Below are positions 1 to 64,000 of a DNA stretch of 64,000 bases, piece by piece; position 1 is the stretch's first letter, and each line of letters opens with the position of its first letter. A program made the position numbers and the translations under genes. The DNA is from Rhabdophis nuchalis. Its lineage: Eukaryota > Chordata > Lepidosauria > Squamata > Natricidae. Under the pieces are notes generated by a model, which did not search any database, was not told the DNA's origin, and worked only from the letters and a program-made list of their open reading frames with translations. The DNA is taken from positions 201,597,962 through 201,661,961 of the forward strand of contig CM077644.1 in NCBI GenBank assembly GCA_039707465.1. Direction: 5' to 3'.

Positions 1-770
1 CAGGGGGGCGTTTCATCAGGTACGCCTGATGCGCCAATTGCACCCCTTACTGGACTGGGCTGCCCTTCGCACAGTCACTCAAGCTCTCGTGACGTCCCGA
101 CTCGACTACTGTAATGCTCTCTACATGGGGCTTCCCTTGAGGTGCACTCGAAAGCTACAGTTAGTCCAAAACGCAGCCGCGCGGGTGATTATGGGAGCCA
201 CCAGATGCTCCCACATAACACCGATCCTGCGCGAACTGCATTGGCTTCCTGTGGCCTTTCGGGTGCGCTTCAAGGTTCTGACGACCATCTTTAAAGCGCT
301 CCATGGCTCGGGGCCTAGTTATATGCAAGACCGCCTCTTGCCCCATACATCCCTTAGACCGATACGCTCCCACAGAGAGGGCCTTCTCAGGGTGCCGTCG
401 GCCAGACAATGCCGACTGGTGACACCCAGGGGAAGAGCCTTCTCTGTGGCGGGCCCAGCCCTTTGGAACGACCTACCCCCTGAATTACGCACCATCACCG
501 ACCTCCGCCTCTTCCGCCAATGTCTAAAGACATACCTGTTCCAACAAGCCGGCCTAGCCTAACCTCCCACGGGGGCTTTTTTAGAAAGTTTTAAATTGGG
601 TATTTTAAAATTTGGCTTTTAGCATAGGATAGGATAGTTTAATATATATTTTAAATTATGTATTTATCTTTTGTATTTTGTATGTTTTTAAATTTCCTGT
701 GCGCCGTCCTGGGTCCTCTGTGGAGAAGGGCGAGATATAAATATAAATAAAATAAAATAAATAAATTCCC
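1..770 (+). mobile_element. L2-type LINE, 3' end (C-terminal ORF2 and 3' UTR)
   Basis: The stretch 29-562 reads without a break as the last 177 codons of an L2-clade ORF2 (the post-RT region with ELHWLPV and LWNDLPPELR). It is followed by a 3' UTR and an A-rich tail of ATAAAT repeats at about 735-770. The translation is nearly identical to the C-terminus of the minus-strand copy at 51043-53457, so both belong to one recent subfamily. The left end is cut by the window. It lies antisense to LNPEP in intron 7. Confidence 0.85.
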
Positions 771-1115
771 TCACTAAAAGAGGCTGAAAATTTGGGTGTG
801 TCTTATATTCTGCATGTAGCTTTTTCTCAGTCCTAATGTGGCACTAACGAGTAAAGCGATCTTCCATGCTTTGTCTGCTTTTCTCATTGCTGCTCCCTCC
901 GATGATCAGCTGTGCTTTAGAAGCTGTTTTTTATCCCCAACCAGTGCGCGCATGTACTCAAAACCAGCAAACGTATCTGCTGAAGCTGATCAGACTAAGG
1001 ACGCTAGCCAGATGTAATATCTGTAGGCAAAAATTTTTTCCTATTTTTCTCCCCCAAAATTAAGATGTGTCTTATACTCCAGTACGGTTTTATATTCCGA
1101 TAAATACGGTATATT
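771..1115. mobile_element. Relic of a TA-flanked MITE (same family as 2576-3088)
   Basis: It contains the family signature of repeated 'rich in CTTATACTCC' blocks and ends in ATAAATACGGTA, like the terminal repeat at 3081-3090. The left end is degraded, and the L2 tail at 770 may have truncated it. Confidence 0.5.
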
Positions 1116-1354
1116 TCTCATTACATTCTCCATCAACGTTGTGGAATAGGTTAGGGTGAAAAATATCATCTGGCTCAAAATCACTTGGCCAGGTTTATAT
1201 TTGAAAAGGGATAAATAATTGCACTATTAGATCTGCTTCTTTACTTTATACTAGTGAAGTAACAGAGGCCCAATCATCTGATAAAAAGTACATCCAAGTG
1301 ATCATGCATTTCTGAAAATAATGGGCCTGGGAAGAGTCAAAACAAGCTGGTACA

Positions 1355-1510
1355 GATAGTCCTCGACCCACAATCACTATTCAACCTGGAATTTTGGTCA
1401 TAGGTTATTGTGGTTATTAAGTAAGTTTCCCACATAGCTACTCAATGACCACAATCCCAGCTCTTCCTGTGTGGTAATTAAGTAAATCTGCAGGGGTGCC
1501 TCAGGGGCTT
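1355..1510. mobile_element. Relic of the AGGTAGTCCTCGACTTA-type DNA transposon
   Basis: The left end TAGTCCTCGACCCACAA resembles the terminal repeat of the better preserved copies at 24088-24462 and 63177-63565. The body is strongly diverged. Confidence 0.4.
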
Positions 1511-1564
1511 TGAACCCCCCATTCCTTGAGGGGCGCTCATTGGCACATGAAACCTGCTATGGGC

Positions 1565-1995
1565 TAAAAAGCTTCAGCTGGCTAGTCTCAAGAGCATGCA
1601 GGATTCCTTCATCGTCCCACTCCCAAAAAGCCATCTTTCTGCTCCACCACATTCAGAATGCCTCAGCTGATTAGGTCTAGTGGCACACAGGCCTTCTTAA
1701 TCCTCCCACCATCACGCCCAAGAAGCCTGGCACTGTCCCACATTCTCCATATCTAAGGCAATTACTCCAGGCCAAAAGGCCCTGCCTCAGCCAGCTAGGC
1801 CCAGCAGCACGCAGGCCTCTTGCCTCTCCTCCATTATCCAAAAAGCCTGACTGTCTTCCTCTTTTGCACCACTCCCAGAAGGCCTCAGATAGCTAGGCCC
1901 ATTGGTGTGCAGAAACTTGCCATGAGCTGGAAGGCCTCAACAAGGTACCACTCCCAAGAAGCCTGCCTGGCCTCATTCCCCAAACCACTAACCTT
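1565..1995. repeat. Degenerate tandem repeat, unit about 100-125 bp
   Basis: A block beginning GCCTCAG followed by CTAGGCCC-like and CAGGCCTCTT-like segments recurs at 1660, 1784 and 1882. The three copies are 124 and 98 bp apart and strongly diverged. The stretch is C-rich and stands out from the AT-rich flanks. No open frame of interest was found. Confidence 0.45.
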
Positions 1996-2100
1996 CTCTC
2001 TGTCCCACCATGCCCAGAACCACTTACCTTTCCCTTTCCTTGCAGCTATTGATAGGCATACCTTGTTAATGCAAGGCTCAGCTAAAAAGCTATTATGAAG

Positions 2101-2182
2101 GCAATCTCCTTAAAGGCTGACCAGCAACAGGAAGTCAACCAGAAAAGTTCCTGTTCCTGGTCAGCCTTTAGAAGGGATTGTC
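2101..2182. repeat. Imperfect inverted repeat (hairpin)
   Basis: Arms 2101-2133 and about 2148-2182 are inverted copies sharing AAAGGCTGACCAG and CAACAGGAA-like blocks, with a spacer of about 14 bp. It is probably a small MITE remnant. Confidence 0.5.
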
Positions 2183-2186
2183 TCTC

Positions 2187-2575
2187 CAGCCTTATGTGGA
2201 TGCATGCAGAGAATGCATGCCCCATGCATCACTGGGCCTAGCCTACTAAGGCAGAAAATTTGTATGTTCGGATTTGCGAAAATTTGTTACTGAAACCTTA
2301 CAATAAACTACATTTAGCTCATCTACTTGTGTTTCATGTGTGGTTTACCTAAAGTAATTAATATAACTTTTGCAACTCCAAAGGTACAAACTTCCCAGCG
2401 CCACTTTTAGGCCTCTGCTCAATTAGGGTGGGTCTTTTCTTAGTTTCCTCTTCTGACTGTTAAGTCTTGGGGGGGGGGCTCCTCCCTCTTATCTAATTGT
2501 TTCCTAATCTCTTTCCTTTGTGCTCCCAAAGTCATTCACACCATCAATTATACAAATAAATTTCTAAATAATGTA
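2187..2575. other. Intron 7 sequence without recognised feature
   Basis: AT-rich sequence with a run of nine G near 2470. No gene, repeat boundary or regulatory site could be supported. Confidence 0.5.
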
Positions 2576-3088
2576 CCGTATTTTTCAGACTATAAGATAC
2601 ACCGGAGTATAAGGAGCACCAAGATTTTGAAGAGGCAAATTTTTTAAAAAGGTTTTTGCACTCTGCAGACCTCCCAAAAATGGCCCATTTTTGCGAAAAT
2701 GGGCCCTTAAAAAAAAAGAGAGGTATAAATAGCCTTTAGGAGGCTTGTAGAGTGCTCCTACCCTCCCCCCCAAATGAACAAAAAACAGCCCAAGTTTTTT
2801 TTTATCAAAAAAAGGCATACACAGCCTTTCGGAGGCTTATAGAGTGCTCCTGGGGGCTGGCGGGGGACAAAATAGAGCAAAAAACCAGCCTGTTTTTCAC
2901 TCATTTCTACCCTCCCCAGCCGCCAGGAGCACTCTGGAAGCCTCCTAAAGGCTATGCACGACCATTTTGGTGAAGGGGCGGGGTTTGGAGAGGCAAAAAA
3001 ATGTTGCATTCAATGTATAAGATGCAACCCAGATTTTCAGACTCTTTTTTGAGGGAAAAAGATCCATCTTATACTCTGAAAAATACGG
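2576..3088. mobile_element. TA-flanked MITE with CCGTATTTTTCAGA terminal repeats
   Basis: The left terminus CCGTATTTTTCAGACTATAA and the right terminus CTCTGAAAAATACGG are inverted copies. Each is bounded by TA (2574-2575 and 3089-3090), as expected for a Tc1/mariner-type insertion. The interior is low-complexity with several 'GCCTTTAGGAGGCTTATAGAGTGC'-like repeats. It has no transposase ORF, so it is non-autonomous. The same family occurs at 771-1115 and 60775-61929. Confidence 0.75.
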
Positions 3089-3196
3089 TAATCGGTTCTA
3101 GCTTCTGAGACTAAAGACAGATCAAGTCAAAAGAATTTAGGCCCGTAGAATAATTCATGAGAAATATGCAAACCCACCAATTTTCCATGTACTTAC

Positions 3197-3310
3197 AGTA
3201 TACAAATCTGGAAAGACCATCTTCAGGGCAAGATTTTCCATAAAAGTAGCAAATCCTTCATTCAGCCACAGGTCATTCCACCATTCCATTGTTACCAGAT
3301 TACCAAACCA
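3197..3310 (-). CDS. LNPEP: LNPEP coding exon 7 (third zinc ligand)
   Basis: This exon has 114 bp, exactly 38 codons, phase 0 at both ends, with acceptor ...TTTGCAG and donor GTAAGT. It encodes [20 protein letters not shown] followed by [18 protein letters not shown]. The glutamate of LNEGF (about residue 488 of the assembled protein) completes the M1 zinc site started by HELAH in exon 6, with the family's spacing. In mammals this exon is almost identical through the WFGNLVT...NEGFA block; the last dozen residues vary between paralogues. It is the last exon inside the window. Confidence 0.95.
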
Positions 3311-4239
3311 CTGCAAACATAAAGCACATATTGTAACTCTATTGTTACATTTTGTGTCAAAAGAAGGACCACTAGGCTGAGCTATATACAAAGACTTCCA
3401 GAGCTATTCCAGTCTATTGGTTCTAGCCAAAGATACCAAAAGTTCAGCTCAAGACATCAAGGGGGGTTTCCATATCACTATCTTAAAAACAAAAAAAGAA
3501 ACACTCTCAAAAACCAGTGCATCTGTTTTCAAAACAACATTAATCATTACAACATGAAATAGACCAAAAAGCTTGAACTGGGGCTATGTAGACTTCTTCA
3601 GCTTAAAAAAGCCACATAATTGACTATATGATTTTTAACAAGTGTCTGTGCTGATAGCGTATGGTGTATTAATGTTCAATTAAGCAAAATATTCAGAAAC
3701 ATCTTACTTGCAGGACACAGTGCTGCAAATTGTTCTAGCTATATCATAATACTGGTTGCAGAGGATTAGAATACTATAAAAATATATACAGGAAAAGCTA
3801 TATTAACCACCTAACCTGAGAGCCACAGCCTTGCACGTACCAGTAGCTCACATGTATTTCCAAATTGTTATTGCCTGTGATTCCTTCTTGTGGTTTTTTT
3901 GTGCACAAATTAGTATGAAATTTTTAAACGACTTCTCTTTCCTTCAGACTTTCATATATTTTGACAATACAACAAGGAGGAAGACTAAAATAAGGTAATG
4001 CCAGGATTCTCAATTCTACTGCTCCCATATTGTATGCCATGTACTCTTGGTAGAAATGGTATCACATGGAAAAATAAAGAGACCAGTTCCCATTTAAATG
4101 TGTTAGTGGTAGAATTAGCTTATTAGAACAATGGAATAAAAATTGCAAAAGCTAAGCTTCCTTGTAGACTACCAGTTTTGGAATTTCGATTATTTAAAAA
4201 GAAGAACATCTATAGTACAAAGAACAGTATATTCCATAC
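3311..4239. other. LNPEP intron 6
   Basis: AT-rich intron sequence of 929 bp. No repeat, exon or conserved site was recognised. Confidence 0.6.
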
Positions 4240-4394
4240 CTGGTGGGCTAGCTCATGAGCAATAACTGCTGTCACTCTCTTTTTATCAATTGCTGAAGAG
4301 GTATTATTATCATAAAGGAGTGCTGTCTCTCGAAAAGTGATCAAACCCCAATTTTCCATGCCCGCAGCCTGAAAATCTGGAAGAGCTACAAGAT
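4240..4394 (-). CDS. LNPEP: LNPEP coding exon 6 (exopeptidase and zinc-binding motifs)
   Basis: This 155-bp exon has acceptor TTTCTCCAG and donor CAG|GTATGG. It begins with the last two bases of a split Asp codon. It encodes [17 protein letters not shown], then [40 protein letters not shown] (about residues 465-469) supplies two zinc ligands and the catalytic glutamate. The substrate N-terminus-binding motif, GAMEN in mammalian LNPEP and GXMEN across M1 enzymes, reads AGMEN here (codons at 4351-4365): the expected first glycine is alanine and the next residue is glycine. N-glycosylation sequon NNTS is present. Everything else matches LNPEP, so this is a real exon with an unusual catalytic motif. 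Confidence 0.95.
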
Positions 4395-4512
4395 CTGGAG
4401 AAAGAAGGAACATTATTTTAAATACACTAGCAGCATTCGCTATTTACTAAGCCTATTGAATCTTTCAATCAAATATACTGATATATATATGATATCAATA
4501 TATACATTATAT

Positions 4513-4670
4513 CAGCCAGGTGGGTGACTTTGAGCCAGTCACTCTCTTTTAGCCCAATCCATCACACAGTGTTGCTGTTATGGGGAAAATAGGAGGAAGG
4601 AGTATTATGTGTATTCCTTATTTTAAGTTGTTTATAAAAATAATAAACATGGGATATAAATAAATAAAAT
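4513..4670 (+). mobile_element. SINE fragment with L2-like tail
   Basis: The segment GCCAGGTGGGTGACTTTGAG... CCAGTCACTCTCTTTTAGCC is typical of squamate tRNA-derived SINEs. It ends in GGGATATAAATAAATAAAA, which resembles the 3' terminus of the L2 elements in this window (for example 735-770). The tRNA-related head is missing. It lies in LNPEP intron 5. Confidence 0.6.
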
Positions 4671-5664
4671 GTTTAATTTCATGAACATAGCTACTGTTCC
4701 TGCTGAACTTCTTGTCACTTTTAAACAACATATGATCAATCTTAACATGTTGCAGGCACATAAATAAATGTGTCTTCTCAAAATGCTCAATTTTGAGCAT
4801 TCACTATTTTTAATCATACAATAATGCAATATAAGTCTCTCTTGCTTACAAAATACCTAAATACCTTATTGCTAAGAATTAGGCTATCCATTTGTCATTA
4901 TGTAAAGATGGACAGCATACAAATTTAATAAAATAAATAAGTAAATAGTACACATTTTGCCTATTGCACTCCCATTATATTACAGTATAATGTAATACTG
5001 TGTAAGACTGTTACAGCAGTACATTTTTATGTACATTCACCTAGTGTGTATACACATACCAGAAATTAAAATATAATAACTCAATTGTATTTAATTTTGT
5101 AAATGGATGTAACTTTCTATCATATAATATTTAAAAGCATACAATTTTACCTAGTTATTTATTTTGCCTATTTACTACTTATTTATTTAGTGTATGGCAA
5201 ATACATGGACTTATAGTAGATCTAATATTAATGTCCAGTCCACCCAGACATTAAAGGACAGGGTGGTCTATGTTGAAAAAATCAGACATTGGGCCGGTGT
5301 AAGCTCCTAATGGATATTTGGACACAATATGGTGGATATTTTGTCGAGGAGCACCACAGTCAAGCTGAAGTGTAGAGACAAGACCCTTTTAAAAATTTAA
5401 AATTTGGGGGTGGTGAGAAGCTGCCCCTCACCACCCCCCAAAAAGTGTTATGCAAGTTATACTACTGCTGTCTGCCTGAATCAATGCTATTGTAACTTTT
5501 AGATAAATAACTGTGTGGTCACTGAAATCACGGGGAGATACCACTACATGTACCGAGAGATACTGAGTGCCATTTGGCAGGTGCTCATATGTGGCTTTTG
5601 TGTTGGTACCCATAGTCTGGAATGTTTTCTCCCTTTGAAATTTAGGAGGCAATTACTGTAACAG
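4671..5664. other. LNPEP intron 5, AT-rich segment
   Basis: No exon or transposon boundary was recognised. A short perfect hairpin (arms about 5404-5417 and 5427-5440, GGGGGTGGTGAG and its complement) is the only structure noted. Confidence 0.5.
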
Positions 5665-5880
5665 TCAGTTTGGTGACGTGGTTAAGGCACCAGGCTAGAA
5701 ACTGGGAGACTATGAAATGCTATTTCTATCTTGGGCACAAGCCAACTGGTAATTTTAGACCAGTCACTCACAGACCTAGGAAGAAGGCAATGACAAACTA
5801 CTGATGAAAAACATTGCCAAAAAAACTGTAGGGACTAATCCAGTCAGTTACCAGAAATCAGCACTAACTCAAAGGGGTAA
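5665..5880 (+). mobile_element. tRNA-derived SINE of squamate (Sauria) type
   Basis: The 5' region TTTGGTGACGTGGTTAAGG has a box A-like tRNA promoter core. It is followed by CACCAGGCTAGAAACTGGGAGACTATGA, then CCAGTCACTC, GGAAGAAGGCAATGACAAAC and AACATTGCCAAAAAAACTG blocks characteristic of this SINE group. Box B is degraded. It is an old insertion in LNPEP intron 5. Confidence 0.65.
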
Positions 5881-6359
5881 AAGGGAAAAAAATGCTATAA
5901 AATCTTTAGCCACATGATAAAAACGTACTCTTCCTTCAGGACTTCCTGATATGAATGTTGAAATACTATTTTGTTATGGTTTTTTTATCCTCTCTTCCAT
6001 CCCTTTAATGAAGATATTTTATGGAACATTGTTTTGATATTATTTTTTTATATTGTTTTATCATTTGTTTATTATAAATAGCCTTTAATTGCTTTGGCAT
6101 TTGAAATGGTTTATAAGTGAATTAAATAAATAAATCAATAAATATATCATGTGTGGGACTGACATTTGAAATTATCGTATTTATAAGATTCATATAGTTC
6201 AGAGCACAGCAGGAAAAATTAATCTTTATTTCTTTATGCAGAAAGATTTAAAAAAATATCTCATAATTTTCAGCTAGCTGCAACTACTTCTTCAGATTAT
6301 TATTTTAACTGATTTGCCTTGATTATTATTTCCAAATATCTTTGCTTTTTAAAAAACAA
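5881..6359. other. LNPEP intron 5, no recognised feature
   Basis: AT-rich sequence. Nothing could be supported on either strand. Confidence 0.5.
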
Positions 6360-6469
6360 CAACGGAGGGGCAATAGGAGAGCACATCTTAGCTTAGGAAG
6401 TAATAGAAGTGTGACATCATTTCTATTACTTCCTAAGCTAAGATATGCTCTCCTATTGCCCCTCCGTTG
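6360..6469. repeat. Long near-perfect inverted repeat (49-bp arms)
   Basis: The left arm 6360-6408 and right arm 6421-6469 are inverted copies with a single mismatch (GCACATC against GCATATC). They are separated by a 12-bp spacer. The spacer motif GTGACATCATTT is repeated directly after the right arm (about 6411-6422 and 6469-6480). No transposon termini or target duplication fit the arms. It lies in intron 5 about 230 bp upstream (in transcript sense) of exon 5's far side, so it would be transcribed and could fold in the pre-mRNA. Confidence 0.85.
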
Positions 6470-6697
6470 TGACATCATTTGGAGACTTTGCATAGCAGCC
6501 TTTTAAATCGTTTTACAAAATTAATCAGCGCTATATTGCCTCCAGGTTGAAATATATGTTGTAATTTATTTTTTCCTGGATTACTAAACAACATGTCTAA
6601 AAATTCCACAATATGTTCAACTTGTCCCTGCCTTTAAAAATATTTTTATAAGGGAAGGATACAAAGTTGAATCTGATAAGAATAAACAAACTCTCAC

Positions 6698-6818
6698 CTA
6701 TTTTGTCAAGTGGATATGTTATATTAAAATAATTCTGGTAAAATTCAAGAAGCTTCACTGCTGTGTTCAAGGCATATTCAGTCTGTCCAAGCTTTTGTGG
6801 TACAGCATAAACAGATAC
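6698..6818 (-). CDS. LNPEP: LNPEP coding exon 5
   Basis: This 121-bp exon has acceptor TTTGTGCCAG and donor ATAG|GTGAGA. It encodes VSVYAVPQKLGQTEYALNTA followed by VKLLEFYQNYFNITYPLDKI plus one base of the next Asp codon. The VYAVP...LLEFYQNYF...YPL pattern is diagnostic of M1 aminopeptidases of the LNPEP/ERAP branch. The size equals that of the ERAP1 equivalent. It contains one N-glycosylation sequon (NIT). Confidence 0.95.
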
Positions 6819-7599
6819 CTGGCACAAATGGAAAGAGAGAATAAATCAGAGGGAAGTTTAAATGGAAATCAGTTTTTCATTGTCTACATTACTAAGTGAA
6901 AAAACCAAAGATTTTCTATAGTAGTTGATAAGGTAACATAATAAGAGGGTACACAGATAACCAAGTTTCATTATTTATGATTTTTAAAAGGGTTAAGATT
7001 GTCTTAGATCCATTTGTATAGCATATTATAAAACAAAATGCAAGATGTTTTTCTTGTTTTTTTCATTTCTAAAGACTTATATCCTGATAGCAGAGTAGCC
7101 ATTTCTATGATGTTAATATATACATGTTCATAATTCATGTCTGGACTACAAGTTTGGTATTTCTCCCCTTCCCTCAACCAACAGGAGTGGCTGAGATAAA
7201 AATAGATCTCACTGGGTGGAAATAAAAGGAAGTAGTGGGTAAAATAAGAACTAAAGAAAAGCTTTACACTACTCTGTCTCTTCAGATTTAGGTCAGCAAA
7301 TGGAACTTTCTTCAAAATGATTCCTAACATTTCTCCTCTAGCCTTGACAAATGAGCCATAGATTAACACTGAACACTACTGAATGGTGTGATAATTTGAT
7401 ATGATCAAAAACAAAGCAATTACCAAGCCAACTGTCAGGTCAAAATAATCTACTATAATCTACTATAATCTACTTTCAGTAGTGCAATGACACAAGCTAG
7501 TGAACATGACTAATTCAAATCTAAGAAGTGTAACATAATATACTGGGAAACAAGGGGGATTTTTTGGGAGGGCTTACAGGAACAAAAAAGCCCACCTAC
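6819..7599. other. LNPEP intron 4
   Basis: 781 bp of AT-rich intron. The 'CTACTATAAT' unit is repeated three times near 7451-7480. No gene or mobile element was recognised. Confidence 0.55.
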
Positions 7600-7731
7600 C
7601 AGAATCCCATTTGTTTTCTTACTGGTACAGTCGAAGTTTCCAACAATGATAGCTACTAGGTATGTGCTCATTTTCAAGCTCACAAAGAATTCATCTTGAG
7701 ATAATCCATTTCCCAAGGGATTGCTTGATTT
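7600..7731 (-). CDS. LNPEP: LNPEP coding exon 4
   Basis: This exon has 132 bp, 44 whole codons, acceptor TATTTCCAG and donor CTG|GTAGGT. It encodes KSSNPLGNGLSQDEFFVSLK then MSTYLVAIIVGNFDCTSKKTNGIL. The KMSTYLVA-IVG core is a strongly conserved M1 signature at the end of the N-terminal domain. Exon 3 ends in K and this exon begins KSS, reproducing the KKSS junction of mammalian LNPEP. The middle (NFDCTSKKTNG) is variable, as in other vertebrates. Confidence 0.95.
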
Positions 7732-9384
7732 CTGGAAATACAAACCGGAGATCAGAATTCAATTATGTAAACAGAAGCTGCAGGTCCTGGAACATAAATC
7801 ATAGAAGCCATCTGTTCTATGTTGAGATACTTGGAAAATGGCTAATACGCATATCATAATGTACAAAACATTGTTATTTCCTAATGACTGCACTACCCAA
7901 CAGTTAGCAAATTAAAATTATATCAATTAATCTAAGAAGTAAAAATTAGTTCAGTATAAAGTAAGTTCATCTGCCAGAGTTGGACCAAAAATAATAAACA
8001 GTGATTTTATAAAGATTTGTATGTGATATGCTTCATGAATGTGTTAACAGAGAAAGAAATATTCATCCAGAGTATTAGCAGGAACCACTGCTAATTTTCA
8101 ACTTATTTTTTGGTTGCATGATGCTTTCACACAAACACAATTTACTTCATGATATGATCTCAGCCTGACTAGAGTTCTTTCAAGACTGCTCTTACAGTGC
8201 ATTACATAAACATCATTGTTGCTCTTAATAAACTATATATTAAGAGCAACAATGATGCCAAATTTGCAAACCATCACTGAAAAACAGGGGCTCATAGCCT
8301 GAAAGCAAGTTGAAAGCAGTCTCCCCATTTTTGCTTTTATTTCAATTTCACTTAAAAAGAACAGGTTAGTTCATAGCAGGGCATATTATGCACAAAATGA
8401 TGCTACATGAGAGCAAAGTTAAAAAGGCACTCTAGAGAACATTTGTTAGGGTGCCAAATAATTGCATTATAAAATTTCCAAACACAGTCTAATCCCACTA
8501 TTAATCAACTACTAATCAGCTAGCACTGCATTCAAACAATAATTAAACTTTGATACCTAAGCAGCCCTTTAATTATATAAACAAAGCAAAAAATACATTG
8601 TACATCAGGATACATTGTATTTCTACTTTATAATATAGTAATTATTTCCAAATTCAAATAAATATATACAAGTTAGCAAAAGAAAACAATTTAAACATCT
8701 AACTCTTATGCTTTATTTTTTTTTCATATTTCAGGCTATCATCAGAAATACCATAAATCCAGTAATCATATATAATCAACTATATTTGTATAGTGGTACA
8801 CTCTACAATGATTCATGATGGTGTACAATAAAAATCAAATTTGTGTAATGCAAATACTAAGGATCTACAATTATCAAAGTATTTTATAAATTACTAAAAT
8901 AAAATTAATACCATTCCAGAGATATAGCATAATCAAATGTTCTTCTAAACATCTCAGTTTCTAACATTTCTCTAGATGACATAAGTGATGGAGTCACCCA
9001 GATTTCTAATGAAAGGCATATGGGCCAAAGCTGAGAAACAAAATGTCCTTGTTTCCCCTTTGATCCTATAAGGGGGAGGAAGAACACTCCATCTCAAATT
9101 GCGACATATGTACTGTTTGCATACGATCCACTTGAAGAAACTGCTTATTTAAGAGGCCAGGTTCCAAGCCATATATGGCTTTAAGTCTGGACAACCATTA
9201 ATCAAACCATGATGGGATTCAGTTTAGTTCAAAGTCCACCCTCCTTCCCAAAACACACACACATACACACATTAAACAAATCACCATAGCCTTCCAAGTA
9301 CTAGGATGATTTCCACTGCATTACTGCTTGGCTCAGGGTGGAGATATATAACATATAGTGATGATACTGCTTCAACCAGCAAAT
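7732..9384. other. LNPEP intron 3, left part
   Basis: AT-rich intron with one perfect hairpin (8211-8257, listed separately) and a short CA-type run near 9245-9270. Otherwise nothing was recognised. Confidence 0.5.
8211..8257. repeat. Perfect 20-bp inverted repeat
   Basis: Arms 8211-8230 (CATCATTGTTGCTCTTAATA) and 8238-8257 are exact inverted copies with a 7-nt loop. No other transposon hallmark is visible. Confidence 0.9.
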
Positions 9385-10480
9385 GAATTATAGAATAACA
9401 GAGTTGGAAGGGACCTTGGAGATCTTCTTGTCCAATTCCTGCTCAAGCAGCAGACCCTATACCAGTGATGGCTAACCTTTTTATTGTTGGGTGCCAAAAA
9501 CGCAAGAGTACACACGTGATAGTGTGTGTGTGTGCCGACACCCATAATGCAAAGCGCCCCCCCACATGTGCATGCACACACAATTTTCTCCATGCTCCAA
9601 CACCATGTGTACCGCATTGCTCATCTCCAAGTTGAGCTTGGTATTTCCCCCTCGCGGGCGAAGAGAAGCCATTTTTGCCCTTCCTGGGCTCCAGGAAAGC
9701 CTCCGGAGCCTGGGGAGGGCAAAAAACGGATCCAACGGGCCAACTAGAAGTTCAGAAACAAACATCTCTGGTTTTGGTGAAAACGGCCTCCCCCAGCCCT
9801 CTGGAAGGCCGAAAATCAACTGGCCAGCATGCACATGTGCACTGGAGCTGACAGCTTACAGCTTGTGTGCTAACATATATGGTTCCGCAAGTATGCCATA
9901 GGTTCGCCATCACGGCCCTATACCATTTCAGACAAATGGCTGTCCAATCTCTTTTTAAAAGCCTCCATGATGAAGCACCCAGAGGTTGCCTCTCTCCTTG
10001 ATTAGTTTCCATCCATTCCTTCTTGACTTCGTTCTGGTACTTCAGAAAATAGGCTGACACCCTTTTCTTTGTGGCAGCCCCTCAAATATTGGCACACTGT
10101 TATCATGTTGCCCCGAGTCCTTCTTTTCACTACCCAATTCCTGCAACCATTTTTCATGTTTTAGCCTCCAGACCTATTCATCTCGGTTGCTCTTCTCTGC
10201 ATTCTTTCCAGAGTCTTAACATTTTTTTTACATTATGGTGACAAAAACTGGATGCAGTATTCCAAGTGCAGTCTTGATTCTATCCCCGTTTTAATGCAGT
10301 CTAGGGTTGCATTGGCTTTTTTGGCAGCTGCAGCACACTGTTGGCTCATATTTAAGTAATTGTCCACTAGCATGCAAAGATCCCTCTCAGTTACTGCTAT
10401 TAAGCCAGATTTTACTTAATCTGTACCTGTACAAATTCACATTACATTTTTCCCACTTTCCTATAAACCTCTTCTATCCT
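9385..10480 (-). mobile_element. CR1-type LINE 3' region, minus strand, with hAT inside
   Basis: Read on the plus strand it starts with AATAACAGAGTTGGAAGGGA and CCTTGGAGATC, the complement of a CR1 3' terminus. It continues with typical CR1 blocks (ACAAATGGCTGTCCAATCTC, TTGGCTTTTTTGGCAGCTGC, ACTGGATGCAGTATTCCAAG). It is interrupted at 9463-9915 by a hAT element. The matching CR1 sequence resumes directly after the target duplication. No intact ORF remains. It lies in LNPEP intron 3, in the same orientation as LNPEP transcription. Confidence 0.8.
9463..9915. mobile_element. Non-autonomous hAT element (453 bp) in CR1
   Basis: Termini CAGTGATGGCTAACCTT and (inverted) CCGTGATGGCGAACCTA form the terminal repeats. 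The flanks carry a perfect 8-bp duplication, CCCTATAC (9455-9462 and 9916-9923). The interior is GC-rich with CACACA stretches and has no transposase. Related partial copies are at 17574-17770 and 21085-21150. Confidence 0.88.
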
Positions 10481-10990
10481 GAAACTTTCCTATTGATTCC
10501 TTCTCACTCTTACTGAACTGATAAAAGTAGGCATCTCGCCTTCTCCCCCCAAAGGAGTCTCTTTTTTTGAATAAGACATAAAACTAAACCACCCAATCAT
10601 TTGTGGCACTTCCTTAATGACTGTGCCCCCAATGACAATCTGTTTTATGTTCCTGGTGTCTAAGGTCAAGGCAGGACCCATGGGGTACAGTCTACAGCTC
10701 TTGGCACCACCAACTGATCTCACTTATTACAGGCAATCAGTAGTCTGGCCTTTCAACCAGCTGGACACTCGTTCTTCCTGCAGCCTTCTCAGCTGCCTAG
10801 GCCAGATGTTGTTAATGAAAGGATCCCTCAGTTATTCTTTCCCCAGCTACTTTTCCCCCACCCAGACTGAACAGCTATTTCTGAACCACACTGGCATGGA
10901 TTTTAGTGAATCCTATTCTTATCTCTTTTCCCATCTTCTCGTTTTTTCTTTCATTTTATAATTACAGTGCTCTCATACTTCTGTCTAGCC
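10481..10990. other. LNPEP intron 3, no recognised feature
   Basis: Part may be further CR1 sequence (plus-strand text near 10600-10720 resembles the RT-proximal 3' region), but this is too uncertain to assign. Confidence 0.35.
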
Positions 10991-12259
10991 CAGTGGTCGG
11001 CAAACCGCGGCTCGCGAGCCACATGTGGCTCTTTGGCCCCTTGAGTGTGGCTCTTTCGTTACGCCACCTCACGTTCCTTATCTTCTGTCCGCGGCCCCAC
11101 TCTGTGGAAAACATAGGCGCACGCCATACAAGTACAGCCTGGAGCAGGAGCAAAGCTCCTCTCCCAACAGGCTCTTCCTCGCTCAGAGGGCTTTGGAAGG
11201 AAACTTCTGCAGGCTGTAGGTGTGCGTGCGCGCCTATGTTTTCTGGGAAGAAGAGGAACGTGAGGGGGATTTCCGCCCCCCCCTGCAGATGGGCTCCGGT
11301 CCTGTGGAGCCTCGTCCTTCTTTTTAGCCAGGCGATCTTTAACCAGGTGATCTTCGGCTGCTGCACAAGCCCTCGGGCACGCTCTGCCTTCTTCTCTCTG
11401 ATAGCCGCCTGCTTAAAAAGAAGGACGAGGCTCTGCTGGTCTGGAGCCCCTCTGGGGGGGGGGAGGGATCCCCCTCGCATTCCTTGTCTTCCCAGATCGG
11501 CTGGTAAGGGGACTGAAAAGGTTGTTCTCCTGTCCCAGGTTTCCGCTTCCTGGCTTCCAGCTTCTTTTGTTGAGCCAGCAATTAAGGTTCTTTTTTATGT
11601 TTTAGGAAAGATCGCCTGGTTAAATAAAAGGACGAGGCTCCGCTAGTCTAGAGCCCATCCGCGGGTTGGGAGGGGGAGACAGACAGACACAGAGAGAGAG
11701 AGACACAGAGAGATAGAGAGATAGAGATTAAATGAGTGAGTGAGTGCAAGACAGACAGACACACAGACAAAGAGGAAGGGAGGGGAGAGACAGAGATAGA
11801 GAGGGAGGGAGGGTAGAGAGACACAGAGATAGAGAGGGAGGGAGGAGAGAGAGACACAGAGATACAGAGAGACAGACACAGAGAGAATGACAGAAAGAGA
11901 CAGAGAGGGAGGGAGAGAGAGATAAAGAGCCACAGAGAGACAGACGCAGAGAGAGACAGAGACAGAGAGAAACAGAAAGAGAAAGAGAAAGAAGGGAAGA
12001 TAGAAAAGAAAGAAAAAGAAAGTGGGAGAGAGATGAAAGAAAGAGAACTTATGACCACAATTGAGCCCAAAAGTTTGGTTGCTAAGCAAGACCGTTGTTA
12101 AGTGAGTTTCACCACATTTTCCAAGTTGGCCACGCCCACCCGAGTCACGTGACCGCTGAGCCACTCCCACGAAATAAGCCACACCTTCTGTCTCTCAAAA
12201 TAAATTTCAATCATTGTATTGTTGATATTTGGCTCTGTTGACTAATGAGTTTGCCGACA
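10991..12259. mobile_element. Long hAT-like element with embedded GA array
   Basis: The left end CAGTGGTCGGCAAACCGCGG plus CTCGCGAGCCACATGTGGCT is a hAT terminus seen in many vertebrates. The right end ...TATTTGGCTC...GAGTTTGCCGACA is its inverted counterpart, slightly degraded. The octamer before the left end is GTCTAGCC; the right copy is not recognisable. The interior is GC-rich to about 11640, then has a 350-bp purine array, then a piece resembling the AGGTAGTCC family (about 12050-12115). No transposase ORF is present; apparent ORFs on both strands are compositional. Confidence 0.6.
11680..12030. repeat. GA/GACA-rich low-complexity array
   Basis: About 350 bp of almost pure purine on the plus strand, made of GAGA, GACAGACA and GGGAGG units. 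The serine/leucine-rich open frames on the minus strand here are products of this composition. Confidence 0.9.
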
Positions 12260-13057
12260 GCCCCAATCCTATTTCAACCAATTTCATCATGCCTTCATTT
12301 TTTTGTAAAATCTTGTCCTACCAATTCAACTAACTTTTATTCAGCATTAAAACTAATAAACTTAACACTTGAATCATTTTCCCAGCCACTTTCTGTTTCT
12401 TTCATTTGCTATCACATTTTCACTCTTCAATAGCTGACCACCAACATCCAACCTACTTCTTTGTTCTTTTAGCTTAGTGGGATCCTACATGGCTCAACCA
12501 ACATGCAGAGATGTCAGGTTTGGAAAAAAGATCACTGTATTCAAAACTCACCCTTTTATTGATCACCCATCTTCCTGCTAATCCTGATATCTAATTTTTC
12601 AGGTCTGTCAGCCACTTTTTGGGGGGGGGGGGGGGAGAGAATGTTACCATGTCCTTCCATTTAGCAGAGTATCTCTCCATCTTATTTTCTATGCCTTACA
12701 GTAACTAAAAATCAGTCAACTGAAATACATAGTCATTTACAAAATCGAATTTCTAATTCCATTGACAAAAAGGAGAAATATACTGCCTTCATATCCTACG
12801 TGTGGAATTCCCAGAGCAATCTAGCTACCTTCCGAGGGAAAGTGGCAAGTAGACTAAATCAATCTTTTAGTTTTTCTTATCTTCTAAAGCTACATTTACC
12901 TTTTTATTGTGGAAATACAAAAATATAACTAATAGACACATAAATTCATAAAATAAAATCCTTTACCAAGTAATAAAATTTTCCTGTCCTGTGGCACACT
13001 TTATGAGCATGTAACTGTATAAACATCATACCACAAAAGGTATGGATAACTATATAC
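12260..13057. other. LNPEP intron 3, right part
   Basis: AT-rich, with a run of 15 G at 12621-12635 that is likely a slippage site. Nothing else was recognised. Confidence 0.5.
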
Positions 13058-13196
13058 CTTTGGCATATTTGACAGAGCAATGTGTTGGTCTTCTCTGATG
13101 ATTTTGACTTGAAAATTGGCTTTGAATGCTGGTTCATCAAAACAAGGGAATGCTGCTCTTGCTGATAAGGGCTCAAACTGAGTTGCTGCAAGCCAG
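13058..13196 (-). CDS. LNPEP: LNPEP coding exon 3
   Basis: This 139-bp exon begins after TTTTTATCAG and ends AAG|GTATAT. Completing the split codon from exon 2, it encodes [20 protein letters not shown] followed by [20 protein letters not shown] and ALSNMPK. TQFEP.(A/S)[14 protein letters not shown] is the hallmark M1 N-terminal motif; its Gln lines the substrate pocket in structurally studied relatives. The length equals ERAP1 exon 3 in this window. Confidence 0.95.
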
Positions 13197-13954
13197 CTGA
13201 TAAAAAGAAAAACATTCAAAGTTGATTTCTGTTTAATTTCTAAATGTTACATAATTTAGAAATAAAATGTGGAAAGAAAAATATAATCTTAACCATGTTA
13301 CTTTGTTTCACAAAAGTAAAATGCTACCCCATCTAGAATCTTGAAAGAACCTAACAGATTTCTAGGATACCAAATCCATATGAATATGTAGGATACTGGG
13401 AATTGTTACAAAGAAGTGATCTCCATAACACTTCATTCAAGAAAACATTTAAATTTAAAAATATCTTCCCAAGAAATCTTTGTATTTACAATACATTGTA
13501 ATTTTTTACCTTAGTCCATCTTATGCATTGGATTTCCTAACAATTAAGATCAACAAATTGCATTTGGTATTAGCCATACTAACAGTAACAATTACATATA
13601 TAGCCATATTTTAACATTAAGTTTTCTGTATAGTATCTACAACAAGGAAAAAATTTATTTATCCTTATTTCCTGAAATTTTACAAGGCAATACATGTGTT
13701 CAACAAAATAAATTTTATATTAACAACAAAAAAAATCATTCATTATTATTCAGGTATTTTTGTATATAATTACCTAAAAACTAGATAGGGTACATTTATT
13801 ACTACCGGTACTAAAGTTATTAAATCCCTTGTGTTCAAAATTTACCATTACATACATGTCACTATGTACATATGCACCCCTTTTCAGTCTGGCTGGTGTT
13901 CATAAATAGTGCAGACTAATGTACAAAATTCCTATCAAAGTAAAGCACAAGGTA
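13197..13954. other. LNPEP intron 2, no recognised feature
   Basis: AT-rich intron sequence next to exon 3. Nothing could be supported. Confidence 0.5.
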
Positions 13955-14512
13955 CAGTGGTACCTCGGTTCACGAACTTAATTCGTGAACTGACTCTGGT
14001 CGCGAACCGAATTGGTTGTGAACCGAGGCACAGTTTCCCATAGGGTTTAATGTAAATCCAGTTAATCCGTTCTGATCTTTTTTTTGGTTTTAATTTTTGA
14101 ACTGACTCTGGTCGCGAACCGAATTGGTTGTGAACCGAGGCACAGTTTCCCATAGGGTTTAATGTAAATCCAATTAATCCGTTCTGATCTTTCTTTTGGT
14201 TTTAATTCTTGAACTGACTGGTCGCGAACCAAATTGGTTGTGAACCGAGGCGGAGTTCGTGAACCGAGGCGGAGTTCGTGAACAGAAGCGGAGTTCGTGA
14301 ACCAGACCATATTTTTATGAACTTTTCTGTTCGTGAACCGAGGCGGAGTTCGTGAACAGAAGCGGAGTTCGTGAACCGGAGCATATTTTTACGAACTTTT
14401 CTGTTCGTGAACCGAAACGGAGTTCGTGAACCGGAGCACATTTTGAGGAAAATTTCTGTTCGTAAACCGAATTGGTCGTGAACAGAGGCGTTCGTGAACC
14501 GAGGTACCACTG
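13955..14512. mobile_element. Tigger-like (pogo/mariner) MITE with internal tandem repeats
   Basis: The terminal inverted repeats (CAGTGGTACCTCGGTTCACG at the left and its complement ending GAGGTACCACTG at the right) run over more than 20 bp. They are flanked by TA (13953-13954 and 14513-14514). The interior has two nearly identical copies of a roughly 112-bp unit (about 13988-14098 and 14099-14212). A cluster of short GTTCGTGAACCGAGGCGGA units follows at about 14240-14440. Minus-strand ORFs here (repeated SRT/FTNSASVHE peptides) are artefacts of this repetition. Confidence 0.75.
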
Positions 14513-14776
14513 TATATGGAGCCATTTCTCCATTTGTCAAACTGCTACATGCCAATATTAGCCAAGGGAATTAATTTTTTCTCATTCAGATGAATGCCAA
14601 ATATGTTGGTGAAGGAAAAATGATGTATTTAACCCCTTATTCAGCAAATTACATTTTATCTGCACTTCACTCTTCATTATTCATCAGACTGTCACACTTT
14701 GCTAATATTATCCAGTTCAATGGCATAATAGTACTGGGCCATAAGGTACAGCCATAAGCATGCTCACAATTGATCC

Positions 14777-14937
14777 TTTTCAACTGTCATTTGTCGGCCA
14801 TTTTATTTCAACTGTCATTTGTCGGCCTTTTCATTTGCCTGGAGAGAGATTCCTATTGTGGCTATCACTGCTTTCTGTATTCCACCTGGCGCTCAAACCA
14901 ATTTCATTGTAATTTTATTATTACAATGACAATAAAG
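14777..14937. repeat. Short duplication and possible retroelement tail
   Basis: The segment TTCAACTGTCATTTGTCGGCC occurs twice in direct orientation (about 14779-14799 and 14807-14827). The sequence then ends ACAATGACAATAAAG immediately before the ATT array, which looks like a retroelement 3' tail. The family was not identified. Confidence 0.4.
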
Positions 14938-15047
<110 letters not shown>

Positions 15048-15532
15048 GCTCTGCTTGGTCCAATTTAGTACAATACTATTAATACTGATTAGCAGCAGTC
15101 TTTCTGGATTTACAGCAAGAAGCTTCCATGAAAATACCTAGATTTAAATCAGGGATTATTATTATTTTTGCATGCCAGGAAGATGTTCTGCTTCTAAATA
15201 AGCAATAGTGCTTCATTTCTACAATAGGATTCCATAATATTCAGCAATATAGGTAATATTAAAACTAATCTATAAAGATGGGTATAATTATTTTAGCTAT
15301 TTTATGTGTTAATCAGGAAGCCAGATATTTTAGTATGAAGAGAAATCTGAAAATAAATCAACAGGAAGAAAATGGGGTTACAGTGCATCAGAGATGTGTA
15401 ACCTTTTTCCAGCTGTGTTGTTGTGTTGTTAGGTAGTATACAAAGGATGGTATACCAAGGATTTCAAGACAAAATAGATGCATATAATTTTTTTTCCAGT
15501 TAAGTTAAAAAATAAATTAGTTCTAAGCTTAC
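15048..15532. other. LNPEP intron 2, exon-2 proximal part
   Basis: AT-rich, no recognised feature. Confidence 0.5.
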
Positions 15533-16373
15533 CTTGTTGAGTTGTTATTCTTAAAGGCAATTTTGTAAAAGCCAGAGTAAGTGTCTGATAAATTAGAGGA
15601 ATATTCTATGTTGATCTTATATTTATGTCCTATAAGAAGAGCTTCTGGAGCTATAATTGCAATCTGGTCATTCATTGGGTATTCCAGGAAATCAGCTGGT
15701 TTTGGCTGGCTTGAACCCAGTGCAGCAAATGTTACCTTGGTAATATTAAGCTTTGAACTATGAAGTATAACATGCATAGTAACCTGGTTAACTTCCACAG
15801 TTATTTGGACAGAACCTGTAAATCTCATTGTGGTTAGATTTGGCTGCAGAAAAATATCATAATGTTTTGGAACAACAAATTCTGGAAGCCTAAAACGAGC
15901 CCATGGAAATGGTTTCCCATTAGTTGCCAAAGGATATATATCTTCAATTGTGTGGTTTTTGTTGTGACAACCTTCTTTGGTAAAAGTGCACTTGGGCAGA
16001 AGATAGATTGCCATTATTACGGAGACAGCAATCACAAGGACAACTGCACAGATTATTGTGGTCCTTACAGATGGAGCGGAACACGATCCATCTGAACGTT
16101 GCCTATAACCAGCCATATTACTTCGTAGACCAGTACTTCTATTCATGAAAGACATTCCCAGAAGTTTGGCTGATGACGATTCATAATCCTCTTCATCCTC
16201 ATCCATTTCATGATCTCCAAGACCACGTACAAGAAGACGAGAACTTCTTGGTTCATATTCTACCTCATCGGGCTCCAAAGGATGCAAGCTAGGCTCTTTA
16301 GCCAAGTCAACCACATCAGGCTCTTCCTCAAACATGCTGTTTTCAATCATATTTCTAGGTAACTGAACTCGAT
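15533..16373 (-). CDS. LNPEP: LNPEP coding exon 2 (cytosolic tail, membrane anchor, start of ectodomain)
   Basis: This 841-bp exon has acceptor TGTTTCTTAG and donor AAG|GTAAGC. It begins with the last two bases of an Asp codon started in exon 1, then RVQLPRNMIENSMFEEEPDV. The cytosolic tail has both dileucine sorting motifs next to acidic clusters (RSSRLLVRG about residues 51-58, and SSAKLLGMS about 74-82, after DEDEEDYES). In mammals these direct IRAP to the insulin-responsive GLUT4 vesicles and endosomes. One transmembrane segment lies at about residues 113-133 (IICAVVLVIAVSVIMAIYLL), giving a type II protein. The ectodomain starts with CTFTKEGCHNKN, a stalk, then FPWARFRLPEFVVPKHYDIF of the N-terminal beta domain. 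Several NxT/S sequons are present. Codons before RVQLP in this frame are intronic. Confidence 0.97.
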
Positions 16374-16697
16374 CTAAGAAACACAAAAGCAGCATGTTAC
16401 ACAAAAAGTAACTGAAATAGCTGTGTTTTTTATTATTTTACATATAGCTGATAAAAATTGGGGTTCATATTATTGTTCTCATATAAGAAACTATTTGTAA
16501 TGCATATGTAAAGTAACAATTCAAATAGTTGTTGTAATAGCTGATGAAAAAATGGATGAATCAACATTCTTTGGTGATTTCTTCATAATGAAAATGAATG
16601 ATCATAGGTAAGGTTAAATAGAGCATACAATTCAGAATGGATATAACATCACATCAACAGAAAACTACTTGCAAAGTGGGAATTCTATAGTCTAGAG
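16374..16697. other. LNPEP intron 1, exon-2 proximal part
   Basis: AT-rich, no recognised feature apart from the splice acceptor. Confidence 0.5.
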
Positions 16698-16824
16698 CAG
16701 GAGTGTCAAACCTGATCACATCACAGGCCATATTGTGATGTATCGGGATATTTTTTGCCTTTGCAGAGCCAGAGTGGGCGTGCCTGGATTATCCGGCCCG
16801 TGTGCTACCAGTTTGACAGGCCTG
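16698..16824. mobile_element. Short hAT MITE (127 bp)
   Basis: Termini CAGGAGTGTCAAACCTG and (inverted) CAGGCCTGTCAAACTGG. Flanks GTCTAGAG (16690-16697) and ATCTAGAG (16825-16832) match at seven of eight positions. The interior has the usual CpG-rich GGCCCG blocks and no ORF. Confidence 0.8.
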
Positions 16825-16832
16825 ATCTAGAG

Positions 16833-17573
16833 CCACCCATTGTTCCAGATGTATAGACTACCTTAAGAATAGGTTTTAAGGATGAGCTAGCAAAAAGATA
16901 AGTGGATCACTAAATTTCATCAGTGCCGAAGTTCTTCCATCACCTTTGCCTTTAAGAAAATCACAGAAAGCATATTCATCATTCAGTACAGCTTTCTTCA
17001 AATATTCTTACTAAAACATAATATATTTTATTTTAAAATATATCACTGATCAGACACAGTTTATAAAATGAAGAAACTGCAATTACTACAAATACGTATG
17101 AAAATTCTGGTCATATCTCTGAATTTGAAATTTTTCATTAATGTCTCCACTCCAAAATACACTGATTTAGCTCATGCTGGAGACATTTTTGCCTTATCAA
17201 AAAGCTATTTTATGTTCCCCTATAACTATAAATATCTTCCAATTATTACTGGAGTTTTTATCTTTAATAAGCATTGTGTTTTGAAGCAAAATTTAAAATC
17301 AAGAGTAACAAACAGCAAGCATTCATTAAATACTGTACTGGATTACATCTCCATTATATTTTATAAAATAAAACATAAACTATCTTTATATGCAGACATC
17401 TCTGCTCAGTTAAAGGGAAATATAATTCATATTCAAACATAAAACTTTGTCTTATAACATGATTTTACTCAATACACAGCAGAATAGTCCTATAGCAAAA
17501 CATGCAGCAATGTATTTATTATATAACCCTCAAATCATTTGCACTAAAAGTAGACTTATTGTAGCCTTACCTA
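16833..17573. other. LNPEP intron 1, no recognised feature
   Basis: The open frame at 17068-17442 has the composition of random AT-rich DNA and no family resemblance. Confidence 0.5.
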
Positions 17574-17770
17574 GAGCAGTGATGGCAAATGTTTTTCTGC
17601 TCGGTGCCAAAAGGGGGCACGCCCATACCCATAATGCAATGCCCACCCCCCACCCCCGCACATGAACACACAGCCCCCCCCCCACTCCTCCTCGCACATG
17701 TGCGCAGGCCTCACTGAAGCCTACCAGAAGTTGGAAGGCCAAAAATTAGCTGGCCAGTGCGTGCAGAGTA
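17574..17770. mobile_element. Partial hAT element (CAGTGATGGC family)
   Basis: The left end CAGTGATGGCAAATGTTTTT and GGTGCCAAAAGGGGG match the left part of the element at 9463-9915. The right part, to GCTGGCCAGTGCGTGC, resembles its interior. The right terminus is missing. Confidence 0.6.
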
Positions 17771-19179
17771 ACTAACTAGATTAACATTATTCTGGAATAT
17801 TTAGGTACACATATTAATTTGTAATATTACTCTTCAGCATTTATACAGCTGAACTCTTCCAACTTTATTAACAGTGACATATGGATTCTTCCCCATAGCA
17901 TTACTATCAGCAGACAACTTCACTGCAGGCAACTGCTAAGATATCTGCTTCAATTATGCATTAAGCAGTCTGTCATATTATAAATAAATATGAATTATTT
18001 AAAAAAAATCAAAGTGTATTAGAATGCAATACTTACATAGTGTTGCATCTAGCAGACAAGAGCAATTTTCCTAAGCAAGTTACAATGTTCTTCACAACGG
18101 GCAGAAACCCTAATTGTGAAATCTGTATAATTGTGCTATAGGAAACTATACAAAAATCCTTTTCCCCCTCAATTCAAAAGTAACTCCACAATTCAATAAT
18201 CAATTCAACTAACAATGAACATTTTTATGCTTCTAAATTTTGAATAACAAGAAACATTTGGGGGAGACTTGGGATTCAGCAGCTGCTAAGCACATGCTTG
18301 GTAGAATGTTCCATTTGCAACTGGTAATATTGCTGATTCAAAGGATGATAGAAAGTGCCTCCATCTGAGTTCTCAGAGAGCCTCTGACAATCAAAGTAGA
18401 TAAAAGTTAATATAGTGAGTGCTACTTAATATTGTATACCACTGCTATGCTATACTATGTAGATGAAAGTATATAGTGATGAAAAGTCCATCAGAACTAA
18501 AGTAAGTTCCGTGTACATGTCAAGAATTTAGCCAATTCACTGAAACTAACTGGATTAAATTTGCTTAAAATGTTCTGGCTAGAGATATGGTTCACCTACT
18601 ATAGGTTCATGATTAGAGGACTGTGACCAAATTGCTTAATTCCTTACTTCCCCTATCCCAGCCCCTTTACTATCTTAGGCTCATAGACTTCAATAACAAC
18701 AGTCTTTGAGTAGCATATGGTACCACTCAATGGTATGCATTATGGCAATTTAATTAAACCAATACAGTACGTATAAAATTATTATATTTATTACAACAAT
18801 TCCTTATGCAAGACTGTAAATAATGCTTTTTTTCAAAGAAATGACAAACAATTTAGTACAGAACAGGAAACATAGGCCTTGTGCAAGGGGTCACTGCATA
18901 TGAGTGAAACTGAAACAAAGGACACACATTCACTCTCCCCTCTAACCTTCCCATGCATTGCTTGATGTGGTTATTGCCTGATCTGCAGTCATATTAAATC
19001 TGAAAATGCCTTAAATCACTTTTCAAAGCTTTGTTTAAGAATATAAAAATATCTTCAAACAACTATCAGGAAGGTTTGAGATAGCATTTCCTTGGAGGCT
19101 TAAACTCTGCCCACAGGTTCCACAGTAATGGTGATTTATAAAGTAGGGAAGTCAATTAAATTAAAAAAAGGAAAATGCT
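17771..19179. other. LNPEP intron 1, no recognised feature
   Basis: AT-rich sequence. Nothing could be supported on either strand. Confidence 0.45.
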
Positions 19180-19264
19180 TCAGTATCGGACAAAACCCCT
19201 ACTGCCCACCATGAAAGCTGGAACGTCCACTAGTGGGCGGTAGGGACCAGGTTGACTACCACTG
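19180..19264. mobile_element. One end of a hAT element
   Basis: It ends TAGGGACCAGGTTGACTACC followed by ACTG, the complement of a CAGTGGTAGTCAACCTGGTC-type terminus, followed by the octamer ATCTAAAC. The internal palindrome GTCCACTAGTGGGC is present. The opposite end was not found. Confidence 0.5.
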
Positions 19265-20619
19265 ATCTAAACAACAGATTTCCTGACATTTTACTGGCAT
19301 CTATGGTTGAAGACCTTCAGAGGCAAGGTTATCTGCTACATAGACCATGGCTACTGAGCAGAAATAGTCCTCTCTTGCCTTTGAAGATGCCAGCCACAGC
19401 TGTCAACAAAACATCAGCAAAATTGTTGTCTAGACCACCACGTTCACTAAACCCTGAAGCCCAATAAATGTTGACTGTGAAAGCCAATACCAGTGTATTA
19501 GTCACAATTTGCCATCCTTTAATCACAGGAGTATTTTCTGGCTTTCTATCAGAAATGTAAGCACACAGTATAACTTTATAAAATAACAAATAGTAAAAAG
19601 GAGTCTTTTTTATTCGGTCCTGTTTCCTGCTCAACATCTGCTTAAGACTGCTAGAAAGCAAAAACTCATCATCCAGAATAATAGTCTGTTTCACTGACAC
19701 TTGTTCTGACCTTTAAGACATTTCCCTTAATGTTTCACCAAAATCTCTTTCTTTTGCTGTTTCCCCTCTGGGATTCTAATCCTGCCTTGAAATAACAAAA
19801 AATGATTTTGCTCCATTATCTACATGATAGCTTTTTAAATATTTAGAGGACACTAACATATCTCCCCTTCAGCTTCTCTTTTTAAGGCTGAAAAATCTTC
19901 AATCTTTCAGTTGTTCCTCATACCTTCTCCAAGTGTGCTCAAATCTGTGAATGCTTAATTTATTTTTAGAACTGTACAAAATATTTCAAAATCATCTTTT
20001 TTTAATTTAAATGCAAACTTTTAATTAATATTGCCTAAAACATATCTTTTTCATTTGAAGCCAAATGTAAAAGGAGTGACAGAATCTGGGGAGTAGAGTT
20101 AAAAGAGGGATCTGCCTAGAATTCTTATATAACCACAAGTACACTTAGTAGAACTTGCCCCCCTTGAATTCTGTAGACCTTCTCTAACTCCAAGTAGGTG
20201 CTAACCATTAATTGAGAAGACTCCTGTGCATGTATTGTTTAACAATAAATCAGTTTAATTGGATTTTCAATGTGGAACTGGTTTTTCATACTGACATCAA
20301 AGGTCCATCATGTTAAAAGAATGATTCAAGAAAATTAATAAAATTGGACATATGCACTATAAATTTAAATATTAGTAATTTTTGAGTGACAAAATTACTA
20401 TAGACCAAAGAACAAATAGATGAAAATATAATAACGTGTAGTTCCAATGCTTTTCTTCATGCCAGATTCCTCATATATTCAAATTCAAATGCATAATATT
20501 GTTTTGCCTATAGCTGTCAAACTGGAGAGCTTCAAAGTACATGGTGTTAATTTACAGTTTAGTTCATATGTTCTGAAAATGAATGAGGAATGTTCTTGTT
20601 AATATATAAATAACTAGCT
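19265..20619. other. LNPEP intron 1, no recognised feature
   Basis: Around 19800-19960 the text (CTTTTTAAGGCTGAAAAATC, TTGTTCCTCATACCTTCTCC) hints at an old LINE fragment, but no boundary could be set. Confidence 0.35.
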
Positions 20620-21002
20620 ATATCCGGCCACGCGTTGCTGTGGCCCAGTCTGGTTAAATGGCCAACCAATCTGTGTGTAGATCTACACCTGCACACATAC
20701 ACCCAACCACCATATAAGCCCCAACCTACCTACCTACTGTATTTTCCCCTCTCTATCCCTCTACCTACCTACCTACCTACCTACCTACCTACCTACCTAC
20801 CGTATTTCTTCCTTTCTCCCTCTATCTACCTACCTACCTACCTACTGTATTTCCCCCTCTCTATCCCTCTACCTACCTACTGTATTTCTCCCTCTCTCTA
20901 TTCCTCTACCTACTACCTACTGTATTTCTCGCTATCTATCTATACACCTACCTACCTTATTTCTCTCTCTCTATCTATCCCTCTATCTACCTACCTACTG
21001 TA
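20620..21002. repeat. Repeat with CTAC/CTATCC microsatellite array
   Basis: A unique-looking head (TATATCCGGCCACGCGTTGC, about 20626-20730) is followed by a pyrimidine array at 20740-21000. The array consists of CTAC runs punctuated by CTGTATTTC(T/C)CCCTCTCTAT at intervals. The same composite motif forms the array at 61348-61850. Confidence 0.75.
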
Positions 21003-21084
21003 ATACAATAATACAATAGCAGAGTTGGAAGGGACCTTGGAGGTCATCTAGTCCAACTCCCTGCCTAGGCAGGAAGCCCTATAC
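21003..21084 (-). mobile_element. CR1 3' end fragment, minus strand
   Basis: AATACAATAGCAGAGTTGGA and GGGACCTTGGAGGTCATC match the CR1 3' terminus, ending in the octamer CCCTATAC (21077-21084), where a hAT begins. Confidence 0.7.
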
Positions 21085-21150
21085 CCATGATGGCAAACCT
21101 ATGGCACGGGTGCCACAGGTGGCACACGGAACCATTTCTTAGGCTTCATC
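21085..21150. mobile_element. hAT terminus inserted in CR1
   Basis: CCATGATGGCAAACCTATGG CACGGGTGCC corresponds to the right terminus of the element at 9463-9915 in reverse orientation. It starts directly after CCCTATAC, the same CR1 octamer used there. The other end is lost. Confidence 0.6.
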
Positions 21151-22184
21151 AATATGATTTTAACCATTCATATTCTAACAAAAGTTTCCATGAAGACAGA
21201 TATAATGAACATCTGAGGTAACCAATACCCACCATTCTAACTCTTAAACATAACAGGAAGGAAATGAGATTCAACAAGCTCAGGCCTGAGCAAGAGGTGA
21301 CCTTGTTTAATTTTGACTCATTTTGCATTCTGCCATTCTACTAGTGCTTTTGCTGGTTGTTCTTGATATGTCCATTTCCTCCTCTACAAGTCAAAACTAG
21401 AAAAAGGTAACGTATATGTAGTTTCTGAAACCTAAAATTTTTAAAGTACTATTTATGTTACTGTCTTTTAAAAAGACAGACAAAAAAGATTGTGTCTGGC
21501 TCAAGTCATACATTGCCCAATTTATTCAGTTGAAATATCCAACTGTGCAACAAACAAAGGATAATGTTTTTTACAAGTTCACAATAAAAATAACAAGTCT
21601 ATTAGACATAAATTTCTTAAAAATTCTAAATCTTTGCACCACTTTGGTTTGTCACATCTGCTTTTCTGACTATCAAATTAAAAAATAAATTTTCTTACAT
21701 CCTAATTGAGAAGCCAACTTCCAGAATATTTTTCTGTACCTCTAGAATCAACACTATTGTGCCATAAACTGAGAGATATGGTTAGAAAACTTATATTTTC
21801 AATTTAAATGTTTAACACGTCAAGCAGCAGTATAATGAAAGTAAGGTTGTATACTTAATTAACTGCAAATTTAACAAACAACTCATATTTTGGTTTCCTT
21901 TCACTCCCAAGTTTAGATAAAAAACTAACAAATAAATCATTTGTTACACCATCCTTTCAACAGCTACTACATCCCTTTAAACAAGCATAAAAACAAACTT
22001 CAGATTGCATTTATGTAACTTCTATATTTGCATTTCATCCCAAAAGCTCAGTGATCTTAGGTTACCTATAATTATCCAAGTGCTCACTGCATTCTCTATG
22101 CATATGTGCTGATGGATTGGTTATGGGGAATTATAGGAGATATTAGAAAAAAACCAATTACCTGATTTAGCTGAAATAACAGAT
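21151..22184. other. LNPEP intron 1, no recognised feature
   Basis: AT-rich sequence without recognisable gene or repeat boundary. Confidence 0.45.
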
Positions 22185-22452
22185 TAACAGATTGGTAGGG
22201 ACCTTGTAGGTCATCTAGTCCAGTGGTCACCAACCAATTGACCGTGGACCACTGGTGGTCCATGAGAAAATTTTGGTGGTCCGCAGAAACATTATTTTCA
22301 TTTTTATATTGCACTAAATACTATTTATCTTTTTTTTAAAAAAAAAATCATATTAGTGGTCCACAGGACTTAAAATTATGGATTTTGTGGTCCCTGAGGT
22401 CTGAAAGGTTGGTGACCCCTGATCTAGTCCACCCCCCCTCCGCCCAAGCAGA
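22185..22452 (-). mobile_element. CR1 3' end fragment split by a hAT
   Basis: AACAGATTGGTAGGGACCTT and GTAGGTCATCTAGTC before 22221, and CACCCCCCCTCCGCCCAAGCAG after 22429, are two halves of the CR1 3' terminus. Confidence 0.65.
22221..22421. mobile_element. hAT element (201 bp) inside CR1
   Basis: Termini CAGTGGTCACCAACCAATTG and (inverted) CAGGGGTCACCAACCTTTC. It is flanked by a perfect 8-bp duplication, ATCTAGTC (22213-22220 and 22422-22429). Internal GTGGTCC blocks repeat; there is no ORF. Confidence 0.9.
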
Positions 22453-23830
22453 ATTGATTTTTTTTGGGGGGGGGGGAAGACATTCAGAAATATTTTCTAT
22501 ATCCTACATCTATTCTTTGAAATTCTATGAACATATCATGAGCAAAGCAGTCCTGGGAGTTCATTGTTAAAACCCATTAATAATACTGCACTCAAAGTGC
22601 AGCAATGATATCCTGAGTAAGCAGAAGGCAGAGGATCCAATCATCAGCCTCTTGAAACACAGCATTAAGAGATCAATTATGGATAAAAGCTTCTTCAAGA
22701 CTTGCTTGAGGGATCTTTTTAAAAAGGCTAAAAAGAAACCTAGCATGATTTTTAGAAAATATTCCTAAAAAAACAAAAATCTGATGCTAAAAGATAAACC
22801 ATTTCTTCTTCACCAACTCTTCTTTCTATAGCTCTATGGGTCCCCAAGCCAACACATATTTACTTAGAAGGAAAAAGCCAGTTTATAAATAAAGCACTTG
22901 TTTTATTTTTAAAACTACAAGCTTCATGGTAAGTGGAGCTTGTAAGTTAAGGAACCCAATCTAAGAGTTCAGCTTTTGCATACATTTTACAAACAAGATT
23001 TGAAGTTTTCAGTAGGATTATGAATTCCCAGAAGAGGTCTGAAAAGAGGCATTTGCCAAATTACAAATCTATTTCCAAGAGTTCAACACACACACACACA
23101 CACATATATATTCACACTAATTGTTTTTTTCATGAGTTCAATTACCATGTGTGTGAAGTTTTTCGATCCACATTTTTGCCATAGGAGGATGGAAGACAGA
23201 AAAATACCAGAAACAGAAAATATATCTTTTATTGCATAAAGCTCATTTTAAGATACAGCAAAAAGAAGTGCATTTCATAGTCTTAGGTGACCTTGTATGG
23301 ATTTATCAAAACAGAGCATTCACTCTCTTCAATCAAAATATTGTATAAACAATTGTTATGCCATATTGGTATTCTAATTTGATGATTTCAAATTTTGTGG
23401 TACTTAAGAGAAGATCCTTTTTTTTCTTAGAAGTACTAAGGGAATACTATCTTTAATATATATTGGGCACTTCCAAATGTATGAAATGTCAAGAAAGTAT
23501 TACTTGCAGAATGTTACTAGACATGGTACAAACTTTATTTGCTAACATTTGAATGCTACCTATTCTTAAAATATGTCTGCTTGTTAACATTTTTGGGGCT
23601 CAAATTCAAAAGGAGGTTTAATTGCTTATTTGTATTTCAGTTTTCTCTGAGGAACTCAGGTGATATAAAACACTCTTTCCAATATTTCTTTTTAACAACT
23701 CCTCACTGAGATAGATTAGGCTAAGAGTAATTGACCAAGTTGCCCAGTAAATTTCCAGTACTGAAGTAGACTTGAACCTGGATCTCACCAATGTTAGTCT
23801 AACCTTTTAGCTACTACCCATATTTTAGAC
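22453..23830. other. LNPEP intron 1, no recognised feature
   Basis: Contains a G run at about 22461-22475 and a short CA repeat at about 23089-23105. No gene or mobile element was recognised. Confidence 0.5.
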
Positions 23831-23960
23831 CAGTGCTTCTCCACCTTGGCAAATTTATCATTGTATAGGCTTCAACTTCCTGAATTCCCCAGCCAGTAGG
23901 CTGCCTCGGGAATTCTAGTGGTGAAGTTCACACATCTTGAAATTATAAAGGCTGACTACA
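23831..23960. mobile_element. Degraded palindromic hAT MITE
   Basis: It starts CAGTGCTTCTCCACCTTGGC and contains CTTCAACTTCCTGAATTCCC CAGCCAG, then the imperfect complement. It belongs to the same snake MITE group as 55735-55838 and 56287-56421, but its right arm is eroded. Confidence 0.55.
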
Positions 23961-24087
23961 ACTATTTTACACTGAGTGATTTGTGGAAGACACATGTTCT
24001 GCTTAGCTATTTGGGATCTCTCAAATTATCAAGAATTGTAAACTTTTCACAAATTACTAGCCAGAATAGTTACTGTACAATATATAT

Positions 24088-24462
24088 AGGTAGTCCTCGA
24101 CTTACAACAGTACATTTAGTGACCATTCAAAGTTATGACAGCACTGAAAGTGACATAACCATTTTTTCACTTTTATGACTGTTGCAGCATCCCCATGGTC
24201 ATGTAATCAAAATCTGGATGCTTGGAAATTCGTTCATATTTAGCATTCCAGAATTATGTGATTCCCTTTACAACTTTTTGAAGAGCAACTTAACACTTAA
24301 ATTCACTTAACAACTTAATCATGTTACTAAATTAACAAATGAAATGACTCACTCAACCACTGTGGCAAGAAAAGTCGTAAAATGGGGCAAATTCACTTAA
24401 CAAATTTTTCACTTGGCAAAATAATTTTTGGGCTCAATTGTGGTGTATCTTGAGGGCTACCT
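24088..24462. mobile_element. TIR DNA transposon, AGGTAGTCCTCGACTTA family
   Basis: The left end AGGTAGTCCTCGACTTACAA and the right end ...GTATCTTGAGGGCTACCT are inverted repeats. The body has family blocks GACAGCACTGAAAGTGACAT and GTTGCAGCATCCCCATGGTC. It has no ORF and no convincing target duplication, so the superfamily is left open. A fuller copy is at 63177-63565. Confidence 0.65.
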
Positions 24463-24467
24463 TTATC

Positions 24468-24575
24468 TGAGGACCCAAATTGCTGGGGACAATATTTTGA
24501 CTCTGAGAAAAGCTTAGAGAGAGTTGTAAAGCACTGTGAAGATGTATATAAGTCTAAGTGCTATTGCTATCTGTA
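24468..24575 (+). mobile_element. SINE 3' half
   Basis: TGAGGACCCAAATTGCTGGG, then TTAGAGAGAGTTGTAAAGCA, and the end TATATAAGTCTAAGTGCTAT match the 3' half of the complete SINE at 32957-33192. Confidence 0.7.
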
Positions 24576-24970
24576 GCAAGGACTTTATCAACATATGAAT
24601 TAGGAGGTATTTCTGTGCAAATAGATTGGGAAGAAAACTTTAGAGCAATTTATTCAAATATTTGGAATATTTTTTAATATAGTTTTCATGGCTTCTTCAA
24701 AATATGGAAATAAGGAAAATGGAAAAACAAAGACCATTTGATATTCTTTTATCACTTTGATCATATATCCTTTGATCTTCTGAATCTCAAGTATACTTGG
24801 AATACTGTATTATGTAGTCAATTTAAGACATCACACTTTAAAAGGAATAAGGAAAAGCTGAAACAGATTCAGTGTAGAGCTACCAAAAGCTCTGAAAGGC
24901 TAACAAGAATTCATTAAAACAACTGGGACCATATCATAATGAATATAATGCCTAAAAGACTATCACATTC
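24576..24970. other. LNPEP intron 1, no recognised feature
   Basis: AT-rich sequence up to the target duplication of the L1-type element. Confidence 0.5.
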
Positions 24971-24985
24971 AAAGGCTATTCTCAG

Positions 24986-26989
24986 GGAGGCTTCCGGTTT
25001 CCCGGAGGAAACGGTCGAGCCCTGGGACTCGTCCGCCGTTTTGTTTCTTTTACAGCCCCCAACGGGGCAGGGAGTTCCTTTTAAAGGACTCCCGCCGTAT
25101 GGTCGGCTTGCCTGGATTTCCCCATCCCGACGGCGGTCGGGGGGGTCCTTGTCTTCGACCCAGGAGTAGAAGAACATGCTGCGGGGGGCTTGGTTCCCTT
25201 CGCTGAAGGAGGACCGGAACACTTAATGGCTTGCGAGAGGGCGGAATCGGTGGAGTCGGAGGCAAAGCCGAGACTCTTCGCTGCAGAGTGGATGTGAGTG
25301 ACTTTCTCTTTCTGCTTACAACTTTTGCTTTACAAAACGATGGAGGTGGGAGTTTGTGAAAAAAAACCTTGGAATGGAAGAAAAGCGGCATTTTGAAACT
25401 GCTCCTCAGGCTTGAGGAAGCAGAGAAACCTGCATTCAAACTTTTCTAAACATGAGTGAAAGTCTTTCCGGAATGATTGTGGATACTTAGAATCGAAGTC
25501 TGGCAATAAAGAATCAATTTTCCACTTTGTTAACTCCCGGCTGCTTCCAGATGGGCGGGGAAGATGGCGTTCCTTTGTTCTCCTGAGACACACTCTTCGT
25601 GGATGATTGCTGACATTCCTTTGTGGATGGGACTGCCTCTCTTTTTCTTTACTTATGATTGATTATAATTGATTAATTGGTCCTTTCCCTGAAGTGCCTT
25701 CTTTCTTCTACTTGATTGCAAAAATTTGGTTTCTCTCTGGACTTTAATTAGGCAACAATTAAGACTTTGTTTATTGGAATTTGCTCGTCTCCTGCTTCAC
25801 TAGCTCCTGTCCAGCAGACGCCATTTTACTGACACAGACTTAAATCATTCACCATGGCATCAAAAAAGCAGACACATCAGCCTAAAATCACCTCGATGCT
25901 ACTTGAAAAACCTGATACGGATGCTAGATTAACAGCTATGGAAGAAACTCTTCAAACCTTGGTGAAAGAAATTAAAGAAATGAGAAAGGACCAAGTCAGT
26001 TCTAAGTTAGAACTTTTGGAAGTACAGAAGAAATTAATGGAAAATACACAAAAATCTGATGAACTGGAGGTGGGGTTAGCTGGGGCAAAGGGAGAGCTTA
26101 AAAGTATTAATAATGAAATTGGGGATTTAACTGGTCATATGTCTAGGATGGATTTTGAAAGGATGTCATATTTTTTAAGATTTCAGAACGTTCCTGAGGC
26201 GCGTGATGAAGATTTAACTGATTTAATGTGTACAATTTTAGCAGATTATTTACACAAGCCTAAGGATGAGATAAGGGGGGACATTGATTTGATATATAAA
26301 ATAAATTCAGCATATGCCAGGATAAATGAAGTACCCAGAGACATACTTATTACATTTGTTAGAAGGTCGACAAGGGAAAGGATCTTGAGGGCACAGAGAG
26401 ACAGTCCTTTAGTTTATCAACAGAAAGAGGTCACTATCTTGAAGCAGGTCCCGAAGAAGATTAGAGAGATAAGAAGGAAGTATTCCTTCTTGTCTAAAAG
26501 ATTATTTAAAAAGGGGGTCTGGTTCAAGTGGGTGATGCCAGAGGGAATGTTGGTGTTCTGGGAGGGAGGAAGAGTAAGAATTAAAACAATTGCAGAGGCG
26601 GAAGCCTTTCTTTAAAAACATTCCTCAATCCTGGAGGATGAAAATGGGGAAGCAGGGGGCGCCGGAGACCCGCCCACTGGGGGCCAGGGAGAAGAAGATA
26701 CAATTGCCAAAAGACTTAGATCTCAAAAGTGACTTTATTTCAATATAACAATAATTGTTTGGATGTTTATATATGTTTGCTAGCATAGTTTTTTACAATG
26801 ATACACTTGCATTTCTATTCACTTTGTAGCACAAATGAAAGTTTAATGTATTATCTATATTTTGTTATGAAGTCTTGGAAGGAGTCGACGACTTCGGCGT
26901 GAAAGTTCTCAAAATGTCTTTTTACACCTTACCATTTACCCTATTTGTACAAAATTTATAAAACCCAATAAAACTTTTTTCAAAAAAAA
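24986..26989 (+). mobile_element. ORF2-less L1-type retrotransposon (HAL1-like), with target duplication
   Basis: A 2.0-kb unit is bounded by a perfect 15-bp duplication, AAAGGCTATTCTCAG (24971-24985 and 26990-27004). It has a GC-rich 5' region (24986-25853), one intact ORF (25854-26615, L1 ORF1 type), a short 3' UTR of about 370 bp with AATAAA (CCCAATAAAACTTTTTTC) and a short poly-A. No endonuclease/RT coding sequence is present between ORF1 and the tail, although the 3' UTR and tail are complete. It therefore moved as an ORF1-only RNA, presumably driven in trans by a full L1. It lies antisense to LNPEP in intron 1. The clean duplication and intact ORF suggest a recent insertion. Confidence 0.88.
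25854..26615 (+). CDS. L1 ORF1p-like RNA-binding protein (253 aa)
   Basis: The protein begins MASKKQTHQPKITSMLLEKP. It has a predicted coiled coil at about residues 20-100 (heptad-like ETLQTLVKEIKEM, ELLEVQKKLMENTQK, NNEIGDLTGHMSRM). An RRM-like domain follows at about 105-175 (YFLRFQNVPEARDEDLTDLM ... PRDILITFVRRSTRERIL), then a basic C-terminal domain at about 176-253 (KKIREIRRKYSFLSKRLF, KGVWFKWVMPEGMLVFWEG). This is the order of L1 ORF1p, a trimeric nucleic-acid chaperone that coats L1 RNA. The length is in the family range. The start is the first ATG after the GC-rich leader (CACCATGG, strong context). It is a retrotransposon protein, not a host gene. Confidence 0.88.
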   Translation: MASKKQTHQPKITSMLLEKPDTDARLTAMEETLQTLVKEIKEMRKDQVSSKLELLEVQKKLMENTQKSDELEVGLAGAKGELKSINNEIGDLTGHMSRMDFERMSYFLRFQNVPEARDEDLTDLMCTILADYLHKPKDEIRGDIDLIYKINSAYARINEVPRDILITFVRRSTRERILRAQRDSPLVYQQKEVTILKQVPKKIREIRRKYSFLSKRLFKKGVWFKWVMPEGMLVFWEGGRVRIKTIAEAEAFL

Positions 26990-27004
26990 AAAGGCTATTC
27001 TCAG

Positions 27005-28899
27005 TTGAAAATAGAGACAAAAAGATAACAGGGTGATATTAAAAGTGAGGCTCAGAATGAATATTAGGAGGAATTTCCTGATAATAACACAGGTAAATCT
27101 GCCAGAACCATTATAATCTTTCCCATTAAGGAAATTTCAGATAGGGGTTAGATGGCTACCTCTCAGGAATCTGGAGCAGATGATTGGATTAAATAGTCTA
27201 TAAAATTACTTCCAATCCTATAATTATAATTCTAGACAAGAGATCTAATTGTTGCAAGAATGCTATCTATATAAATGTTTTTATTTAATCCCTGCAATTT
27301 TATTTTATGTAAATTCCAATTCTTACCTCAATGTATGCTAAACTCCTTAATCCCAGATAACTTTTGCAACAGTTTTTTGCAACAGCTACAATAAATGATT
27401 TCAAGTTATATGACTAATTTAAAAAGTCTTACAATGTTTTTCCTCAGGCCCAATTGGTTCACAGAATATATCACAAAGCAGTAGAAAATCTGGATTTAAT
27501 TAATCTAACCTTAATGCTTCATAGTAAAGATCACTTCACCTTCCTTGAGGTGAGTTCATCAATATGTCCATGTGGTTTCCTTGGTCTGCCTTTTTTTCCC
27601 TAACATTTTTTTCCAGACTTCCCAATCTAGTATTTAAACTGAGGAATCTCATGAAGATTACCATCCCAATAGATACGTCATTCAACCCTACTTAGTTTCT
27701 AATCCAAGTGATTAGCCAGATGCTGACACCAATTGATGCTTTTTAAAATCTAGAAATTAGTAAATAAACAAAAAATGTATTTAAAGATGTACCTTGCGAC
27801 AAAAAATAGATTGTTAATAACCCAACCAATATTCACTGTTCATTGTAACAAACAAATAAAGACAATACACCTACTTTAAACAATCATTCCACAAATAAAT
27901 TCTAAATAGGACATTAGTATTTTTCCTACTTTATTCAATCTTCTGTGATCAAAACTGAGATTTCTTAAAAATGTCTTAGCAAATTACCAATAAAAGGGAA
28001 TATTTGCAGCTCTGGGTTGAAATGAGGGGTTCTTGGTGCTCAGATTGATTGTTTTCTTAGAATATCCCCTAGGAGATATTTCTATATGTTTACCAGGATA
28101 TTTCCTTTATGAAAAAGCTTTGGCTCATTGATTAGCATTAAAATATATTCCCATGTAACATTGATTTCAAGATTCCAGGGTTTTTTTTACTCTAAACTGC
28201 TGCATTTTTAAATATCCGTTGCATTCTACAATTGAATTATATCTGGTAACTAAATTCTAAATAACATGGATTGTAACCCCACCATCATACCTAATCATAT
28301 AAAAAATTAAAGCTTTTACATATTCAAATTACTGAACTGAATCCCCATGAAACCTTCACTAATCATAAACTAAAGTTCAAACCCTCCCACAAAGAATTCA
28401 AGTTGTTCTTGCTATTTTATCAACATGATAAGCCAAATGAGAATTGCTGTTGATATTGCCTAAACAGCAGTAGCCATCATCTTTGAATTAAAACTCCTGC
28501 TTGGGAATGGGGAACCTTCTCTTGGCCCAGTTTCAAGAGACAGTTCCTTTTCCAATCAGCTTCTGGACACCTCCAGTCAGACCCTAGAAAAGCTGAGCTG
28601 CAGAGCCCAATAAATAGGAAAGAAAACATTTAAGAAAAAAGAAACTCAATAAGTCAGAAAGCATTTGCATCACTTTAGATGCATTTGGCTCCCGGCCAAA
28701 GACAGGTGTTGACAGAGATTCCCTCCTCCTCTCCAAAGGAGGAGGATTTCCTTGCCTTTCAAGTCTCTCCAATTCTAAGGGCGCTTGTGAAAGGCTAATA
28801 TCTGGATGCAATTATCAACATGTGCTCTTTTTACATGGTACTTCCCCTCTCAGAAATTATTTGTTGTGCCCCATAGCCCCTAACTGATGTATCCACTTT
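27005..28899. other. LNPEP intron 1, promoter-proximal part
   Basis: AT-rich; small open frames (for example near 28584-28811) have no family resemblance. No mobile element boundary was recognised. Confidence 0.45.
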
Positions 28900-29950
28900 A
28901 CGGGTCGGGTTTATTCTCCCCGCATCTCAGGAAGCCAAACGCGATCCGTGAAAACTTACTGCTCGACCCGCGAGACCTTTTCGGTAGGCGGCGGGGGGGA
29001 GAGGGGGGGAGACGTCCTTCCACCAAACTTTCCACCGGCGACTCCCAGGCTGTCACTGTATTAGCAACCTTACCTTCACGGCTTTCTACGGGAATAGGTG
29101 GGGTTTGTACGAGACGGCGAGGCCACCTTCGCCCCAACATACCTGGGGGCGCGGAGGGGGGGGGGGGAAAGAAGACTCCTCGGAGCCGGCTGTTTCTTAA
29201 AAGCGCGCGGCCTTTAGATTTCAGGAAGTTTGACGCCGGGCCGTGGCCTCTTTTGAACGACCGCCTGAGGGTCGGAGGTGGGGGGGGTCGTTCTGCTGTA
29301 ACTAGAGGTCCTCCAGCAGCAGCAGCCTGGAGGAGTCAGGTTACCGCTGGCGCGCGGGAAGGCCAGAAAGGGGACTGCTTTTACTCACCGCTACTGGAGA
29401 AGGACTCCATTTTCCTCCTCCGGCGAGAGGCGAGCCAAAACACGAAAAAGGCGGAAAGGCAGTCAAGAACACGTCCGAAACCAAAACAAACAAAAAGCAG
29501 AAGCCGCCGCGGCTCCTCCTCACACCTTGGCCTGTTCCTCCCCCTCCTCCTCCTCCCGCAGCTGCATGTTACCGAGGCGGACGCGCCTGCCGGCCCTTTG
29601 CGGTCCTAAGGCGACTTCTTGCAGCCTCTGTCGCCGCTGCCTACAGAATAACAAGCCCTATGACGGGAGCAGGAGGACGGCCTCGGGAGGGAGCGCTGGT
29701 CCGCTGCCCACTCCGCTCGCTTCCCCTCCCAGCCAAACGACTCTGGCGGCTCGATGTCGAGGGCAGGCACAGTCCTCAACCATTTTCTGCTTCCCAGCTT
29801 CTCCGATCCCTCCCCTGCTTAGGGATGGGCTGTTTAGCGGCCGCCGAGGCCACCTCCTCTCAACGCTTCGGGACCCGCTTGAGGAGGCCTACGCAAGTGG
29901 CTAAATCTAGGGGCGACTGCGCCTGATCCAGAGAGTCTTGGGGAGCCTTT
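28900..29950 (-). promoter_or_regulatory. LNPEP: CpG island, LNPEP promoter and 5' UTR region
   Basis: GC and CpG content rise abruptly against the AT-rich flanks (many CG dinucleotides, for example around 28970-29150, 29200-29520 and 29570-29900). The island contains the first coding exon of LNPEP, so transcription should start within it, upstream of 29410 on the minus strand. No TATA box was seen, as usual for CpG-island promoters. Long open frames on both strands are due to composition. Confidence 0.8.
29389..29410 (-). CDS. LNPEP: LNPEP coding exon 1 (22 coding nt)
   Basis: On the minus strand the sequence reads GGAAA-ATG-G with a strong Kozak context, then MESFSSS and one base (G) before a consensus donor GTGAGTAA. 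Joining that G to the AT at the start of exon 2 gives Asp, producing MESFSSS-D-RVQLPRN. Mammalian LNPEP starts with a comparable short peptide (MEPFTN) before DRLQLPRN, with the same intron position. Phase, donor, context and peptide agree, so this assignment is firm although the exon is far too short for ORF detection. Confidence 0.88.
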
Positions 29951-31142
29951 TTCCCCCCGGATGAACAAGGGGTCCCCTTCCCACCGTTTGGAGCCCCCCG
30001 CTGTCTCTTAATAGGATTGGAATCAAGTCGAGCTGAGATGCGAAGTTTCACTTAGAAAGGCTTAATTTAATTTCGGGTTCAGGCCCCAACAGTTTAATAT
30101 AAACGTGTTTTTCCAGATTCTTTTTTTCCTTCCATGTTTTAGGATGTTTGCTGCCTCTCTCCTCTTTTTACCCCTTGAATTTAAAGCCAGTAAAATTCTC
30201 ATCAAGTGGGCAACATCTCAAACCAAAGAAAGAGATGGTAGTAAATCATATATAGACAGGCGGTAAAAGGATTGCTGCTTGTTGGGTTTTGGCAGTGCTG
30301 TGGTGTCTCAAAGCTGTGCAAGGAGTAATATACCCCAAGGAAAGCCATCCCCCCCAACCCCCCAATATGCATAAATAAACTGTCATCCTGCTTTTTTCAT
30401 AGTTGCTGAAACACAAGGAAATCTGCCAGGAGAAGAAATCCTTTTTTTAAATAATTCCCAGACTTGCTCTTTGTTTACAGATAAATCTGTTCCTGAATTT
30501 ATTCTTTTTACAATTGTAATTTGCTATTAAATTGTAACCTGATGGAACCCAAAACACTTCAGAAATAGTAATGTGAACTTGCTTAAACTAGCTGTCTAAA
30601 TTCTCAATTATAATTCTTAGTTACAATTATCCTTAGTTGCAATATATCCTTGTATATAAAGGATTTATAGACATTCACCTTCATCTCTTCTTGTAATTTA
30701 AAACACATTTTACTATCTTCTTGGAGTTCTTGGAAGCTCACACCACCAATCAAAATGAGGAAACACAATCCAACCATTACAGCAGCAAAAAGTAACAGTC
30801 TGTCTATGGATGCTTCCTCCCAAAAGGAAGGTCTTTACCAATGCAACAATGGGACAAGATTCCCTAAAGCACATTCCAGAACACAGTCATAACCACCAAA
30901 TAGCCTCTATGAATCCTGCCAGATGAATTTTGATGACTACATGTAAATTCCATTGATGTTGCCAAGATATATCCGGTATCAGTCTGACTCTTCTACTGAT
31001 GCATATGTTTTGTAAAGAGATAACAAGAACTCCAGTTATCCAGTTGACTACAATATATTTTTTTTCTTTTGACTAGCTATATTTGTTATAGGCAATGAAC
31101 AATTCAAAGTACTACATTGATGCTTACTTGATACACTTTTTT
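29951..31142. other. Intergenic sequence upstream of LNPEP
   Basis: Leaves the CpG island and becomes AT-rich. No gene, exon or repeat boundary was recognised. Confidence 0.5.
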
Positions 31143-31150
31143 CTCTAGAA

Positions 31151-31640
31151 CAGGAGTGTCAAACTCAATTTCATTGAGGACATCTGGGTTGTGGTTGACC
31201 TGGAGGGGATGGGAGCCGTGACCAACTTCCCTGCCTCTCTCCTCATTCCTTTCTCCTTCCTCCCTGCTCTGCCCTTCCTCCTCTCCTTCCTAGTCCCATC
31301 ATCCTTCCTCGTTCCGTTCCCCTTTCTCCTCTCCAGGTATGTCGAACTCAAGGCCTGATCTGATGTGGCTCGATCTGGCCCACGGGGTTGCCCTTGAGGC
31401 AGTGAAGGACCAGCCCCTGGTGCCTCAGCCCCGGCCCAAGCCAGCCAGGAGCTGATCTATAAATGGATGGTGGCCATCTGGCCTGGAACCCAGTGAGCCT
31501 TAGATACACATGACAGCCCTGGAGCCAGCTAGGGGCCATACCCACTGCCTCAGCCCTGCCCCTTGGGGGTGTGCACAGGAGGTGACAAGTGCCCAGGGGG
31601 TGGTGCTGAGGCAGCCAGGTGGTTCCTCGCCAGCTCCAGG
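31151..31640. mobile_element. hAT-derived sequence (CAGGAGTGTCAAAC type)
   Basis: It starts CAGGAGTGTCAAACTCAATTTCATTG after the octamer CTCTAGAA. An inverted end-like stretch, GTCGAACTCAAGGCCTG, occurs near 31339-31355, followed by more GC-rich CTGGCCCACGGGGTTGC sequence. It looks like one or two overlapping degraded copies. No duplication could be matched on the right. Confidence 0.5.
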
Positions 31641-32029
31641 GTGACCCTATGAAGAAAAAAAACTAGAAAAAGTTTCCCCTAGTCTTTCCAATAGGAGAGT
31701 CAATTAGCTTTTTAACTGAAATTTCTAAACATTTTTACTCCTCTTTCTTTTAGTCATATGACCAAACCAGTATGCAATCTTCTGAGTGACCACATACTAT
31801 ACATACTAGCAGATGCAGTATGCAAGCACTCACCCTGATTAGATTTCTTTGCCTATACATGTATGTCTCTCTCACACATAGCACATGCAGCATGATTAAC
31901 CCTCCCACACAGACAAATTTATCTATTTATAATTATAAGGCCACTCTAATTAACTTTAGGAAGTATATAGATTAAAAACAGATACAATACTTGAAACTAG
32001 ACAATAGCAAACATAACATACATACCTTA
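31641..32029. other. Intergenic, no recognised feature
   Basis: AT-rich sequence. Nothing could be supported. Confidence 0.45.
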
Positions 32030-32520
32030 AAGAAGGAGATATTCCATGCCAGATAAGCCCACCGAGACCTATCATAGAAGTTCAGGAATAAACTAGGTTC
32101 TCAAAGATCATTTAAAACTGTTATGCGTTGGGCCAGTTTGAACATTTGAGGAAATATTCCAAATGACAGGTACTCTGACAAAGAAGGCATATGTCAGACT
32201 GCTTAATTTATGGATCGCTTATTGAACCGTACTCACATTGTTAAATTTTAAGAGGTGGGCAGAAATGGAAGAAACATCATCCCGCAGATAGCCAGGCTCT
32301 ATACCATGAGGGCTTTCTAGATTATTCCTGACACCATGAATTACACTGAAAAGCTTGCTGCAACCAGTGCAACTCATATAGCAGAATTGTTAAGTGGACG
32401 TGCTGAGTTGTGCTCTTAAGTGTTAATGTCATTGTATTCTGGATCAACTGTAGTTTCCATGTGGTCTTCAAGGACAGCCATGTATAGAGCATGTTGTAGA
32501 GCCACATCATCATGAGTTAT
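32030..32520 (-). mobile_element. Ancient L2-like LINE remnant
   Basis: The minus-strand translation around 32322-32513 contains WKLQLIQNTMT and LTILLYELHWLQQAF. These align with LQLVQNAAAR and ITPILRELHWLPVAF in the L2 C-terminal region found intact elsewhere in the window. It is heavily mutated, and boundaries are approximate. Confidence 0.5.
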
Positions 32521-32956
32521 GTTAAAAATTCATATGTTAAAAAGGGATGCTTATTTCAGGAAAGAACACACACATTAATCTGTGAAAAGGCCTTTTTGGC
32601 TAGCTGCCATCTGCTCTTCAGAAAGGAGAACCCACTCACCCCCAAATTGTGCACAAAATATGTATTGCAACCCCATTCAGAATTAAATATGGAGATTATC
32701 CAGCACAGGAAGAATCACGCACCCAATAAATCACGCACCCATATAAATCACTTTATGGCTTAATTTAAACCTGTTCCTCCCCATTCAAATCCAAACAGCC
32801 TCCAGGCACTCCAGACACTAAGACAAGACCTTGACAGCATCACTTGATTAGTGAGCTGATGGACTGATTGTTCATAACTAGTAGGTGTTTAAGTATATCC
32901 ATCAGTTATTTGGATGAATTGATGCAGAAGTCCCTGCCAATGATACAATTGTTAAG
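32521..32956. other. Intergenic, no recognised feature
   Basis: Possibly the further decayed part of the LINE remnant to the left. No supported boundary. Confidence 0.35.
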
Positions 32957-33192
32957 AGCCAAGGTGGCGCAGTGATTAGAATGCAATACTGCAGGCTACT
33001 TCAGCTGACTGCTAGCTGTAGTTTGGCAGTTCAAATCTCACCGGCTCAAGGTTGGCTCAGCCTTCCATCCTTCCGAGGTGAGTAAAATGAGAACTCATAT
33101 TGTTGGGGACAATGTGCTGACTCTGTAAACTGTTTAGAGATGGCTGTAAAAACACTACTATGTGGTATATAAGTCTAAGTGCTAGTGCTAAA
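32957..33192 (+). mobile_element. tRNA-derived SINE, nearly complete
   Basis: The head has a pol III box A (TGGCGCAGTGATTAG, 32965-32979) and box B (GTTCAAATC, 33029-33037). Then come SINE blocks GGCTCAGCCTTCCATCCTTC, GAGGTGAGTAAAATGAG and TGTTGGGGACAATGTGCTGA, with the tail GTATATAAGTCTAAGTGCTA. The tail resembles the ATATAAATA end of L2, which suggests mobilisation by a LINE of that kind. It is not a functional tRNA gene because no cloverleaf 3' half follows box B. Confidence 0.8.
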
Positions 33193-36100
33193 TCCATAGA
33201 TACCAAGCTTTCGCTTGTTGTAAAATGGTTTATTATAAAATCTGAAAACTGTTCTTTGACTGCATGAAGGTATTTCCATTTCACGTGTACTCTTAAGAAA
33301 TAAGATACTGTATGCAAATTGTATTGAATCATTGAATAAGGACATAAACACAATTATGTTTCCTGTTTGCAGCAATGAAATAGTTTTGTTTTTCGACATT
33401 TTTTGGTGCGTAGATGAAAAAAGAAACTATTTCAATTAACTCAGTGCTATTTCCTGATTTGTTTTATTTCCTGACTCTTGTTCATCTGAAGGAAAATGTT
33501 GAGCTACTGTGAGTGAATTACATTCTACAACTGTTTTAGAATTAGATTTAGAAATAAAGTACTAAATATTAGAAGTTTTAAAGTAGCTAATGTGACTTTT
33601 AAGCAGGATAGTGCATTTGCTTGACATTTCCATTAAAATTAATGTACTGATATCATTGTTTAGAAACTAATAATGCAAGCAAGCTATCTAGGCTCACTTA
33701 CCAGTAAAGAGCATTTATTTTAACTGGACTTACTTTTAGGTAATAATGTGCAAGATTGTAATCATAGTTATTCTTATATTTATATTCTTTCATTTTTATG
33801 GAATTTTTATGGAAACATTGAGGAAAAACCACTAGATAGTGATCGCATGCTGATATAATGCTAAACACTTTGTCTAATACTGAACTGTCTGATAGCTAAG
33901 AAAGATAATCAGGCAAGGTAGAAAGAAAATATTGTGCCTTTTACATATTTCAAAATGTATAACGTAATTCATCTGAAGGCCAGATATGGCATCCTGCTCC
34001 AATATCAAATAATCGTATGTAATGTATATGACTGAGTAGTTCATCCATATATTTATCTTAAAAACTGAAGGTGGGCAATGCATTTAGGTGGTACTTGACA
34101 GAGATGTATTTGTACCATAAAGGACAGTACTACTAATACATTGATTTTGTCCTGTTAATTATTTAGTGCCCATCTCTAGGCAAGACTAAGAACTGTTATT
34201 TGGATTTAATCAATCTTCCTGGTATAGTCTAGATATTGGATAATAACTACAGTTTGCAATATTTGCAAATATTGGTACTACAGTTCCTATCTTTCCCATT
34301 CTATTTGGAGGATAATTCAAATTGTAATCCAGCAAAATAAAGGGGAATTTAAAAAAAACATGGTTGGAAAACATGCTAGTGAAACAAAGGGATTTATAAT
34401 CCTGCATATAAATCTATACAGTAAAATAGTTTTTATGATACAAAAACCAAATCCACAATATTACAATTTAGAATATAATAACAGTCTGTGACCTATTGGG
34501 TCATCATTTCAGAAATATTTTCTTACCTAAACAGAAAAACACAATTACAAAGGGCAATATAGCAGTGGAAGCAGGAGAAACATCCAATATCCTGACAGCC
34601 TGATTGCAGCTGACCACCCTCTGGCAGCCAATGGTGGGACCATTCTATCCCGCCTCTGGAGGGTTAGGATGAGACTGGCCTACTCTACCTGTGGGCAGAG
34701 GCATAATAGTGCAACAACATTGAAGGGACCACAATTTTGCCAAATTTCAATCTCACAGCAGTTGTGAGATCCGGTTTTTGGGTGCATTCTGTAAGTTAGT
34801 ACATTTGAATTACATTTCGTTCAAAAACTGTTACCCTATGTTGCACTGTTTCACTCAGTTAAAGGTTACACACCGACGAATTTTAGAAGTATATTGTATT
34901 ATAGACACATCAATAAAATGGCTACATTGGAAGAGATAGCAGGGATCAAGATATGCATGTATCGGAAAACAAATGGATGAGGTTGCATTCTTCCTTCTTG
35001 TTTCCCTGGCCTAGATGCTTTCAGCCACCTAAAGCCTTTTGGTCTCATCTTTCCATAAAAAGCAACAGTACATTGCACCCCGTTTTTATTTTTATTTTCT
35101 AAGAATGCTGCAACATATAAGGCACATGCATACCCAGAGTAGTCTTAGAAATAAAGGTTATACTTGAAACTGGAGTGTATTCAATCTCCCTTCCTCCCCC
35201 CTCTCTTTCTCTCCCTCCCTCTCTTCCTTTCTCCCTCTCCCTACCTATCTACCTATATAAACTCATGTGGAAATTGAAGCTGGTAAATATCAAAGAAAGT
35301 ATCTAGAAGTGATTGTGGCTTATTCCACAAACCATGATTTTAAAATAATTGATTATCGTGAGAAGTAAATTGAACCTTAAAGAAGGTATAAAACCAGCCC
35401 ATTATACTGTGCTTCAGGCACATTTAAATGAAATAGTTTCATTCACACATGGTTAATGCTGGCTAAGAATTCTAGAAATTGAAGTTAAATACATCTAAAG
35501 CCCCTAGCTTGAAAAAAAGTTGTACTAGTTTGTGTCTAATAATTTACGCTGCACACAAAAAGGCTGCTACGATTCTGCGACATTACAGTATGCAGTACAA
35601 TATCTGGAAGAATAATACTGCAAGCTAATCTCAGGCAATGCCATTCCTGATTAAGTGAAAATTAAATATACTGCAACCATATGCCTCATCTTTAACTTGT
35701 AGGAAGCACTACTTTATGCCTAAGCTGTGTTATGTGTACAGTCACATCATTTCTGTCATCATATTTCATCTAATAACACTCCATGTAATAGTACCTCCAT
35801 TAAGAAGTAGCAAATGGATTACATAAAGGCCAAGAGGGATTTTAAAATGATAGAAGAGCAGACAAATGTTTGACATCAAATATTTTAGAAATGTATAATG
35901 TAGTGAAATAGGAATATATAAAAAAGCTAGCTTCTTACTGAGTATAAATCATATTTTAAAAATCAGCTGTTACCAAAAGACAATAAACGCTATTTAAAGG
36001 TAAGAGATACCACCCTTATTACTCAGAGGCTAGAATCCTAACTCTGTGTGTTCTTACCAGTAAAGCTACTGACATCAGAATGTGTAACTTACTGATTAAG

Positions 36101-36248
36101 AGAGGCTGATTTAAAATTGCCTGCAATGGCCTGTATCCGTTTCTGCATATCTATTCATGGGGTTGATGGGTAAGCAAAGGTTGTAGATGTCTGCAACAGG
36201 TTGAGGCAAACAGCTCTCAAATCCCAACTTTGTTGTGTGGAGGTGCAC
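33193..36248. other. Intergenic, mostly without recognised features
   Basis: Long AT-rich stretch. A pyrimidine-rich low-complexity run (CTTTCTCTCCCTCCCTC units) lies at about 35182-35262. The segment 34560-34720 is more GC-rich, but no family was recognised. Confidence 0.45.
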
Positions 36249-36410
36249 CAGAGATGGGTTGCTCCTAGTTCAGCCCGGATTGAGCTAACTGGTAGTGATG
36301 GTGGCAGAAGACTCTGCCCACCTGCCCAGATGCTTCTGCGAATGTGCAGAAGCATCGCATGCATACACACAAATGAACCGGTAGTGAAAAAAAATGGAAA
36401 CTCACCACTG
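36249..36410. mobile_element. hAT-like MITE (162 bp)
   Basis: Ends CAGAGATGGGTTGCTCC and (inverted) CAGTGGTGAGTTTCCATT. Flanks AGGTGCAC (36241-36248) and AGGTCCAT (36411-36418) agree at six of eight bases. Internal AACCGGTAGTG blocks are shared with the next element. Confidence 0.55.
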
Positions 36411-36433
36411 AGGTCCATGTCCTGTGTGCTGAT

Positions 36434-36681
36434 CAGTGGTGGATTCCTACTGGTTCAGACCAGTTTGGCTGAACTGGTAGTAGTTTGTCAGTCTGGGTCG
36501 CTGGAACCGGCAGCGACCTAGGCTTGCCACACCCCCAAAGCAGTTCTCCCGGTGGTGCCATAGGTCCTGCCATCTTGTTTTTTGCTTCTGCACATGTGCA
36601 GAGCAATTTTTATTGCTCTGTGCATGTGCATGGCACACCCACGAGCTAACCGGCAGTAGTGACTGCCGGAACCCATCCCTG
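36434..36681. mobile_element. hAT-like MITE (248 bp)
   Basis: Ends CAGTGGTGGATTCCTACTGG and (inverted) CAGGGATGGGTTCCGGCAG. Flanks GTGCTGAT (36426-36433) and GTCTTGAT (36682-36689) agree at six of eight bases. It is the same family as 36249-36410. Confidence 0.6.
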
Positions 36682-36689
36682 GTCTTGAT

Positions 36690-38329
36690 TGGTTGATTCA
36701 AATTCCTGTTCTGCGCTTTGCTATTTAAGTGCCCCCTAGCCAGAACAAACATTTGTAAAAATATAAATGGAATACCTATGCAACCGTCCCTGAACACAGA
36801 TGCAAACATTCCTTAATGTGCAATGCTGGAGAAATCTGTTCGATCTTAAGACATGGAAGATGTAACAAGTTTTGTCATCATCTTGTTTGTCATAGAAATC
36901 AAGTTCAGAATTGATGCACTTAGACTATCTATTCTTACATTTAACAAAAACCCCAGTTTTCAAAATAAAAATAATAAAAATAATGGGAGTTGTCTTTCAA
37001 TTGTGTGCACTCAACAATCCCACCATAACTTGAAAGGTAAAAATAAAATGTAGCCCAGGCCAAATAAAGTTGCTTTCCCCTGCCCCAAAGCTGTCATTCT
37101 TCTCTTTTTTTTTTAAATTATCCCATGTTGGATAATTATCTGACAAGCATCTGCCATAGCAACAAACATAACAACTGTTGATAAGAAAGACAAAAAAGTT
37201 TGTATAATGGACATTACAATATCTGGAGACAGCAAAATAGGGTGGGAAAAGGAATTTGAGAAAAATCACAAAATATAAAGATTTGAAAATAGAAGAATTG
37301 TGGGAAAAGAAAGTAAAGATAGTACCAATAGCAATAGGCACCTTGGGTGCAATCCCAAAACATCTGAAGCACCATTTGAACACCATCAGCATCAACAAAA
37401 TCACTATTAGTCAATAGCAAAAGGCAGTTTTACATGGAATAGCATACATCCTGTGATGATACCTTTAATATTAATAAGCACCAATAGCTGCCTACCCAGA
37501 TCCTTGAGAAATACTTGAACAAAATGAACAAAAATGCCAAATCGAATATAAACATCTGGCTGACTATATGACCAACTATAATAATAATAATATGTCTGCA
37601 CTACCTCATTAGGGGAAAGCTTGCTCATTTTTTCTACCCTTGTTTCACTTCAGTGTGAAATCATAAAGGGCACTGAACAATAAAATAGACATGGAGTGTC
37701 TAATGGTGTCCTATTTTTGCAAAGGGCTCTTATCTTTGTATTCCGGCCCTCTGAACCATGGTTATGCCTATGACAGGGTTGGTCAGGGAAAATAAATGTA
37801 GCCCTCAATTACTGTAAACCGTAAGAGCTGGATAGGTTTAGTTGTCTCCTTGACAATGTAATTCTTTGTAATCTAATTAAGCAAAGACAGTTAAGTTTCC
37901 AGATATAGGAACTCTTGTATTCTGCAGTTTCCTTTTATGACTTAAATGAAACAGAAACTACCAGACATCTGATGCATTGTTTTGTGTGTATGTGTCTTCT
38001 AGCCAATCCTTAATCCTGACAACTGCCTAGATAAGTCTCTGCAGTTTTTCTGGCAAGATTTGATAAATGGTTTGTCATTGCCTCCTTCCTGACTGAAAGA
38101 GAATGATTGACTCAGCTGGTTTTGTTTCTAAGGCAGAATTAGAATTCATGGTGTCCTGGTTTCCAACTAGATACCTTAACAACTGCAACAAACTGGTTCT
38201 TGCTAGATAAATGCAGTACTTTGACTGAATATAAAAATGAAAGCATTTAACTCAGTTGATTGTCCGTAGTAAACATTAAGATATTCCTTTAAATATGGTT
38301 CTTTTTCCTGCCTTTTCCACAATCCAATT
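36690..38329. other. Intergenic, no recognised feature
   Basis: AT-rich. Minus-strand open frames near 36997-37420 show no family resemblance. Confidence 0.45.
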
Positions 38330-38371
38330 TTCCAATTCTCCTATTAATGGCAATTAATAAGAGAATTGGAA
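38330..38371. repeat. Short inverted repeat
   Basis: Arms 38330-38348 and 38353-38371 (TTCCAATTCTCCTATTAAT and complement, one mismatch) with a 4-nt loop. Confidence 0.8.
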
Positions 38372-38478
38372 ATACGAATTATTTAGATAATAAATATTCC
38401 CCTTGGTAAAACATCAACTATATTTGTCCTACCATCATTTTCAATCTCTTTTATCTTTCTCCTTCCAATTGTCTAGAA

Positions 38479-38673
38479 CAGTGGTTCTCAACCTGTGGGT
38501 CAGGACCCCATTGGGGGTCGAACGACCCTTTTACAGGGGTTGCCTAAGACCATCGGAAAACACATATTTTCAAAAAAATACGGAAAACATAAAATAATTT
38601 TATCGTTGGGGGTCAACACAACATGAGGAACTGTATTAAAGGGTCGTGGCATTAGGAAGGTTGAGACCCACTG
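38479..38673. mobile_element. SPIN-like hAT MITE (195 bp) with perfect target duplication
   Basis: It starts CAGTGGTTCTCAACCTGTGG, then GGGGGTCGAACGACCC, CAGGGGTTGCCTAAGACCAT and CGGAAAACACATATTT, and ends AGGTTGAGACCCACTG. This series of blocks is that of the SPIN hAT family known from many tetrapods. It is flanked by a perfect 8-bp duplication, GTCTAGAA (38471-38478 and 38674-38681). Confidence 0.85.
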
Positions 38674-38681
38674 GTCTAGAA

Positions 38682-39017
38682 GGACCAAGAATCAGTCCTC
38701 TTCCTTTCTCATTCAGAGAAACAGGAAAGGGATATGTTTCATCCCACTATCACTTTAGTTAAACACTTATTCCAGATTTAAAATGGCAGGAATAGATGAA
38801 GGTTTTCTTTATTGTCTGTCTCCAAAAGACCTCTCCTCTTTGTCCAAAGCCAACAAGACCATTGGGGTTGCAAAACTCTCCCTTTCTTATTCCAGCAATG
38901 AAGTGTCTTTCAGTGCAGAAATGTTAGGGGAATAGGATAGTCTATTCTTGTATCTCCCCTCATCAGTTACTTCCTCCCACTCTCTCTCTTCAGGCTGCCT
39001 TTTGCATAGTCCAATTC
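38682..39017. other. Intergenic, no recognised feature
   Basis: Nothing could be supported. Confidence 0.45.
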
Positions 39018-39154
39018 AGGGCTGTCAAACTTGTGGCCCCCAGGCCAGATGTGTCATCCGCTGTCCATGACCACATCCAGTTTAGCAAAGGGAGGGGGAG
39101 AAGTTGCAATATGTCACATGACGATGCCGTGACAATGCAAGTTTGATACCCCTG
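39018..39154. mobile_element. hAT MITE (137 bp)
   Basis: Ends CAGGGCTGTCAAACTTGTGG and (inverted) CAGGGGTATCAAACTTGCAT. Flanks GTCCAATT (39010-39017) and GTCTAGTT (39155-39162) agree at six of eight bases. It is related to the element at 16698-16824. Confidence 0.7.
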
Positions 39155-39162
39155 GTCTAGTT

Positions 39163-39650
39163 GTTTTTGAAGGTTGAGTTTCCTGAATCATTGGAATGAA
39201 ACAAAAAAATTCTGAGGCAAATAAAATCCAGGGGGCAAAGTGAGAATGGTAGTTATTTGACTTATTGATGATGATTATGATGAAGTCAGTGTAAAATCTT
39301 AGCAACCACATAAATAGATTTTGTCCATGAATGGGAAGCCTAGGTTGCTTCAAAGGATGATAATTGAGTTAAAAGCATAGACATAATTGTAAGTATTATA
39401 AGTAAAAGCTATTATGAGTAAAAGATCTGTTGAGTGAAGAATGCTGTCTTGTAATTTCACAAATATAATCTGGGGATGTTCCACAATATGGGGAAGTGGA
39501 GGGAATGCAGTCAGTGTGATCTCAATTGTCCACCCTTTTTCTAGGATAGCAAACAAAACAGCAGAGATAATCTTTACAGAAAAATGCTAGAAGGAAATGA
39601 ACAAGTAACCCCTTAGTAAGAATAAATCTTCTTGAAGTGGATCTAAAAGC
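39163..39650. other. Intergenic, no recognised feature
   Basis: AT-rich sequence left of the composite hAT unit. Confidence 0.45.
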
Positions 39651-39752
39651 CTCTATACCAGTGGTTCCCAACTTGTCTGTGTGTATGCATGGGTTTTTTT
39701 CCAGGTATAGTATGGGGTAAACAGATTTTAAGAAAATAACATTTCATTACAG

Positions 39753-39907
39753 ATCTAGCAGCTGTTCCAGATTTTCAGTCTGGTGCAATGGAGAATTGGG
39801 GATTGACCACGTACCGGGAAGCTGCTTTGTTATATGATTCTGAAAAATCCTCAGTATCAAGGAAACTTGGAATTACTATGACAGTAGCCCATGAACTTGC
39901 TCACCAG
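39753..39907 (+). pseudogene. ERAP1: Orphan ERAP1 exon 6 copy (intact frame)
   Basis: The 155-bp segment has acceptor CATTACAG and donor CAG|GTATAT, the same length and phase as LNPEP exon 6. It encodes (G)[35 protein letters not shown] and [18 protein letters not shown]. It agrees with human ERAP1 exon 6 at 46 of 52 residues by manual comparison (human sequence from memory), clearly more than with ERAP2 or LNPEP. It keeps the GAMEN motif (39782-39796) and the HELAH zinc motif (39890-39904). Yet it lies 19 kb upstream of ERAP1's own start codon, with none of exons 2-5 or 7 nearby. It is therefore a displaced duplicate, probably non-functional, and could only be used as a cassette exon of some other transcript. 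Confidence 0.85.
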
Positions 39908-40087
39908 GTATATTGTAGTTTGCTTTTATTATATGACATTGAAGGTTATATTTTAATTATCTGGACAACAACTCCTTCTGAAATCAGAGAAGTAGCATCA
40001 TTTGACCATTACTTTGTGACACTTATATCAATGACTCAAGCCAGCATGTATGATTTTTTTTTCTCATAAAGCTAACAGAATCTACAG

Positions 40088-40312
40088 CTGTGGTTCCCAA
40101 CATGGGGCCCATGCCCCACAGGGGGGTGATTTTATTTTTAATGGGGGCAATTTGAACCTTGTTTAAACTAAGTTAATGGCCTTTTAGGCTTCCTCCACAT
40201 GAGTAGAGTACACTTTCTGAGTAAAGTTAAGAATTATATGTCATGAGGGGGGGGGGTCAGGATTTTAGAGATGCTTAGGTAGGGCATGGCCAAAAAAGGT
40301 TGGGAACGACTG
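40088..40312. mobile_element. Short hAT element forming the right end of the composite
   Basis: The left end is CTGTGGTTCCCAACATGGGG (second base off the CAG consensus), with blocks CCCATGCCCCACAGGGGGGT and AATGGGGGCAATTTGAACC. It shares its right end with the composite. The octamer before its left end is ATCTACAG, which does not match the CTCTATAC after its right end. That mismatch is what the composite-transposition model predicts. Confidence 0.7.
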
Positions 40313-40320
40313 CTCTATAC

Positions 40321-41628
40321 TTAAAAGGGAAACTATTTTATCTCTGAGGGGAAATATTGCATAGTAACCATGAGTATAAAAAGAACTTGCAGATGTCCTT
40401 CATAATAATCTTACTGCTACTTCCCCATTGTGTTCTAAATGTGCCACATGCACAGGAGTTTATTTTTAAATGTTCATATGAAATGTGAAACTCACATTCC
40501 CCACTTACATGTGTGCACCTGGACCTAGTTAACTTACTGGATCTGTTTGTTGCTGTTAAAATGCTTTTTAAGAGGTTTATGTGATATTATTTTTAAAGTT
40601 CTCTTATCTCTTTGTTGCCTCAGTCATGGTTAAAAATACCTTAATTTATGTGTTTGATAAATATTAGATTTTGGAATGGGATCATATTTGCAGTACTAAA
40701 AGGGCAGTCTTTTTGCTGGCAGCTTTGACCATCTGTTTGGAAGTGTTACACAGAGTAAATGCAGAACCCATGCTTCCCTCCACTTTCCTAATAGCTAAGT
40801 GGCACTATCGGAAATGACAGCACAAACCATCTGTCAGGCATCTGTGAACATGCTGTTTCTTATGTACAACATGCTCTTGCATATAGGAATCCCAGTGTTG
40901 TTTCCAGGATTCAAATATATTCAGATACATATTTGTATGTATGGATATATAGATGTATAACCAAGTTCTATTAAATTCAACAGAATTTATTTTCTGGTTT
41001 CTATAGCCACCTTTTCCAATCTGGTTTCCTCTAGAAGGATTCGGATTGTAGCTAACAAACTGTAAAAATATGGTTTATGGGAGGAAAATATGGTAACAAT
41101 TATTTCAATATATCTTCAGGTTACCAACTAAAGGAAAGGATATTTCAGAAAGCTGCCTTCTAATGAAATCTTATCCATTCTGACTCAGAAGTTAGTCTCA
41201 TTGTTTACAGTACAGTAGAACCTATTCCCATGTAAAGTACCATATGTAACACTGTATTAGTTACTTGAAATAAGCCATCAGCACACTGAAAGTAGTTTAA
41301 AATTTCAAAATAAAAACATCTGAGTTGTCTATAATGTAATTATCTCAGTGGTAATTCCATTTTCCCAAAGTCACAGACTTGTTTTATTGAAGCTGAAACA
41401 AATCTGTAGGAATATATCAGAAATTGTATTTATATTTTTAAAATGTTTAATGAAGATAAAAATAAGATGTAACAAGAAGATGTACATACCTAGGACAGAA
41501 ATTACAATAACATTTATAAGAATGGCACTGTTTCCCCACAAACATCAAAGTTACACTATCTTTGTTCAGCAAATATTATAATTTAATTATCTAAGCATAG
41601 ATTTTATAATTTCCTTCTTTTCCTTAAG
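40321..41628. other. Intergenic, no recognised feature
   Basis: AT-rich. Searched by eye for neighbouring ERAP1-like exons ([23 protein letters not shown] peptides) on both strands; none found. Confidence 0.5.
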
Positions 41629-41802
41629 GCTGCTCAAATTTGTTTTTATTATGGTTGGGGTCAAGTCAGTGGTAACTTGCATGTACAGCCAGAAAATTTC
41701 ACATCAGAAGCAGCTCCAAATCTGAGTATTTTTGCTGGAAAACAGATAGCTAATGCATTGTATTCAACCAATCAGCTCTCCAAGAAAGAAAATCTTTGGA
41801 AG
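41629..41802 (+). other. Exon-like open segment, unidentified
   Basis: 174 bp (58 codons, phase 0 at both ends) lie between a good acceptor (TTCCTTCTTTTCCTTAAG) and a donor-like AAG|GTTAAG. The translation is AAQICFYYGWGQVSGNLHVQ, PENFTSEAAPNLSIFAGKQI, ANALYSTNQLSKKENLWK, which has the look of a real protein segment rather than translated intron. I do not recognise the family. It could be an exon of an unknown gene, a displaced exon like the ERAP1 copy 1.3 kb to the left, or chance. Confidence 0.25.
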
Positions 41803-42302
41803 GTTAAGAAACAAATCAGCTATTACCATTGCATTTTTATGGAAGTTTCCAGGTTTCAATACTTAATTAGACAGTTTCCCTGAAAGGAGAATATTGAAGG
41901 TGGATTTTTTTTCCTGATTTAAATAGTTATTAAGCTTTGTAAATATTTTCAATACAGTCATGATACGAACACCCCAGAGATAGTATTTCATTCAAAATAA
42001 CTGACATGGACATAATATATAGAAGTAAAATCTGCATTTAATAATGTATACCACAAAGAAACTGTCCTAGTATAGACTGTTATTTTGCATTTAACATTTA
42101 TGTTCATTTTATGACTAATTTCTTAAGACTTTAATTTTTCTGTCATAATCTTGGTCTACAATTACTTTCATGAATGTTTGAATATGTGATATTTACAAAA
42201 TAGTGACATCAGCAGCCAAAATAAAAGTTTCTAGACAATCATTTCCTTCCTCATTTAACTCACTGTTGATTGCAGATGTTTCCAAAAAAATTGTCTGAAA
42301 TG
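41803..42302. other. Intergenic, no recognised feature
   Basis: AT-rich sequence. Nothing could be supported. Confidence 0.45.
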
Positions 42303-42385
42303 TATAGGGCTTCCTGCCTGGGCAGGGAGTTGGACTAGATGACCTCCAAGGTCCCTTCCAACTCTGCTATTGTATTGTAATATTG
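42303..42385 (+). mobile_element. CR1 3' end fragment, plus strand
   Basis: GGGAGTTGGACTAGATGACC, then TCCAAGGTCCCTTCCAACTC, ending in a TATTGTAATATTGTAA tail. It is the complement of the fragment at 21003-21084. Confidence 0.75.
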
Positions 42386-42969
42386 TAAATTAGGATGTGC
42401 TTATATCTTAAACCACATAAAAATATTGACAAACCTGTAACTTTTAAGACTTTTCTCTCTTTAGTTTTCATGCATCATTTCACCATGTAAATATACTAGG
42501 CATCAGTTATCTTTTCAAGTGGTAAGGTCTAAACAATTTTGAAAATTTCATGAACAGGACAAAAATAATTTAAACATAAAATAAAAATGGATAAAATCTC
42601 ATTAGAACTAAGATTTTGATTGTTTTAATCTTTTTTTAATCAGTAATCTTTATTATAAAATTCTCAAAATTCACAGAAGTAACTGTAGATCAAGATTACT
42701 ACAGAAAAGATGTCTTAAGGAATTAATTATAAAATGAACATAAATGTTAAATGCAAAATAACAGTCTATACTAGGACATCTTCTTTGTGGTATACAATAT
42801 TAAGTCACAAAACACTATCTTAGTTAGAATAAAAGGGATGGTAAATACAGCTGCTATGTTGCAAATTCCCAAAATAAGCCCAGGTCTGGAGAAATGGGGG
42901 AATATTTGATTCATAGACCTCCAATCTAAACTTTCAGAATTCAACTGCAGTGTATGGTGATGTCTCATC
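42386..42969. other. Intergenic, no recognised feature
   Basis: AT-rich up to the 5' truncation point of the L2 nest. Confidence 0.45.
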
Positions 42970-43259
42970 ATTTGTTGGGGGAACGTGGCCGCTGGTTACA
43001 AGCGGTCACACGGCCCAACTCCCTGAGCTCCCCCCGCAATCTAGGAGGTAAAGGATCACAGAGCCGGGGCCCTAGGCTGATGCTGTGCAACGCCAGGTCC
43101 GTGATGAACAAAGCCCCCCTCATTAATGACCTTGTGTCAGAGGGGGAGCCAGACCTGGTGGGTATAACGGAGACCTGGTTGGGCCACGAGGGTGGATTAC
43201 CCCTCGTGGAAATGTACCCACCAGGCTACCATGCATTTCATCAGCCACAGGCCCTAGGT
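42970..43259 (+). mobile_element. Outer L2 copy, 5' part (interrupted)
   Basis: From about 42970 the translation follows the endonuclease start of L2 ORF2 (RLMLCNARSVMNKAPLINDL, VSEGEPDLVGITETWLG, YPPGYHAFHQPQAL). It stops at CCCTAGGT (43259), where an inner L2 is inserted, and resumes at 47840. Its 5' end is truncated relative to the inner copy. Confidence 0.85.
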
Positions 43260-46200
43260 GAGTTTGCGCATGCGCGGAATGGAGGTCCGATTCTGAAGGC
43301 AGGGCGGGGGCCGGGGGCTGTTTTGCCCCAGGGGAATGTCGCCAGCCCTCACTGACCATCTCCGAGGGCTGGCCCAGCAAGGCTACATGCCAGTCGTCAC
43401 ACCGGGCCGTTTTGGAGACGGAGGGTGAGCCGAGTGTGTGACGGCGAGGCGAAGAGCGAGGAGAAGGCCCGAATCGGCCTGTTCGGCCTAGCGCGTCCCC
43501 GGCTTGCCAGGAAGTAGGAGGAGGCAGGCCTGTGAGGCCGGGACGCTGGAGGCAAGCGAACGGCCGGGCGGAAGGGAGGATTTTCCATCGGGCTGCACGA
43601 GTGGATGGGAGATCGTGCAGCCTACATCCGACCCCGACCCGAGTGTTCCCTACCTGATCCGGGGCTGGAGCGGCTGCGAACAACGGCTGCAGATGGAGAA
43701 GCTGGAACGGAGAGAGGAGGTGAGAGGAAGGAGAGAGGATGTGAGAGGAGAGATTGGAAGAGAGGAAACGTGTGGAGAAGGGATGGAAAGGAGGAAGGAG
43801 GAAGAAGGAAAGAAGGAGAGGAGAGATTGGAAAGAGAAAGGAGAAGGAGAAAGAAGGAATGGAACGGAAATAGAAACGGAAGGAAGGAGTGAAGGAGCGA
43901 ATGGAAGGAGAGGAGGCCAAGCAGCCAAGCAGCCGGATCGTGGAGTGGTGGAACTTTGGCCGAGGAGGACTGGGAGTGAGTGCATGGGACTGGAGGAGGT
44001 AAGCCAAGCCTGCACATGGCAGCATTTACCATCAGGCCGTGCAGTGGACCATCTAGCTGCACGGCACTAAATGCAGACTGAGGCCTGTGTGGCTGAAGAG
44101 GGCAGATGGATGGGGCCCTTTAAAGGGGCTGAACTGCGATCTTTCCCATCTGCCGGACTTTCTTTTGGACTATCTTTTGGACTATCTGACTTTACCCCTC
44201 CTACCCCTATGGATTTACCTCTATGGACTTACCATCTCCTATTATTTGCACTGTACACTGCCACTTTACTCCTGCACTTTATCTGGACTCTTTCTAACTA
44301 ACTAATTAACTAACTAAACATTAACTTGCAATTACGTTCCCCTGGTTTATGCAGCCTCCATGTTCCCCTAGAAATGTATTCGAGGCGTGACCTCCTTTGC
44401 CTGCGAGATTCTGCCCTCTCGCAGGCTTGGCCCCCTAGTTTAACTCGGGCCCACCTCGAAGATGGAGTTATTGCTCCTGAGAGGTGGGCGAAGCGCAAGC
44501 TCAGGGGGTTTCTTTGTAATTTTTTAATTCGGATTTTAGGGGGTTCCAGGGTTGGGGTGGGGGAGGGGTCTAAAAAAAGATATAGACAGATGGAGACGGA
44601 AGCAACGATCAATAGTAAGGGCCAGGATAGCAGTCGACGGCGGGAAGCGGAAGGCGAAAGGAAGGGGGATACCCGAGTCGTTCCTCAGGAGGGCTTACCA
44701 ATTCAGAGGGTCGTGGGGAGGGGCAGGACCGAGGGGAGACAATTCTCATCCTCCCGGTTGGTGGCACGCAGCCGTTGGTTACAAACGGTCGGGTGCCACA
44801 ACCCCCGCAGGCTAGGTGGCCAGGGAATACAGAGCCAGGGTCTGCGGCTGATGTTCTGCAACGCCAGGTCCGTTGTCAACAAAGCCCCCCTCATTAGTGA
44901 CCTTGTGTCAGAGGGGGAGCCGGACCTGGTAGGAATTGCGGAGACCTGGTTGGGCCCCGAGGGAGGTCATCCCCTCGTTGAAATGTGCCCACCAGGCTAC
45001 CGCGCATTTCATCAGCCGCGGGCCCTAGGCAGGGGTGGCGGGGTAGCGGTCATTATTAAGGAAGGCCTGGAGCCGAGAGAGTCCATTGTGCCTCAGACCT
45101 CCGGCTGTGAGTCCCTCTGCATGAAGTGGGGCCTAGGGAGGCAGTTGGGCTTGCTGGTTGTATACCTGGCTCCCCGCTATGTAGCAGCAGCCCTGCCCGA
45201 GCTCCTCGAGGTGATCGCTACGGTGGCAGTGGAGACCCCCAGACTTATAGTCATGGGGGACTTTAATCTGCCATCGTTGGGCGAATCATCCGTGGTAGCT
45301 CGGGAGTTCATGGCTTCCATGACGGCCATGGACCTGACCCAAGTAATTCAAGGCCCCACCCATGAGGGTGGACATACGCCGGACCTCATCTTTGTCTCGG
45401 GCCAATGGAAGAGTGATCTGGGTACAGGGGATATAGTCATCACACCCTTGTCATGGTCAGACCACTCACTTCTCCGACTCGACTTTCCGACCGCTGCTCC
45501 CCTCCGCGGGGAGGCGGAACCAGAGTTACCAATCTGGTACCGCCCCAGGCGCTTGATGGACCCGGACGGGTTCCAGACAGCGCTTGGGCCATTTCCTGTA
45601 TCCCTGACCCGCGCCCCGATGGAGGACCTCACGGCCGCATGGAATAATGCGGCCGTGGGAGCCTTAGATCGGGTCGCGCCCTTGCGGCCTCTCTCGCGGC
45701 GGCGAACCACCCTGGCTCCTTGGTTTACTGAGGGGCTGCGGGTGATGAAACGCCGCAAGAGATGCCTAGAGAGAAGGTGGAGGGCTAGCCGCTCTGAATC
45801 TGACCGGACACAGGTAAGAGCCCATTTACGGACTTACATTGTGGCGCTGAGGGTGGCCAAACGTCACCATTGTGCTACCCTCATAGCATCCGCAGAAAAC
45901 CGCCCTGCCGCCCTGTTTAGGGTGACCCGTTCTCTCCTTCATCAGAGGGAGCGGGAAGCCCCGCTACAGGGTAGAGCAGAGGAATTTGTGATTTTTCTGC
46001 AGGAGAAAACCGCCCAGATACAGAGTGAGCTAGCCCCCATTCATGGCCCAGTGGGATGCCACGAGAGAGATCTTGTTTGGGAGGAGTTTGACCCCGTTAC
46101 TTCCGAGGATATGGACAGGCTACGTGGGCGACTGCGAGCCACCACATGTTCATTGGACCCGTGCCCCTCCTGGCTTGTACTGGCATCCTGGGAGGTGACA

Positions 46201-47839
46201 CGAGGCTGGCTCCAAGAGGTTATCAACGCATCCTTGAGTGAGGGTTCCTTGCCTGCCTCCCTAAAAGAGGCTATGGTGAGGCCCCTCCTCAAGAAGCCCT
46301 CTTTGGACCCAGCTCTTTTGAACAACTACCGTCCAGTCTCCAACCTTCCCTTCTTGGCGAAGGTTGTTGAGAGTGTGGTGGCACAACAGTTTCCCCGTCA
46401 CCTGGAGGAAGTTGACTATCTAGATCCGCGCCAGTCCGGCTTTCGGCCCGGGCATAGCACCGAGACGGCATTGGTCGCGTTGGTAGATGATCTCTGGAGG
46501 GCCAGAGATGGGGGATGTTCCTCCATCCTGGTCCTATTAGACCTCTCGGCGGCTTTCGATACCATCGACCATGGTATCCTATTGCATCGGCTGGGGGGGT
46601 TGGGGGTGGGAGGCACCGTTTTGCGGTGGTTCTCCTCCTACCTCTCTGGCCGATCGCAATTTGTGCGGGCAGGAGAGCAGAGGTCGACCCCGAGACCCCT
46701 CACATGCGGGGTGCCTCAGGGGTCGGTCCTCTCGCCTCTCCTGTTTAATGCATACATGAAGCCGCTGGGTGAGATCATCCGTGGTTTTGGGGTAGAGTAC
46801 CATCTGTACGCTGATGACACCCAGCTGTACATATCTACCCCAGACCACCCCAACGATGCCGTAGCGGTGATGTGCCAGTGCCTGGAAGCCGTGCGGATCT
46901 GGATGGGAAGTAACGGACTTAGGCTCAACCCGACCAAGACCGAGTGGCTGTGGTTTCCGGCTGCCCGATTCAACCAGCTTTCTCCAACGCTGGCCATAGG
47001 GGGCGAATATCTTGCCCCTGTGGATGGGGCGCGCAATTTGGGTGTCCTCCTGGATACCCGGCTGTCTATGGAAGAGCAAGTGACAGCCGTGGCCAGGAGG
47101 GCGTTTTACCAGGTTCGCCTGGTTCGCCAATTGCGCCCCCTATTGGATCGGGACGCCCTTCGCACAGTCACCCATGCCCTCGTGACATCCCGACTGGACT
47201 ATTGCAACTCTCTCTACATGGGGCTCCCCTTGAGGTGCACCCGGAGGCTTCAGTTAGTTCAGAATGCGGCCGCGCGAGCAATTATGGGCACCTCCAGGTT
47301 TGCCCATGTAACACCGCTCCTGCGCGAGCTGCACTGGCTACCTGTCGTCTTCCGGGTGCGCTTCAAGGTGTTAGTTATCATCTTCAAAGCGCTCCATGGC
47401 TCGGGACCTAGCTATCTGCGAGATCGGATCCTGCCCCACACATCCTCACGACCGATTCGCTCCCACAGAGAGGGGCTTCTCCGGGTGCCGTCCACTAGAC
47501 TTTGTCAGCGGGCGACGCCCAGGGGAAGGGCGCTCTCTGTGGCGGGCCCGGCCCTCTGGAACGACCTTCCCCCTGATATTAGAACGACCACCGACCTCCG
47601 CTCCTTCCAGGTAAAATTGAAGACCCATCTCTTTCGACTGGCCGGCCTTGAATAGTTCTCTCTGTCTTTTAATTACAAATTTTAATGGGTTTTAATTATA
47701 TATTTTTAGCATAGGTAGATTTATTTAATTTTATTTTAAGTAATGTTTGTATTTTGTATATTGTTTTTAATTATGCCTGTGCACCGCCCCGGGTCCCTGT
47801 GGGGAGAGGGTGCGGTTAATAAATCTTAATTTGAATTTG
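43260..47839 (+). mobile_element. Inner full-length L2-clade LINE (4.58 kb)
   Basis: It begins GAGTTTGCGCATGCGCGGAA at 43260 with a GC-rich 5' region that includes a GA-rich purine stretch (about 43690-43900). It carries the ORF at 44326-47655 and ends in a short 3' UTR with AATAAATCTTAATTTGAATTTG. The outer L2 is broken exactly here, with the 4-bp sequence AGGT on both sides (43256-43259 and 47840-47843) as a probable target duplication. A separate ORF1 could not be recognised in the 5' region. Confidence 0.88.
44326..47655 (+). CDS. L2 ORF2p: AP endonuclease and reverse transcriptase (1109 aa)
   Basis: An uninterrupted reading frame. Residues 1 to about 180 are basic and poorly conserved, and the true start may be internal. 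The apurinic-type endonuclease follows at about 184-400, with LMFCNARSVVNK, AETWLG, VYLAPRY, MGDFN (D about 312) and WSDHSLL (D379, H380). The reverse transcriptase is at about 620-890, with [63 protein letters not shown] and YADDTQLY (YADD about 828-831). A C-terminal domain follows with RLDYCNSLYMGLPLRC and [21 protein letters not shown] is typical of the L2 branch of CR1-group LINEs. All catalytic residues are present, so the copy could be active. Upstream ATGs make the N-terminus uncertain. Confidence 0.9.
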   Translation: MQLRSPGLCSLHVPLEMYSRRDLLCLRDSALSQAWPPSLTRAHLEDGVIAPERWAKRKLRGFLCNFLIRILGGSRVGVGEGSKKRYRQMETEATINSKGQDSSRRREAEGERKGDTRVVPQEGLPIQRVVGRGRTEGRQFSSSRLVARSRWLQTVGCHNPRRLGGQGIQSQGLRLMFCNARSVVNKAPLISDLVSEGEPDLVGIAETWLGPEGGHPLVEMCPPGYRAFHQPRALGRGGGVAVIIKEGLEPRESIVPQTSGCESLCMKWGLGRQLGLLVVYLAPRYVAAALPELLEVIATVAVETPRLIVMGDFNLPSLGESSVVAREFMASMTAMDLTQVIQGPTHEGGHTPDLIFVSGQWKSDLGTGDIVITPLSWSDHSLLRLDFPTAAPLRGEAEPELPIWYRPRRLMDPDGFQTALGPFPVSLTRAPMEDLTAAWNNAAVGALDRVAPLRPLSRRRTTLAPWFTEGLRVMKRRKRCLERRWRASRSESDRTQVRAHLRTYIVALRVAKRHHCATLIASAENRPAALFRVTRSLLHQREREAPLQGRAEEFVIFLQEKTAQIQSELAPIHGPVGCHERDLVWEEFDPVTSEDMDRLRGRLRATTCSLDPCPSWLVLASWEVTRGWLQEVINASLSEGSLPASLKEAMVRPLLKKPSLDPALLNNYRPVSNLPFLAKVVESVVAQQFPRHLEEVDYLDPRQSGFRPGHSTETALVALVDDLWRARDGGCSSILVLLDLSAAFDTIDHGILLHRLGGLGVGGTVLRWFSSYLSGRSQFVRAGEQRSTPRPLTCGVPQGSVLSPLLFNAYMKPLGEIIRGFGVEYHLYADDTQLYISTPDHPNDAVAVMCQCLEAVRIWMGSNGLRLNPTKTEWLWFPAARFNQLSPTLAIGGEYLAPVDGARNLGVLLDTRLSMEEQVTAVARRAFYQVRLVRQLRPLLDRDALRTVTHALVTSRLDYCNSLYMGLPLRCTRRLQLVQNAAARAIMGTSRFAHVTPLLRELHWLPVVFRVRFKVLVIIFKALHGSGPSYLRDRILPHTSSRPIRSHREGLLRVPSTRLCQRATPRGRALSVAGPALWNDLPPDIRTTTDLRSFQVKLKTHLFRLAGLE

Positions 47840-50706
47840 AGGTAGGGGTGGGGGGGTGGCGATTATCGTTAAGGAAGGTCTTGAGCCGAGAGAGACCACT
47901 GTACCACAGATGACCGGTTGTGAGTCCCTCTACGTGAAGTGGGGCCTTGGAAGGCAGTTGGGCGTGTTGATTGTATACCTGGCTCCCCACTATGTAACAG
48001 CAGCCCTGCCCGAGCTCCTTGAGGTGGTCGCCAAGATGGCGGTTGATACCCCCAAACTACTAGTCATGGGGGATTTCAACCTGTCATCGGTAGGCGAGAC
48101 ATCCGAGGTAGCTCGGGTGTTCATGGCCTCCATGACGGCCATGGACCTGACCCAAGTAGTTCATGGCCCCACTCACGACGGAGGACACACTCTGGATCTA
48201 ATTTTTGTCTCTGGACAGTGGAGGAATGATCTGGGAATAGGGGATTTAGTCACCATACCCTTGTCATGGACAGATCACGCTCTCCTTTGGCTGGACTTTC
48301 CAATCATCGCACCCCACCGCAGGAAGGCGGAACCAGAGATCCCAAGATGGTTCCGCCCCAGGTGCCTGATGGACCCAGAAAGGTTCCAGAGGGAGCTTGG
48401 GCCATTACCTGTGTCCTTGATGCGCGACTTGACTGAGGACCTTGTGGCTGCATGGTATAGTGCGGCCATGGGGGCCTTGGACCGGGTCACGCCCTTGCGG
48501 CCTCTCACGCAGCACCGAATCACCCAGGCTCCCTGGTTTTCCGAGGAGCTGAGGGAGATGAAATGCCGCAAGAGTAGGTGGAGAGTAGGTGGAGATCCTC
48601 TCGGTCCGAATCTGACTGAACACTAGTAAGATCCCATTTGACGACATCTAGTGGCGATAAGAGTAGCCAAATGTGATTATTGTGCCACTCTTATCGCATC
48701 CGCAGATAACCGCCCTGCTGCCCTGTTTGGGGTGACCCGCTCCCTCCTTCATCAGAGGCTGCGGGAAGCCCCTTTGCAGGGCAGAGCAGAGGAATTTGGA
48801 GAGTATCTGCAGGATAAAATCACTCAGATTCGGAGCGAGTTGCTCCCCACTGAAAGTGGTCTGGAGGGATTGTCCGATGCAGATCTTGAGACAATATCAT
48901 GGGAGGAGTTTGACTTTGTCACTACCGAGGATATGGACAGGTTGTCGAGGAGACTTAAGGCCACCACATGTTTATTGGACCCGTGTCCCTCCTGGCTTGT
49001 ACTGGCATCCTGGGAGGTTACACGAGGCTGGCTCCAGGATATAGTGAATGCCTCTTTGAGTGAGGGGTTCTAGCCTACCACCCTGAAAGAGACGGTGGTG
49101 AGACCCCTCCTCAAGAAGCCTTCCCTGGACCCAGCATTGTTGGTAAATTATCATCCGGTCTCCAACCTCCACTTTTTAGCGAAGGTTGTAGAGAGTGTAG
49201 TGGCACAGCAGTTTCCCCGTCACCTGGAGGAAGTTGATTATGTAGACCCACGCCAGTCCAGCTTCCGACCCGGGCACAGCACCAAGACTGCATTGGTTGC
49301 ATTGGTGGATGATCTCTGGAGGGCGCGGGATAGAGGGTGCTCCTCTATCCTGGTCCTATTAGACCTCTCAGCGGCTTTTGATACCATCGACCATGGTATC
49401 CTATTGCACTGACTGGGGGGGTTGGGCGTGGGAGGCACCATGCTACGGTGGTTCTCTTCCTACCTCTCCGGTCGGTCGCAATTCGTGTTGGCAGGAGGGC
49501 AGAAGTCGACCTCGAGACCCCTCATATGTGGGGTACCTCAGGGCTCGGTCCTCTCGCCACTCCTGTTCAACACTTATATGAAGCCGCTGGGCGAAATCAT
49601 CCGCAGTTTTGGGGTAGAGTACCATCTGTACGCTGACGACACTCAGCTGTACATATCTACCCCAAACCACCCCAACGATGCCGTTGAGGTGTTGTCCTGG
49701 TATTTGGAGGCCGTACGGGTTTGGATGGGGAGTAACAAACTCAAACTCAACCCGTCCAAGACCGAGTGGCTGTGGTTTCCGGCGTCCCGGTTTAGCCAGG
49801 TAAGTCCAACACTGGCCATAGGAGGCGAACTATTGGCCCCCGTGCAGAGGGCGTGCAATTTAGGTGTCGTCCTGGATTCCCGGCTGACCATGGAGGACCA
49901 TGTGACAGCCGTGGCCAGCGGGGCGTTTTACCAGGTGCGCCTGCTCCACCAATTGCTTCCCTTACTGGACCGGGACGCCCTTCGCACAGTCACTCAAGCA
50001 CTTGTGATATCCCGTCTAGACTACTGTAACACTCTCTACATGGGGCTCCCCTTGAGGTGCACTCGAAGGTTACAGTTAGTTCAGAATGCAGCCGCGCGGG
50101 TGATCAAGGGAGCCTCAAGGGAGTCCCATATAACACCTCTCCTGCGCGAGCTGCACTGGCTACCTGTGGCCTTCCAGGTGCGTTTCAATGTACTGATTAC
50201 CATCTTTAAAGCGCTCCACGGCACGGGGCCTAGTTATGTGCGAGACCGTCTCCTGTCCCACACATCCCTTCGACCGATCCGCTCCCATAGGGAGGGTCTT
50301 CTCCGGGTGCCATCAGCCGGACAATGCCGGTTGGCGACGCCCAGGGGAAGGGCCTTCTCTGTGGCGGGCCCTGCCCTTTGGAACGACCTACCCCCTGAAT
50401 TGCGTACCATCACCGACCTCCGCCTCTTCCGCCAGTGTCTAAAGACACATCTTTTTCAGCAAGCTGGCCTACCCTAACCTCCCGTGGGGACTATTTTAGA
50501 GAGTTTTAAATTGGGGATTTTAAAATTGGTTTTAGCATAGGACTAGAACAATTTAATATGCAATTTCTAGGACTAGAACAATTTTAATATGCTTTTAAAT
50601 TATGTATTTATTCTTTGGTATGCTTTTAAATTCCTGTGCGCCGCCCTGGGTCCTCTGCGGAGAAGGGCGGGATATAAATATGATTAAAATAAAATAAAAA
50701 TAAAAA
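47840..50706 (+). mobile_element. Outer L2 copy, 3' part (pseudogenised ORF2)
   Basis: It continues the copy interrupted at 43259, with GGGVAIIVKEGLEPRETTVP, endonuclease GDFN and the whole RT (YADD near 49630) in one overall frame. In-frame stops lie at 48627, 49071 and 49410, and there is a local frame disturbance at about 48575-48640. It ends with CCTGTGCGCCGCCCTGGGTC and GGCGGGATATAAATATG plus an A-rich tail near 50706. The lesions show that it is older than the inner copy. Confidence 0.88.
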
Positions 50707-50739
50707 AAGAATATCATATCTATCCAACAATATCTATCT

Positions 50740-50855
50740 ACTCCAACAAGCCGGCCTGGCATAGCCCCCCATTTCTGACTTTTTATATATAAATTGTAAT
50801 TTGCAGGGTTTTAAATGGGTTTTTAGCACGGGTTTAATAATTTAATATGTTTTTA
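50740..50855 (+). mobile_element. L2 3' UTR fragment, left half
   Basis: CTCCAACAAGCCGGCCTGGC, then a 3' UTR like that of the neighbouring L2, broken near 50855 by the minus-strand L2. The continuation is at 53470. Confidence 0.65.
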
Positions 50856-53469
50856 ATTTATTTATTTATTTAAATTTATATCCCGCCCTTCTCCACAAAG
50901 GACCCAGGGCGGCGCACAGGAAATTTAAAAACATACAAAATACAATAAATATAATTTAAAAAACTATTAAATAAACCTATCCTGCGCTAAAACCAAAATT
51001 TAAAAACCCAATTTAAAACTACCTAAAAGTCCCCATGGGAGGTTAGGCTAGGCCGGCTTGTTGGAACAAATATGTCTTAAGACATTGGCGGAAGAGGCGG
51101 AGGTCGGTGATGGTACGTAATTCAGGGGGTAGGTCATTCCAAAGGGCTGGGCCCGCCACAGAGAAGGCTCTTCCCCTGGGTGTCGCCAGTCGGCATTGTC
51201 CGGCCGACGGCACCCTGAGAAGGCCCTCTCTGTGGGAGCGTATCGGTCTAAGGGATGTATGGGGCAGGAGGCGGTCTCGCATATAACTAGGCCCCGAGCC
51301 ATGGAGCGCTTTAAAGATAGTTGTCAAAACCTTGAAGCGCACTCGAAAAACCACAGGAAGCCAATGCAGCTCGCGCAGGATCGGTGTTATGTGGGAGCAT
51401 CTAGTGGCTCCCATAATCACACGCGCGGCTGCGTTTTGGACTAGCTGTAGCTTTCGAGTGCACCTCAAGGGAAGCCCCATGTAGAGAGCATTACAGTAGT
51501 CGAGTCGGGACGTCACGAGAGCTTGAGTGACTGTGCGAAGGGCAGCCCGGTCCAGTAAGGGGCGCAATTGGCGCATCAGGCGTACCTGATGAAATGCCCC
51601 CCTGGCCACGGCCGCCACATGGTCCTCCATGGATAGCCAGGAATCCAGGAGGACACCCAAATTGCGCGCCCTCTCCACGGGGGCCAATGTTTCGCCCCCA
51701 ATGGCCAGAGTTGGTGTAATCTGGCTGAACCGGGGTGCCGGAAACCACAGCCACTCAGTCTTGGCAGGGTTGAGCTTGAGTTTGTTACCACCCATCCAGA
51801 TCCGTACGGCCTCCAAACACCGGGACAGCACTTCGGCGGCATCATTGGGGTGGTTTGGGGTGGATATGTACAGCTGGGTGTCATCAGCGTACAGGTGGTA
51901 CTCCACCCCAAAACCACGGATGATCTCACCCAGCGGCTTCATATATGTGTTGAAAAGGAGGGGCGAGAGGACTGACCCCTGAGGAACCCCACATAAGAGA
52001 GGCCTCGAGGTCGACCTCTGCCCTCCCGTCAACACATATTGCGACCGACCAGAGAGGTAGGATGAGAACCACCGCAAAACGGTGCCTCCCAGCCCCAACC
52101 CCCCCAGTCGGTGCAATAGGATACCATGGTCGATGGTATCAAAAGCCGCCGAGAGGTCTAATAGGACTAGGATAGAGGAATAACCTCTATCCCGCGCCCT
52201 CCAGAGATCATCAACCAACGCGACCAATGCCGTCTCGGTGCTGTGACCGGGTCGGAAGCCGGACTGGCGCGGGTCTAGATAATCAACTTCCTCCAGGTGT
52301 CGCGGAAACTGTTGGGCTACCACACTCTCGACAACCTTCACCAAAAAGTGAAGGTTGGAGACCGGACGATAGTTCTCTAATAAAGCTGGGTCCAGGGACG
52401 GCTTCTTGAGGAGGGGCCTCACTACTGCCTCTTTCAAGACGGCAGCCAAGGACCCCTCACTCAAAGATGCGTTGACAATGCCCTGGAGCCAGCCTCGTGT
52501 CGTCTCCCAGGATGCCAGTACAAGCCAGGAGGGACACGGGTCCAATAAACATGTGGTCGCCCTAAGTTTCCTTGACAACCTGTCCATATCCTCGGTGGTA
52601 ACAAAGTCAAACTCCTCCCAAGAAGGAACCTCAAGACTAGTCTCGGACTGTCCCACAGGACCACTGTCGATGGAGGGTAGCTCATTCCGAATCCGAGTGA
52701 TTTTCTCCTGCAGATAAATCCCAAATTCCTCTGCTCGCCCTTGCAGAGGGGCTTCCCGCGGCCTCTGATGAAGGAGGGAGCGGGTCACCCCAAACAGGGC
52801 GGCAGGGCGGTTATCTGCGGATGCAATAAGGGTGGCACAATACTCACGTTTGGCCACCCTTATCGCCACTAAGTAAGCCCTAATATGGGTTCTCACTAGT
52901 GTTCGGTCGGCTTCGGAGCGAGAGGATCTCCATCTGCTCTCTAGGCATCTCTTGTGGCGTTTCATCTCCCGAAGCTCCTCAGTAAACCAAGGAGCCTGGG
53001 TGATTCGCCGCCGCAAGAGAGGCCGCAAGGGCGCGACTCGGTCCAAGGCCCCCGCGGCCGCACTTAACCATGCGGCCACTAGGTCCTCAGTCGAGTCGCG
53101 GGGCAGGGTCACAGGAATTGGCCCAAGCTCCCTCTGGAACCTTTCCGGGTCCATTAGAAGCCTGGGGCGGAACCATATAGGAATATCCGGTTCCGCCTCC
53201 CCGCGGTGAGGTGTAGCGATTGGAAAGTCCAGCCGAAGGAGAGCATGATCTGTCCATGACAAGGGAGTGATGGCTAGGTCCCCTATTCCTAGATCACAAC
53301 TCCACTGTCCCGAGACAAAGATGAAATCCAGTGTGTTTCCTCCCTCGTGAGTGGGGCCTAAAACTACCTGGGTCAGGTCCATGGCCGTCATGGAGGCCAT
53401 GAACTCCCGAGCTGCTCCAGAGGCTTCGCCTGCCGACGGCAAGTTAAAGTCCCCCATGACTACCAGTCT
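50856..53469 (-). mobile_element. Minus-strand L2 copy, 5'-truncated, inserted in another L2 tail
   Basis: On the plus strand it starts with the complement of the A-rich tail (TTTATTTATTTAAATTTATA TCCCGCCC). It runs through the 3' UTR and the ORF to a truncation just upstream of GDFN at about 53469. It separates two halves of a plus-strand L2 3' UTR. The coding part is intact. Confidence 0.85.
51043..53457 (-). CDS. L2 ORF2p fragment: end of endonuclease plus complete RT (804 codons)
   Basis: The frame is open from MGDFNLPSAGEASGAAREFM to the natural stop. It keeps the endonuclease end (SWTDHALL), [63 protein letters not shown] and YADDTQLY. The endonuclease N-terminus is lost by 5' truncation, so this copy cannot move on its own. 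The lack of stops over 2.4 kb indicates recent insertion. The C-terminal 177 residues are almost the same as those of the copy at 1-770. Confidence 0.88.
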   Translation of the reverse strand: MGDFNLPSAGEASGAAREFMASMTAMDLTQVVLGPTHEGGNTLDFIFVSGQWSCDLGIGDLAITPLSWTDHALLRLDFPIATPHRGEAEPDIPIWFRPRLLMDPERFQRELGPIPVTLPRDSTEDLVAAWLSAAAGALDRVAPLRPLLRRRITQAPWFTEELREMKRHKRCLESRWRSSRSEADRTLVRTHIRAYLVAIRVAKREYCATLIASADNRPAALFGVTRSLLHQRPREAPLQGRAEEFGIYLQEKITRIRNELPSIDSGPVGQSETSLEVPSWEEFDFVTTEDMDRLSRKLRATTCLLDPCPSWLVLASWETTRGWLQGIVNASLSEGSLAAVLKEAVVRPLLKKPSLDPALLENYRPVSNLHFLVKVVESVVAQQFPRHLEEVDYLDPRQSGFRPGHSTETALVALVDDLWRARDRGYSSILVLLDLSAAFDTIDHGILLHRLGGLGLGGTVLRWFSSYLSGRSQYVLTGGQRSTSRPLLCGVPQGSVLSPLLFNTYMKPLGEIIRGFGVEYHLYADDTQLYISTPNHPNDAAEVLSRCLEAVRIWMGGNKLKLNPAKTEWLWFPAPRFSQITPTLAIGGETLAPVERARNLGVLLDSWLSMEDHVAAVARGAFHQVRLMRQLRPLLDRAALRTVTQALVTSRLDYCNALYMGLPLRCTRKLQLVQNAAARVIMGATRCSHITPILRELHWLPVVFRVRFKVLTTIFKALHGSGPSYMRDRLLPHTSLRPIRSHREGLLRVPSAGQCRLATPRGRAFSVAGPALWNDLPPELRTITDLRLFRQCLKTYLFQQAGLA

Positions 53470-53577
53470 AATGATGTATATTGTTTTTTGTTATGGTTTT
53501 AATAATGCCTGTGCGCCGCCCTGGGTCCTAACAAGGAGAAGGGCGGGGTATAAATCCGGGGGGAAAAAATAGAATAA
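53470..53577 (+). mobile_element. L2 3' UTR fragment, right half
   Basis: TATTGTTTTTTGTTATGG, CCTGTGCGCCGCCCTGGGTC and GGCGGGGTATAAAT make a plus-strand L2 3' terminus. It fits as the continuation of 50740-50855. The insertion duplication could not be defined exactly. Confidence 0.65.
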
Positions 53578-55734
53578 AAAACCCAGATGAATCATGGACA
53601 CAGGAACAGTATATTTATTCATGCAGACAAGTGTAAAATCATACGTTTTTATTAGTTCCATAAGTTAATCACATTTCACTCCCAAGAAGGCATTTCCAAA
53701 CCTTCCAAATATGCTCTAGCCAGAGGTGAAAGTATTTATGTCAGTACTAAAGTCCAAATGGTTCTATTGTGTTATTTTTAGTTCACAATGTACTGAATCT
53801 CTTCTTGGGGGAAAAATCATAATTACTTTCAAGCAGGGACAGACAACTCCCAGATGAACAGTTTTTATGAACTCTGAACTGACTTTGTATTCTTCCCTGG
53901 AAAAGATTAATGTCAGGTAATTGACAAGACTACAGCATTAAACCATTTCGGAATAATAATGTTTAATGATGCCTTAGTGTCTGAATGATCCCTTTTGAAA
54001 TGCATGAATGTTGTGACCTTCTCACTTCAGGAAATAGTTCTGTGGAAAGGAAACTTTCATCTCTGTACTTCACTGTACATATCCTAAATGAAAACCAGCC
54101 ATACAGAGAACAGGACAATATTCATAAACTTTCTATTGAACTCTGATCTTGGCATCTCAGAGATATATACTCTGTATAAGTGAAGAAAATAAAGATTTTC
54201 TTGAAATGTCAGGGAGTGTTTTTTATCTCCCTCTAATTGTCATATGACAATTTGTCCTGTACCAGGAATCCTCATGCAGGAAAATATGGAGTGTGAATAC
54301 ATTTACATGAAAATTGTATTTTATTAATGATAGTAATGCCAAGCCACTGCACATGACTTAGTTGTAGTTGCAATTTCATCACCCTATTCTTCCTTTTAAT
54401 ATGTGCTACTCTTGATGAAGACTATTGGCAATCTTTTATAATGCACATTTTATGATTAAGTTGAATTAAAACTGCTTCTGAAATAAACGGGGCTTAGAAA
54501 CTTTTTTGGCACATTCCTTATAATCAAGTCTATTGAAATGTGTTGCCAGAGTAAAAGATATTCCTGGAAGAGTAGCCACAGGATTTGCTATAGCAGTTAA
54601 ACATAAAATGAGGTAGAAGAAATGTTCAGATTAACTTCTGTGGCATAATTTTATTTGCAAAAAGCAGCTCTTTAATTCTGGATCTGTACTAGTGTTTCCC
54701 AGACTAATAGTAAATATTGATTTTTGGTAACAACTAGTTTTTTTTGGAAATATATAATTTAAATTACATTTAGGTATGAGTAGTAGTGTAGTTATGGGTA
54801 CCTGTTAGTATTTTTCAATTCATGCTATTGTTTAACTTTTGAAAAGCAATAACACGAAATGTTTAATTTGTGAAATACACTCTTCCAAATCAAATTAAAC
54901 ATTGAATATAAAACCATCGTTTTCTACTTCTATTTTATTTTACAGAAATATTTTTTATTAACTTCAGTGCTTAACTAAACCAAAGTAGCAAAACAGCTAC
55001 CCCTTGTGACAGTAAGCATGAATTTACTGTGCAATTGGTTTTTAAAAAAAAACTTTTTATAAAGAAAATATTATAAATAAATACAAAAAATACTTATTTT
55101 AATATCTGCAAAAATAAACATGCGGGGGTTGTACATATATGAGTTTCTAACAGAATGAGTTCAAAATTCAACTATTGATTAAAGCTCCTATAATTCTTTG
55201 TTGATATTTAATGATCTTCTGGAATAATTGCCCCACCAGAGAAAGGAGAGTTTTAAAATAAATAAAGGAGGGCATGCATGCCCTCCACAACTTTTGATTT
55301 TTTCCCTCCTCAACCACTTAATCCTATCTTTGTTTTGGATCAGTGAGTGGAAGGAAAGAGACTTAGCTGAAAGCAACACTTAAATTTGCCACCCTACTGC
55401 CTTTTCCAAATGTGGAAATTACACCGTTTTTTTAAATGTCTTTATTCATTTTCCTCTTAGCCTTGGCCTGGTTCTGCTGGATATCCAGCCCGTTTTATAA
55501 GCCAATCGTTCCTTTGCTGGCATTTTCTCCATACCAAGTTCAGACAAATCCAGTTCTATTTTCTGCTAGTTTTCCTGCCCAGAGAGATGGGGTAGAATTC
55601 TGTGCTGCTTTACGCAATTTTTTTCTCCAACATTCTGGTAGCGTGAACAAATAAAAAGTGTTTAATCCAATGAATGTCATGCAGGTAACACTGAGAACCG
55701 ATTAAGGTGCCTGAAAAACAGGCCCTATTTAATG
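53578..55734. other. Intergenic, upstream of ERAP1
   Basis: AT-rich sequence without recognised genes. The open frame at 55436-55654 has no family resemblance. Confidence 0.45.
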
Positions 55735-55838
55735 CAGTGTTTCTCAACCTTGACCCCTTGAAAATGTGAGATGCTGGCTGAGGAATCCTGAGAATTAAAG
55801 TCCCCACATCTTCAAGTGGCCAAAGTAGAGAAACACTA
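55735..55838. mobile_element. hAT MITE (CAGTGTTTCTCAACC type)
   Basis: The left end CAGTGTTTCTCAACCTTGAC and the right end GTAGAGAAACACT are inverted. Flanking octamers ATTTAATG and about GTCTAATA agree only partly. The arms have lost most of their complementarity. Confidence 0.6.
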
Positions 55839-55943
55839 GTCTAATAAATGAAACGGGTGCTCTTAGTTCGGTGCTCAGCAGCGGACATAGTAACAAGCAG
55901 TAAGAAGATTCAGCAGTAATGTTTTGTTGCCCTTTATTTTAGA

Positions 55944-56046
55944 GCTGGGGTCTCCAACCTTGGCAACTTTATGACTGGTCGACTTCATCTCCCAAAATTC
56001 CCCAGCGAGCAATGCTGGGAATGAAGCTTTTTCAGCTCTGACTGGA
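55944..56046. mobile_element. Degraded MITE of the same group
   Basis: GGGGTCTCCAACCTTGGCAA, CGACTTCATCTCCCAAAATT and CCCCAGCGAGCAATGCTGGG are the left arm and centre of the palindromic family. The right end is lost. Confidence 0.5.
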
Positions 56047-56286
56047 TAGTGGGAAATGGAAGGATTTATACTCCTTGTGGAAAGCTGGTCATATGCATCC
56101 TTTTAGAGGGTCTTTGAAGCATTGGGAGGTTTATCTGTGTCCTCGGGGTCATCTGAGTAGTGCTCCTAGTTCCTGCAGTCTGCAATATTTTTCTCTGGAA
56201 ATCCATTCCTACTTCCACACCATTCAAAGGGGTTTCATCCTAAATTGGATCGCTAAAAGCCTATAGAGAGTCTCAGTCATCTAGGT

Positions 56287-56421
56287 CAGGGGTCCCCAAC
56301 CTTTGCAACTTTAAGTCTGAAGGACTTCAACTCCCAGACTTCTCCAGCCAGCGAAGCTGGCTGGAGAAGTCTGGGACCTGAAGTCCTTCAGACTTAAAGT
56401 TGCAAAGGTTGGGGACCCCTG
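56287..56421. mobile_element. Palindromic hAT MITE upstream of ERAP1 CpG island
   Basis: 135 bp that is almost wholly an inverted repeat: arms of about 65 bp start CAGGGGTCCCCAACCTTTGC and meet at a few-base centre near 56354. It is flanked by a perfect 8-bp duplication, ATCTAGGT (56279-56286 and 56422-56429). The near-perfect arms imply a strong hairpin and a young copy. Confidence 0.92.
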
Positions 56422-56429
56422 ATCTAGGT

Positions 56430-57330
56430 CATGGTGGTCCCAAAGGTGCTTTTTCAGTGGGCAACTGGACTTTCTTGCTTTTTTCCTTTGAATATCTTGC
56501 GCTTCTCATTCAAGAAGCTTCTTCAGACCCCTGGTTTAGAGCCCGCTCGCGTACGGCGCCTCAAGAGGCTGAGCTGGACAAGCACCTTCCGCGCCGTTTC
56601 GCTTTCACTTTTCCTTGTGAAGCCAAGTCTGGGCGGCAAGGGAGCGGCAGCGACGGTGGTGGTGGTGGCGGCTGTCTTGGTTGGAGCAGGTAAAAAAAGG
56701 AGTCCCTATTAAAGGCTTGTCCTGAGGCAGAAGGAACGTAGGCAGAAGAGGGAAATAACATTCGTGGAAAGGAGAAAGGGCGTTAGTTCTGAAGCCGAGG
56801 CCTAATTTCCCTCCCTTGAACTATCATATTTCAATATTGAAAGCGAGGACTCCATTACGCATGCTCACTTTTGGTGCCTTGCGAAGCGCCTCCGCTCTAC
56901 AAAATTGCTCTCGTGGCGGAGGTTTTTCGCTCCCTTTCTGCTGTGCTGAACTGACCCCTGAGCCTGAGGGCTTAGGTCGGATAGTCCCCAATTTGCGAGG
57001 CTTGCCCTGGCCGCTGTGCATCGTCTTTAACCGATACGATTCCGGTACGGTATAGGAACCGACGAGAAACTGGCAGTGGTTTGTGGTTATTCTACGTCGA
57101 CTTTTGCTACGGCGCTTCTCTTTCTCCCAACCCCCCCCCCCCCTATACACACACACTATTGTGTTTTCGTAGCACACTCAACTACCAGGTAGCAAACCGC
57201 ACTTTAGCGTGCAAGTATCGTGTGGTGTGAATCCGAGCGGCGTAATTCATTCTTCGCGAGAAGCTTAGAAAATTGGGTCTGTGCATTATATCGTGCAAAC
57301 GCAGTCCAATTGGATCTGGGGAGTCCCTAC
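56430..57330 (+). promoter_or_regulatory. ERAP1: CpG island, presumed ERAP1 promoter and 5' exon
   Basis: CG-dense sequence (for example 56545-56690 and 56860-57060) lies about 1.3-2.2 kb upstream of the first coding exon. It would contain the transcription start and a non-coding exon 1. A possible donor is GCAG|GTAAAA at 56690. No TATA box was recognised. An ISRE-like site lies at 56596-56614. Exon 1 limits cannot be set without transcripts. Confidence 0.7.
56596..56614. promoter_or_regulatory. ISRE/IRF-element-like site
   Basis: The plus strand reads GTTTCGCTTTCACTTTTCC. The complement contains three GAAA cores in phase (GGAAAAGTGAAAGCGAAAC), of which GAAAGCGAAAC matches the GAAANNGAAAC ISRE core exactly. 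It sits in the ERAP1 CpG island just upstream of the possible exon 1 donor. ERAP1 is known to be interferon-inducible in mammals, so a functional role is plausible but untested here. Confidence 0.6.
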
Positions 57331-57485
57331 TGAAGATGTCCTTTGGCTCACATATAAACTTGCAAGAGGGTATGAAGGAAAGGAACGAACGGCTTTTTAC
57401 CTGAGATCATGTTTAAAGTTCAATTGGAAATCAGGAGGGTGAAATCAAATTATTGGTTTAAAAAATAGCAAAAGGTAGTTTAGGG

Positions 57486-57604
57486 CAGGGGTCTCTAACC
57501 TTTGCAACTTTAAGTCTAAAGGACTTCAACTCCCAGAATTCTCAGAGAGAATTCTGGGAACTGAAGTCCTTCAGACTTAAAGTTGCAAAGGTTGGAGACC
57601 CCTG
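57486..57604. mobile_element. Palindromic hAT MITE downstream of ERAP1 CpG island
   Basis: 119 bp with arms starting CAGGGGTCTCTAACCTTTGC. The centre is the palindromic AGAATTCTCAGAGAGAATTCT. It is flanked by a perfect 8-bp duplication, GTTTAGGG (57478-57485 and 57605-57612). It is the same family as 56287-56421. Confidence 0.92.
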
Positions 57605-57612
57605 GTTTAGGG

Positions 57613-58603
57613 GATTCACTGATTCGCTGGCAAGAGAGGACTTCACACCACTCCTGTGGTGTTATTTTGAAAGAAGGATGATTAAACGAATTAAAAAGAA
57701 ATTTGTACTTTTTGTAACTGAGAAGGCACAGGATATTTTGAGCCAGGACGTTTTGGGTCCTTTTTAGTATTATCTGCTGTTTCTAAGTGGGTTAGACTAG
57801 ATGACCTGCAAGGTCCCTTCCAACCCTGTTAATCTGTTAAATAGAGTATAGCCTCTTTCTTCATAAATTGAAACAATGGGAGATGGATGGTTCCAACTGC
57901 CAGATGGAGTTGGTTGAACTGTAGCCACCATCCTGGGTTTATATCCACATGGAGAGGCATGCAGTGGAGTATCAGTGGGCGCAGTACTCTTCAGAATCGG
58001 TATTAACAACACTGTAAATCTGTGTAAAATGCTGCCTCTAGCAGGAAATTTTGGATTCCATCTGGTGAGGAGTTCCATTTGACAGGACCTAGATGATATC
58101 ACTTTCTCTATAGCTTTCAAAGAGCCCTCAAATGGTGTCTTTAAAAAAAGAGCTAGGGATCATAATGGCAGCAGAGAGCCCATGCATTGGCTGCACAACA
58201 TACTAATTTTAATCTTCTCAACCTCCAGTTTTTGATGTATGTTTAATTATTTAATTGTTCTAAATGTTTTTTATAATCGCTGGTTTCATTATATGCCAAC
58301 CAGAATCGCCTTGTGTAAGATTAGTGGCCACATAAATTTGATAAATAAATGATGTCGTTTACACATTAATAAAAGTGAATAAGTATAGTTTGCCTTAAAA
58401 TATTAATTATCCTTATTTTAATATTAAGGTGTCATTCTGACAATCTACAGATTACACAGTATATACAAATTATATACTCTTTAAGACAGCCTGCTTGATA
58501 GAAAAGAATATATATAATATATATTGAAACTATACCATATAAATGATAGCCAACATTTCATTAAAATGTATTTATATTGTCTCAATTTATTTTTCTTTAT
58601 TAG
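57613..58603 (+). other. ERAP1 intron 1 part, with CR1 3' end at 57783-57838
   Basis: GTTAGACTAGATGACCTGCA then AGGTCCCTTCCAACCCTGTT is a CR1 3' terminus on the plus strand. The rest is AT-rich without recognised features. Confidence 0.5.
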
Positions 58604-58638
58604 ATTTCTAACTCTGGATCCCATAATAACCTGAGATC

Positions 58639-59144
58639 ATGTTGCTGCTTTCTGATCAGATTTTTATGTTGAAGAAGAGTAAAATGTTCTTATTGCTAAG
58701 CATTCTAAGTTTTCTATGTGAGACATCATATTCATTTGCTAGAGATGAAAGCAATCCCTTTCCTTGGGATAATATTAGACTTCCAAAGCATGTTGTTCCA
58801 ATTCATTATGATCTTCTTATTCATCCAAATCTCACAACTCTAACTTTTACTGGATTGTCCAAAATAGAAATTTTAATAACTGAGCAAACTAGTTCAATCA
58901 TCCTTCACAGCAAATATCTTCAGATAACCAAAACTACTATCCGCAACAGCAAGGACAGTGCTGATTCAGCTAAAGGAATGATGGCTTTAGAACATCCACC
59001 ATTTGAGCAGATAGCACTTACTTCTATTGAACCTCTACAAGTTGGGCAGTGCTACATTATTAACATTGAGTACGCTGCCAATTTATCTGATAGTTTTCAT
59101 GGTTTCTATAAAAGCACATACAGAACTCTGGCAGGGGAAATAAG
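58639..59144 (+). CDS. ERAP1: ERAP1 first coding exon (exon 2; exon starts at 58604)
   Basis: The acceptor TTTCTTTATTAG at 58603 is followed by 35 nt of 5' UTR with an in-frame stop (58627-58629), then ATG. Alternative starts are Met10 and Met16. The N-terminal hydrophobic stretch FLLLSILSFLCETSYSFA (about 17-34) is an ER signal sequence. The M1 N-terminal beta domain follows: NPFPWDNIRLPKHVVPIHYD, LLIHPNLTTLTFTG, IILHSKYLQITKTTIR, HPPFEQIALTSIEPLQVG, YAANLSDSFHGFYKSTYRT. This order matches ERAP1, including two N-glycosylation sequons (NLT, NLS). ERAP1 trims peptide N-termini in the ER lumen to fit MHC class I. The donor AAG|GTAAGC splits an Arg codon. Confidence 0.94.
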
Positions 59145-59223
59145 GTAAGCTCTCTTACTGTATTTATTATTTGAATATATCTATTTAGAATCTCATGGAG
59201 TTGTTTAATTATTTTATATTTAC
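59145..59223. other. ERAP1 intron 2 start
   Basis: Contains the donor GTAAGC and short AT-rich sequence only. Confidence 0.6.
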
Positions 59224-59480
59224 AAGTAGTCCTTGACTACGATAATTTGTTCAGCAACCATTTAAAGTTATGATGGTAGTGAATGAATGGTGGTTACAGC
59301 TCCTTGAAGTTCTACCTGTCCCAGCACCCCTACGATCATGTGATTGTGATCTGGATACTTGACCAGTCAGTTCACATTTATGGCTTGTAGCATCCCACAG
59401 TCATGCAATCACTGTTTACAACCTTCACTGCTGATTTATTTAGAAAGTCAGTGGGGACGTCAGCAGAGAAGATTAAAAAT
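59224..59480. mobile_element. Partial AGGTAGTCC-type DNA transposon
   Basis: AAGTAGTCCTTGACTACGAT at the left, then TTAAAGTTATGATGGTAGTG and CATGTGATTGTGATCTGGAT, parallel the copies at 24088 and 63177. The right end was not found. Confidence 0.5.
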
Positions 59481-60774
59481 CACTAGGGTAAGTCTTCCCC
59501 ACCTGTGAACCTCTTCCCTTCTGCACTCATTTTACACTGGCTACTTGCGCATCCTTGTACACCTTCCCTGACCCTAACCCTTGCTATGCCTCTTGAATCG
59601 TTCCAAACTCTTCATTCTAATCTCCCAGCTCTTGCTTACCCTCCCTGACCCATGCCATACGTCACACCTTTTTGCATCCTCCCCAATCCACACTCAGCTA
59701 TCTCAAATTTTGTGCACTCAGCCATATCATGCCTCTTGCATAGTGAGACCCACAATGCACCTCTGACACAATCTTCTGCTGCCTACCATATACAACCTCC
59801 CTGACCACCACCATCCTTGCAGTCCTGCCACTCTCTTGATCCCTCTCACACCTGGTAGCAGCCACTTGTATGCCTTTGGTCGGGGACCTACAATTTGCTG
59901 CTACCTTCCTCACTGGCTTTGATTCTGTGAAACTGGCGGAAAATTGCCTTATCTAACGTCCATAGGATTTGGTTAATTAAGACAACTGGGCCTGCAGGGA
60001 TTGCTAATACTAAGCAATGCAGATGAACTTTACAACTATATTGCTTTGTGACAGAACTTCTGCTCTCAAATGTTGTTGCAAGTCAACTGCTACATATTTT
60101 TCTGGCTTACTTATTTTTCATTGTGAATGAATGGGAGAACTCTCACTTTTCTGACTATAGAAAATATCACACATTATTGTATACATGTGGCTGAATCGGT
60201 TAATGTAACACATTTAAGAAAAACAACTTTCTTAGAAATGTGTTTGTTCTGTTTGAAAGATTAATGGACAATTTGGCAACAGTTTTTCTGTGAAAGAATA
60301 TTATATTTAAATGTGTGTAATTTTTTGCTTTCATTTATTTATTTGACATTTATACTAAAAGTTTTATTTTACTTGTGAGGAAAGGAGTATCCATAAATGT
60401 CAAAGGTAACTGAAATTATGTAACATATGTAAATATTGTGGATTTTAGTAATTTTACATACATCATTTAAATGAATGTATTCCCTGCAGTTTACATAAAA
60501 TGTGCCTAATATGTAGACTTCATGTGATACATGTAATTTGCATAAACTCAGATTTGGTCTATTGCATTTAAAGTCAACTGAATGAGATTTTTGTATCTTT
60601 TAGCAATTCTGACAATACTATCATTGGTAAAATGTGTTTAATATATTACAGTTAAAAGAGTATAATTCATTAAAAAGCAGCGAAAATATATTTTTAAAAA
60701 TTACGGCAAAATGGGGAGGAAAAGACATGCTGATTTGCATGGGGCTCACAAAGGAATACTAAACCTTGGAATTA
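59481..60774. other. ERAP1 intron 2, no recognised feature
   Basis: The C-rich stretch 59500-59830 has no recognisable coding or repeat structure; the remainder is AT-rich. Confidence 0.45.
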
Positions 60775-61929
60775 CCATATTTTTCGGAGTATAAGACGCA
60801 CCTTTTTTCCTCTAAAAAGAGGCTGAAAATCTGGGTGCATCTTATACATCGAATACAGCATTTTTTGCCTCCTGAAACCCCACCCCTTCACCAAAATGGC
60901 CATGCCCATACCCTAATGGAGGCTTCCAGAGAGGTCCTGGGGACTGGGGAAGGCAGAAATGAGGAAAAAACAGGGCATTTCTGCCCCCCCCCAGCAGCAC
61001 TCTATAAGCCTCCATAAGGCTATGCATACAATTTTTTGATCAAAAAATGGTCCGTTTTCACGGTAAATGTGCCGTTTTTTTGCTCATTTTTGACCCTCCC
61101 CCCAGGAGTACTCTGCAAGCCCCTCCAAAGCTATTCATACCTTTTATTTGAAAAAAAAACACGCCCATTTTTCATGAAAATTACAAAGTGCAAAAAGGGG
61201 TTTTTCCCCCCTTTTGGAAAACTGTTTAGTTAGAGTGATTGATGAGAATTACGTTGGTCAAGTACTGTGCCTGCAGAAACAAAGATTTGTTCCAAAGGTG
61301 GTCAGTGATTTCCTTCTCCAGCACATGGGTAAATACACCTGGAAACATCTACCTACCTACCTACTCTCTCTACCTACCTATCTACTGTATTTCTCTCTCT
61401 CTCTATTTCTCTCTATCCCTCTCCCTACCTATCTACACACTCTCTCTTCCTACCTATCTACTGTATTTCTCTCCCCCCTCTATATACCTACCTACTCTCT
61501 CTCTCCCTACCTATCTACTGTATTTCTCTCTCTCTATCTCTGTTTCTCTCTCTATCCTTCTACCTACCTACCTACCTATCTACACTCTCTCTCTCCCTAC
61601 CTACCTAGTGTATTTCTCTATCTCCCCCCCTCTATCTATATACCTATCTACCTACTCTCTCTCCCCATACCTATCTACTGTATTTCTCTCTATTTCTCTC
61701 TATCCTTCTACTACCTACCTATCAACACTCTCTCTCTCCCTACCTACCTACTGTATTTCTCTCTCTCCCCCCCTCCCTCCCTCCCTCTACCTACCTACCT
61801 ACTCTCTCTGTCTCTTTTTCTCCCTCTCTATCCCTCTATCTATCTGCCTACTTTTTTTAAAAAAAATTGCCTCTTCAAAACCTGGGTGCATCGTATACAC
61901 CGGTGCATCTTATACTCTGAAAAATATGA
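60775..61929. mobile_element. TA-flanked MITE expanded by a microsatellite
   Basis: The left terminus CCATATTTTTCGGAGTATAA and the right terminus CTTATACTCTGAAAAATATG are inverted. TA lies on both sides (60773-60774 and about 61930-61931). It is the same family as 2576-3088. Interior blocks such as TCTATAAGCCTCCATAAGGC are shared. A 500-bp pyrimidine array sits inside. Confidence 0.7.
61348..61850. repeat. CTAC/CTCTCT composite microsatellite
   Basis: CTACCTAC runs alternate with CTCTCT and CTATCTACTGTATTTCTCTC units in about eight rounds. The Leu/Ser/Tyr-rich open frames on the plus strand here are compositional. Confidence 0.95.
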
Positions 61930-63176
61930 TAGTTAGCACCTTGAAGGTCTTCCCACAGCCCTTTTAACTTTATTAATTGTATCATGTTGGCATGAATCTG
62001 GTGAAAACTGACTCTGAAGGTTCCCATGTTTTTCACCTAATTATTTCCATATCTTTATTTATTGATTAGCAATATCAAAGTACAGAGGCCTTGGGCACTA
62101 TCAAAGTACAGAGTTCCAGAAACAAATTATTACTAAAATTTGATTTTAAAATTTTTTTTTAATCAAATTGCAAGATTTTTGTATTTTGCCATCCGGTTAA
62201 ATCCTTCAATTGTTTCATATAATGATTTAACACAGATTTCAAACAAATATTTAAGGTAAACTAGCACCTAATGGATTTTCAATACCTCAGCTGCAATAAG
62301 GTTGAGTATAAACTGCCATATCTCAACCTGAACTAATAAAACGCTATGGTTGATTTCATTAAGAAGTTGAAATCAAGAAAAATTACAGGGTGATAAGAAT
62401 AATGTCAGACTCTGACATGAATCTGGATTGATATTGATTTTATTGATTTAATCCAACCAGTCTGAAATTCAGCCACCAAATTTCTTAATTTTTTTGCTCC
62501 AGAGGAAAATATTTATAGGTGAGTTGTTACAGTTCGTCAGCTTCAATTAGGATTTTTTAAGTAGAGATCTTGCAGTACTTATTTTAATGCTTTAAACAAA
62601 GCCTGTGTAACTTCCTGAACCCATCTAATCTAACTTAATATGAAACCCAGATGGTCCGAGGCTAAGGGTAATGGTTGCTATGTAATATCTCAATCATTTT
62701 CATTATCCTTAAGTTAAAACAACTGAACTCATTCCCCAGATAGGACCAGATAATGTTTTAGATATCTTTTGAGAAATCCTAGGGAATTTTCCTGTCTGGT
62801 ACACATGCTCCAGAAGGTTTTAATAAATATTTTCCTAGGTCTAAATACAATACTTCCTATATTATAACAGGACAATATAATATACATATTTAGCTTAACG
62901 TTTCAGCTGGTGGTAATTGGTGATAAAGCAATTCTGGTAGAGAGTTCATTCTTCATCCTTCATCTTAATGCTAGTTTATAAAGCGATATATGTCGTATTT
63001 TAGAATTGGTTATTTATTTTCATGCATTTTTTCTCTCTCCCAAAATGCATCTTTGAAATATCTTTCACATGGAAACCATTAAAAAAACAAATCCATTATT
63101 AAACAGGCAATCTGAGAGAATCTTTCAAGTTGTAAATTCTAGAAAAGTAGTTGTGATACAGACTAATCTTCTGTAA
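61930..63176. other. ERAP1 intron 2, no recognised feature
   Basis: AT-rich; nothing could be supported. Confidence 0.45.
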
Positions 63177-63565
63177 AGGTAGCCCTTGACTTACAACAGT
63201 TCATTTAGTAACAGTTCAAAGTTACAACGGCACTGAAAAAAGTGATTTATGAATGTTTTTCACACTTATGATTGTTGCAGCATCCCCATGATCATATGTT
63301 CAAAATTCAGATGCTTGGCAACTGGTTCATACTTATGACCATTGCTGTGTCTCATGGTCATGTGATCATTTTGCAATCTTCTCACAAGCAAAGTCAATGG
63401 GGAAGCCAGGTTCACTTAACAACAGTGTCACTAACTTAACAACTGCAGTCATTCACTTAACAACTGGGATAAGAAAGTTCGTCAAATGGGGCACAACTCA
63501 CGTAAATGTCTCACTTAACAACAGAAATTTTGGGCTCAATTGGGGTCATAAATCAAGGACTACCT
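63177..63565. mobile_element. TIR DNA transposon, AGGTAGTCC family, complete
   Basis: The left end AGGTAGCCCTTGACTTACAA and the right end AAATCAAGGACTACCT are inverted. Body blocks include GTTACAACGGCACTGAAAAA, GTTGCAGCATCCCCATGATC and CAAAGTCAATGGGGAAGCCA. No transposase and no clear target duplication. Confidence 0.7.
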
Positions 63566-63771
63566 CACATCTCAGAATACATCCCAATAAGCAGAAGTAC
63601 CTATTTCCAAAGAACATGTATAGACATGGTCATTTTAATGTTTTTTATCCTGATGTATAAATATAAGGTAAAATTATATTGTTGAAGTGAAATATGGACT
63701 AGTAAACATTTTACCATGAATTCTATCTGCAGGATCAGTTTTAAATGTACTTGTTTTTGTCTTAATTCCAG

Positions 63772-63910
63772 AGTGCTTGCATCAACCCAGTTTGAGCCAA
63801 CAGCTGCACGGATGGCCTTTCCCTGCTTTGATGAACCTGCACTAAAAGCAACATTTTCTATTAAGATCAGAAGAAGCCCAAAGCATCTAGCACTATCTAA
63901 TATGCCTTTG
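63772..63910 (+). CDS. ERAP1: ERAP1 coding exon 3
   Basis: This 139-bp exon has acceptor CTTAATTCCAG and donor TTG|GTATAT. Completing the split Arg codon, it encodes [40 protein letters not shown] and [25 protein letters not shown] is the ERAP1 form of the M1 signature. Size and phases equal LNPEP exon 3. In-frame codons after 63910 are intronic. Confidence 0.95.
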
Positions 63911-64000
63911 GTATATGCATACTTTGAATATTTTAGAAGGCAGATAAAAGAAAAATATTTTTAAAGAGAAGACTAAAAGATTTGCATATATTTTATGCAA

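Follow-up and report, generated by a model that had tools for sequence, protein, structure and literature searches.

A putative single-copy Pack-hAT carrying a copy of ERAP1 exon 6 between LNPEP and ERAP1 in Rhabdophis nuchalis

How could an exon of ERAP1 come to lie between the ends of a hAT transposable element, upstream of the gene from which it seems to derive? This question is raised by a short segment (39651-40320) of the window, i.e. of the whole stretch of 64,000 nucleotides that was analysed (C2:201597962-201661961 of a 1.92 Gb assembly). The window contains a divergent gene pair, with LNPEP on the minus strand and ERAP1 on the plus strand, and the segment is located between both. The locus was extended by five 10-kb stretches reaching 49 kb beyond the window, with the window numbering continued to 113000, and exon numbers follow the original prediction and not a gene annotation. 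The large exon of LNPEP corresponds to the open frame 15529-16437 on the minus strand, which we take to be LNPEP on account of its similarity to that protein. A probable LNPEP exon 1 was observed at 29390-29410 on the minus strand (MESFSSS followed by GT, in frame with exon 2) inside a CpG-rich stretch at 28751-30100; its coding start is presumably 29410. The first coding exon of ERAP1 begins at about 58.65 kb and has ERAP1 as its top PDB match (E 3.9e-48). One of the 25 CpG-rich stretches listed, at 56351-57250, is probably the ERAP1 promoter, and those at 43-53 kb overlap retrotransposon frames. No earlier report of the locus was found by title in the open-access literature on ERAP1, snake and duplication.

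Re-examination of the segment confirmed the observation as real and well bounded: it is an ERAP1 exon captured between hAT ends. The unit measures 654 bp (39659-40312) and holds the ERAP1-type exon 6 within hAT ends and a perfect 8-bp duplication of CTCTATAC (Table 1). Direct reading and a repeat search both placed the left end CAGTGGTTCCCAACTT at 39659-39674 and the end of its inverted partner at 40312, with inverted arms (39654-39672 and 40299-40317) that are 84% complementary; the termini and the duplication, matching at 8/8 positions, are as originally described. The same applies to the intact 155-bp exon with GAMEN and HELAH, which is preceded by AG, followed by GT and free of in-frame stops, and for which a distance of 19 kb to the ERAP1 start had been given (18.7 kb when measured from 58650). 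Comparison of its 51 codons with solved structures revealed ERAP1 as the best match (E 4.5e-25), with ERAP2 (5.1e-16), aminopeptidase N (6.2e-16) and LNPEP (3.6e-15) behind it. A second, inner hAT left end had also been noted, and CTGTGGTTCCCAAC is indeed present at 40088 directly after ATCTACAG, but what begins there could be refined to a complete MITE of 225 bp. At the outer left end, no more than a 17-bp stub of this MITE family's type is present, and among 36 aligned MITE left ends two have its CTTG, in the form CTTGG. The cargo between the ends amounts to 412 bp.

Table 1. Features of the hAT-bounded unit in window coordinates.
Feature	Position	Strand	Basis
Left target-site duplication CTCTATAC	39651..39658	.	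Identical to 40313-40320 (8/8)
hAT/MITE left-end stub, 17 bp, CAGTGGTTCCCAACTTG	39659..39675	+	Match to left end of MITE family
Copied 3' end of ERAP1 intron 5 (39676-39702 likely)	39676..39752	+	BLAST 39703-39752 and anchored extension 39676-39702
Copied ERAP1 exon 6, 155 bp, GAMEN and HELAH, open	39753..39907	+	Alignment to parent; best PDB match ERAP1
Copied 5' part of ERAP1 intron 6	39908..40043	+	Homology to parent, ending at 40043
44-bp filler ending in MITE-type target octamer ATCTACAG (40080-40087)	40044..40087	+	No extension into parent intron 6
Complete hAT MITE, 225 bp	40088..40312	+	Genome copies of the family
Right target-site duplication CTCTATAC	40313..40320	.	Identical to left octamer

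The parent of the captured exon was located in the same assembly. ERAP1 exon 6 occupies 66402-66556, 26.6 kb downstream of the copy, and is followed by exon 7 at 67320. BLAST aligned 39703-40043 of the copy to 66352-66689 of the parent with 313/341 identical positions (91.8%). On the right side, ERAP1 homology stops at 40043 with zero extension beyond. On the left side, an alignment anchored at 39703 reaches exactly 39676 (parent 66321), with 9 of 1000 shuffles being as good; a plain local alignment of 39674-39703 to parental intron 5 lacked significance, being equalled by 248 of 2000 shuffles. On this side, the 27 bp next to the stub, 39676-39702, are only weakly similar to the parent and were likely, but not certainly, copied from its intron 5. 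With them, the copied piece would span about 368 bp (39676-40043, against 369 bp at 66321-66689 in the parent). Copy and parent differ at 4 of 50 bases in the intron 5 part (39703-39752), at 15 of 133 aligned bases in the intron 6 part and at 6 of 155 bases, or 3 of 51 residues, in the exon. A genome search with the cargo returned the cargo itself, the parent and a 61-bp match to an LNPEP exon (3/3 candidates scored), and no second copy of the cargo was found in the assembly either by this search or by one with the whole unit. The exon match is not due to chance, because the identity extends over the true exon 6 and its flanks and the ends are those of a repeat family. These alignments support the reading that the hAT-bounded unit, with exon 6 and flanking intron, was copied from ERAP1 and stands outside any longer duplication. 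Relocation of the exon, as originally proposed, did not take place, since the parent exon is still in its position.

The inner MITE belongs to an abundant family. In the genome search with the whole unit, 40 matches out of 1260 candidates were scored; these were the unit, the parent and 38 MITE copies with 87-91% identity, so that another copy of the 654-bp unit, for which a search had been suggested, was not among them. Thirty-five other copies of the MITE were aligned, 28 from this search and seven from the eight loci of an earlier set (L007 gave no match), which makes the sample biased to close relatives of the query. An 8-bp duplication at the exact bounds was perfect in 13 of the 35 and matched at least 7/8 positions in 19, and one MITE copy, L038, carries CTCTATAC on both sides. 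The 8-bp target duplication and the TIRs conserved throughout the family place the MITE in the hAT superfamily. With the non-autonomous hAT MITEs that have CAGTGGTTCCCAAC-type ends it shares the TIR, the 8-bp duplication with a TCTA core, the length of 225 bp and the high copy number, whereas the foreign cargo distinguishes the present locus from ordinary MITEs of this type. The CAGTGGTTCCCAAC-type ends are Charlie-like. The octamer ATCTACAG is very probably a true former target site, with its right-hand partner missing, because it fits the left-flank preference of the family better than CTCTATAC does (0.075% against 0.8% of window octamers score as high). The inner MITE differs by 5.8% from the majority of the 35 others, which themselves differ by 4.4-17.9% (median 6.7%). 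Because the introns of copy and parent differ at 19/183 sites, or about 5% per lineage, the capture and the activity of the MITE family appear to be of similar age, and the biased copy sample allows only this much to be said.

Neither of the unit's outer structures could be found at the corresponding borders of the parent. The parental sequence is ...TATATTAGATGTCTC at the left border, where a hAT end is lacking, and ...GACTCAAGCCACAGAGAG at the right border, where both the 44 bp and the MITE are lacking. Between about 57 and 78 kb, the extended locus contained no end differing from CAGTGGTTCCCAACTT at 3 or fewer positions, and a search of the whole 113 kb at E up to 0.1 gave no second copy of the inner MITE. 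The other 630 bp of intron 6 matched only themselves in the genome (1/1 candidates; simple repeats and very common words skipped), so no repeat insertion is seen displacing the missing part. A different hAT of another family (L009, 331 bp at 65860-66190, with an intact GCATAGAG duplication) precedes the parent exon by 0.2-0.5 kb and is presumably part of ERAP1 intron 5; its ends differ from those of the unit and it lies 130 bp outside the copied stretch (66190 against 66321). At the left joint, inspection by eye showed that TG is common to the MITE (positions 16-17) and the parent, a microhomology of 2 bp. Where the copy departs on the right, the parent reads GCC-ACAG-AGAG, and ACAG equals the last four bases of ATCTACAG, a weak hint of a MITE lost from intron 6.

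For the 44-bp filler, local alignment to the 112 kb that make up the rest of the locus reached a score of 30 at best (opposite strand, about 91.5 kb), and this match was rejected as a source since the score is just above the 23-29 of ten shuffles. The filler 25-mer at 40063-40087 matched only itself in the genome within 2 mismatches; two more sites appeared at 3 mismatches, and one of them, L048, was discarded as it has no MITE downstream.

The most plausible origin, and one that we regard as probable, is that the unit represents a single-copy Pack-hAT, in which a break in a resident MITE, or its excision, was repaired by template-switch copying of nearby ERAP1 DNA. The MITE now bounded by CTCTATAC holds the copied end of intron 5, exon 6 and the start of intron 6, and it would have been resident at this octamer before it was broken or excised and repaired. 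Synthesis primed by the right part of the MITE could have proceeded through a complete MITE of the same family up to its left octamer ATCTACAG, onward over the 44 bp and, further to the left, across ERAP1 exon 6 as far as intron 5, after which the new strand would have been joined to the leftover 17-bp left end via the TG microhomology. Two templates can be envisaged. Either ERAP1 intron 6 then carried the MITE and the 44 bp, which the parent would since have lost as one deletion of about 275 bp, or two templates served in turn, a MITE locus elsewhere and then ERAP1. Repair by copying is favoured by the aligned parent, by the left homology reaching the inner edge of the stub, by the single-copy cargo and the TG joint, by the parent having no matching hAT end and by the fit of ATCTACAG to the target preference of the family. 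Against it, a source of the filler was not found, so that one has to assume either a further template or a deletion that occurred afterwards in the parent; the break would lie at the extreme end of the element, and the MITE is complete, unlike the interrupted one of a plain gap fill. The distance of 26.6 kb and the weak likeness of 39676-39702 to the parent also count against it.

Tentatively, and with rather less confidence, homology between MITEs may have steered the capture, the broken resident MITE having paired with a MITE of the same family in intron 6 that was later lost. The complete inner MITE suggests such a way for repeat homology to choose the captured sequence. If this is true, the choice of the captured exon is governed by repeats, the intact MITE inside the unit, together with its octamer, is the mark of the process, and ERAP1 intron 6 of related species should hold the 44-bp filler, with ATCTACAG at its end and AGAGTG directly following. 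A single 27-kb stretch displays the parent, the copy, the element family, both target octamers and both joints, and therefore the competing origins, repair by copying and mobilised neighbours, are separable with a few related genomes. No functional conclusion can be drawn for ERAP1 itself.

The comparison with known captures followed the definition of Pack-TIRs by Tan et al. 2021 (PMC8277862), with the ends compared with the 35 MITE copies in place of a curated consensus and BLAST used for BLAT. This definition asks that either flank cover 10 bp or more of the terminals of one TIR element, and the unit has 17 bp on the left and the whole MITE on the right. Its internal 412 bp fall within the range of 100-5000 bp, the identity to the parent exceeds the required 90%, and the length ratio (368 against 369 bp, or 412/369 = 112% with the filler) lies within 80-120%. 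The top parental match is unique, as the cargo search returned only the short LNPEP exon match besides the unit and the parent. Concerning the 100 bp on each side of the parental copy, which by the definition should hold no TE, the right one matches only itself in the genome, and on the left the nearest hAT recognised in a scan for hAT ends stops 130 bp away. A retrocopy is not involved, since intron was copied on both sides of the exon. The two source elements that a composite should have beside the donor DNA were not found at the ERAP1 locus, and the several copies with distinct duplications that mark a multicopy mobile Pack-TIR are replaced here by a single one.

According to the same study, single-copy Pack-TIRs arise mostly via gap filling with nearby templates favoured; 59.8% of animal Pack-TIRs are intrachromosomal, the distance is <15 kb in 56.9%, microhomology with a median of 2 bp is present at one or both breakpoints in 67.6%, and breakpoints are moderately skewed to the inside of the element (PMC8277862). 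The single copy, the same chromosome, the 26.6 kb, the unbounded parent and the TG joint of the unit fit this pattern, while its break at the very end and a distance above 15 kb set it apart. The original prediction considered gene capture by TIR elements to be rarely shown in vertebrates; with 370 Pack-TIRs, 208 of them hAT, counted in 100 animal genomes (PMC8277862), their documentation is better than this suggests. The single-copy animal Pack-hATs of Tan et al. likewise have hAT ends, an 8-bp duplication, a gene piece of the same chromosome, a parent not bounded by an element and 2-bp microhomology at one joint, and the ERP44 case likewise holds an exon plus part of its introns. The unit differs from them in its complete second MITE with its own octamer, the 44-bp filler, the 17-bp left remnant and the parent 26.6 kb away. 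Ssk-FB4 of Drosophila melanogaster, as presented in PMC8277862, also combines 2-bp microhomology with an insertion at the other breakpoint (45 bp, de novo), but it comprises a near-complete gene that is multicopy and expressed, whereas the unit is one exon in one copy. The plant Pack-TYPE elements (Pack-CACTA) formed by mobilisation of neighbouring insertions, as described by Gisby and Catoni 2022 (PMC8903248), share with it the inner TIR, a spacer of unknown origin and the captured gene piece; in contrast, the unit is single-copy and from an animal, the genome search gave no shorter or longer forms with the cargo, and a donor pair was not found. The kind of capture is thus known as Pack-TIR capture, and what is new is a single ERAP1-exon Pack-hAT with an informative inner MITE.

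Among the other origins, an unlikely one is the fusion of neighbouring insertions away from the ERAP1 introns, in which an ERAP1-bearing element and a second MITE at ATCTACAG lost their inner ends by decay and the outer ends then moved to CTCTATAC. It would account for the intact MITE inside the unit and the target octamer to its left, for the spacer and for the perfect outer duplication, and AB-type fusions with spacer DNA of unknown origin are described for plants by Gisby and Catoni (PMC8903248). However, the capture must then have been an event of its own, the donor must have disappeared and the inner right end must have been lost, no other cargo copy or donor was found in the assembly, and a landing 26.6 kb from the parent needs local hopping or chance.

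The route favoured in the original prediction, two hATs in ERAP1 introns 5 and 6 that moved jointly and took exon 6 with them, must be regarded as very doubtful. The alignment to both introns upheld ERAP1 as the source but argued against this route, since the parent has no matching MITE ends at either border, and the interpretation as a whole is only partly supported. The outer ends, the inner end and the outer duplication have the architecture expected of such a composite, and the ACAG that the parent has at the right border may be what an insertion left behind when it was lost. Although a matching end may have been present near the parent exon in the past, none is there today, and the parent differs at both borders, so that two separate losses at the edges of the copy would be needed. 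The left end, of merely 17 bp, is not an element. In addition, cut-and-paste transposition removes the donor sequence unless it is repaired from the sister, and the parent exon would have gone with it.

It is highly improbable that the exon of the unit is in use, whether as a cassette or as a 5' exon joined by splicing to ERAP1 transcripts. Its frame is open with intact AG/GT, the exon is less diverged than the introns (6/155 against 19/183, Fisher p 0.035), and transcription is found for 30% or more of the Pack-TIRs profiled in three species (PMC8277862). Two of the three differing residues also agree with human ERAP1 in the copy (A at residue 2, S at residue 33), while the parent agrees at residue 4; a single outgroup gives this comparison little weight, and at residue 2 the parent shares its V with LNPEP of this genome. 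On the other hand, a constrained parent and a free copy predict 8-11 exon differences, and the six observed are not significantly below this number (P 0.31 and 0.09), which leaves selection on the copied exon unsupported. The unit is placed some 10 kb upstream of the probable LNPEP exon 1, and the CpG-rich stretch at 56.35-57.25 kb, the probable ERAP1 promoter, follows 16 kb after it. At donor position +4, the copy has T and the parent A. With its start in phase 1 and its end in phase 0, the exon would shift the frame if it were included in a coding intron. The mobile cassette with functional splice acceptor and donor that had been predicted finds no support, as one copy only was found and the 155 bp (2 mod 3) allow no in-frame addition; a functional or mobile cassette is therefore not a reading that these sequences support, and most likely the copied exon does nothing.

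In humans, ERAP2 sits between LNPEP and ERAP1. A PF01433 genome search (25 matches from 33 candidates) gave the captured exon as the only match between LNPEP and ERAP1, and no sign of ERAP2 in 16437-58600, where this exon was the sole match. When ERAP1 pieces 2, 6, 7, 8 and 9 (five exon pieces labelled by position) were compared by tblastn with the first 58.6 kb, the orphan exon and LNPEP exons were found, the rest having E above 0.2 and piece 8 having zero matches. A remnant of a longer ERAP1 or ERAP2-like duplication, with only exon 6 recognisable and a MITE inserted later, would agree with the place of human ERAP2 and with the ERAP1 strand, but it is hardly conceivable and was rejected, because ERAP1 homology stops inside the hAT ends, as a plain segmental duplication would not, no further PF01433 match, and no further match to the five ERAP1 exon pieces at E below 0.2, occurs between the two genes, and with copied introns about 90% identical the adjacent exons should be visible too.

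Further mobile elements were observed around the unit. Another hAT MITE of 195 bp, with a perfect GTCTAGAA duplication, lies 1 kb before it at 38479-38673. A 135-bp hAT at 56287-56421, with 20/20 matching terminal bases and a perfect ATCTAGGT duplication, overlaps the edge of the CpG-rich probable promoter region of ERAP1. A frame of 1113 codons without stops at 44314-47655 shows reverse-transcriptase-like motifs and was judged by eye to be a non-LTR retrotransposon, and frames resembling it, broken or inverted, are found at 47841-50477 and 51043-53490.
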